Origin: Methanoculleus sp.
GTDB lineage: Archaea; Halobacteriota; Methanomicrobia; Methanomicrobiales; Methanoculleaceae
Assembly: GCF_030019085.1 (NCBI RefSeq)
Contig: NZ_JASEFJ010000018.1
Span: 1 to 37,437 of the forward strand
Direction of reading: 5' to 3'
DNA length: 37,437 bases
Shown: positions 1 to 37,437 of the stretch, in pieces
Layout of the letters: every line of letters begins with the position of its first letter
Position numbering within the stretch: position 1 is the stretch's first letter
Position numbers and translations under genes: made by a program
Notes under the pieces: generated by a model
The model's database searches: none
What the model was told of the DNA's origin: nothing
What the model saw: the letters and a program-made list of their open reading frames with translations, nothing else

Positions 1-55
1 CCCCCGATTTTCATCCGGTGTGCCTGTAGCTCTAACGGGCATCATGTAGTTTTTT
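1..55 (-). repeat. Inverted repeat, left copy (at least 55 bp)
   Basis: The first 55 bases are the reverse complement of 9513-9567, with one mismatch (position 20). The copy runs to the edge of the window, so the true repeat may be longer. Read on the minus strand it contains the same start-codon pair and the codons for MPVRATGIPDENRG found in the right copy. It lies immediately upstream of the decayed lipoprotein gene at 64. No transposase is seen next to it. It could be a dispersed element, a duplicated gene 5' end, or the end of a lost mobile element. Confidence 0.9.
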
Positions 56-63
56 TCGTTCTC

Positions 64-742
64 ATGATCCTGCTGGCGTCCTGCGGTTGTATCGATACGC
101 AGAGCCCCGTCGAGGATGACGGCATGCAAAACGGCACTGCAGAAGGGTTGCCGGTAAACAGCTCTTTTACACCCACCTCCGCGGCTACCGGGGGTACGAA
201 GATACCCGTCGACCTCTCGCAGATCGAGGTCAGAGGCGGGCCGAACTTCAGCCCGAATGTCACGTTGATCTCTTCGATCCTACAAGACGATCCGCGTACA
301 GGCATCCTGATCGAGAATGGGTGGATTATCACATCGATCAATGAGCCGTTACAGTCTTGGGACATCGCGGACCCGGTACGGCTCGAGGAGTGGAACGCCA
401 CATCGACCAACGAGATGAATGATAAAAAAAGACCGCGCCAGGGGGTCCGCCACCGTGGAGTTCCAAAAGGAGGGGTTGTCGTTCTACATCGGAGTCGATG
501 AACAGGAGGGGCGTACTGCCGGCGGTTACTGTGGTGCCGAGGTCTGGGTTGCAGAGCCCGTTTCTGGTCCTCATCCCGGGGATTATCATCAGGCTAAGGA
601 TAAGATGGAGGGATGGTGGCACGTCTTCGATGCCCGGAACGAGAGGGTTGTTATAATCTATAACAGCACGACAATCTTCTATCTTTACCCGTCGTACTCG
701 ATCATCAACATGGAGAGGATACTTGATTGTTCTCACAAGTGA
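64..742 (+). pseudogene. Frameshifted lipoprotein-like gene
   Basis: A short hydrophobic stretch with a lipobox (LLASC, Cys at about residue 7) begins at 64. It is followed by a secreted-protein style sequence rich in Thr, Asn and Gly. The frame is open leftward to the window edge, but no start with a basic n-region is visible, so the original 5' end seems replaced by the 55-bp repeat. At a run of seven A near 422-428 the sensible frame changes. The first frame runs into Arg-rich nonsense ending at 501, while the next frame (419-742) carries a sensible stretch including FQKEGLSFYIGV and EGWWHVFD. One base change in the A run would join them into about 226 codons. I do not recognise the family. 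It could instead be a sequencing error or slippage-switched expression, but the neighbouring decay favours a pseudogene. Confidence 0.6.
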
Positions 743-852
743 GATGTCGACCGCCGCTGGCGAAGTAATGGGGAGTACATGAGCGGAACTGTGTGGTGCG
801 TGGAACCTCCATGCAGTTTGGGTTGCATATCGGCAGTCTGGAGTGCTGGGAG

Positions 853-1442
853 ATGATGAAAGCCACACCTGTAGTCTTTTTGTTGTTCGTATCAGCATGT
901 ACCGTGGGTTGCTGCACCGATGGAGCGGCCGGCTGCAGGCTCTCCCGGCGGTGTGCGGGAGACACCGGTGCAACAGCGTTCCAACATTGATGTGTCCGAC
1001 ATTCCGGTCGTCACCCCTGAACATATCCAGACAAACGGCTCGTACGTCGCCAGGATTGCGCTCGGCGACGGGCGGGCCCGGGCTCTCATCCAGCACGGCG
1101 GCAAACCCGAATCGATTGCCGTGCTCTTCCATTCTTGCCCGCGAAGCGACCCTTACTGCAACCGGAACCCGAGCCTCGTTATCCGCTACGAGGAGATCCG
1201 GTTTGCCGTCACCGTCGACGAAGCCACCAGAACAGTGCTCGGCGGCTCTGCGCTCGTGCCGAGCACTCCGGATCCGAACAAACCCTTCCCAACAGGGTAT
1301 AAGACCCACGACTCCTCGACCGGGATCGATACGGTCTACCTGGGGGACGCCCCCGATCATGACCTACAAGGAGACGTCGCTCCTGTACCTGAACGAGTCA
1401 TACGGCTGTTTTACCGGGACGATGACGGATCCCGCTCGGTAG
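853..1442 (+). pseudogene. Second decayed lipoprotein-like gene
   Basis: It starts MMKATPVVFLLFVSACTVGC, a signal peptide with a plausible lipobox (TVGC). Near 920-960 the coding frame moves to another phase, which carries a long sensible stretch (IPVVTPEHIQTNGSYVARI through TVYLGDAP, to about 1345). At a C run near 1350-1354 it moves again to a phase reading YKETSLLYLNESYGC and ending in TAG at 1440-1442. At least two frameshifts are therefore needed to read it. The pieces look like an exported methanogen protein with a single N-terminal lipid anchor. The end is uncertain because coding-like pieces continue downstream. Confidence 0.55.
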
Positions 1443-2675
1443 AAAGTCCCTCCAACCTCGACGGGATCGTGGCGCGGTACCCAAGGCGGCCCACCCGCCC
1501 GAACAGCGGTACCGCCCCGTCCCTGAACCCTGTAAGGAGCACACGAAGACTCTTCGACCTTGTCTGGGAGGATCCCGCCGACCGCAATGACCGAACCCGT
1601 GGGTCCGGGGTGCTACCCTGCTGTCCGCATCAGATACGGGGTGATGACGATCGACCTCCTCGTCAACATCGACTACATGCATCGAGAAGACGTCAGTCGA
1701 GGTTCCGTCTGGATATCTCTCGCATGTCGACAATGTTACCGACAATTATCCATGACAGCGATGTGGTGCTTGCCCTCTGAGGGCACCCGGCCTCGGCCTA
1801 TACCGGCTATTCCATCCCGCTGGCGATATTCTCCTGGGCATCGACCGGTCGGAGTTTCGACAGGAATGGGACGACGCTTCCTCTGCATGACAGGAAGATT
1901 GCCAATCGGTGAGACGTTACAGATCGCTTCAAAGGTGATCGGTTCACCGGGGAAGGCACCTCTCATCGCCCTGCGCAGCCCCCATTCCCGGCATTTTATA
2001 ACTGCTTCGGGTGAATACCGGAGGAACTCCCCCCCTCAAAGGGTGGGCAAAACACATCATATTCCGACCTCGAGAACTTCAAAACCGCCACATGTGACCT
2101 GATACAGGAACGCTACCTCTATCCCAACGGGTCTCTGATCGGTTTCAGCTACGACATTAGCGGATATCTGCTGGTGAATATCTGGAACGGCCCGCCTCCA
2201 CCGGAGAACGTCTCTTCCGTGGATTCACTGCACACGATGCTTGATGAGCGGGCAAAGAGCATGGGTAGTGGGAGTATCCCGGTGAAGTTCACGGTATTCA
2301 TCTCTCCGCCGGAACTGGTCCTTGATTGCAACCGGTTGAACCCCCGGATCGTACCGACCCCTACGCACAGTCGCCGGAAAACAGCCCGGCAGAAGTCACT
2401 TCCCTCGATGCATTGACCGTGGCGCTTCACGATCCTGAGGTCATCAGGTTGCTGGAGAACGAGAGTATCGAGCTGATCACGTTCTCAAAAGGAACCTATC
2501 AGAAGGGGGTAATGACACCCAGATGGTCTTCCGCCCATAGGACTCTGACCCCGACGACTGCATGACCGCTCCGATGATCGTGGTCCAGGTTAACGATTCG
2601 TGCGGGGTTTACGCCACCTACGAGGCCTATCCTTCGTATATCCCGGACGATACTGATGGAGAAAAAGCCAGACAA
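1443..2675 (+). pseudogene. Degenerate surface-protein remnants
   Basis: Successive coding-like pieces lie in different frames. One around 1640-1690 includes YGVMTIDLLVNIDYMHRED. A long one around 2090-2340 reads through LIQERYLYPNGSLIGFSYD to FTVFISPPELVLDCN. A third around 2370-2500 includes TSLDALTVALHDPEVIRLL. The last, from 2562, includes MIVVQVNDSCGVYATYEAY. Together they look like the body of one or two exported proteins broken by several frameshifts and stops. The segment with SVDSLHTMLDERAKSMG followed by IPVKF resembles a short helix-strand unit seen in archaeal exported proteins (from memory, unverified). The 3' end meets the convergent metallo-hydrolase gene with almost no spacer. 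Whether this is one gene with 853-1442 or a separate one cannot be decided by eye. Confidence 0.5.
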
Positions 2676-3401
2676 TCACCAGCAGAAAGTCTCCATATCA
2701 TATCCGGCGTGCGGCATCCCCGGCGGGACCAGGTGACTCATGTGGACGCACCGATAATCCTTAGCGCCTACATCGGAGACGAACCTGACAGCCTCGAGGT
2801 AGTTCATGTGCTTGCTGATATTATAGCCCTCCGGAGCGATAGCGTCGACAAAGAGTAAGTCTATATCGGTCTCCCTCAGAAGGTCCCGGCTCTTTGCCGG
2901 TATATCCTCCCTTGTATCGGCGGTGTAGGCGACCACAACATCCCCGTCTTCGATCAGGAGTCCACATGTGTAGACCGGCGGGTGGTTCACCGGAAAGAAC
3001 GTGAAGGTGACATCGAAGAGATCAAACGGCTCATACGCCGGGAGTGGATGCTTCTCAAACGGCAAGAAGTGGAGATAGCGGGAACAGTAGTCCATCACCG
3101 GCGGTGGCGCGTATACCGGTGGCACCTTTTGAACCCTGTAAAACTCCCCGAACCCGATGAAATGGTCGTAATGGCCGTGAGACCATATGACCGCATCGAT
3201 ATGAGGTGAACCTGCCCGGAGCAACTGTTGCCGCAGGTCCGGTGACGACTCCACAAGGATGTGTTTACTCCCAATCTCTATGAGGAGGGAGGTCCGCAGT
3301 CGCGACCACCCTCTTGCGACCATCTCCCTGCAGTTCTCGCAGTCGCACCCCACCTTCGGAGTTCCGATGGCATCACCGGTCCCGAGCAGCGTTATCCTCA
3401 T
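2676..3401 (-). CDS. PhnP-like MBL-fold metallo-hydrolase
   Basis: A 241-residue metallo-beta-lactamase fold protein. The HxHxDH metal motif is SHGHYDH (H75, H77, D79, H80). An early VGCDCENC cluster (C19, C21, C24) matches the structural zinc site of PhnP-type cyclic phosphodiesterases. Further ligands are probably the His in PVNHPP, the Asp in YTADTRED and the late HMSHL. PhnP acts on 5-phosphoribosyl 1,2-cyclic phosphate, but no phosphonate-degradation genes are nearby, so the substrate here may be another cyclic phosphodiester or nucleotide. The ATG lies one base after the AAA ATPase stop codon, so it is the last gene of the minus-strand cluster. Fold and catalytic class are certain; the substrate is not. 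Confidence 0.85.
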   Translation of the reverse strand: MRITLLGTGDAIGTPKVGCDCENCREMVARGWSRLRTSLLIEIGSKHILVESSPDLRQQLLRAGSPHIDAVIWSHGHYDHFIGFGEFYRVQKVPPVYAPPPVMDYCSRYLHFLPFEKHPLPAYEPFDLFDVTFTFFPVNHPPVYTCGLLIEDGDVVVAYTADTREDIPAKSRDLLRETDIDLLFVDAIAPEGYNISKHMNYLEAVRFVSDVGAKDYRCVHMSHLVPPGMPHAGYDMETFCW

Positions 3402-3402
3402 C

Positions 3403-4692
3403 TCAGTGCCCGGCCCGGATGAGGTTGCGCTCTTCGACCCTGAGAAGCCCCTGTTCGATATCCACCGGGCTGATCCGGTGCCGACCTTCCATCAGCGCCG
3501 ACATTACTGCCTCCTTCATCATCATCCGTAGATCGGATCCCGAGAACCCTTCCGTCCTGGCGGCGAGGTCTGCAAAATCACAGTCGCACTCGATCGTGGC
3601 CGCAACCTTCTCCAGGATCGCCTGCCTCATCTTACGGTCCGGAAGTGGGAACTCCACAACCTCGTCAAACCGCCGCCAGGCCGCCTCATCCAGGATGCGG
3701 GGATGATTCGTTGCACCGATGAGGAGAACACCGTTCTTCACGAAACTTATCTGGTCGATGTTTTTTAAGAGCATATTCACCGCGCGCTTCATAGCGCCGT
3801 GATCGTCGCTGACCCGGGTCTTTGCGACGAAATCAAACTCGTCTATGAAGAGAATGCAGGGTGCGAGTCTCTTTGCAAGTTCAAAGATCCGGTCGATGTT
3901 CTTTGAGGTCTCACCCAGATACTGCGAGGTGACCATTGCAAGGCGGACTTCAAGAACCGGCATATGCAGTTCCGGGGACATCGCAAGCGCAAGCGACGTC
4001 TTCCCGGTGCCGGGAGGGCCAACGAAAAGGAAACGGCCAAACTCATAGATCCCGTGCTGTTTTAAGAAATCGCGGTGCTCGAGGGCAACACCGATCTTCC
4101 TGATGACCTCCTCCTGGCGGGGGGTGCAGACCAGTTTTTCGAGCGTAAACTCAACCTCCGCCGGAGCGCTGATGATGATGAGGTCGCGAGCCTCCCGCAT
4201 CTCCTCGCTCTCCCCGACGATACGGGAGACTTTCGCCTCGATGTAATCCTTCGTATCCTCAAACCGCTGGTTCTTCGCCCGAACATCCCGATAGCGGACA
4301 GCAATACCGTCCCTCCCTTCAAAATATGATGCAAGAACGGGGTTCCCCTCGATCAGATCCTTCCCCCCTTTTTTGACGAACCATGACGCTGCCGTATCGA
4401 GCGAAAGAAGATTCAGGCGCTGCCCGAACTCCTCGTAACCGACGAAGGGGTTGGCACGAACAGCCTGACAGACGGCCTCCGGGACGCCAAGGACTTTCTT
4501 GATCGCCCCTTCACTAACGATCAGGGGTCTTTTCACCCCGGGGTTCCCGCCGCTCCCGGCACCAAAAAACTCCCGGCTGCGCGGGTTGAGATCGTTGATG
4601 TCGAGAGCCTCGTTCCGGTTAAATATCTCAGCGGTCAGCAGGAGTTCGATTACGGTAAGGAGATCAGGCGTGACAGTAGTTTCGCCGGTCAT
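3403..4692 (-). CDS. AAA+ family ATPase
   Basis: About 429 residues. The N-terminal 190 residues are an unrecognised helical or substrate-binding region, followed by one complete AAA module. It has Walker A GPPGTGKT (about 225-232), Walker B LFIDEFD (about 281-287), sensor 1 GATN, the SRH arginine stretch WRRFDE, and the sensor 2 region GFSGSD. The module resembles those of proteasome-activating, CDC48 or spastin-type ATPases, so ATP-driven remodelling of proteins is expected; the client is unknown. I chose ATG 4692 because the longer frame begins with GTG and a TATA-like TTATACTT lies about 40 bases upstream, implying a short leader. It sits between methionine aminopeptidase (45 bases upstream) and the metallo-hydrolase. 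Two peptidases upstream suggest a protein maturation or turnover theme. Confidence 0.85.
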   Translation of the reverse strand: MTGETTVTPDLLTVIELLLTAEIFNRNEALDINDLNPRSREFFGAGSGGNPGVKRPLIVSEGAIKKVLGVPEAVCQAVRANPFVGYEEFGQRLNLLSLDTAASWFVKKGGKDLIEGNPVLASYFEGRDGIAVRYRDVRAKNQRFEDTKDYIEAKVSRIVGESEEMREARDLIIISAPAEVEFTLEKLVCTPRQEEVIRKIGVALEHRDFLKQHGIYEFGRFLFVGPPGTGKTSLALAMSPELHMPVLEVRLAMVTSQYLGETSKNIDRIFELAKRLAPCILFIDEFDFVAKTRVSDDHGAMKRAVNMLLKNIDQISFVKNGVLLIGATNHPRILDEAAWRRFDEVVEFPLPDRKMRQAILEKVAATIECDCDFADLAARTEGFSGSDLRMMMKEAVMSALMEGRHRISPVDIEQGLLRVEERNLIRAGH

Positions 4693-4736
4693 ATCTGTGA
4701 ACTGACATATTTGCACGCGACATCAATAAGTATAAC

Positions 4737-5618
4737 TCAGCGGGTGGTGACCTCGCATCCATCTGCCGTAACTATCAGGGTATGTTCGGCCTGAGAAACG
4801 AACGAACCCTGGATATCGTGCAGAACAGGGAATGGGTGGAGAATACCATCTCGCACCAGTGTGGATAACCCCAGATCGACCCTGTCCCCCGGAACCCAGC
4901 GTCGCGAGAAGGGAAGACCTCTCCGCGGCCGGGCGGTCTCGAGGATCCGTTTGGCCGACGGCAACCGCGTCGGGCGGGCCGCCACCTGTTTATAGATCTC
5001 TACCCTGGGCGCCTCGACAACCCTCCCCAAACCCGTGGTAGCAAAAGGCTCGATTGCAAAGACCATCCCCTCGAGAAGGACCGCTCCGCCGCTCATGGCA
5101 ATGTTCGGGATCATGGGTTTCGCATGGAGATCGTAACGGTCAAGACCATGCCCGGTGAGGTTTGAAACAGGTTTGTAGCCGTGCTCTTCGATCTTCGACT
5201 GGATGATCGCCCCCAGGTCGGCGGCGATAACTCCCGGCCGAACGGCGGCGATCGCCGCATCGAGGGCCGCACTGGAGGCCTCGACAAGTGGTCCGTGATT
5301 GCCGAGGTCGACGGTCATTGCGGTGTCGGCGATGTAGCCGTCGACGTGAACCCCGAGATCGACCTTGATCAGGTCCCCTCTGGCAAAAGTCCGCTCATCG
5401 CCCGGCATGGCGGTATCATGTGCCGCGGCCTCGTTTAAGGAGACGTTTAAGGGGAAGGCAAGTTGCGCACCCTCCCCTATAACCATCCCTTCCGTCGTTT
5501 CAACCATTTCCAGGAGGGAGACGCCCTCCTTTACGAGATCCGCCCCCCTGCGGAGGACCTTCCTTGCCAGCGCTCCGGCTTCCCTGTAGGCGTCGTAGAC
5601 TCTGTCATCCATGCTCAT
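4737..5618 (-). CDS. map: Methionine aminopeptidase, type 2
   Basis: A 293-residue cytosolic metallopeptidase that removes the initiator Met from nascent proteins. The five metal ligands of the M24 pita-bread fold are visible: D87 (KVDLG), D98 (ADTAMT), H157 (TGHGLD), E190 (AIEPF) and E278 (QAEHT). The substrate-binding His is in AAAHDTA (H67). An insert between H157 and E278 of about 60 residues and the length near 295 fit archaeal type 2 enzymes. Its ATG overlaps the TGA of the upstream M24 peptidase (ATGA at 5615-5618), so the two are translationally coupled. The gene is universal in archaea and nothing looks damaged. Confidence 0.95.
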   Translation of the reverse strand: MSMDDRVYDAYREAGALARKVLRRGADLVKEGVSLLEMVETTEGMVIGEGAQLAFPLNVSLNEAAAHDTAMPGDERTFARGDLIKVDLGVHVDGYIADTAMTVDLGNHGPLVEASSAALDAAIAAVRPGVIAADLGAIIQSKIEEHGYKPVSNLTGHGLDRYDLHAKPMIPNIAMSGGAVLLEGMVFAIEPFATTGLGRVVEAPRVEIYKQVAARPTRLPSAKRILETARPRRGLPFSRRWVPGDRVDLGLSTLVRDGILHPFPVLHDIQGSFVSQAEHTLIVTADGCEVTTR

Positions 5619-6745
5619 ACTGTAAGCCTCTCTTCGTATTGGGTGAACCGGTCAAACCCGGTCTCTGTAACCACACCCATATCCTCCAGGCGGACACCAC
5701 CGATACCCGGGTAGTATAGCCCAGGTTCAACGGTGACCACGTTGCCCACACAAAGTTCCCCGCCCTCGGGGCCCAGGGAGGGATCTTCATGCACCTCAAG
5801 CCCGACGCCGTGACCGAGGCTATGGGTGAACCCCCGCATGTTGCTCTCGTAGCCGCGGTCGCGGAAGAGATCCACCACCTCACGATACAGGTCAGCGCCA
5901 TGTGCCCCGGCACGAAGCATCGATATAGCGTGTTCCTTTGCTGCTCTGACGGCATCATGCATCTCCCTGATGGCGGGAGAGGGTTCGCCTTTCACGACCG
6001 TGCGGGTCATATCAGCATGATAACCGGTTCTTTCGTCCTGCGGGAAGATATCTATGACAATGGGTTCATCCTCGAGAAGAGGGCCGCTACCCTGGTGATG
6101 TGGGAGGGCGGTGTCTGGGCCGCAGGAGACGATGGTATCGACCCCACGGTAACCATGAGCGAGAAGAGTGGTGTGCATCTCTGTTCTGACGGCTTCAGAG
6201 GTGAGGTGGGCACCGTTCCGATAGAGGATACCGTCTTTCGCGACAGATGAGCGGATAAGCGCTATGCCCCTCCCTATCGCGGCCTCGGTAACGCGCTGGG
6301 CATCGCGTATCCACTCGATCTCTTCCGGTGTCTTGACAGCCCGCATACCTTCAACCACCCCCCTCTCGTCGAGTATTACCGGTTGAAACAACTCCAGGTG
6401 GCGAGCGAGAGCAAGCGGGAAGAAAGAGGGAGCGAGGATAGGGCCGCCGGCCATCTCTGCGATCACGTGCGCCGTCGCCCGCCAGCGGGACTCACCGGCT
6501 CTGATGTAGTCGAGGAACCCCACATCGGCGCGGGTGACGACCGCTGCAATCGATTCGCGCACCGCACGTTCATACTCCATCTGCGAGACCACGATCAACC
6601 CGCGCTCCCGGGGTTTGCGGAGATATATCACCGGGTCGGTGGTGCGAAACCGGGTCAGGTAGCGCACGTTAGCGTCTTCGGACGACCCATAGGCCACGTA
6701 TGCCGCCGCGCCGGCATCCAGGATGGCCAAATCCAGTCTGCTCAT
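5615..6745 (-). CDS. M24 family Xaa-Pro peptidase-like protein
   Basis: About 376 residues. The N-terminal creatinase/prolidase-type domain (about 1-140) precedes a C-terminal M24 catalytic domain. Metal ligands are visible as Asp in VIDIFPQD, Asp in ADMTRT, His in HSLGHGVG, Glu in TVEPGLY and Glu in VRLEDMG, so the dinuclear metal site is complete. The likely role is hydrolysis of X-Pro bonds in peptides in the cytosol. ATG 6745 is preferred to the upstream GTG at 6769 because the intervening codons add nothing conserved and GGTAG precedes the ATG. A TATA-like ATAAAAGT near 6770-6780 serves this gene and faces the divergent gene at 6804. It leads the minus-strand cluster with map. Confidence 0.85.
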   Translation of the reverse strand: MSRLDLAILDAGAAAYVAYGSSEDANVRYLTRFRTTDPVIYLRKPRERGLIVVSQMEYERAVRESIAAVVTRADVGFLDYIRAGESRWRATAHVIAEMAGGPILAPSFFPLALARHLELFQPVILDERGVVEGMRAVKTPEEIEWIRDAQRVTEAAIGRGIALIRSSVAKDGILYRNGAHLTSEAVRTEMHTTLLAHGYRGVDTIVSCGPDTALPHHQGSGPLLEDEPIVIDIFPQDERTGYHADMTRTVVKGEPSPAIREMHDAVRAAKEHAISMLRAGAHGADLYREVVDLFRDRGYESNMRGFTHSLGHGVGLEVHEDPSLGPEGGELCVGNVVTVEPGLYYPGIGGVRLEDMGVVTETGFDRFTQYEERLTV

Positions 6746-6769
6746 TCTACCACTTTCTGGGGATACCAC

Positions 6770-6782
6770 AAGTACTTTTATC
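6770..6782. promoter_or_regulatory. Candidate shared divergent promoter
   Basis: Only about 58 bases separate the ATG of the M24 peptidase (6745, minus) from that of the small membrane protein (6804, plus). The central tract GTACTTTTATCCC reads as an ATAAAAGTAC TATA-like box on the minus strand, well placed for the peptidase. The plus-strand gene must use overlapping sequence. Assignment is by eye from TATA resemblance and spacing only. Confidence 0.4.
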
Positions 6783-6803
6783 CCACGCGTTCAAGTATGA
6801 GTG

Positions 6804-7037
6804 ATGGATGAGGCAACGAAACGGTCATTCAAGACAAAGTTCGCCATGCTGACGATCATGCTCAACATCATCATACTCTGTTTCGCCATAGGCGTCTTTG
6901 TCCTCTTCCGGTTTGCACCCGAAGGGACGCCTGGGCTTGCGATAGGTCTTCTCCTCCTGGCTGCAGGAGCGGTCACCTCCATATTGTTCCGGAAACAGTA
7001 TATCCAGACGAAGGTCTGGCTGAACGAACAACCGTAA
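6804..7037 (+). CDS. Small two-helix membrane protein
   Basis: 77 residues from ATG 6804 (a GTG three bases earlier is possible). A charged N-terminus (about 1-12) is followed by two hydrophobic segments, roughly residues 14-36 and 43-60, then a polar tail. It has no catalytic motif and I do not recognise the family. It is expressed divergently from the M24 peptidase and lies 28 bases before the winged-helix gene, so the two could be co-transcribed. Likely an integral membrane protein of unknown function with both ends on the same side. Codon usage matches the neighbours, supporting a real gene. Confidence 0.7.
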   Translation: MDEATKRSFKTKFAMLTIMLNIIILCFAIGVFVLFRFAPEGTPGLAIGLLLLAAGAVTSILFRKQYIQTKVWLNEQP

Positions 7038-7065
7038 TTGGCGGGCATTCACCCGCGCGGCAACC

Positions 7066-7365
7066 ATGCTATCAAAGATCAAATCCGAGATCGAGCTCGT
7101 CTCAAGGCACCTTGAGGTTATCCGGGTGGTAGTGGAGCATCAACCTATCGGTATAATGAGACTCGCCGAACTCCTAGATCTCCCCTACCACCGGGTTCGC
7201 TACTCTCTGCGGATCCTGGAACAGGAGGGCTACATCCGCGCTTCGCCGGCCGGGGCGGTGGCAACACCGCTGGCGGCTGATCTTCTCTCCAGCCTTGATG
7301 ATGAGGTAGACGAACTGATTGAACTCCTGCAGGCCATCCGGAAGACTAATTCCCGTAATGTTTAA
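7066..7365 (+). CDS. Small winged-helix DNA-binding protein
   Basis: 99 residues. The N-terminal two thirds form a winged helix: helix 1 around EIELVSRHLEVIRVVVEH, helix 2 RLAELLDLP, recognition helix YHRVRYSLRILEQEG, and wing YIRASPAGAVATP. The C-terminus (about 70-95) is acidic and helical (LDDEVDELIELLQAIRK), a likely dimerisation coil. This architecture is typical of stand-alone archaeal transcription regulators in the MarR/ArsR/phage-type group. No ligand-binding domain or metal-binding Cys is seen. The target is unknown; the adjacent membrane protein gene is the obvious candidate. The last codons run into the tRNA promoter region. Confidence 0.75.
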   Translation: MLSKIKSEIELVSRHLEVIRVVVEHQPIGIMRLAELLDLPYHRVRYSLRILEQEGYIRASPAGAVATPLAADLLSSLDDEVDELIELLQAIRKTNSRNV

Positions 7366-7404
7366 TATGATTCAATCAAGAGTGTATAGGGCAACTGTTC
7401 CGGT

Positions 7405-7477
7405 GCCGCCATAACTCAGTTGGTAGAGTGGCTGGCTGTTAACCAGCATGTCACAGGTTCGAGTCCTGTTGGCGGCG
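7405..7477 (+). tRNA. tRNA-Asn (GUU)
   Basis: A complete 73-nt cloverleaf. The 7-bp acceptor GCCGCCA pairs with TGGCGGC, with discriminator G at 7477. The D arm contains TTGGTAGA. The anticodon stem GCTGG/CCAGC encloses loop CTGTTAA with anticodon GTT. The T arm ACAGG-TTCGAGT-CCTGT is perfect. CCA is not encoded. A TATA-like TTTAATATGA lies about 35-40 bases upstream. There is no intron. Confidence 0.97.
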
Positions 7478-8634
7478 CTTCCTGTTTCGTTATACTTGCC
7501 CGTTGCGGCACTCCCGATCGTTTCTGGATATACCATCAGATAGGCCCACCTACGCTCTATAGAGGCAAGGCATACTGACCGCTGTTTTTTAGGCATTATC
7601 TGTGCATCGGATGTCATCCTTCCTGCATTCTGCACTACAGCGTGCACAAACACATCCCGTGTCGTGACCGGAATTGCCAGAGCATCGTGGGCCAGAAGAT
7701 CAGGATTAGCCCCCCTCCAGAACTACCTGGATCTTCAGCCTTATTTTACCGTTAGATCCGCACTCCACGGGTAAAAGGTCGGTCCCCTTGAAAAATAAAC
7801 CTGCTCTATGGCCTGATATTAGATCCTGGTAGTTTAAAACCGTGAAAAATGTGTATCATCTGCGTTGTTGGCGGGCAATTGCCAGAAACACGGGGGAAAC
7901 TCTGGAGAAGACCCATGCACGGGCCTTGCCAGGTGGTGGGAGTGTTTTGCATCCAGGGAAGAAAGTGTCCGTGTGAGACGATGAGATAGGGGAGGGCGTT
8001 CCGCCCCCTCTCCCCGTCATCCCCACCCCAAGAGGGCGATTTTTCCATGGATACAGTCAGGGGTATCTCTCCGGATCGTCTCGCTCACGTTTCCCTGACA
8101 CGACCTTCCCGGGTCTATCGCCACGCACTGCCCGCCGCCTATCCAGGGGCGGGAGGAGGCCACGATAGCGGTCGGGTGGTGGAGGCGGTCAGCGAATACC
8201 GTTCGACCTGAGATGCAGGAGACAGGGGCGATTCTACCTCGACACACTGCCCTGGAGGCATCTACTGGTGTCAACACGATAACCCCATCACCGAGATCCT
8301 GTTTCTGCCCCCTGCTACGGCCCTCCCTGGCAATCACCCCGCACTTACCCCCCAAGGGGGGTGGAGAAAGGGAAACTTCGCTTTATGTGGAGTTACTGAA
8401 CCGTTGTGCTCCAGCAGAATGTATGCCGCAATGCCCGGGTTACAGTTGGCGTTAACCAGAAGACGAAGACTCAGAAAAGATGGCTGAATGGTGAAATCTG
8501 GAGGAGGCTAATCAGAATTGGACGACAGGGCACTCTACGTTCACAACTCCCTCCAACCCCACGATCCTGAACTCATTCTGGCCGGTAGGGGCAATCTCGA
8601 ATAAAAACGTTTGTAATCACCGAGGTCTACCTCG
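7478..8634. other. Long gap without a convincing gene
   Basis: About 1.15 kb with only scattered open frames of poor composition. I see no RNA gene after the tRNA. Around 7985-8020 there is an imperfect GC-rich hairpin (GGGGAGGGCG against CGCCCCCTCTCCCC). At about 8348-8357 there is a C-run/G-run palindrome. An open frame on the minus strand at 8017-8355 has an unnatural mix of Cys, Arg and Ser and no recognisable motif. This looks like decayed sequence, matching the decay at the window's left end. Confidence 0.5.
8600..8607 (+). promoter_or_regulatory. TATA-like box for the 55-aa ORF
   Basis: AATAAAAA lies about 31 bases before ATG 8635, which predicts a transcript starting a few bases before the ATG. 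There is no Shine-Dalgarno sequence, so translation would be nearly leaderless, common in archaea. This is the main support for the small ORF that follows. Confidence 0.45.
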
Positions 8635-8802
8635 ATGTATCAGGAGGAGGTCGAGATAGCGAGACTGGTGCTGGTCGACACGGTGACAGGAACGCGGATC
8701 AGACACCGCATCAGGAATATGAAGCAGGCCTTGAAGCAGCAGGAGTGGTATGAGACAACCCTCGGACGCCGTGTTCGGATCGAGAAGGAGTTCAGGCGGT
8801 AA
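8635..8802 (+). CDS. Small basic protein of unknown function
   Basis: A 55-residue ORF: ATG at 8635, TAA at 8800-8802. It begins with an acidic strand-like stretch (QEEVEIARLVLVDTVTGTRI) and continues as a basic helix rich in Arg, Lys and Gln, ending RIEKEFRR. The alternation of charged and hydrophobic residues, the well-placed TATA box and codon usage like neighbouring genes argue that it is real. An in-frame TAA upstream fixes the start. The charge suggests nucleic-acid or ribosome association, but no known domain is seen. It precedes the TM2-like protein by 57 bases and may share its transcript. Confidence 0.5.
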   Translation: MYQEEVEIARLVLVDTVTGTRIRHRIRNMKQALKQQEWYETTLGRRVRIEKEFRR

Positions 8803-8859
8803 AAGACAAGGATGGTCCATAGGAGATACGATAACCCTCATCAGGTGCATTGAATAGTC

Positions 8860-9267
8860 ATGCAGCGTGATACATTGAGATCTCTCTCGCCGGGGGATGC
8901 CCTCAAGGAGGCAGAGGTATCCCGCCGGGAGAAGGTGAAGAACCCGGCGGTGGCCGCAGCGCTCTCGCTCCTCTTCAACGGCCTCGGACAGGCCTACAAC
9001 GGTCAGTTTGCAAAAGGGATCCTGGTGCTGCTCGGGAGCCTGTTTGGCCTCTTTATCATGATCCTGCCGGGTGTGGCGATCTGGCTCTGGGGTGCCTACG
9101 ACGCCTACCGGACGGCGAAGGGGATGAACGAAGGGGATATCCCATACAGAGAGACAGGCGCACTTAAAATCGTCGCTTTCCTGGTGGTCTGGGCGGTGAC
9201 AATAATCTCGTTATCGGCGGCAGCGATGATGCTCCTCATCGCGATTGGGCTTGAGTGGATGCTGTGA
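8860..9267 (+). CDS. TM2-domain-like membrane protein
   Basis: 135 residues. A basic N-terminus (1-30) is followed by KNPAVAAALSLLFNGLGQAY, the usual opening of TM2-type and related small membrane proteins. Hydrophobic segments follow at about 33-48, 53-78 and 103-132. The polar loop between them carries WGAYDAYRTAKGMNEGD, with a Tyr-rich turn typical of the family. No enzymatic residues are visible. Such proteins are widespread in archaea and bacteria and their role is not established. ATG at 8860 has no strong ribosome-binding site. Confidence 0.75.
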   Translation: MQRDTLRSLSPGDALKEAEVSRREKVKNPAVAAALSLLFNGLGQAYNGQFAKGILVLLGSLFGLFIMILPGVAIWLWGAYDAYRTAKGMNEGDIPYRETGALKIVAFLVVWAVTIISLSAAAMMLLIAIGLEWML

Positions 9268-9512
9268 GCGGGCGATGCTGTCTGTCAGGCAACGCAGGGG
9301 CCAGACCGGTGGCGGCATAGACCCGATCCCGGGATACTGTTAAATCCTGCTATCCGGTAGAATAGGCGTATCTAAAAAAAGAGTTGCGTGTCTTGCCCGA
9401 CCAACGAGGTTCCAATCTCGGGGGGTAAGTCCTTCCCGAAATAGATGAGGCTACCCTGAGGTAGGTGGGACAAAGTAGGGAGGGTTTTACTAATTTATCT
9501 TTTGCGCCCTTC
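9268..9512. other. Gap before the right repeat copy
   Basis: No gene seen. The segment contains a few short self-complementary stretches (for example CTACCCTGAGGTAG at about 9451-9464) and a TATA-like TTTATCTTTT at about 9494-9503. That box sits about 25 bases before the ATG pair at 9523, as if it once drove the reading frame inside the repeat. Confidence 0.4.
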
Positions 9513-9567
9513 AAAAAACTACATGATGCCCGTTAGAGCTACAGGCATACCGGATGAAAATCGGGGG
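9513..9567 (+). repeat. Inverted repeat, right copy
   Basis: A 55-bp sequence matching the reverse complement of 1-55 with one mismatch. It contains ATG ATG followed by codons for PVRATGIPDENRG. Together the copies enclose about 9.5 kb containing the decayed genes at one end and largely gene-poor sequence at the other. No target duplication or transposase is seen. Confidence 0.9.
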
Positions 9568-9789
9568 TCATTTTCATACGAAAAATCGAGTGCGATCACA
9601 GTTCTGGGTTCTATAATGCTGTAGTGGACACAATCGTTCTCCCGGTAACGCCGGTGCAGCGCACCCACCACAAAATCTGCTGCCTACACGGTTCAGTCCG
9701 AGAGTCAACCTTCCAGGCAATTCCACCCGGCATCCATCACGCGTCATCCCCACCACCGGAGAACACCTCGATATGCGCCCACACCTCAA
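9523..9789 (+). pseudogene. Possible decayed pilin-like or exported protein
   Basis: From ATG 9523 the frame reads through the repeat into SYEKSSAITVLGSIML and then stops at TAG. If one base is shifted just before the stop, the frame continues VVVDTIVLPVTPV and stays open to the TGA at 9800. A polar leader followed by a hydrophobic stretch is like an archaeal type IV pilin N-terminus, but the match is weak and the downstream residues look random. A truncated or frameshifted relic is the most I can support. Confidence 0.25.
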
Positions 9790-9849
9790 ATTTCTGATTT
9801 ATTAGCACAATTGGAAATATTCATATTACCTGATCGACAACAAAACCGT

Positions 9850-10365
9850 ATGAGAGGCTCCCCTGCAAACCAGTTCATATGCCTCATCCTGCTGTTAGTT
9901 CTAATCCCAGCCACAGTTTGGGGCGCCACAGTCACCCGAACTCTCTCCACCGCTGAACCCGGGGCAGGCGAGGTCTTCGAGGTTTCACTCTCGATAGAAG
10001 GGATCACCCTCGGCGGCGTTGTGGAGACTCTTCCGGCCGGCTACTCCATTGTGGGAACCGACCACCCGGACGACCGCATCCTGGTCAGAGACAGGCAGGT
10101 CGCATTTGCGCTGGTAAACGACACCCTGATAACCTACCAGGTCATGGCGCCCTCCTCCGGCAGCGGGGATATCACCGGCATCTGGGAAGACTTCCTGGGC
10201 GAGTCAAACGGCACCATCCCCGCCTCGCATCTCGCAGTGGACGGTATCGAGACAGAGGTGGAGAGCACCCCACAGGAGAGGCCGACACAGGAGGCCGCCC
10301 CACCGTTTGCTGTCCTCGCGGCAGTCGTTGCTCTCATCATCGCCCGGTGGGGTGGTCAGCGATGA
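9850..10365 (+). CDS. Exported surface protein with C-terminal anchor
   Basis: 171 residues from ATG 9850. Signal peptide with hydrophobic core ICLILLLVLIPATVWG, cleaved near residue 30. A beta-sandwich-like domain follows (about 31-120), with the pattern TVTRTLSTAEPGAGEVFEVS, VVETLPAGYSIVG and TYQVMAPSSGSGDITGIW. This repeat unit is common in methanogen surface proteins and resembles cohesin or bacterial Ig-like folds. A Glu/Thr/Pro linker precedes a C-terminal membrane helix (FAVLAAVVALIIA) and a short basic tail. The TGA overlaps the ATG of the binding protein (ATGA at 10362), so it heads the uptake operon. Role inferred: cell-surface partner or docking site for the binding protein. A TATA-like TTTATTA lies near 9797-9803. 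Confidence 0.75.
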   Translation: MRGSPANQFICLILLLVLIPATVWGATVTRTLSTAEPGAGEVFEVSLSIEGITLGGVVETLPAGYSIVGTDHPDDRILVRDRQVAFALVNDTLITYQVMAPSSGSGDITGIWEDFLGESNGTIPASHLAVDGIETEVESTPQERPTQEAAPPFAVLAAVVALIIARWGGQR

Positions 10366-11579
10366 AACATCGCATCATCCTCATCCTTTTTCTCCCCATG
10401 CTCATCGCCGTCCCGGCATCGGCGGTTGATGGCATCCCGGGGGATGCCAATGGTGATGACGTCCTCACCTTCAGCGAGTACAACGCGGCGGTCCTCTCAT
10501 ACCTCGACGCCGTTTACATGGGCGGTGCTGGAAACCTCGACCGCAACGACATACAGGACGCCGCCTGGGTCTACATCCACCGGGATGGAAAACCCCTTGT
10601 TGTCACCGATTCATCGGGTAGAACCCTGACGCTCTACCGCCCACTGCGCCGGGTTGTGACCTTCAGCGGTGAGGCTCTCGAGACGCTGCGGTCGGTCGGG
10701 TTCGATATGGAGAAGGTTGTCGCCGTCGATAAGTTCAGCCACGAGAAGACCACGTTCTTCCCGGAGTGCCTGGATAAATCAGACATTGGCTCAATCTGGT
10801 CGCCGGATATGGAGAGGGTCGTCTCCCTTAAACCGGACGCGGTATTCCTCTACGCAAGCATCAGCACATCGGCATGCGACGATATTCAGCGTAGGCTTGA
10901 GGCGAGCAGCCCGGGTATCCGGGTCTTCCGGTTTGACTGTTTCAAGCCCGCAACCTATCCGGAGGAGATCCGAAAGATCGCCATGATAATCGACGAACCC
11001 CGGCAAGGAGAAGAGTTTGCTTCGTTCTATGAGTCAACGATGAACTGGATCCGGAACGGCACGGCAGAGATCCCGACCGATGAGCGTGTCCGTGTATACT
11101 TTGAGTACTGGACGGCCTACAAAACCGTCGCAGCCGGATCGGGGTATAACGAGAAGATAGAGATCGCCGGAGGGCTGAACCCCTTTGCCGGCGAGAGCGG
11201 CGAGTATCCCCTCATCGACCCTGAGGCGGTCATCGTCGCTGACCCCCAGGTGATCGTGAAACTGGCCGGACAGGGCCTGACCGTAGGCGGCTACGCGCGG
11301 CACGACCCCGAAGCGCTCGCTGAGATCAGATCGGCGCTGCTTGAACGCCCCGGATGGTCCAGGATCTCCGCCGTGAAGGACGGTCGGGTCTATGTCATCC
11401 ATTCAGATATCCTGGGGGGTGCCCAGCACTTCATCGGAACGGCTTACCTGGCAAAGTGGTTCTACCCCGACAGGTTCACCGACCTCGACCCGCGCGCCAT
11501 CCACCAGCGCTACCTCAGTGAGTTCCAGGGGATCGATTTCGATCTTGCGTCTGAGGGAAGTTTCGTCTACCCGGGATAA
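10362..11579 (+). CDS. Dockerin-bearing ABC substrate-binding protein
   Basis: 405 residues. Signal peptide at 1-21 (LPMLIAVPASA). Next comes a dockerin-like module with a canonical 12-residue EF-hand loop, DANGDDVLTFSE (28-39), and a degenerate second loop (NLDRNDIQDAAW). From about residue 85 to the end there is a periplasmic-binding-protein type III fold: RRVVTFSGEALETLRSVG, the MERVVSLKPDAVFL strand, and WSRISAVKDGRVYVIHSD near the C-terminus. The family binds ferric siderophores, haem, cobalamin or metal chelates. No lipobox is present, so retention may rely on the dockerin and the anchored upstream protein. Start ATG 10362 is chosen for the ATGA overlap. Ligand unknown; corrinoid or iron chelate are the best guesses. 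Confidence 0.88.
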   Translation: MKHRIILILFLPMLIAVPASAVDGIPGDANGDDVLTFSEYNAAVLSYLDAVYMGGAGNLDRNDIQDAAWVYIHRDGKPLVVTDSSGRTLTLYRPLRRVVTFSGEALETLRSVGFDMEKVVAVDKFSHEKTTFFPECLDKSDIGSIWSPDMERVVSLKPDAVFLYASISTSACDDIQRRLEASSPGIRVFRFDCFKPATYPEEIRKIAMIIDEPRQGEEFASFYESTMNWIRNGTAEIPTDERVRVYFEYWTAYKTVAAGSGYNEKIEIAGGLNPFAGESGEYPLIDPEAVIVADPQVIVKLAGQGLTVGGYARHDPEALAEIRSALLERPGWSRISAVKDGRVYVIHSDILGGAQHFIGTAYLAKWFYPDRFTDLDPRAIHQRYLSEFQGIDFDLASEGSFVYPG

Positions 11580-11592
11580 GGAGCCATAACCA

Positions 11593-12645
11593 ATGGAGCA
11601 GTATATCAGTCTTTACGAGGGCTACGCGCGACTGAAAAGGACTCGTGCTGCCTTTATACTTGCCCTCACCTTCGGACTCGTCCTCCTCATCGGGATAGCG
11701 GTCACGCTCGGGTCGGCCGATCTCGGGATAGGCGAGTCATACCTCGCGATACTGGCCGGACTCTTTCCAGGCACATTTAGCGCTCCGGATCTCGCGATCA
11801 CCATCGTCTGGGACTACAGGCTTCACCGGGTGCTCTTCGCGGTCTGTGCCGGGTTCGGGCTCGCGGTGGCAGGTTCGGTGATGCAGGGGATCCTCCGAAA
11901 CCCGCTTGCAAGCCCCTTCACGTTAGGTATCGCCTCGGCCGCAGCCACCGGCGCATCTATCGCCATAGTCCTGGGTGCCGGGGTTGCTGGCGGGGAGTAC
12001 CTCATCATAGGCAACGCCTTCCTCTTTGCCCTGCTTGCTGCGTTCGGCATCTACGGGATGGCTCGATACAGGGGGATCGGTTCAGAGACCATGGTACTTG
12101 CGGGGATCGCGCTCATGTATCTCTTCTCAGCGGTGACCTCCCTCCTTCAGTATGTCGGCAGCAGCGAACAACTCCAGGCGGTGGTATTCTGGATGTTCGG
12201 CTCGGTTGATAAGTCAACCTGGCCAAAACTCGGGATCGTTGCCCTCGTCCTTGCCTGCACCGTCCCCTACCTGATCTACCGTGCCTGGGACCTCAACGCC
12301 CTGGCAGAGGGTGACGAGGTGGCGGCTGGTCTCGGCGTGCCGGTCGAACGTTCTATGACGGTCATGATGCTTATCGCCTCACTGATCACCGCGGTGATCA
12401 TCTGTTTCACCGGCACGATCGGGTTCATCGGGCTGGTGGCACCACACATCACACGCATGGTTATCGGAAGCGATTTCAGGACGCTCCTTCCTGCATCCGG
12501 TCTCACCGGTGCCCTCCTTCTCCTTGCGGCAGACAGTATCGCCCGGAGCATCCTTGCACCGCAGGTCATCCCTGTCGGGATCGTGACCGCATTCCTTGGG
12601 GTGCCGTTCTTCATCTACCTCTTCCTGCACCGGAGGGATGCATGA
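11593..12645 (+). CDS. FecCD/BtuC-family ABC permease
   Basis: 350 residues and about ten membrane helices, the usual length and topology for iron-chelate or cobalamin permeases. Signature stretches include GSVMQGILRNPLASPF with the following GIASAAATGAS (about 95-120), the helix LAGIALMYLFSAVTSLLQY, and GLVAPHITRMVIGSD near the C-terminus, which contacts the ATPase. AAGGAG lies about 12 bases before the ATG. It forms the membrane channel of the operon with the binding protein upstream and the ATPase downstream; the latter overlaps by ATGA. No defect is seen. Confidence 0.93.
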   Translation: MEQYISLYEGYARLKRTRAAFILALTFGLVLLIGIAVTLGSADLGIGESYLAILAGLFPGTFSAPDLAITIVWDYRLHRVLFAVCAGFGLAVAGSVMQGILRNPLASPFTLGIASAAATGASIAIVLGAGVAGGEYLIIGNAFLFALLAAFGIYGMARYRGIGSETMVLAGIALMYLFSAVTSLLQYVGSSEQLQAVVFWMFGSVDKSTWPKLGIVALVLACTVPYLIYRAWDLNALAEGDEVAAGLGVPVERSMTVMMLIASLITAVIICFTGTIGFIGLVAPHITRMVIGSDFRTLLPASGLTGALLLLAADSIARSILAPQVIPVGIVTAFLGVPFFIYLFLHRRDA

Positions 12646-13454
12646 TGCCGCTGATATCGATCGAAGACCTCTCATTTGCCTACCGTGACCGGGAGGTGCT
12701 CCACGAAATCACCTTTCCGGTAGAGGGAGGAGAGGTTCTCGGGCTTGTGGGGCCGAATGGCTGCGGGAAGACAACGCTCATCCGGTGCATCAACGGGATG
12801 CTCTCTCCACGACGCGGGAGGGTGGTGCTCGATGGTCGGGATATCCGCAACATGCACCGGCGCGAGGTTGCACGGGCGGTGGCCTACGTACCGCAATCTG
12901 CCGGAAACCGGACAACTGCAACGGTATTTGAGACTGTCCTGATGGGGAGGCGGCCATACCTGAACTGGAAGGTGAGTCCCACCGATGAGGAGAAAGTGGT
13001 TGAGGCGCTCACCCTCCTCGACCTCGAGGAACTTGCGCTCCGGAGGGTTGCCGAACTCTCCGGAGGGGAGCGCCAGCGGGTTATGATCGCACGGGCGCTT
13101 GTGCAGGAGACAGGCGCTATCTTCCTGGATGAACCGACCAGCAACCTGGATGTCTGCCACCAGATGGGGGTAATGGAGATCCTCCGTGACCTTGCCGATA
13201 AGAAGGGGCTTGCGATCGTCATCGCGCTCCATGACCTCAACCTCGCGGCCACCTACTGCCACCGTCTCCTGGTACTTGAAGGCGGGTCGATCTACAGCTA
13301 TGGGGCTCCAGCGGAGGTCCTCACCGAAGATATGCTCAGGTCGGTCTACGGAATTGAGGCGGTGGTGAAACGGGACATGCCGGCGCCCTACATCGTCCCC
13401 CTACGCCGGGGGTGTCTGGAGAGTGGGCTTAAACCTGCTCGCTCCTCTCAATGA
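12642..13454 (+). CDS. ABC transporter ATPase (FecE/BtuD type)
   Basis: 270 residues. Walker A GPNGCGKTT (about 36-44), Q-loop YVPQSAGN, ABC signature LSGGERQRV, Walker B AIFLDEPTS, and switch His in ALHDLN. The C-terminal portion (about 215-270) is the usual short extension of the FecE/BtuD class. ATP hydrolysis powers import through the upstream permease. The first codon overlaps the permease stop (ATGA at 12642). It is the last gene of the operon and is followed by an inverted repeat that may end the transcript. Confidence 0.93.
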   Translation: MMPLISIEDLSFAYRDREVLHEITFPVEGGEVLGLVGPNGCGKTTLIRCINGMLSPRRGRVVLDGRDIRNMHRREVARAVAYVPQSAGNRTTATVFETVLMGRRPYLNWKVSPTDEEKVVEALTLLDLEELALRRVAELSGGERQRVMIARALVQETGAIFLDEPTSNLDVCHQMGVMEILRDLADKKGLAIVIALHDLNLAATYCHRLLVLEGGSIYSYGAPAEVLTEDMLRSVYGIEAVVKRDMPAPYIVPLRRGCLESGLKPARSSQ

Positions 13455-13495
13455 GGTATTCATAGTCCAGATGACCGATGAGTTGGGGGGGTTGC

Positions 13496-13530
13496 ACCTC
13501 TCCCGGGGTTGGGCCAGTTAGGGGAGAGGT
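13496..13530 (+). terminator. Inverted repeat, possible terminator
   Basis: ACCTCTCCC (13496-13504) and GGGAGAGGT (13522-13530) form a perfect 9-bp stem around a 17-base loop, about 40 bases after the ATPase stop. No T run follows, so it may shape or stabilise the mRNA 3' end rather than act as an intrinsic terminator. It could also be a relic of a mobile element end. Confidence 0.45.
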
Positions 13531-13668
13531 TGACGTCCAACACAGGACGACTTCCCCATCTCCCGACGTCCTCCTGGATTGACTTCCTATGGAGCGTATC
13601 CCTTGGGCTGGACCACGGGGCGGCAGAGTGATGAGAGGCAAGCTGACGCACCCTGCCCAGAAACAGGT

Positions 13669-14004
13669 ATGGCCGGAACGAAATGGATGAAATTATTAGT
13701 GGGTGCGTCAATCCCTCTCTTCATGGGGTCTACTGTCAGACTGGATCTCCCCAGGATCCTGGAGGTGACAGGCGAGTTACAACACTTCCTCGAGCTCGGA
13801 ACTGCACGCCTGGAGACGGAAGGACAGTTATCAGAAGAGGAGTCAGAGGCGCTGATCTTCTCCCTTGCAGACGAACTTGAAGACCACCTGAGAACGATGC
13901 GAGAGTGGAAGGGGTCAGCCAGTATAAGCGATCTCCAGAAGTGGACAAGGGCCTGGATCAACGAGCAGGAAGAAGATCTCAGGAGAGGAGAGGACACAGG
14001 ATAA
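13669..14004 (+). CDS. Hypothetical protein with N-terminal hydrophobic segment
   Basis: 111 residues from ATG 13669; an in-frame ATG at 13684 is also possible. A short hydrophobic N-terminus (MKLLVGASIPLFMGS) could be a weak signal or membrane anchor. The rest is highly charged and helical, rich in Glu (EGQLSEEESEALIFSLADEL), ending in an acidic-basic tail. No motif is recognised. The frame is also open upstream, but that part has unnatural composition, so I did not include it. It converges with the small zinc-ribbon gene, 25 bases away. Confidence 0.55.
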   Translation: MAGTKWMKLLVGASIPLFMGSTVRLDLPRILEVTGELQHFLELGTARLETEGQLSEEESEALIFSLADELEDHLRTMREWKGSASISDLQKWTRAWINEQEEDLRRGEDTG

Positions 14005-14029
14005 CCGCCGGGTCGATAGAGATTATCCC

Positions 14030-14194
14030 TCATCCCCGCCGGTCCCGCTTCACCTCGACCCAGCGCTTCTTCTTTCCGCAGCGTTCGCACCGTTGCTCCC
14101 ACTCGATGACGTTTGAGGAGTACTCATCGTAGCCCCGCTTCCGGCCCCACCGATGGAGACCGAGCCTGCAGAGGAGGTGCCCCGGTGCCGCCAT
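14030..14194 (-). CDS. 54-aa zinc-ribbon-like protein
   Basis: A short basic protein. Candidate zinc ligands are C9, H15, C38 and C41 (LLCRLGLHRW and RCERCGKKKRW). The arrangement C-x5-H followed by C-x2-C recalls small DUF1660-type proteins often seen in phages and prophages; that assignment is from memory. GGGAGG lies six bases before the ATG, a strong ribosome-binding site. It sits 57 bases downstream of the radical SAM gene on the same strand and probably shares its transcript. Possible roles are nucleic-acid binding or an accessory of the radical SAM enzyme. Confidence 0.65.
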   Translation of the reverse strand: MAAPGHLLCRLGLHRWGRKRGYDEYSSNVIEWEQRCERCGKKKRWVEVKRDRRG

Positions 14195-14251
14195 GGTTCC
14201 CTCCCAGTTTTTCCCCTTCCGTCCGGATGAATCTTTGCCCGGAGGCCCACC

Positions 14252-15370
14252 TCAGGGTATGATCTCACAACTGTTGTAGCGCCGGTGGGAGAAGTCCTCC
14301 AGCCCGATTCTGCCATCCTGGATGAGAGACCTGACATGCGGGAGTGCCTCCGAGAGAGCGGCATGCAGGTTCTCAACCGTGCTGCAGACTATCCGCCGCC
14401 CCTCCTCTGGCCAGGGTCGGAGGAGGTTTGAGTAAAGGCAGCGACCACCGCAGAACCCGAGGATACCACACTCGGTGCAGGGTTCCCCAACAGCGGTCAC
14501 CTGTAGGTGGAGGGGATCCGCCGTCGCTATGTGCCCGGCGTAGTAGTCCTTCATCCCGACCATTATGGGGCATGGAGCAATATGCCCATCGGTCATGATG
14601 CTGTAGTTCGCGTGGCCGCAACCGCACCGGAGGGTGCTCGGCCGGCCGAGCAGCATATCCTCCATCGGCTCGATGAAGGGATACCAGCGGAGCACCCGTG
14701 CCTTCCGTCGCATCGTCTCTACCCAGAAGGCCACAAGCGAGCGGATGCCGGGGTTATAACTCTCTGACACCCATGTGGCGTAGTCTCGCATCTCGTAGTC
14801 GTTCCAGAAGTTTGCGTCCATCTGCCAGTGGACGGCCGGGAATGAGAACCTCTCGTTCTCTGTGAGATATCGAACTGCCTCAACGATATCGGTATCCTCG
14901 GTCACAGTCATACGGGCGATCAGTTCGCCCCCAAACCCACCGGCCACAAGGCCACAGAGGTTTCTCATGACCCGATTAAACGTCCCCTCGCCCCTGTGGG
15001 CGTCGGTGAGACTCTCAGGGCCGTCGATCGATATCAGGATGGTATCAAACCGGTTTACGATGGCAGGTTCGAGGCGGTCAAGGAGCGTTCCGTTGGTGTG
15101 CAGGATCAGCGCCGATACCGGGGCGTCGCGGGCGATCTCGCTGACCAGTTCGGGGGCAAGGAGGGGTTCCCCCCCATAGAAGATGAGTACGGGATCGGGG
15201 TCTTTTGCCAGGAACCGGTAGAGGTCATCGAGATCGATATCGAGGTCAACCGGCAGGTCCTCGTCGATGGCGATCCCGGTTTGGTCTGGGGGGTCGACGA
15301 AAAACGCCTTCCCTCGGCAGTAGGTGCAGCAGAGGTTGCAGGCATCGGTCAGGATGAGATGGTAGTACAC
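14252..15370 (-). CDS. Radical SAM/SPASM peptide-modifying-type enzyme
   Basis: 372 residues. The radical SAM cluster motif is CNLCCTYC (C11, C15, C18), very close to the N-terminus as in peptide-modifying enzymes. The core continues with FYGGEPLL (the GGE motif) and LISIDGP. The C-terminal SPASM-like region has Cys residues in LRCGCGHANYS, APCPIM, PCTECGILGFCGGRC and IVCSTVEN, enough for auxiliary Fe-S clusters. The protein ends in RRYNSCEIIP, an unusual Cys-containing tail. Methanogen families of this type are annotated as putative peptide-modifying enzymes. No separate precursor peptide is obvious nearby, apart from the 54-aa zinc-ribbon protein downstream. Substrate unknown. Confidence 0.85.
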   Translation of the reverse strand: MYYHLILTDACNLCCTYCRGKAFFVDPPDQTGIAIDEDLPVDLDIDLDDLYRFLAKDPDPVLIFYGGEPLLAPELVSEIARDAPVSALILHTNGTLLDRLEPAIVNRFDTILISIDGPESLTDAHRGEGTFNRVMRNLCGLVAGGFGGELIARMTVTEDTDIVEAVRYLTENERFSFPAVHWQMDANFWNDYEMRDYATWVSESYNPGIRSLVAFWVETMRRKARVLRWYPFIEPMEDMLLGRPSTLRCGCGHANYSIMTDGHIAPCPIMVGMKDYYAGHIATADPLHLQVTAVGEPCTECGILGFCGGRCLYSNLLRPWPEEGRRIVCSTVENLHAALSEALPHVRSLIQDGRIGLEDFSHRRYNSCEIIP

Positions 15371-15485
15371 AGAAGGTCTCTTATTATTAGGGGGTATCTA
15401 CGGGAAAAAGGTGAGGATTGAGAGGTCACGCTCCTCTTTCCTGCCAGGACGAAAAGATGAAGACCCCCCGGATAAAATAACTCTT

Positions 15486-15821
15486 ATGTCAGAGACCGAG
15501 AACGAGAGACTCACCGAACGCGTCATCGACCCCCGCAACCTGGTCGCCTATCAGTCAGGATCGATCGTCAGCCGGATGCTCATAAATGCCCCTGCAGGCA
15601 CCATAACGGTCTTTGCCTTCGACGCGGGCGAAGGTCTCTCAGAGCACACCGCACCTTACGATGCCGTCCTCCAGGTACTGGAAGGGGAGGCTCTCATCAC
15701 CATCGAGGGCACGGATTATCCCCTCAAAGCGGGGGAGATTATCATAATGCCCGCCGGGAAACCCCACGCTGTCCAGGCCGTCACGCAGTTCAAGATGATG
15801 CTGACGATGATCCACGCCTGA
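15486..15821 (+). CDS. Small cupin-domain protein
   Basis: 111 residues forming a single cupin barrel. Motif 1 is around LSEHTAPYDAVLQVLEGEA and motif 2 around AGEIIIMPAGKPHAV. Two His (in SEHTA and KPHAV) are likely metal ligands, but motif 1 has only one His where many cupins have two. The last strand is FKMMLTMIHA. Single-domain cupins of this type include isomerases, dioxygenases and sensors, so function cannot be named. Start at ATG 15486, about 115 bases divergent from the radical SAM gene; an A/T-rich GATAAAATAACT precedes it. Confidence 0.8.
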   Translation: MSETENERLTERVIDPRNLVAYQSGSIVSRMLINAPAGTITVFAFDAGEGLSEHTAPYDAVLQVLEGEALITIEGTDYPLKAGEIIIMPAGKPHAVQAVTQFKMMLTMIHA

Positions 15822-15913
15822 TCCAACCCCACGGCTAGCGGAGGCGGTGTTTTTATCCAGTCGGGCACCCTCGTAACCGTTGAGTCCGCAACGCATACCA
15901 CAGAGGAAGTAAC

Positions 15914-18652
15914 ATGGATAACCACCTATCTCCCGATGAGTGTCGGATGACCGCGTGGCACGCTCTCCCGGTGGACGAGGTAGAGCGACTGCTCGCATCA
16001 TCGACAGATGGTCTCACTGAAGAGGAGGCTGCCCGGCGAAAAGAGGTCTTCGGAGAGAACGCACTCCCGAAGAAGCGCCCACCGACAGTCTTTGAGGTCT
16101 TCCTCCGCCAGTTCAAGAGCCCGCTCATCTACGTTCTCCTTGCGGCCGCGATCATCTCCATCCTCTTCGTCGATCTCACCGATGCAATATTCATATTCGC
16201 CGTCCTCCTCCTAAACGCCGTAATTGGAACTTTTCAGGAGGTGAAGGCAGAGAAGGGTGCAACAGCGTTGCAGGAGATGCTCAAGATCCATGCACGCGTG
16301 ATACGGGGCGGCCGGGAGAAGGTTGTGCCTGCTGAGGACCTGGTTCCAGGCGACCGTGTCGTCCTGGAATCTGGCGACCGTGTACCTGCCGATATACGAA
16401 TCATCAGAGCAAAGTCGCTCACCGTCGACGAGTCGCTCCTGACCGGCGAGTCCCATGCGGTCGAAAAGACCGCCGACCCGGTGGACGCGTCGCTGCCCAC
16501 AAGTGACCGACGGAGTATGCTTTATGCCGGCAGCACTGTCATGACCGGGCGCTGCACCGGAGTTGTGGTCGCTACAGGCCAGAATACCGAGATCGGTCAG
16601 ATCGCAGAGAGCGTCACGGGGTCAGAGGGTGGCAAAGCCCCGCTCGTCATCCGTATGGAGGACTTCTCGCGCAAGATCGCCCTCGCCATCCTTGCTGCTA
16701 CAGGGGTGCTCGCGATCATCGTGCTTGGCCAGGGGATGCCTATCCTCGATGTCTTCTTCCTTGCCGTGGCCCTTGCGGTCTCGGCAATTCCCGAGGGGTT
16801 GCCGGTCGCACTGACCGTTGCACTCTCGATCGCGGCGTCTCGGATGGCGGGACGCAATGTCATCGTCCGGTTCCTCGCTGCGGTGGAGAGTCTCGGCAGC
16901 TGCACGCTGATCGCAAGTGACAAGACCGGGACGCTCACCGTGAACCAGCAGACCGCCAGGGTCATCGCCCTCCCCACCGGTGAGAGATTCAGCGTAACCG
17001 GCGCCGGTTACGCTGGTGAGGGAGATGTCCTCGACGAGGACGGTGGCCCGGTGGCCGGGCCCGGCCGCTCCAGACTGGAGCAGCTTGCCCGGGCCACAGT
17101 GATCTGTAACGAGGCCACGCTGGAGCAGACCGACAAAGGAGATTGGACACACCAGGGTGATGCGATTGACGTGGCTTTTCTCGCACTCGCCTACAAACTC
17201 GGCCTTGATCCCGCTGCCATCCGCCAGGGTGCGCCATCCATTGCCGAGATCCCGTTCGAGTCCGACCGGCGCTACGCTGCCGTCTGGTACCGCGACGGGG
17301 ATGAGATCCGGGTAGCGGTCAAGGGGGCAGTCGAGACCCTGCTCCCGCTCTGCCAGAGCATGGTTGCCGGGAGAGGCGGAAGTCTCCCCATCGATCCAGA
17401 CCGCTTAGAGAAGGAACTCGAGTTCCTGACCTCACAGGGCTACCGCGTGCTTGCTGTGGCCCACGGTCGGGAAGAGAGAGAGGTCTCCGTGGAGAACCCG
17501 CAACTTCCTCCCCTTGAACTACTCGGCCTGGTCGGGTTTATCGACCCGATCCGACCTGATGTCCCGGATGCCGTCCGACGGTGCCGTGAAGCAGGGGTAG
17601 ATGTGGTGATGGTGACAGGCGACCATCCCGCAACGGCCCTTGCCATTGCACGTGAACTGGAGATCGCCGACTCGCCAGAACAGGTGATCACAGGCGCGGA
17701 AATAGGCGATACAGGTGACTCGATCACACCAGAGTTTGTCGAGCGGGTGAAGCGGGCCCGGGTCTTTGCTAGGGTGACACCGCTACAGAAACTCCAGATT
17801 GTCAAGGCCTACCGGGAGAGCGGGGCTTTTGTTGCGGTCACAGGAGACGGGGTCAACGACGCCCCGGCACTCCGGAGCGCGAATATCGGGATCGCGATGG
17901 GTTCAGGGACAGATGTGGCCAAGGACACGGCGTCGCTGATCATCGCCGACGATAACTTCGCCTCGATCGTTGCAGGTATCGAAGAGGGACGCTACGCTTA
18001 CGACAACGTCCGCAAAGTCGTCTACCTCCTGATCTCGACCGGGTTTGCGGAAGTTCTTCTCTTCATGCTCGCCATCGCACTGGGTCTGCCGCTGCCGCTT
18101 TTTGCAGTCCAGCTCCTCTGGCTGAACCTGGTGACAAACGGGATCCAGGATGTGGCACTTGCATTCGAGGGCGGGGAGCCCGGCGTAATGAAACGGCCTC
18201 CGCGAAGGCCGGATGAAGGGATCTTCAACCAGCTGATGATAGAGGAGACACTCCTATCCGGCACCGTCATGGCGGTGGTGGCGTTTGGCGCCTGGTACTG
18301 GATGCTCGGCAACGGCTGGGACGAGTTCTCGGCCAGGAACATGCTTGTCCTGCTGATGGTGCTCTTCGAGAACATCCACGCCTTCAACTGCCGGTCGGAG
18401 TATATCTCTGCTTTCCGCGTCCCGGTGAGTCGCAACTACTACCTCTTTGCAGGAGTCGTTATTGCACAGGGTATACACATCCTCGCACTGCATATCCCCG
18501 TCTTCCAGAACGTGCTCCAGGTGCAGCCGGTCTCCCTGGCAGAATGGGCCTTCCTGCTTGCCCTCGCCTCCACCGTCGTGATCGTGATGGAGATCTTCAA
18601 GGCCGTAAGAAAACACCAGCCACCACACCACAAAGTGGAGGAGACTCTTTGA
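15914..18652 (+). CDS. P-type cation-transporting ATPase (P2 class)
   Basis: 912 residues, full length for a P2 ATPase. Actuator loop TGES at about 177-180, M4 motif AIPEGLP at about 291-297, phosphorylation site DKTGTLT with D336, the HAD region VTGDHPATALAIA, the hinge GDGVNDAPAL, and six C-terminal helices. An N-terminal cation-ATPase domain (about 14-75) is present. In M6 the sequence is LWLNLVTNGIQD, where SERCA pumps have NLVTD; an Asn replaces the Ca2+-binding Asp. The exported ion could be Ca2+, Na+ or another cation. GAGGAAG precedes the ATG. It converges with a Ca2+/Na+ exchanger gene, suggesting linked ion homeostasis. Confidence 0.92.
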   Translation: MDNHLSPDECRMTAWHALPVDEVERLLASSTDGLTEEEAARRKEVFGENALPKKRPPTVFEVFLRQFKSPLIYVLLAAAIISILFVDLTDAIFIFAVLLLNAVIGTFQEVKAEKGATALQEMLKIHARVIRGGREKVVPAEDLVPGDRVVLESGDRVPADIRIIRAKSLTVDESLLTGESHAVEKTADPVDASLPTSDRRSMLYAGSTVMTGRCTGVVVATGQNTEIGQIAESVTGSEGGKAPLVIRMEDFSRKIALAILAATGVLAIIVLGQGMPILDVFFLAVALAVSAIPEGLPVALTVALSIAASRMAGRNVIVRFLAAVESLGSCTLIASDKTGTLTVNQQTARVIALPTGERFSVTGAGYAGEGDVLDEDGGPVAGPGRSRLEQLARATVICNEATLEQTDKGDWTHQGDAIDVAFLALAYKLGLDPAAIRQGAPSIAEIPFESDRRYAAVWYRDGDEIRVAVKGAVETLLPLCQSMVAGRGGSLPIDPDRLEKELEFLTSQGYRVLAVAHGREEREVSVENPQLPPLELLGLVGFIDPIRPDVPDAVRRCREAGVDVVMVTGDHPATALAIARELEIADSPEQVITGAEIGDTGDSITPEFVERVKRARVFARVTPLQKLQIVKAYRESGAFVAVTGDGVNDAPALRSANIGIAMGSGTDVAKDTASLIIADDNFASIVAGIEEGRYAYDNVRKVVYLLISTGFAEVLLFMLAIALGLPLPLFAVQLLWLNLVTNGIQDVALAFEGGEPGVMKRPPRRPDEGIFNQLMIEETLLSGTVMAVVAFGAWYWMLGNGWDEFSARNMLVLLMVLFENIHAFNCRSEYISAFRVPVSRNYYLFAGVVIAQGIHILALHIPVFQNVLQVQPVSLAEWAFLLALASTVVIVMEIFKAVRKHQPPHHKVEETL

Positions 18653-18834
18653 TCCGGTTGGCGCTCTACCGACCGACCAACCATCCAGGACAGGGATAGG
18701 AAAGTGGGCATCTGGTGAGAAAACCCCACTCTCACTCCAACCTTCTCCTTGTTGAATTAGACCTGGTTGGCGGACACGTATCCCCGATGACCCCTTCTAT
18801 CAGGTCATCTCCGCTTTTTATTGTGAAAGAACTC

Positions 18835-19779
18835 TCAAACAACCGGCACCGCCCCGAAGATCCAGGCGATATAGACTGCATAGCCAAGGAGCAGGATGCC
18901 CGACCAGACCCGCACGATGCGGGGACGGGCAAAGAGCAGTGGAAGGATAGCGACCGAGAAGAGCACGACAACAACGATATCGATGGGTGATCCGATCGTC
19001 GCGGGGGCAAGGAGGAGGCTTATCCCGAGTACCAGCAGGAGGTTAAAGATGTTGCTTCCGAGGATGTTGCCGACCGAGATGGATCCCTTGTCTTTTGCGG
19101 CGGCGACTACCGATGTTGCGAGTTCCGGGATGGAGGTGCCGACAGCGACGACCGAGACGCCGATGACAAACGCCGGGATCCCAAGGGCCTCCGCGAACGT
19201 GACAGCGCCGTCGACGACCAGTTGTGCCCCGATGATGACCGCAGCAAGCCCGAGGCTGATGTAGAGAGCGTCAACCCATCCATGTGACCTGAGTTCGACA
19301 CCTTCCTCCTCACGCTCCTCCCGCAGGAGGAGAAGAAGGATACCCACAAAGAGTATGAGGAAAATTGTGCCGGCAAAGACGTCAAGTATCCCCATAAAGG
19401 CGAAAACTGCAAACACCGCCGTCGCAACGAGCATCAGCCAGGTGTAGCGGATCAGGGAGGAGCGAGACGTCCCGGAGGCGGTGATCATCCCCGGCCGGAT
19501 GAGGGTGCAGAGCGCGAGGACAAGAGCGATGTTTGCTATGTTGCTCCCAATGACGTTTCCAACCGCTATATCTGAGTTTCCAATGGCCGCAGCGCTCGTG
19601 CTGACAACGAGCTCGGGTAAAGAGGTACCAAAAGCGATTATCGTTGACCCTATAAGGGCAGGGGAGATCCGGTGCCGGAGAGCAAGACCGCTTCCACCGC
19701 CAACGAAGAGATCGGCCCCTTTGACCAGGAGCAATACACCGATGATGAATAGGACGAATGTCGCGATCACAGAAAACAC
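18835..19779 (-). CDS. CaxA/YrbG-type Ca2+ or Na+ exchanger
   Basis: 314 residues with about ten membrane helices in two inverted halves. Each half carries an alpha repeat: GTSLPELVVS followed by GNVIGSNIANI in the first, and GTSIPELATS followed by GNILGSNIFNLL in the second. The Glu in each PEL and the Asn in each GSN are the family's ion-binding residues; all are intact. A charged cytosolic loop (REEREEEGVELR) joins the halves. It exchanges Ca2+ for Na+ or H+ across the membrane. The start is a GTG at 19779. The 182-base space to the convergent P-type ATPase holds no gene. Confidence 0.92.
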   Translation of the reverse strand: MFSVIATFVLFIIGVLLLVKGADLFVGGGSGLALRHRISPALIGSTIIAFGTSLPELVVSTSAAAIGNSDIAVGNVIGSNIANIALVLALCTLIRPGMITASGTSRSSLIRYTWLMLVATAVFAVFAFMGILDVFAGTIFLILFVGILLLLLREEREEEGVELRSHGWVDALYISLGLAAVIIGAQLVVDGAVTFAEALGIPAFVIGVSVVAVGTSIPELATSVVAAAKDKGSISVGNILGSNIFNLLLVLGISLLLAPATIGSPIDIVVVVLFSVAILPLLFARPRIVRVWSGILLLGYAVYIAWIFGAVPVV

Positions 19780-20078
19780 ACCACCGAATATTGGGATTTG
19801 TTGGATCGGGGAGAATAATACGTTTCCGGAGCTTGATAGGGGGCCTCAGATGAGTGGGGGACCGTTGATCGAGACGAACCGCATCTGCCGAAGCAGATAT
19901 CCCCTCCGGCGTCCAAATACCCCGATAGAGATCCGCCAGACACCGACTCGACTGCCTGGGGATAGAGGGTGGGTGCTGAACTACGTTCACGTTTGACGAA
20001 CAGATTGCCGCCCTTGAGGCAGAGCGCGACCGACTTTTCCGGTTCCCGGAGGACGAGTTTATTGCGATCGTCCAGGAC

Positions 20079-20687
20079 GTGGGGTTCTCCTGCGACCGCT
20101 GTGGCCGGTGCTGCACACGCGAGTTTAACGGTCACGTCTTTCTGCTTGAGGAGGACACCGAGAGCGTCCGATCGTTTGCGCCCGATGTCATCATCCCGGC
20201 TCCGGGCTTCGACGCCTGCGACGACGAGGGGAGGTTCTACGTCTCCGGGTATGCCTTAAAGACGAGACCTGACGGATCATGTATCTTCCTTGATGATGGC
20301 AGGTGCAGTATATACGAGCGGCGGTTCTCCATCTGCCGGGTTTACCCCTACATGCTCCACCGCGAGGCCGACGAGAAGGGCAGGGTTGACTGGCGGCAGA
20401 TAAGCGGCCTTAACGAGCATGGAACCTACAACAACCCGATCGACGATGCCGAATGCGCCAGGATCTTTCGGGAGACTGTGGCGTACGAGGCGGCATTCCT
20501 CGACCAGGAGATCAGGTTCCGCCAGGCCCTGCGTGACCTCTTCGCACGGGAAGGACTGCGATATGTCCGGCGGACATACGACCACCTGATGCGGGAGTTC
20601 CGCAACGGTGCCAAGGTAGAGGTTCGTGTCTTCCACCAGGGGCGTTTTGAATCGCACCTCATCAAGCACGATCTCTACGACCGATGA
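20079..20687 (+). CDS. YkgJ-like Fe-S or zinc cluster protein
   Basis: 202 residues from GTG 20079. The N-terminal CDRCGRCC cluster, then CIFLDDGRCSIYERRFSICRVYPY, match the UPF0153/YkgJ family, whose Cys residues bind a metal cluster. The remaining C-terminal 120 residues are helical and less conserved. The frame is open upstream to a TGA at 19977, and the 32 codons before the GTG read like protein (ALEAERDRLFRFPEDEFIAI) but contain no ATG, GTG or TTG start. The original N-terminus may therefore have used ACG at 19983, or its start was lost. Function of the family is unknown. Confidence 0.75.
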   Translation: MGFSCDRCGRCCTREFNGHVFLLEEDTESVRSFAPDVIIPAPGFDACDDEGRFYVSGYALKTRPDGSCIFLDDGRCSIYERRFSICRVYPYMLHREADEKGRVDWRQISGLNEHGTYNNPIDDAECARIFRETVAYEAAFLDQEIRFRQALRDLFAREGLRYVRRTYDHLMREFRNGAKVEVRVFHQGRFESHLIKHDLYDR

Positions 20688-20739
20688 GATGGGGTTGGGC
20701 ACCCCATGAGCCGTCCTTACACGCAAGATGCCTGAGGGT

Positions 20740-20761
20740 GCAGTGCCTCCCTCGGCACTGC
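20740..20761. terminator. Hairpin between convergent genes
   Basis: GCAGTGCC and GGCACTGC form a perfect 8-bp stem with a 6-base loop, midway between the YkgJ-like gene (ends 20687) and echF (ends 20807). Its position suggests transcript-end processing for both genes. No T run is present on either side. Confidence 0.5.
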
Positions 20762-20806
20762 GGTGACACCCCGCTCCTCCAGGCCTGACCTGACTCTACC
20801 CACCCT

Positions 20807-21205
20807 TCAGGCGTTCTCCCCCGCACCCTCTTCCTTTGGTTTCTTCGCGGGTTTCTCCGGCTTCACGTAGGTTATGTGATAGCGCTCAACCACACGGTCC
20901 ACAACTGGTGGGAAGTACTCCTGTTCCATCGTGAGGCTATCAAACTGACAGCCCTCAACGCACTCGCCACAGGCAATGCACCGCATGCGATCGATCTCCC
21001 AGAAGTTTGCCTCTTTGTCCAGGTTGATCGCCCCCGAGGGACACCGCCGGGAGCAGATGCCACATGAACGACAGGTGGCCGGGTTGAAGACAACATGTCC
21101 CCGGGTGATCGGACCCTTCCTTGCCGCCACGGCAGGGTAGCGCCGGGTGGCGGGACCACCAGAAAGATTTCGGAGAACCGTCTTTGTCATCTGAAATATT
21201 CCCAT
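20807..21205 (-). CDS. echF: Ech hydrogenase ferredoxin-like subunit
   Basis: 132 residues carrying two [4Fe-4S] binding motifs: CRSCGICSRRCP and CIACGECVEGCQ. It passes electrons between the hydrogenase core and soluble ferredoxin. The C-terminus is a Lys/Pro/Glu-rich tail. ATG 21205 is chosen because GAGGA precedes it and it lies seven bases after the echE stop; the longer frame has no support. Last gene of the six-gene ech operon. Confidence 0.92.
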   Translation of the reverse strand: MGIFQMTKTVLRNLSGGPATRRYPAVAARKGPITRGHVVFNPATCRSCGICSRRCPSGAINLDKEANFWEIDRMRCIACGECVEGCQFDSLTMEQEYFPPVVDRVVERYHITYVKPEKPAKKPKEEGAGENA

Positions 21206-21212
21206 TCCTCGT

Positions 21213-22292
21213 TCACCTCTCCGTACAGCTGATACAGGGATCGATCGAGAGCACAACCACCGGGACATCCGCAAGCTGGACGCCCGGGAGCATCTTCACG
21301 AGCGATGGTATGTTTGTTAGCGTCGGTGTCCGGATGCGGGCACGAGACAGGTTCTTTGTCCCGTCACCCCTGAGATAGTAGACAACCTCGCCCCTCGGTT
21401 GCTCCGCACGGGAGAAATACTCACCTTCCGGCGTTCCTCTGACCTTCACATCGATCGGGCCCTCTGGCATCTCCTCGATCGCACGCCTGACCAGGTCGAT
21501 TGAGGCATGGACCTCTCTGAGCCTTACAGCGCACCTGGCATAGCAGTCGCCCGCGGTCTCGATGACCGGTTTGAAACCGAGATCCCCATAGGCGGCGTAG
21601 CCAGTCTCCCGATGATCCATCTCGACACCGCTTGCCCTCGCAGTCGGGCCAACAGCGCCAAGGTCGTAGGCTTCCGCCTTTGACAGGACACCAAGCCCAC
21701 GGAGACGGTTTTTCACCGTCGTATCGTTTAAGAAGACATGGCCGAGGTCACGGCATTCCTCCTCGAAAGACTCAAGTCCACGGTGAATCTCATCGAGTTT
21801 CTCCTGCCCTATATCTCGCCGAACACCACCGACCTTACAGGTGCCCTGGATGACCCGGCCGCCGGTCGTGTCCTCCAGCACGTCAAGCACCTTCTCACGG
21901 AGGCGCCATGAGCGCATGAAGAGGTTCTCGAAGCCCATCGAGTCAGCAAAGAGCCCGAGCCAGAGGAGGTGAGAGTGAAGACGGGAGTACTCTGACCATA
22001 TCGTCCGGAGGTATCGCGCACGGTCGGGGACCTCGATCTCCATGATCTTCTCTATACCCTGACAGTAACAGAGGCTGTGAATAAAACTGCAGATCCCGCA
22101 GATCCTTTCAGCCACGTATACGAACTCGGGATACTCACGCTTCTGCACAAGCTGCTCGAGTCCACGGTGGATGTAGCCGATGGAGGGGATCGCCTCCACC
22201 ACCTTCTCGTCCTCAAGGACGAGATCGATGTGGATCGGCTCAGGCAGCACAGGGTGTTGCGGCCCGAACGGCACGATTATTCGTTCTGGCAT
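21213..22292 (-). CDS. echE: Ech hydrogenase [NiFe] large subunit
   Basis: 359 residues, homologous to the 49-kDa subunit of complex I (NuoD). Both nickel-binding motifs are intact: N-terminal RICGIC (about 63-68) and C-terminal DPCISC (about 352-357), ending only three residues later. The protein has almost no C-terminal extension, so maturation may not need the usual protease cleavage (inference). This is the H2-activating subunit. Its ATG lies inside the end of echD, a 16-bp overlap. Confidence 0.95.
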   Translation of the reverse strand: MPERIIVPFGPQHPVLPEPIHIDLVLEDEKVVEAIPSIGYIHRGLEQLVQKREYPEFVYVAERICGICSFIHSLCYCQGIEKIMEIEVPDRARYLRTIWSEYSRLHSHLLWLGLFADSMGFENLFMRSWRLREKVLDVLEDTTGGRVIQGTCKVGGVRRDIGQEKLDEIHRGLESFEEECRDLGHVFLNDTTVKNRLRGLGVLSKAEAYDLGAVGPTARASGVEMDHRETGYAAYGDLGFKPVIETAGDCYARCAVRLREVHASIDLVRRAIEEMPEGPIDVKVRGTPEGEYFSRAEQPRGEVVYYLRGDGTKNLSRARIRTPTLTNIPSLVKMLPGVQLADVPVVVLSIDPCISCTER

Positions 22293-22657
22293 GGGTCCTC
22301 CCCCTTCCTGGTGACGCTGAACGGATACTTCTTAGCCGTCCTGATGAACGTCCCCTTAAAGTCGATGTTGATCCCGGAGACAGGGATCCCGAAGAGGTCG
22401 TGCATCTCGTTCTCATAGACGAACGCTCCCCAGTAGATCCCGGAGATGCTTGGAACCTCCGTATCGGGCCCGACCTTCAGACGGAGGTTTTTGAGGTGGT
22501 AGCCCTTATCAAACGAGTAGTTGATCTCATATATCCCACCGACGTCGGTGCACCCAATCTGGACGAGACGGTATCCGTCGGCATGAAGCCTATCGACCTC
22601 CCGGAGTAGATCAGGATGGGCGACCTCGATGATCGTCTGTTCCTCCTGTAGTGTCAT
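22277..22657 (-). CDS. echD: Ech hydrogenase NuoC-like subunit
   Basis: 126 residues with the 30-kDa complex I subunit motif in shortened form: VPSISGIYWGAFVYENEMHDLFGI. The YENE-HDLFG segment is the family hallmark. It has no cofactor and stabilises the large and small subunits on the membrane arm. It begins with ATGA overlapping the echC stop, and ends overlapping echE by 16 bp. Confidence 0.93.
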   Translation of the reverse strand: MTLQEEQTIIEVAHPDLLREVDRLHADGYRLVQIGCTDVGGIYEINYSFDKGYHLKNLRLKVGPDTEVPSISGIYWGAFVYENEMHDLFGIPVSGINIDFKGTFIRTAKKYPFSVTRKGEDPCQNE

Positions 22658-23127
22658 GCAGTCTCACCTGCCTCTTCTGAATGCTGCTCCATCACTTTCA
22701 TCTTCGCTCGCTTCTCCTCCAGGATCGAGAGCGCCTTCACGACACCATCGATGATCTGCTCCGGCCTTGCCGCACAACCAGGGACGTAGACGTCCACCGG
22801 GATCACTCTGTCGACTCCACCAACGATGTTGTAGCACTCCCGGAATATGCCGCCCGATGCGGCGCAGATACCGACCGCAACGACAACTCTGGGCTCCGGC
22901 ATCTGCTCATAGAGATTCTTCACCACCTGCCGGTTCTGCTCGTTTACCCCGCCGGTGATCAGCAGGATGTCCGCGTGTTTGGGGTTCCCGGTGTTGATGA
23001 TGCCGAACCGCTCCACATCGTAGAGCGGTGTCAGGCATGCCAGTACCTCGATATCGCAGCCGTTACAGCTCGACGCATCGTAGTGAAGGATCCAGGGTGA
23101 TCGCTTCAGGAATGCCATGCTACTCAT
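22654..23127 (-). CDS. echC: Ech hydrogenase small Fe-S subunit
   Basis: 157 residues, the NuoB/PSST-type small subunit that holds the proximal [4Fe-4S] cluster. Cys ligands lie in SSCNGCDIE, GICAASGGIF and VPGCAARPEQ. ATG 23127 overlaps the echB stop by ATGA, which fixes the start; the upstream in-frame extension is in echB coding sequence. It transfers electrons from the NiFe centre in EchE to EchF. Confidence 0.95.
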   Translation of the reverse strand: MSSMAFLKRSPWILHYDASSCNGCDIEVLACLTPLYDVERFGIINTGNPKHADILLITGGVNEQNRQVVKNLYEQMPEPRVVVAVGICAASGGIFRECYNIVGGVDRVIPVDVYVPGCAARPEQIIDGVVKALSILEEKRAKMKVMEQHSEEAGETA

Positions 23128-23990
23128 GCACCTCCAAGCGTCATATAAGAGAGGATCGCCAGGTTCACGATCCCGAGCAACGCCGCAAACCACCCGGTCT
23201 TCAGCGCCGCCTGCCACCGCACACGTGCCGTGGTGTTATCGACAAAGATCTCAGCAAGATACGTGAGCGCGACCGCAACCACCCCGATCACCGGGTTCCA
23301 GGCGAAGAATAGGTAGACCAGACCCAGGAGGAATACAGTCTCATACCAGTGCGCGATCTCGATCGTCCCGAGTGTCGGGCCCGAGAACTCGGTCGTTATG
23401 CCCTTGACGATCTCCTGGTGGGCGTGGTGCGACGTCGATATGTCGAACGGGGACTTCCTGAACTTGATCGTGAGGACGATGGCAAGGCCAATGAAGACAC
23501 CCGGAAGGTAGAGAATGGCCGGAACGACCACTGCGGCAATCTCGGCAACATAGAAACTGTTCGTGACCATGTAGAGACCGACCGCCACAAGTATGACCAT
23601 CGGTTCGTAGGCCATCAGCTGGATCAGCTCGCGCTCCGCCCCGATGTGGCTGTAGGGGGAGTGGACGGCGTATGCACCGAGCACCAGGAAGACGTGGGCG
23701 AGAGTGAAGGCAAAGACTGTCAGCAGCAGGTCCCCTCCCGCGAAGAAGAGCGCGCCGGCAAGGGCAATGAAGACCAGGTAAGCAAGAACGTAGAAGTTCT
23801 GCGCCGTGGTGACAACAACCCGCTCCTTCTCGAAAAGCTTTCCAACATCGTAGAACGGCTGCAGGAGCGGCGGGCCGACTCTCCCCTGCATCCTAGCGGT
23901 GATCTTACGATCGATTCCGGCAATGAGACCGCCTGCCAGGGGTGCCAGGATAAGGAATAAGACCGCACCTATAAGCCATGTCCAGGTCAT
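23124..23990 (-). CDS. echB: Ech hydrogenase NuoH-like membrane subunit
   Basis: 288 residues with about eight membrane helices, homologous to complex I NuoH. Family-typical stretches include KITARMQGRVGPPLLQPFYD near the N-terminus, AERELIQLMAYEPM, and KFRKSPFDIS followed by SHHAHQEIVKG. The acidic residues in these loops couple redox chemistry to ion translocation. Its ATG overlaps the echA stop (ATGA at 23987-23990). It anchors the hydrophilic subunits to EchA. Confidence 0.95.
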   Translation of the reverse strand: MTWTWLIGAVLFLILAPLAGGLIAGIDRKITARMQGRVGPPLLQPFYDVGKLFEKERVVVTTAQNFYVLAYLVFIALAGALFFAGGDLLLTVFAFTLAHVFLVLGAYAVHSPYSHIGAERELIQLMAYEPMVILVAVGLYMVTNSFYVAEIAAVVVPAILYLPGVFIGLAIVLTIKFRKSPFDISTSHHAHQEIVKGITTEFSGPTLGTIEIAHWYETVFLLGLVYLFFAWNPVIGVVAVALTYLAEIFVDNTTARVRWQAALKTGWFAALLGIVNLAILSYMTLGGA

Positions 23991-25891
23991 AGCGCCACCC
24001 CTGCAAGGATCCACGAGACTATTATCAACGCTGTGCAGACCGCCAATCCCGGACGGAAGAGTTTTGCTTCCCCGAAGTAGTCGTTAAGGTAATAGTTCCT
24101 GGTCTGCGCCTCCCGGGTGATGCCAAGAGATCCCACAAACTGGCGACCTGGCGTCGCCGGTCTCCCGCCCATGTAAGCGGGCAGGTGTTTTGCGCTCCTC
24201 TTGAAGAGCATGAATGAGACCGGTAACACGAGAAGCAGGGCCATCATCAGGATCATTATCGCGACGTTCGCCTGCGCCATGCGCGCTGTAACCCCATATA
24301 TGGCAAGAACGTATGGTTCAACCAGCAGAGAGGATACCAGCGGGAATAGGAGGGTGGCCGCTACCACGAGACCCGTGAGGAGGTATAGGGGGGCCCAGGG
24401 CTCCTCCAGGATACCTTTCTCCACACGCTCCCGCTCCCGGGTGACCGCAACCAGTTTGCCCATCCACTTCGCCCAGAAAAAGACCGTTACAGCGCTCCCG
24501 TAGGCCAGGATTGCTATGAAGATCAGCCCGAATGGGGCCTGAACAAATGCCTCGATCGCAGCCCATTTCGAGATCAGCATCCCGAAGGGCGCAAGGAACA
24601 TCCCGGCCATCCCGATGAACATCATCACGGCCATACGAGGCATCCGGACGATCAGACCCTCCATATCCTCGATATCCCTGCTACCGATCCTGTGCTCGAT
24701 CATTCCAGTCCCAAGGAAGAGGAGCGCCTTCGCGATGGCATGGAATAGGATCAGGAGTATCGCGGCCCATACAAGCATGTAGGTTCCAACACCCGCACAT
24801 GCGGCTATAAGGCCGAGGTTTGCGATCGTCGAGTAGGCGAGAACCCGTTTCGCGTTGCTCTGCGATATCGCGATCGCAGACGCAAGAACGAATGTCAGGC
24901 CGCCTACGAGCCCTATGGAGAACCCAGTAAGCGTCCCTGCAAAGACCGGTGCGAACCTGACCAGTATGTATACACCAGCCTTGACCATGGTGCTCGAGTG
25001 GAGGAGGGCCGAGACCGGGGTCGGGGCCACCATCGCTCCGAGGAGCCAGGAGGAAAACGGCATCAATGCAGCCTTTGTGATCCCGGCAAACCCGATCAGC
25101 GCCGCCGGAAGCAGGATAACGGCAGCATCGCCTGATGAGAGCACCCCCGCAAGGTCGATACCCCCGCTCAAAGGTGCGGTGGCGGCAAGGATGATGAGCG
25201 CCGCAACGAACGCGACCCCACCGAGCAGGTTCATCACCAGCGCCAGGAACGCGTTCTTCGTTGCCTCCTCAGTCTCCGCGTAACCGATCAGCAGGAACGA
25301 CGTGATCGTTGTGATCTCCCAGAAGAATAGGACCCACATCAGGTTGTTGGAGAAGACCAGGCCAAACATCGCAGCCAGGAAGATGAAGATAACAAAGAAG
25401 AACGTCCTCTGCCGGTCACGCACCTCGGGATGGTGATGATGGTAGGTCTCCATGTACCTGACCGAGTAGACGGCTATGAGGCTCCCGATGATCCCGATGA
25501 TCAGGGCCATGATGATGGAGAACTGATCGATGAAGAGGTTGTTCTCAACATGGAGGCTCCCCGAATACGTCGTTTCAAGATATACCAGCAGAGCCGCCTG
25601 GACAACGGCCAGCGCGATTGCCAGGTAGTTCTTGAACTTTACACCCATGTAGATGATGAAGAGCGCAAGCCCCATCTCAATGACCAGCATGAGCGGGTCG
25701 ACCGTCCCTGAGGGCACGGCAAAGTAGACCGCGCCCGCAAACACATACCGCACAAGCAGGTATATCGACACCCCGCCGATAGCAAGAGCCGAGAGGATGA
25801 CCACCACGTAGCGCAATGCCGTCCGTTTCACGAACAACAAAAGACATGCGATGATGATGGGAAATAATATCAGGAAGAGCAGCGTCTGCAC
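23987..25891 (-). CDS. echA: Ech hydrogenase ion-translocating subunit
   Basis: 634 residues with about sixteen membrane helices, homologous to the NuoL/MrpA-type antiporter subunits. The conserved region runs through WVLFFWEITTITSFLLIGY, the ALMPFSSWLLGAM segment with its Lys, and HSSTMVKAGVYILVR. A long amphipathic C-terminal part precedes the last helix. It carries the proton or sodium path that couples ferredoxin reduction by H2 to the membrane gradient. GTG 25891 is preferred over the TTG at 25906 because GAGG sits seven bases upstream. First gene of the operon; an AT-rich TTAATTATG about 45 bases further upstream may be its TATA box. Confidence 0.93.
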   Translation of the reverse strand: MQTLLFLILFPIIIACLLLFVKRTALRYVVVILSALAIGGVSIYLLVRYVFAGAVYFAVPSGTVDPLMLVIEMGLALFIIYMGVKFKNYLAIALAVVQAALLVYLETTYSGSLHVENNLFIDQFSIIMALIIGIIGSLIAVYSVRYMETYHHHHPEVRDRQRTFFFVIFIFLAAMFGLVFSNNLMWVLFFWEITTITSFLLIGYAETEEATKNAFLALVMNLLGGVAFVAALIILAATAPLSGGIDLAGVLSSGDAAVILLPAALIGFAGITKAALMPFSSWLLGAMVAPTPVSALLHSSTMVKAGVYILVRFAPVFAGTLTGFSIGLVGGLTFVLASAIAISQSNAKRVLAYSTIANLGLIAACAGVGTYMLVWAAILLILFHAIAKALLFLGTGMIEHRIGSRDIEDMEGLIVRMPRMAVMMFIGMAGMFLAPFGMLISKWAAIEAFVQAPFGLIFIAILAYGSAVTVFFWAKWMGKLVAVTRERERVEKGILEEPWAPLYLLTGLVVAATLLFPLVSSLLVEPYVLAIYGVTARMAQANVAIMILMMALLLVLPVSFMLFKRSAKHLPAYMGGRPATPGRQFVGSLGITREAQTRNYYLNDYFGEAKLFRPGLAVCTALIIVSWILAGVAL

Positions 25892-26071
25892 TATTGTCCC
25901 TCGCAAAGGAAATATGCTCCACTTACATAATTAATCATTCCAAATTGACATGAGGAGGAATCCACACTCCGGGATCGATCTTTTGTGTATACCGTGTATA
26001 ACTGGGCAGTGGCTGGCGGCCGGAAGAGCAGCAAGGGAGGAGGGTTTGCCACACGCCACTCAGCCGGGATC

Positions 26072-27253
26072 TCAGCCAAGGAAATAGGCAATAAACCTTC
26101 CAGCAGGACCCCTTGTGAGGACGATGGCGTGTTCGGTGCACATCTCGTGACAGCAGTAGCAGCGGATGCACCGTGCAAGGTCGATCGACGCTCTGCCTTC
26201 TGTGACGGTTACCGCATGCACCGGGCAGATCCGCTCGCACTTCCGACAACCGATACACGCCCCGGTGATCACACCGGGCCTGGGTGCATAGACTCTTCCG
26301 AACCGCTGTAGGAGAGATAGCGAAACCCGCCGCACGACGCCACTCCTGGCACCAGTATGTGTAGAGGGTTTCCGGAAGTCGGGAACGGCGAGTGTGGCAG
26401 GGTCATCGCCGACCGTCCGGACATCTGCAGGGTCGAAGAGGCCACGTTCGGCTGCGCTTACTATGTACCCGATCTCAAGGGGCTCGATCCCAATAAGTCG
26501 CGCAAGAACAGTGTCCACGGCTGCGTAGTTGCTCCCGGCAAGGATCGCCGCGATCTTTCGGGGGTTTCCCGCCTGGGGACCGTCTCCTTCCATCCCGATG
26601 ACAGCGTCCACAACCTGAAGCCGTGGTTTCATGCACTCGTTGAGGTCGACAAGCATCTCCCCGAAGCTCCTCTCATCCCGAAACCTGGAGTGAAAAACAG
26701 GTTTTTCTAGACCCGGGACTATTCCAAATAGGTTTTTTGTGGCGCCGGTCATCTTCGTCCACATATGAGTTTTGGCTTTTGAGACGACCACGATTCCATC
26801 GGCCTCCACGGCGGGGGTGATGATGGAGAACTGTTTCGTCACGGTCCCTTCTGGAAAGGAGACGACGCTCGAACCGGTATCGTAGTTAAGGGCGGCGCCG
26901 GTCTCTTCCGCCACGGCCAGGTAGCCGGCACGGGCGTAAGCACGTCGGAGGTTTGCCTCGCTGTAGATCACCCCACCACCAGGGCTGTCCCCTATGAGAA
27001 CCCGGCAACCGTGCTCCACGAGGAGACGGGCGAGAGCGGCGACAACCGCCGGGTGGGTGGTGACGCATCGCCCAGGTTCAAGACCCTGGAGGAGGTTTGG
27101 CTTGAGGAGGATCCTCTCCCCGGAGGAGACAAAAGATCCGATGCCACCGAGAAGGTCGATTGCACGCCTGGCGGCCGCATCGACCCCGGACTGGCTGTAA
27201 CCCTCGCACCTGACAACCGCAACTCTCAGGTCCATTCCTGGCGGCTGAAGCAT
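26072..27253 (-). CDS. DUF362 protein with C-terminal ferredoxin domain
   Basis: 393 residues. The N-terminal 300 residues are the DUF362 domain, with ILLKPNLL, RLLVEHGCRVLIGDSPGGG, IVVVSKAKTHMWTKMTGATKN and LAGSNYAAVDTVLARLIG. The C-terminal 70 residues hold two [4Fe-4S] motifs: CIGCRKCERICP and CIRCYCCHEMCT. DUF362 proteins are thought to serve in electron transfer or Fe-S chemistry, but no activity is established. ATG 27253 follows a GAGGAG ribosome site and lies five bases after the RNase III stop, so the two are cotranscribed. Confidence 0.88.
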   Translation of the reverse strand: MLQPPGMDLRVAVVRCEGYSQSGVDAAARRAIDLLGGIGSFVSSGERILLKPNLLQGLEPGRCVTTHPAVVAALARLLVEHGCRVLIGDSPGGGVIYSEANLRRAYARAGYLAVAEETGAALNYDTGSSVVSFPEGTVTKQFSIITPAVEADGIVVVSKAKTHMWTKMTGATKNLFGIVPGLEKPVFHSRFRDERSFGEMLVDLNECMKPRLQVVDAVIGMEGDGPQAGNPRKIAAILAGSNYAAVDTVLARLIGIEPLEIGYIVSAAERGLFDPADVRTVGDDPATLAVPDFRKPSTHTGARSGVVRRVSLSLLQRFGRVYAPRPGVITGACIGCRKCERICPVHAVTVTEGRASIDLARCIRCYCCHEMCTEHAIVLTRGPAGRFIAYFLG

Positions 27254-27258
27254 TCTCA

Positions 27259-27963
27259 CTACTCCTCGAAGCGGGAGAGAGCCTCTTTTGCCGCGGTCAT
27301 GGCCGCAGCCTGCTTCGTCCGGGCCCTCCCTTCTCCATAGGGGGTCCCACCGACGCTCACGCGTGCAACCCAGGTCGGGCAGTTCCCCGGACCGGTCTGG
27401 TGGAAGGTATACTCGAGGTCGCCCAGGCTCTCCCTTGAGACGTGTTCCTGGAGCCTTCCGCGGTAGTTCCGGTCTGTGTCGCAATCCGCTATCTCATCTT
27501 CAAAGATTGCGAGCACCACGTTCCTGGCCAGATCGAGGCCCCGGTCAAGGTATATCGCACCGATCAGCGCCTCGAAAGCGTCGGCGATGATCGAGTCCGT
27601 CAACGCCTGTCCCCGCCGTCTGACAACGCGGTCGATACCGAGCCCCTGCAACCGCACAATCTCGGCAAGTTTCGTGTTCCGGGTCACCTGGAGCCTCCGG
27701 TTCATCTCGCCCGGCGGGATTTCGTAGCCGGTGTAGAGGTGTTCGGCGATGATGAAGTCGAGGATGTAGTTCCCGAGAAACTCAAGCCTCTCGTTGTCCT
27801 CAGCCACCGCTGCGGGATACTCACCCCCGTTCGTATACGACCGGTGGGTCAGAGCCCTATCGTAGATGGCGATGGTATTGTCGTCGATTCCGGTGATCTC
27901 AAAAGGAGGGCGGGCGAGAAGTGCACGTAGTTCCTCTACACGATCGCGGCCTGGAGGGTCCAT
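27259..27963 (-). CDS. rnc: Ribonuclease III
   Basis: About 234 residues from ATG 27963. The N-terminal endonuclease domain (about 8-150) carries the signature NERLEFLG (57-64) and IIADAFEALIGAIYLD (125-140), followed by a C-terminal double-stranded RNA-binding domain (about 160-234, NYRGRLQEHV to AAAMTAAKEAL). By alignment with E. coli, E58, E61, D128 and E131 are kept, but the residue matching D45 is Asn (N65, codon AAC at 27769-27771). RNase III is uncommon in archaea. The frame is open upstream to 28179 without a convincing ribosome site, so the start is uncertain. The gene is cotranscribed with the DUF362 gene. Confidence 0.85.
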   Translation of the reverse strand: MDPPGRDRVEELRALLARPPFEITGIDDNTIAIYDRALTHRSYTNGGEYPAAVAEDNERLEFLGNYILDFIIAEHLYTGYEIPPGEMNRRLQVTRNTKLAEIVRLQGLGIDRVVRRRGQALTDSIIADAFEALIGAIYLDRGLDLARNVVLAIFEDEIADCDTDRNYRGRLQEHVSRESLGDLEYTFHQTGPGNCPTWVARVSVGGTPYGEGRARTKQAAAMTAAKEALSRFEE

Positions 27964-28158
27964 ACGACGGTGGCGCGTTCGCCAGAAAAGACCGCTGATA
28001 CGAGATCCAGGCCAGGTGATGGAGAGTTTCATGGTCATCGATTGCAGAGCGCAATCCCGCTCTTCCATAGAATGGCTTTCGTTCAGCTGGATAAACCTTT
28101 GCCGGGGACCTGCTGGCCGGGAAACTTTTTCTCTCTCGCCGGATAGATCCTGCATCTG

Positions 28159-28908
28159 ATGCAGTCGGCAGGCAGACACGTCTACCTGGACATAGAGTTC
28201 GGTTACGTATATGGCACCTCAAGGGAGGTGATGATGCCGATCGAGATCGGTGCGGTCGTGCACCGACCCGAGGGCGAGAGTCTTAATTACGCGGCAGAGC
28301 AGTTCCGCTACGATCTCGAGGTCGAGATCTGGAAGAAAGTGACCGACTCCTGTGGCAGAACGGCCGGTGTCGAGACGACCGTCGCAAACCTGAGTCGAGG
28401 TGAGTGCGGGATGCCATACGACCACTCCTACCGACTCCCGGACGAAGAGGCTGCAAAGGCGCAGGAGACGGCGGAGATGGCGTTCACTGACCTGAGGTCA
28501 TTCCTGGAATCGATCGTCTCAGAGGAGGACAGCACAGCAATCATCGTCTTCGCGGCGAGTATGGAGAGACGGGCCTTCCGCGCCGCGGGGTTCTCCCCTG
28601 ACGGGTGTGCGTTTGTCGACCTGCAGCGGGAGATCCGTCGGGGTTTGAAGATGAAACAGGTCCTATCCCTGGACCGTCTGGCCAGCCTTATCGAGTTCTC
28701 GGTCGACGGTAGCACCATCTCCTCAGCCCATTTCCAGTATCCCGTCCCGCAGGGATATCGCAACCACTTCGGTGCCCACCGTGGACTGGGCGACGCCGCC
28801 CGGACTTTCCTGGTCGCACGCGAGTTCCAGGAGCATCTGCCGTATCTAAAAGAGCGCATCAGAAAGATGCTGGAGACATGCGGTGGAGATGGTGAGGAGG
28901 GTGGATAA
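28159..28908 (+). CDS. Divergent DEDDh-like exonuclease
   Basis: 249 residues. An ExoI-type DxE motif near the start (VYLDIEFG, D11 and E13), a weak ExoII-like stretch IIVFAASMERRAF (E126 where Asp is usual) and a late HRGLGDAAR (H207, D212) match the order and spacing of DnaQ-like 3'-5' exonucleases. The region between residues 25 and 110 is an insertion I do not recognise. It is transcribed divergently from the RNase III gene; the two start codons are about 195 bases apart. Its stop is 10 bases from the convergent moeA end. Nuclease activity is inferred from motifs only. Confidence 0.6.
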   Translation: MQSAGRHVYLDIEFGYVYGTSREVMMPIEIGAVVHRPEGESLNYAAEQFRYDLEVEIWKKVTDSCGRTAGVETTVANLSRGECGMPYDHSYRLPDEEAAKAQETAEMAFTDLRSFLESIVSEEDSTAIIVFAASMERRAFRAAGFSPDGCAFVDLQREIRRGLKMKQVLSLDRLASLIEFSVDGSTISSAHFQYPVPQGYRNHFGAHRGLGDAARTFLVAREFQEHLPYLKERIRKMLETCGGDGEEGG

Positions 28909-28918
28909 ACTGGTGCTA

Positions 28919-30100
28919 TCACCGGTATTCAGTCGGGCCGGTCAGTTCCACCTCGACCATCGTGCCTTCGGGGATTAACCCGGCGCTACCTGCGGGGATA
29001 TGCAGAAAGGCGTTTGCACGCACCAACGCCATCTGTGTTCGAGAGCCGCGAGGTATGGGCGTGGCGACGTAGTGATCGACGTTCCACGAGACTCTGAGGA
29101 GAACAAACTCATCGTAGCCTGGGTCTGCCGTGACCATCTCCGCAAGTCGGGCGCTGAGACGCGCTGGGGGGCGTGGAGACAGACCCCGGGCCGCGAGGAG
29201 GGGGAGGGCAAGTTCCCGTGTGGCTGTAAGGGCAGCGATAGGGTAGCCAGGGATGCCGATGACCGGTTTACCGTCGATCCTGCCGACGATCGCCGGTTTT
29301 CCGGGCTTCATTGCGATCCCGTGGACAAGCACCTCTCCAAGGTCACCTATGATCTCTGCAGTGAAGTCGCGGGTGCCTGCCGATGACCCTGCGGAGACCA
29401 GGAGGAGGTCATTTTCACGGATGCCGCGCTCGATGGCCTCCCGGAGAAGCCCTGGATCGTCAGCGACTATCCCGTAACGGGTGCAGGTTGCCCCGGCCTC
29501 GCCAAGAATCGCCGCCGCAACTGCGGTGTTGCTCTCGATGACTCCACCGGGACCAGGAACCTCACCAGCCGGAACCACCTCGCTCCCCGTCGGGATGAGT
29601 CCGACCCTGACCTCCAGCACATCCACTTCGGTGACCCCACAGGATAGGAGGACGCCAATGTCGCAGGGACGTATCCTGTGCCCTGCCGGGAGGATCAGGT
29701 CGCCCTGTCGGACCTCGACTCCCATAGGATGGATATGTTCACCGGGGAGCACCGATCTCATCGTGCACCATCCTCCTTCCTCTGCTATGACGTCTTCGAT
29801 CATGACGACTGCGTCGTAGCCTTGCGGGATCGCGTTTCCCGTATTCACCCTTTGAGGGTCCGGAAGTCTCACCGGGTTTCTCGCGCTTGCACCGAGAGTA
29901 TCATGGCTTTTGACGGCAAAACCGTCTCTTGCGGCAATATCCGTTGCCGGAACCGTCAGTGGTGAGTAAACCCGGGCTGCCGTTATCCGTCCGGCAGCAT
30001 CGGCGACCGGCAGATGGATGCTCCGAGCGGGGGCCTGGAAAGCCGAGCGTAACAACCCCTGCACATCAGATAGCCGGACGGGATTAAGGCGCCCCCTCAC
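28919..30100 (-). CDS. moeA: Molybdopterin molybdenumtransferase
   Basis: 393 residues, standard for MoeA. Visible hallmarks: IAARDGFAVK in the N-terminal region, QGYDAVVMIEDV, the MPT-binding core LLLVSAGSSAGTRDFT, MKPGKPAIVG and GIPGYPIAAL, and a C-terminal domain IV. It inserts molybdate or tungstate into the adenylylated pterin to make the cofactor of Fwd. It begins with GTG 30100, preceded by GGGGA, and follows fwdC by 45 bases on the same strand. Being in the fwd operon implies coordinated supply of cofactor and enzyme. Confidence 0.93.
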   Translation of the reverse strand: MRGRLNPVRLSDVQGLLRSAFQAPARSIHLPVADAAGRITAARVYSPLTVPATDIAARDGFAVKSHDTLGASARNPVRLPDPQRVNTGNAIPQGYDAVVMIEDVIAEEGGWCTMRSVLPGEHIHPMGVEVRQGDLILPAGHRIRPCDIGVLLSCGVTEVDVLEVRVGLIPTGSEVVPAGEVPGPGGVIESNTAVAAAILGEAGATCTRYGIVADDPGLLREAIERGIRENDLLLVSAGSSAGTRDFTAEIIGDLGEVLVHGIAMKPGKPAIVGRIDGKPVIGIPGYPIAALTATRELALPLLAARGLSPRPPARLSARLAEMVTADPGYDEFVLLRVSWNVDHYVATPIPRGSRTQMALVRANAFLHIPAGSAGLIPEGTMVEVELTGPTEYR

Positions 30101-30145
30101 AGAATCATTCCCCTTAGATACTGATGCCAGGGAAAGAAAAAAAGT

Positions 30146-30946
30146 TTAGATCCTGGTATAGATGTTCCCATACACAGGCTTGCCCTTGGAGACAGGGTGG
30201 CGCTCGCCGAGATCCCCAATGTAATGGATGAAACGGGCCTTCACACCGTCGACCTCCTGTTCGACCTCACCCACCTGTTTGAATCCCGGAAGCGGGTTCT
30301 CGATCTGTCCAAAGACGTAGATATCGCCTTTCACCATCTGCCCGCCAACCCGGCCTTTGGCATTCCCCTTGATGATGACGGTACCGCCTTCGGCATGGGT
30401 GGAGACGTGGATATCTGCATCGCCGCCGATGATGATTGTCCCGCCGTTCATAAACGTCGCCGTATCGTTCCCGGCACTGCCAGCGACACGGATCAACCCA
30501 CCCTGCATACCGCGCCACTCACCGCGGGGGGATGAGCCAAGGTGGTGCCCGGCCTTGCCGTCGATTATGAGTTCTCCGCCTTCCATGGCAAGGCCGCAGA
30601 AAGAGTCGACGTTCCCTTTGACGTGGATCTTCCCGCCTTTCATCCAGCCACCGATGTACATGTCAGCATCGCCTTCGATGACAATCTCACCGGCTGTCAT
30701 CTGCTGACCGACTCTCTTGAGGCGGGAGCAGTCTCCACGGAGGATGATCCTCGTCTCGGCCGCCGTTGCGCCACCGTTGCCCTCAACGGTGAAGTATTTA
30801 CCGAGTGGGCTCTTCAACTTACCCTCCCAGACGTCAATGGCGGCTATCTCGGCCGCAGTCTTGCCTGCAAAGGCGTCCGGGGTGATATTCTGCCCCTCGA
30901 GATAAAGTTCGGGGGGGTTGGTCATGGTGAGGGTTACTGTCTTCAT
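30146..30946 (-). CDS. fwdC: Formylmethanofuran dehydrogenase subunit C
   Basis: 266 residues. A right-handed beta-helix with repeats of the form G-x-x-x-x-G-x-x-x, seen as MYIGGWMKGGKIHVKG, AMEGGELIIDGKAG and FMNGGTIIIGGDAD. The domain resembles the C-terminal domain of glutamate synthase large subunits. It scaffolds the complex with subunits A, B and D. ATG 30946 is chosen because GAGGTG lies nine bases upstream; two earlier start codons lack spacing for it. It lies 13 bases after the fwdA stop. Confidence 0.95.
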   Translation of the reverse strand: MKTVTLTMTNPPELYLEGQNITPDAFAGKTAAEIAAIDVWEGKLKSPLGKYFTVEGNGGATAAETRIILRGDCSRLKRVGQQMTAGEIVIEGDADMYIGGWMKGGKIHVKGNVDSFCGLAMEGGELIIDGKAGHHLGSSPRGEWRGMQGGLIRVAGSAGNDTATFMNGGTIIIGGDADIHVSTHAEGGTVIIKGNAKGRVGGQMVKGDIYVFGQIENPLPGFKQVGEVEQEVDGVKARFIHYIGDLGERHPVSKGKPVYGNIYTRI

Positions 30947-30959
30947 GCTTCTCATCACC

Positions 30960-32666
30960 TCATTGTGTTGTATCGACCTCGATCACCCGCGGGTTGAAGA
31001 GGTGCTCCTCGAAGAGCGAGTAGTTGCCAAGGTTCACGCTGTAGTAGCGGAGGAAATGCTCGTAGATGTCTCTCTGCACCTGTGCATTCTCGGGTACCTT
31101 CACGTCGACCCAGACTGTCCGTTTTGGTGGCTCCGTGAGAACCTCTCCGTCCCTGACGGTCACAACGCCGTCTTTCAACAGGCAGGCGCAGCGGGAGAGG
31201 GCCTTCTCAATCTCCTCGGGGTTCTCAGGCATATTCTCGGGGTTGAGGGCGTAGATGGCGATATCGGCATCCATGCCGGGTGCAAGCCCGCCGTAGGTGT
31301 TGCTGATGCCGAGCGCCTTTGCCGGCCCCGCACGGGTCATCTGCGCGATCTCGTAGAGATCGAGTTCACGGTCGATGCCATCGATTGAGGTGGCGTCGAT
31401 CGTCCTCTCAAGCCACTTGAACGTCTTCATGGTCGCATCACGTGCCGCCCTGCTCATCAGCCAGGTGATGACCCGCGGGTAGCGGATGAACGGCCCGGCG
31501 TTCGGGTGATCCGTGGAGACGAACGTCCGCATCAGGTCCTTCGAGAGGAGAGCAAGCTCAAGGCCCACCGCCCACTGGATGGTACAGACCTTGACCTTCG
31601 GGCTGTATATGTAGGGAACGACACCCGCAGCTGTCTCGAGTTCAACATCGGTGTTTGCCCACTTCAGGTTGTTTAAGGCCCGCAGGTGGTGCTCAAACGG
31701 CCCATCTGCGGTCATGGTGGTGGTCTCGTCGAGGGTCACCTGACCGATGTCGATGGTGATGTTGTCGTGGGAGTTCACGTAGTCGATGACATCTGGAGCG
31801 CGGGACTCAAAGTTCCCCCACGAATCACCGCCGTAGGAGTGGAACTGTAGATGCGTGGCGTGCAGTACCTGTTCACGTCCAAAGTTGTTCTTCGGCGTGT
31901 ATCCCTCCGCGAGCTTGAGCGAGTCGAGCGTGTCGGTATAGTTGCCCGGGTTGCCAAGGTTGTTGCAGTGCAGGTGCACCGAGTGAGGGAGACCGAGGTG
32001 CTCGTTTGTCTCGATGAGACCCGCTATGATCTCTGCGGGGGTGATCTCGAAGTAAGGAACCGGGTCGTGGACGTTCTCACAGTTCAACCCCCATCCCCAT
32101 GCCTCGGTTCCACCGGGGTTGACCACCTTGATTGCAAATCCGCGGGTTGCACGGAGTAGCCAGGCAGTATACGCTGCGTTGTTCTCGATCTCATGGTTTT
32201 TGAGGTATTCAAGGGTAAACCAGTTGTTACCGAAGACCGGCATCGCGGCGTTGTCGATGATCGGAGTGTCCCGGATCTCCTCGTGGACATGCGGTGAGTG
32301 GAGGGGAGGCATCGCCGCCTCGTTGACAAAGACGTAGCCCATCCGTGCGTAGTCGTAACCGGCCTTGAAAGTGGAGGGAACGGAGAAACCCATCTCCATG
32401 CGGTTGCAACGTTTCAATGGACTCTTGAAGAGTTTGTCCTCCGGGCGGAAGAGTCGGCCAACGTTCACCTTGGGCCCCACCACGTGGGAGTGGATGTCAA
32501 TACCGCCTGCCATCACGGTCATACCGGATGCATCGATCGTCTCAGGATGCTGAAGGGCACTTGTCTCCACTATCCTCCCGTCCTTGACCGCAATATCCAT
32601 GCGGTCGCCCCGGATCCCCTGAAGGGGATCGAAGACAAAGCCGTTCTTGATCAGGAGTTCGCTCAT
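30960..32666 (-). CDS. fwdA: Formylmethanofuran dehydrogenase subunit A
   Basis: 568 residues, amidohydrolase fold with a dinuclear metal site. The N-terminal metal pair is in GGIDIHSHV (H59, H61); later ligands are in HSVHLHCNNLG, LHATHLQFHSYGG and FVSTDHPNAG. It condenses formate made in FwdB with methanofuran to give formylmethanofuran, the first carbon intermediate of CO2 reduction. Its ATG is three bases after the fwdB stop. Full length, no defect. Confidence 0.96.
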   Translation of the reverse strand: MSELLIKNGFVFDPLQGIRGDRMDIAVKDGRIVETSALQHPETIDASGMTVMAGGIDIHSHVVGPKVNVGRLFRPEDKLFKSPLKRCNRMEMGFSVPSTFKAGYDYARMGYVFVNEAAMPPLHSPHVHEEIRDTPIIDNAAMPVFGNNWFTLEYLKNHEIENNAAYTAWLLRATRGFAIKVVNPGGTEAWGWGLNCENVHDPVPYFEITPAEIIAGLIETNEHLGLPHSVHLHCNNLGNPGNYTDTLDSLKLAEGYTPKNNFGREQVLHATHLQFHSYGGDSWGNFESRAPDVIDYVNSHDNITIDIGQVTLDETTTMTADGPFEHHLRALNNLKWANTDVELETAAGVVPYIYSPKVKVCTIQWAVGLELALLSKDLMRTFVSTDHPNAGPFIRYPRVITWLMSRAARDATMKTFKWLERTIDATSIDGIDRELDLYEIAQMTRAGPAKALGISNTYGGLAPGMDADIAIYALNPENMPENPEEIEKALSRCACLLKDGVVTVRDGEVLTEPPKRTVWVDVKVPENAQVQRDIYEHFLRYYSVNLGNYSLFEEHLFNPRVIEVDTTQ

Positions 32667-32669
32667 GCC

Positions 32670-34040
32670 TCAATCCTCCGCGGGTATACCTTCCGCCGTG
32701 GTCTTTACCCGTTCCTTCGCAGCATCTTCTGCCTCCAGTTCACAGAGCCTCTGGTAGATCCGCTCGAAGAGCTCCTCGTCGCTGATAACGCCCTCCGGCG
32801 GGTCGATGACCTTGCGGTACTGAACCGGGACGTTGTCCATACGATAGACAATTCCCGGCACCTCTACGCCGACAATGCCAACCGGAATGTGAAGGTCGGA
32901 GATCTCGCTTGCCATGCAGATGTTGGGGTCGATGGTGATCCAGGGGTGCTTCCTGAGCTCCTTGACAGCCTCGATCGGGAAGTGGGCACCAGCGTCTGTT
33001 GCCACGTTGAAGAAGGCATCTATCTCGCCGCGCATGGCAAGGTCGATGGAACTGGTCTCACCCGGGTTCATATGAGCGATGTCACGCTTTGAGAGGTCCA
33101 GACAGTAGGGGAACCCGTACTGCCATGACCAGACCTGGTTTGGCCCGGTGATGTTGTAATGACCGCGCATAGCCATGATCGTCCACTTGGTGAAATCGTT
33201 GAGGTCACGCGTCAGGCTGATGGCGATGTCAATGTTGTGGTTCCGGCCATCAGTATGGCAGAGTCCCATACCATAGAAGATTGTACCAAACCTGGCGTTT
33301 TTCATGATCTCAACCACTTCGAGGATCTTCTCGCGCTTGATCCCGGCAACTTCCTCGGGAATCTCGTGGCCACGCGCTACTGTGCGGAACGCATTGAAGA
33401 GGTCGTAGTCGTAGCCCTGCTTCACCTGAAGGTAGATATCAGCCACCCGGGCAGTGTCGGTGTAGCGGGGGTCAATGACGATGATCTTGCGGCTCTTGTG
33501 GCCCTTGCCGGTGAAGAAACCACGGGGGAAGATCGAGTAGCGGGACATGTGTCGTGGGTGGGCGTGAGCGGGATTTGCACCCCAGTAAAGGATGACGTCC
33601 GCCCGGTTCTTGACTTCGCCAAGGGTGCAACTTGGGTAACCATTATCGAATATGGCCAGAAGCGAACTCCCGTGACAGATGGATGCGCAATTGTCAAGTA
33701 TAGCACCCGCTTTCTCGCCGACTTTGGCCGCGGCGGCCATGCCCTCACAGTTGGTCGAACCAAACCCGTAAATCAGGGGTTTCTTGGCGTTGTAGAGTAC
33801 CCTCGCCGCGTAGTCGATAGCCTCATCATAGGAGATCTCCTTGTAGGTGCCGTCCGGCTGGCGGAGACGGGGCAGCCTGACCCTCTCGCTCTCTGTTGCA
33901 TGGTGATAGATCTGGTTGCCGATAGCACAGGCATTCTCCACCTCAAGTATCTTCTTTCCATCGTCCGATACGGTCACGACAAGGTCGTCGCAGCAGACAC
34001 CACAATATGGGCATCCGACGTTCTCGATTCTCTTTGGCAT
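32670..34040 (-). CDS. fwdB: Formylmethanofuran dehydrogenase subunit B
   Basis: 456 residues, the molybdopterin subunit that reduces CO2 to formate. The N-terminal [4Fe-4S] motif is CPYCGVCCDD (C10 to C17). The Mo/W-ligand position is the Cys in SICHGSS (about C122), encoded by TGC, so this is the cysteine and not the selenocysteine form. Pterin-binding stretches include LYWGANPAHAHPRHMSRY and VIDPRYTDTA. Sequence alone does not decide tungsten or molybdenum. It overlaps fwdD by one base. Confidence 0.96.
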   Translation of the reverse strand: MPKRIENVGCPYCGVCCDDLVVTVSDDGKKILEVENACAIGNQIYHHATESERVRLPRLRQPDGTYKEISYDEAIDYAARVLYNAKKPLIYGFGSTNCEGMAAAAKVGEKAGAILDNCASICHGSSLLAIFDNGYPSCTLGEVKNRADVILYWGANPAHAHPRHMSRYSIFPRGFFTGKGHKSRKIIVIDPRYTDTARVADIYLQVKQGYDYDLFNAFRTVARGHEIPEEVAGIKREKILEVVEIMKNARFGTIFYGMGLCHTDGRNHNIDIAISLTRDLNDFTKWTIMAMRGHYNITGPNQVWSWQYGFPYCLDLSKRDIAHMNPGETSSIDLAMRGEIDAFFNVATDAGAHFPIEAVKELRKHPWITIDPNICMASEISDLHIPVGIVGVEVPGIVYRMDNVPVQYRKVIDPPEGVISDEELFERIYQRLCELEAEDAAKERVKTTAEGIPAED

Positions 34041-34456
34041 TACTGTTCACCTCTCCACATTCCAACAGCCCCCTGGACAAGTTCAAGCGCACTCTTGCGC
34101 CTCTCACCAGAGGCAACTGGCTCGACAGTCACAGGAAAGCCGCTATACTGGGGCTCCCCGGTTGCCTGCGTCCTCGGGGGGACGATCTGGTTTGCCCAGA
34201 CACCCTGCGGAATGAACGCAAGGCCGGGATAGAGTGTCTGACGCCCTTTGACGACCTTTACGACCACACTCCCGCACTCGCTTGTAACCCGTACAAGCTG
34301 GTTAGGAACCAGACCAAGCGCCTTGATGTCTTCGTCGTGCAACTCGATGATTGAGCATGCTTCGAAGTATTCCGGGGTTGTTTTGCCCTTTTCCATCGCG
34401 ACGCCTTCCTCGATGGAACGCTGGGTGATCATGTTCAGCGTAATCTTGTTTGCCAT
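34040..34456 (-). CDS. fwdD: Formylmethanofuran dehydrogenase subunit D
   Basis: 138 residues forming the small beta-barrel domain found at the C-terminus of other molybdopterin enzymes; it closes over the pterin in FwdB. Recognisable are LNMITQRSIEEGVAMEKGK near the N-terminus and VRVTSECGSVVVKVVKG. GAGG lies eight bases before the ATG. First gene of fwdDBAC-moeA. The promoter must lie in the AT-rich region toward mcrB. Confidence 0.95.
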   Translation of the reverse strand: MANKITLNMITQRSIEEGVAMEKGKTTPEYFEACSIIELHDEDIKALGLVPNQLVRVTSECGSVVVKVVKGRQTLYPGLAFIPQGVWANQIVPPRTQATGEPQYSGFPVTVEPVASGERRKSALELVQGAVGMWRGEQ

Positions 34457-34689
34457 AGTTTTTCCTCAATGTAGTAAGTAAGGCCGATCTCCCGGATTTC
34501 CGATGAGACAGCCGGTTAGAGCACGGTGATCCTGGTAATACCCATTTTTGGGCCCCCACCAAATAGGAGGGGATCTACCTGGATTCCATGCCCGGAAAGC
34601 AGGCCCTCCCATGCAGCGAGGCCCCGCTCATTCGGGGGAAACGAAACTTCCGGACGGAGCACCGGGCGGATCGTTTTATCATAACTTGT

Positions 34690-34710
34690 AATGGTTTGTA
34701 TTTAACCATT
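34690..34710. promoter_or_regulatory. Operator-like inverted repeat upstream of fwdD
   Basis: AATGGTT and AACCATT, a perfect 7-bp palindrome with a 7-base spacer, about 235 bases before fwdD. It lies in the AT-rich divergent region. The size and symmetry fit a dimeric regulator site; no known regulator motif was recognised. Could be coincidental in AT-rich sequence. Confidence 0.4.
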
Positions 34711-34775
34711 CCGCATATGTAAGTAGTTATATGTTACTGCCTTTACATTAAGGTTTTTTGATTTATCTTGCGAGG

Positions 34776-34952
34776 ATGAAGTAGGTGGAACAGCAGGACC
34801 CCGACCAACAGTTACGGATCGTTCACGCAATTGGCCTGCCCAAGAGGATCCTATAGAAACACGTCCTGCTTGCTACGATGACGGAGGGCCAGAATGCGTT
34901 GTTCTTAAAAATCCAGCCTTCAGAGAGTAGAATTATATATTTTAAGGGCTAA
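34776..34952 (+). pseudogene. Relic small ORF with two amber codons
   Basis: A 59-codon frame: ATG 34776, TAA 34950-34952, with in-frame TAG at 34782-34784 and 34854-34856. Between and after the stops it reads like protein (QQLRIVHAIGLPKRIL, then HVLLATMTEGQNALFLKI). A TATA-like TTTATCTT lies about 15 bases before it. Two stops in one short frame mean a decayed gene or chance. I do not recognise the product. Confidence 0.3.
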
Positions 34953-35210
34953 AACTATGAGATTGGTCACTATTAAACATTAGTTGTAATTATTATCTGA
35001 ACTATTGTTATTTGTATCTCTTTTAATATTATTTAATGTGTGTCATACATTCATGCAAGATTGAAAAACATCTCTTAACACCCGATCGACAGAAAATCTT
35101 TTAAACGATCCGATTAAATTAATTTAGACCTAAAAATTCAGATTTTAAAATATCGTGATGGGAATATATCTTGTATAAATATTACTTTTTAAAATTATTA
35201 CCTATCCCAT
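34953..35210. other. AT-rich spacer in the fwd-mcr divergent region
   Basis: No gene seen. Base composition is much more AT-rich than the coding flanks, with many TATA-like words, for example TGTATAAATATTA at about 35172-35184. Likely promoter and regulator binding space for mcr. Confidence 0.5.
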
Positions 35211-35212
35211 TT

Positions 35213-35230
35213 CGCAAATTTTATTAATAC
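35213..35230 (+). promoter_or_regulatory. Candidate mcr promoter
   Basis: BRE-like CGCAAA followed by TATA-like TTTTATTAATA, centred near 35225. Expected transcription start is near 35250, giving a leader of about 110 bases before mcrB. Chosen over the more distal TATAAATATTA because its BRE match is better; both may be used. Confidence 0.5.
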
Positions 35231-35248
35231 ATCCTATCTACTCTTATA

Positions 35249-35315
35249 GTCCCTTCTGGGACGTGCAGTAGCGGTCTTTGGAGGATCCGGCGCGGATCGT
35301 TACCCCGTCGCCTCC
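35249..35315 (+). promoter_or_regulatory. Structured mcr leader (hairpins)
   Basis: Within the predicted 5' leader, GTCCC-TTCT-GGGAC (35249-35262) makes a small hairpin. GATCC-GGCGC-GGATC (35284-35298) makes a second, enclosed by GGAGG (35280-35284) and CCTCC (35311-35315). The GGAGG is itself a Shine-Dalgarno-like sequence that would be buried in the outer stem. These stems are short and were found by eye. Confidence 0.45.
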
Positions 35316-35360
35316 TGCATGAACGGAACGTATTGAACAAGGTTAAAAGGATGAAATACT

Positions 35361-36665
35361 ATGGCTAAATACACAGAAACAATCGATCTCTATTCTGACG
35401 ATGGTAAACTGCTCAAAAGCAGCGTTACCCTCGACAGAATCAGCCCGCTGGTCAACCCGGCCACTGGCAAGATCATCGACCTGACCAAACGAACAATCAG
35501 CGTCAACCTTGGTGGCATCCAGGATGCGCTTAGAACAGGCAAACTTGGAAAGGGCAAGATCAAGGGAAGAGAACTCGACCTCCCGATCATGGAGAATAAG
35601 GATGCGATCGTCAGCAGGATCAAAGAAATGGTCCAGGTTGAGGAGGGCGACGACACCGAGATCCTGGAGTTCAACGGGGGCAAACTCCTGCTTGTACAGG
35701 TACCGACCAAGCGCCTGATCAACGCATCCACATACGATGCCGCGATCACCTCAGTCGCAGCCGCAACAACACTTGCTATCGTCGACCAGTTTAACATCGA
35801 CGCGTTTAATGCTTCAACGGTCAAAGCGGCCTGCTGGGGTAGTTATCCTCACACCCAGGACATGGAGGGTGCACTTGTCACATCTATCCTCACGATCCCC
35901 CAGAATAACGAGGGAATCGGCTACGCGCTACGCAACATCCCAGTCAACCACGTCGTCATGATGACCGGCAAGAACGCCCTGCAGGGTGCAGCGTTATCGT
36001 CCACCCTCGAGACCGCCGGGATCTTTGAGATGGGATCCGCCATTGGGCCTTTTGAACGCGCCCAGCTCCTCGCCTACGCATACCAGGGCCTGAACGCGAA
36101 CAACCTGGTCTACGACCTTGTAAAGGCAAATGGCGAAAGTGGGACAATCGGCACTGTCGTCCAGAGCCTGGTCGAGCGCGCCATCGAGGACAGGGTCATC
36201 ACCCCCGGTAAGAAGGGCGGTTACTTCCAGTTCTACGACACCAATGACCCGATGCTCTGGAACGCCTACGCATCTGCAGGAACCATGGCAGCCACCATCG
36301 TCAACTGTGGTGCCGGAAGATTCGCGCAGGCGGTCTCGTCAACGCTCCTCTACTTCAACGACCTGCTCGAACACGAGACCGGTCTCCCGAGCACCGACTA
36401 CGGCCGTGTGATGGGTACTGCCGTCGGGTTCTCGTTCTTCAGCCACTCGATCTACGGCGGTGGCGGTCCCGGTATATTCAACGGCAACCACGTTGTGACC
36501 AGACACGCAAACGGTGTGGCCATCCCGTGCGTTGTTGCCGCGATGGCACTAGATGCCGGAACCCAGATGTTCTCGCCGGAGAGCACTTCGAAACTCTTCG
36601 CCGAGACATACGGTAAGGTCGACGTCTTCAACAAGCCGATCCAGCAGATCGCAAACGGAGCCTGA
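35361..36665 (+). CDS. mcrB: Methyl-coenzyme M reductase beta subunit
   Basis: 434 residues, full length. Recognisable family stretches: KYTETIDLYSDDGKLL at the start, CWGSYPHTQDMEGALVTSI, and SIYGGGGPGIFNGNHVVTRH, which lines the active site near F430 and coenzyme B. Part of the alpha2beta2gamma2 complex that releases methane from methyl-coenzyme M. The ATG at 35361 follows AAAAGGATG. A six-codon frame, ATG 35351 to TAA 35368, overlaps the start. First gene of the mcr operon, divergent from fwdDBAC. Confidence 0.98.
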   Translation: MAKYTETIDLYSDDGKLLKSSVTLDRISPLVNPATGKIIDLTKRTISVNLGGIQDALRTGKLGKGKIKGRELDLPIMENKDAIVSRIKEMVQVEEGDDTEILEFNGGKLLLVQVPTKRLINASTYDAAITSVAAATTLAIVDQFNIDAFNASTVKAACWGSYPHTQDMEGALVTSILTIPQNNEGIGYALRNIPVNHVVMMTGKNALQGAALSSTLETAGIFEMGSAIGPFERAQLLAYAYQGLNANNLVYDLVKANGESGTIGTVVQSLVERAIEDRVITPGKKGGYFQFYDTNDPMLWNAYASAGTMAATIVNCGAGRFAQAVSSTLLYFNDLLEHETGLPSTDYGRVMGTAVGFSFFSHSIYGGGGPGIFNGNHVVTRHANGVAIPCVVAAMALDAGTQMFSPESTSKLFAETYGKVDVFNKPIQQIANGA

Positions 36666-36681
36666 AAAACCAGAGGTTCGA

Positions 36682-37149
36682 ATGACAGATGCCACATTTC
36701 CGCAGGTCAGGATTGTGCCCCTCAGGTTGCTCAAACCCACGACCGCTGAAAGCCTGCTGAATAAACTTGCCAGCATTACAGGTGTCCAACGCATTCTGAT
36801 CCGCGGCCCGGGTCTACCAGAGAACGTCCCTTACGGCCCGGCACGAGGAAACCCGAACCCGCACTCAGACCGCAGCACAATCCAGGTCGTCGATACCGAG
36901 ATCGCGTTGCGCGTCCAGGTTGGTGAGGTTATACTTGAGGTCGAGAACGACTCCTTAATAGCCGAGATCCAGTCGATCTGTGACGATTTCTTCGTGAACT
37001 TCCCATACCAGATCAAGACGGGCAGGTTCATGAAGACCGACCCGACGCTTGTCGACTATGCAAGGTATGGGCCCGATGCCGATCCAGATCTTATCGGCCT
37101 TGCTGACCCGCGAAGCGGGGACCGGCCGGTTATCATCAGGACTAAATAA
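36682..37149 (+). CDS. mcrD: Methyl-coenzyme M reductase operon protein D
   Basis: 155 residues. McrD is not part of the purified reductase; it is thought to help assembly or activation of Mcr. Family-typical stretches include VRIVPLRLLKPTTAESLLNK, RGPGLPENVPYGPARG and LEVENDSLIAEIQSICDD. ATG 36682 lies 16 bases after the mcrB stop, preceded by AGAGGTTCG. The C-terminus is intact. Confidence 0.95.
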   Translation: MTDATFPQVRIVPLRLLKPTTAESLLNKLASITGVQRILIRGPGLPENVPYGPARGNPNPHSDRSTIQVVDTEIALRVQVGEVILEVENDSLIAEIQSICDDFFVNFPYQIKTGRFMKTDPTLVDYARYGPDADPDLIGLADPRSGDRPVIIRTK

Positions 37150-37160
37150 CGGTTGCTGGA

Positions 37161-37226
37161 ATGCAGGATTTCGGAAATATGGCTGAAGAATCATTCAATA
37201 GAGGATATAAGTATCTACCACTTTGA
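37161..37226 (+). other. 21-codon frame in the mcrD-mcrG gap
   Basis: ATG 37161 to TGA 37224-37226 encodes a 21-residue peptide (starts MQDFGNMAEESF, ends KYLPL). It fills most of the 90-base gap where mcrC stands in many methanogens. It has only a weak ribosome-binding site and may be chance. Its stop overlaps the GAGGTGA ribosome site of mcrG, which would suit translational coupling. Confidence 0.2.
37205..37212 (+). promoter_or_regulatory. Possible internal promoter before mcrG
   Basis: ATATAAGT is centred about 32 bases before the mcrG ATG, so a start site would fall a few bases before the ATG. The separate GAGGTGA near 37225-37231 is a good ribosome site for the longer operon transcript. 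An internal promoter could adjust McrGA relative to McrBD. Confidence 0.35.
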
Positions 37227-37239
37227 GGTGAATGAAACA

Positions 37240-37437
37240 ATGGCATACAAGCCCCAGTACGGTCCAGGGACATCGATTGTCGCCGCGAACCGACGTAAAC
37301 AGATGAACCCCAACCACAAACTTGAGAGGGTTCGCTCAGTAACAGATGAAGATATTGTGTTAATTCTGGGCCACCGGGCCCCTGGATCTGCATACCCCTC
37401 TGCACACCCGCCGCTCGCCGAGCAGCAGGAGCCAGAC
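37240..37437 (+). CDS. mcrG: Methyl-coenzyme M reductase gamma subunit (5' part)
   Basis: The first 66 codons, cut by the window edge. It begins MAYKPQYGPGTSIVAANRRK and continues through SVTDEDIVLILGHRAPGS, YPSAHPPLAE, matching McrG closely. ATG 37240 is preceded by GAGGTGA at ideal distance. McrC is not encoded between mcrD and this gene. The gamma subunit completes the active-site channel with alpha and beta. Confidence 0.95.
   Translation, partial: MAYKPQYGPGTSIVAANRRKQMNPNHKLERVRSVTDEDIVLILGHRAPGSAYPSAHPPLAEQQEPD

Follow-up and report, generated by a model that had tools for sequence, protein, structure and literature searches.

An RNase III of Methanoculleus with a fixed Asn at a catalytic metal-ligand position, and a short Mini-III-like enzyme that co-occurs with it

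The window, a stretch of 37,437 nucleotides from Methanoculleus sp. (assembly GCF_030019085.1, contig NZ_JASEFJ010000018.1, positions 1 to 37,437 of the forward strand), contains an RNase III gene at 27259..27963 on the minus strand. It encodes a 234 aa protein, with the ATG at 27963 and the stop codon at 27259. A nuclease domain (PF14622 and PF00636) is followed by a dsRBD (dsrm, PF00035, E 2.1e-9; residues 167-230; 27274..27465, minus strand), all matches being above the cut-off. Hence, the RNA-binding domain is kept, as the initial annotation had stated. The dsRBD loop reads GPGN, not GPxH, so that RNA binding is no more than plausible. The equivalog model TIGR02191 assigns 144 bits to the protein, compared to a cut-off of 166. 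PADLOC gives no recognition of this RNase III, and no Rfam families were found near its promoter. Upstream of the RNase III gene come a divergent and a moeA-like gene, downstream a DUF362/ferredoxin gene, and this order is kept across most of Methanoculleus. The divergent neighbour (28159-28908, plus strand; 249 aa), syntenic through most of the genus, remains without a match in Pfam up to E 1. It starts with HVYLDIEFG, which gives the impression, and only that, of an exonuclease fold. Elsewhere in the window, a DUF3800-X RNA (RF02984) was matched at 9419-9492 on the plus strand with 56.7 bits (gathering score 38.2). This match falls in 9268-9810, a stretch without an ORF of at least 80 aa.

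The signature motif of the RNase III (residues 58-65; 27769..27792, minus strand) is translated as ERLEFLGN, in its longer form DNERLEFLGN. Asn65 is encoded by AAC (27769..27771, minus strand) and aligns with the Asp of the solved RNase III chains shown, which corresponds to E. coli D45. Both the deviation from ERLEFLGD and this assignment had been proposed in the initial annotation, and both are borne out: The alignment comprises 39 Asn-type, 50 archaeal Asp-type and 13 bacterial Asp-type rows, and Asp is found at the N65 position in all 63 sequences outside the Asn clade (50 other Methanomicrobiales and 13 bacterial). The further claim that the other ligands are kept holds for E58, E61, D128 and E131, the equivalents of E. 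coli E38, E41, D114 and E117 (D128 to E131: 27571..27582, minus strand), but not for two positions. At the position of E. coli E65, an acidic residue of the catalytic valley, the protein has Pro84 (27712..27714, minus strand), and at the E100 position it has Gln119, a residue shared by most of the archaeal family. At the E65 position, Glu occurs in 48/50 archaeal Asp-type and 13/13 bacterial rows, whereas Pro occurs in 38 of the 39 Asn-type rows. Tyr at residue 66 is exclusive to the Asn-type clade in the alignment. One helical turn past N65 lies Asp69 (27757..27759, minus strand), which corresponds to E. coli position 49. Here, all 39 Asn-type rows have Asp, 40 of the 50 archaeal Asp-type rows have Asn and 12 of the 13 bacterial rows have Asp or Glu. 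In E. coli numbering, this means Asn45/Asp49 in the Asn-type clade versus Asp45/Asn49 in most archaeal relatives. Roughly every second archaeal Asp-type row (L055-L087) has lost D114, mostly to Gly (26/50), and ten rows have Gln at E38. Judged from these alignments, archaeal RNases III often have an eroded active site, reached by routes that differ between lineages.

AlphaFold predicts the canonical helices and the dsRBD (pLDDT 85, pTM 0.65). According to Foldseek, the RNases III of Thermotoga and Aquifex, among them Aquifex D44N, are the closest solved folds, and next come mitoribosomal large-subunit chains (mL44), yeast Rnt1p and Drosha. Identity to bacterial RNase III amounts to 22-29% by fold alignment. 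A different placement of the two domains presumably accounts for the large rmsd over the whole chain. Pfam, AlphaFold and Foldseek agree on the class I layout of one nuclease domain and one subsequent dsRBD. With bacterial class I enzymes (E. coli Rnc, Aquifex, Thermotoga) the protein has in common the domains, the fold, the signature motif and the E38/E41/D114/E117 equivalents, of which E61, D128 and E131 represent the class I residues E41, D114 and E117 and are invariant. It differs from them by Pro at the E65 position and by Asn at D45: The metal-binding Asp of ERLEFLGD is replaced across the entire Asn-type clade. The dsRBD distinguishes it from Mini-III, a nuclease domain without dsRBD. 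Plant RNC1 is a non-catalytic RNase III protein. Like RNC1, trypanosome KREPB4-10 and mitoribosomal mL44, the Methanoculleus protein combines an RNase III fold with changed catalytic residues. However, the pseudo-RNases III of the KREPB/mL44 type have lost most catalytic carboxylates, whereas the Methanoculleus protein has four of them and a normal dsRBD and may still be active.

To determine the distribution of the substitution, 232 genomes of the order Methanomicrobiales were searched and the loci were then read directly. Asn is present at the D45 position in all 32 Methanoculleus orthologues read, in both species of the sister genus g3 and, within the same family, also in g5. In the 34 sequences from Methanoculleus and g3, the codon is AAC in 32 and AAT in two cases, so that a sequencing error does not account for it. 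The initial annotation had left room for Asp in the homologues. None is found within the protein's own lineage, while all other lineages do have Asp. Single genomes from two other families (G019, G098) also carry the Asn type, and three Methanoculleus genomes (G048, G055, G057) have extra copies, with the copy of G057 interrupted by a stop. On a tree rooted on bacteria, one Asp to Asn change suffices. Asn is the derived state because the bacteria, which lie outside, carry Asp. The Asn clade is again single (98/85; 98% of bootstrap trees) in a careful tree that was built after dropping long rows and masking residues 63-70, 83-85 and 128. Thus, Asn at the D45 position arose once, in the lineage leading to Methanoculleus and its family, and was then fixed. 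Repeated independent origins within the order are unsupported, since both trees show one change.

The Asn-type RNase III is under purifying selection. In the 34 sequences, pairwise dN/dS has a median of 0.22 (0.20 in the nuclease domain, 0.23 in the dsRBD), and 90 of 234 positions are invariant, among them residues 58, 61, 65, 69, 84, 128 and 131. Together with the kept gene order, the low dN/dS indicates that the gene is maintained and apparently vertically inherited within the genus instead of decaying. A sequencing error or a decaying pseudogene, for which nothing more than the rarity of the Asn residue could be adduced, is practically excluded by the 34 orthologues with Asn, their open frames, the synteny and the dN/dS of about 0.2.

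When 393 genomes of the archaeal phylum were scanned with a degenerate motif, the Asn type turned up in six genomes outside the order, which were then searched with PF00636. No RNase III domain was found by the PF00636 search in three of them (G240, G335, G458), and in two (G315, G327) the motif is located apart from the RNase III genes. The sole case within an RNase III domain is G414 from another family (L236, G414:C11 about 61337), a truncated 138-aa frame with ERLEFLGN-Y, which may have arisen independently or may be decaying. Among virus contigs, the ERLEFLGN-plus-TA pattern had no exact match. The five accessory Asn-type copies (L248, L249, L250, L251 and L252 in G048, G055, G019, G057 and G098, respectively) have neighbours of their own: type I restriction-modification genes and AAA/Cdc6-like ATPases in G019 and G048, DUF4062/RecG-C-like genes in G055 and G057, and GmrSD and Fic genes in G098. 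Their location in apparent mobile defence regions suggests that they spread with them. In two accessory copies (L040, L042), Asn occupies the D114 position as well as the D45 position, which makes for a more eroded active site.

This genome contains exactly one further PF00636 gene (G000:C57:17880-18347; L203; L001:1351-1821). It encodes a short RNase III of 156 aa, which has the PF00636 nuclease domain in common with the Asn-type enzyme, lacks a dsRBD and therefore fits the definition of Mini-III. The gene is located downstream of a peptidyl-prolyl isomerase-like gene, with which it overlaps by 4 bases. The short RNase III retains the D45 and E117 equivalents in the motifs HMDALATLGD and LAEC(L/M)EAL in 30 Methanoculleus genomes, and has Ala at the E41 and Glu at the D114 position. 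It is widespread in the order. Its co-occurrence with the full-length enzyme was counted in genomes at least 90% complete, which were classified by hand, with shared ancestry uncorrected. Among the matches listed, the short RNase III accompanies the Asn-type enzyme in 26 of 27 genomes and the Asp-type enzyme in 2 of 49 (8/49 when a second, divergent short type is counted as well), and it occurs in 45 of 56 genomes without any full-length enzyme. Like the loss of E65 to Pro84 and the clade-specific Asp69, the short RNase III and its rarity in Asp-type relatives go beyond the initial annotation. The Asn-type gene and the short RNase III gene are unlinked. The pattern of co-occurrence fits a division of labour between a full-length and a short RNase III, in which the loss of D45 would be tolerated because another RNase III cuts.

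What the substitution may do can be estimated from mutant enzymes. In the E. coli structure, Mg-B is held by D45 and E117, while D114 has no direct contact with Mg2+ (PMC9291653). In Table 1 of PMC8708148, the in vitro activity of E. coli D45N in excess Mg is given as 'weak'. Both D45A and E65A are dead in vivo, D45A still binds dsRNA, and E. coli RNase III mutants can keep binding after losing cleavage (PMC8708148). D45A is rescued by Mn2+ (PMC3839596). Drosophila Dcr-2 with both equivalent Asp to Asn changes, D1217N/D1476N, serves as the catalytically inactive form (PMC9279154). By its title, the Aquifex D44N structure 2EZ6 contains the product of dsRNA processing, which suggests that some cutting by D44N may be possible. 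The Aquifex and Dcr-2 mutants have the identical change at the identical position. However, they were made in the laboratory to stop cleavage, whereas the Asn of Methanoculleus is natural, old and fixed.

With slightly better than even chances, the protein is a cleavage-attenuated, dsRNA-binding RNase III under maintained selection, while routine cutting is performed by the short enzyme. The metal-B ligand, the Asp of the signature motif, was replaced once by Asn in the lineage leading to Methanoculleus and its family, and Asn was then fixed. The same clade lost the acid that corresponds to E. coli E65. By analogy with the D45N/D44N enzymes, the protein would still dimerise and bind dsRNA and would cleave slowly in Mg2+. 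Routine RNase III cleavage would be left to the short Mini-III-like enzyme, which has the D45 and E117 equivalents and is presumably active. The reduced cleavage put forward in the initial annotation thus stands by analogy, with the weak E. coli D45N and the inactive Dcr-2 form as its models. That these models are bacterial and insect enzymes counts against this explanation. Conservation of the remaining ligands argues against a plain loss of the metal site. The invariance of the four carboxylates suggests that the site still matters, which would fit slow cleavage but also a remodelled active site.

The latter is the main rival, possible but rather unlikely: a fully working enzyme with Asn65 as a neutral ligand. 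Compensation would come from Asp69, in combination with Tyr66 and Pro84 or with a metal such as Mn2+, and the enzyme would cleave its own substrates normally. The invariance of E58, E61, D128, E131 and D69 in the 34 sequences, the exchange of Asp/Asn in most archaeal relatives for Asn65/Asp69, the Mn2+ rescue of E. coli D45A (PMC3839596) and the product named in the 2EZ6 title for Aquifex D44N would all agree with such a site. On the other hand, excess Mg does not lift E. coli D45N above weak activity (PMC8708148), the E65 equivalent is lost as well, and the acid at residue 69 may be merely ancestral and not compensating, since 12 of 13 bacteria with Asp45 also have Asp or Glu at position 49. 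Next in rank, and improbable, is a pure dsRNA-binding protein without any cleavage, an RNA chaperone or competitor comparable to plant RNC1. Although Dcr-2 is described as catalytically inactive when it carries the same change (PMC9279154) and E. coli mutants can keep binding without cleavage (PMC8708148), the other catalytic carboxylates would be expected to drift in such a protein. Yet, they are invariant in the main orthologues, and D114 is changed to Asn as well in the two accessory copies L040 and L042 only.

The boldest alternative is a heterodimer of the Asn-type and the short RNase III, which would combine one working and one crippled site with a dsRBD and nick one strand of dsRNA, as in KREN/KREPB. 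Trypanosome editing complexes contain such catalytic/non-catalytic RNase III pairs, in which the KREPB partners lack key catalytic residues and which are so far apparently unique to kinetoplastids (PMC9508840). A short enzyme that keeps D45 and E117, lacks a dsRBD and accompanies the Asn type in 26 of 27 good genomes among the matches listed would be a suitable partner. Nevertheless, a heterodimer is very unlikely: The two genes are unlinked, and the short enzyme, alone in 45 of 56 genomes without a full-length enzyme among the matches listed, has no need of a partner. If such a heterodimer existed, prokaryotes would have a counterpart to the KREN/KREPB pairs of trypanosomes.

Archaea are often described as lacking RNase III. 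Here, one order has two kinds of RNase III, and one genus has fixed a substitution that is used to inactivate RNase III and Dicer, with the gene still under purifying selection. Methanoculleus thus offers a natural experiment on two questions: whether RNase III strictly needs D45, and what RNase III does for cells besides cutting.
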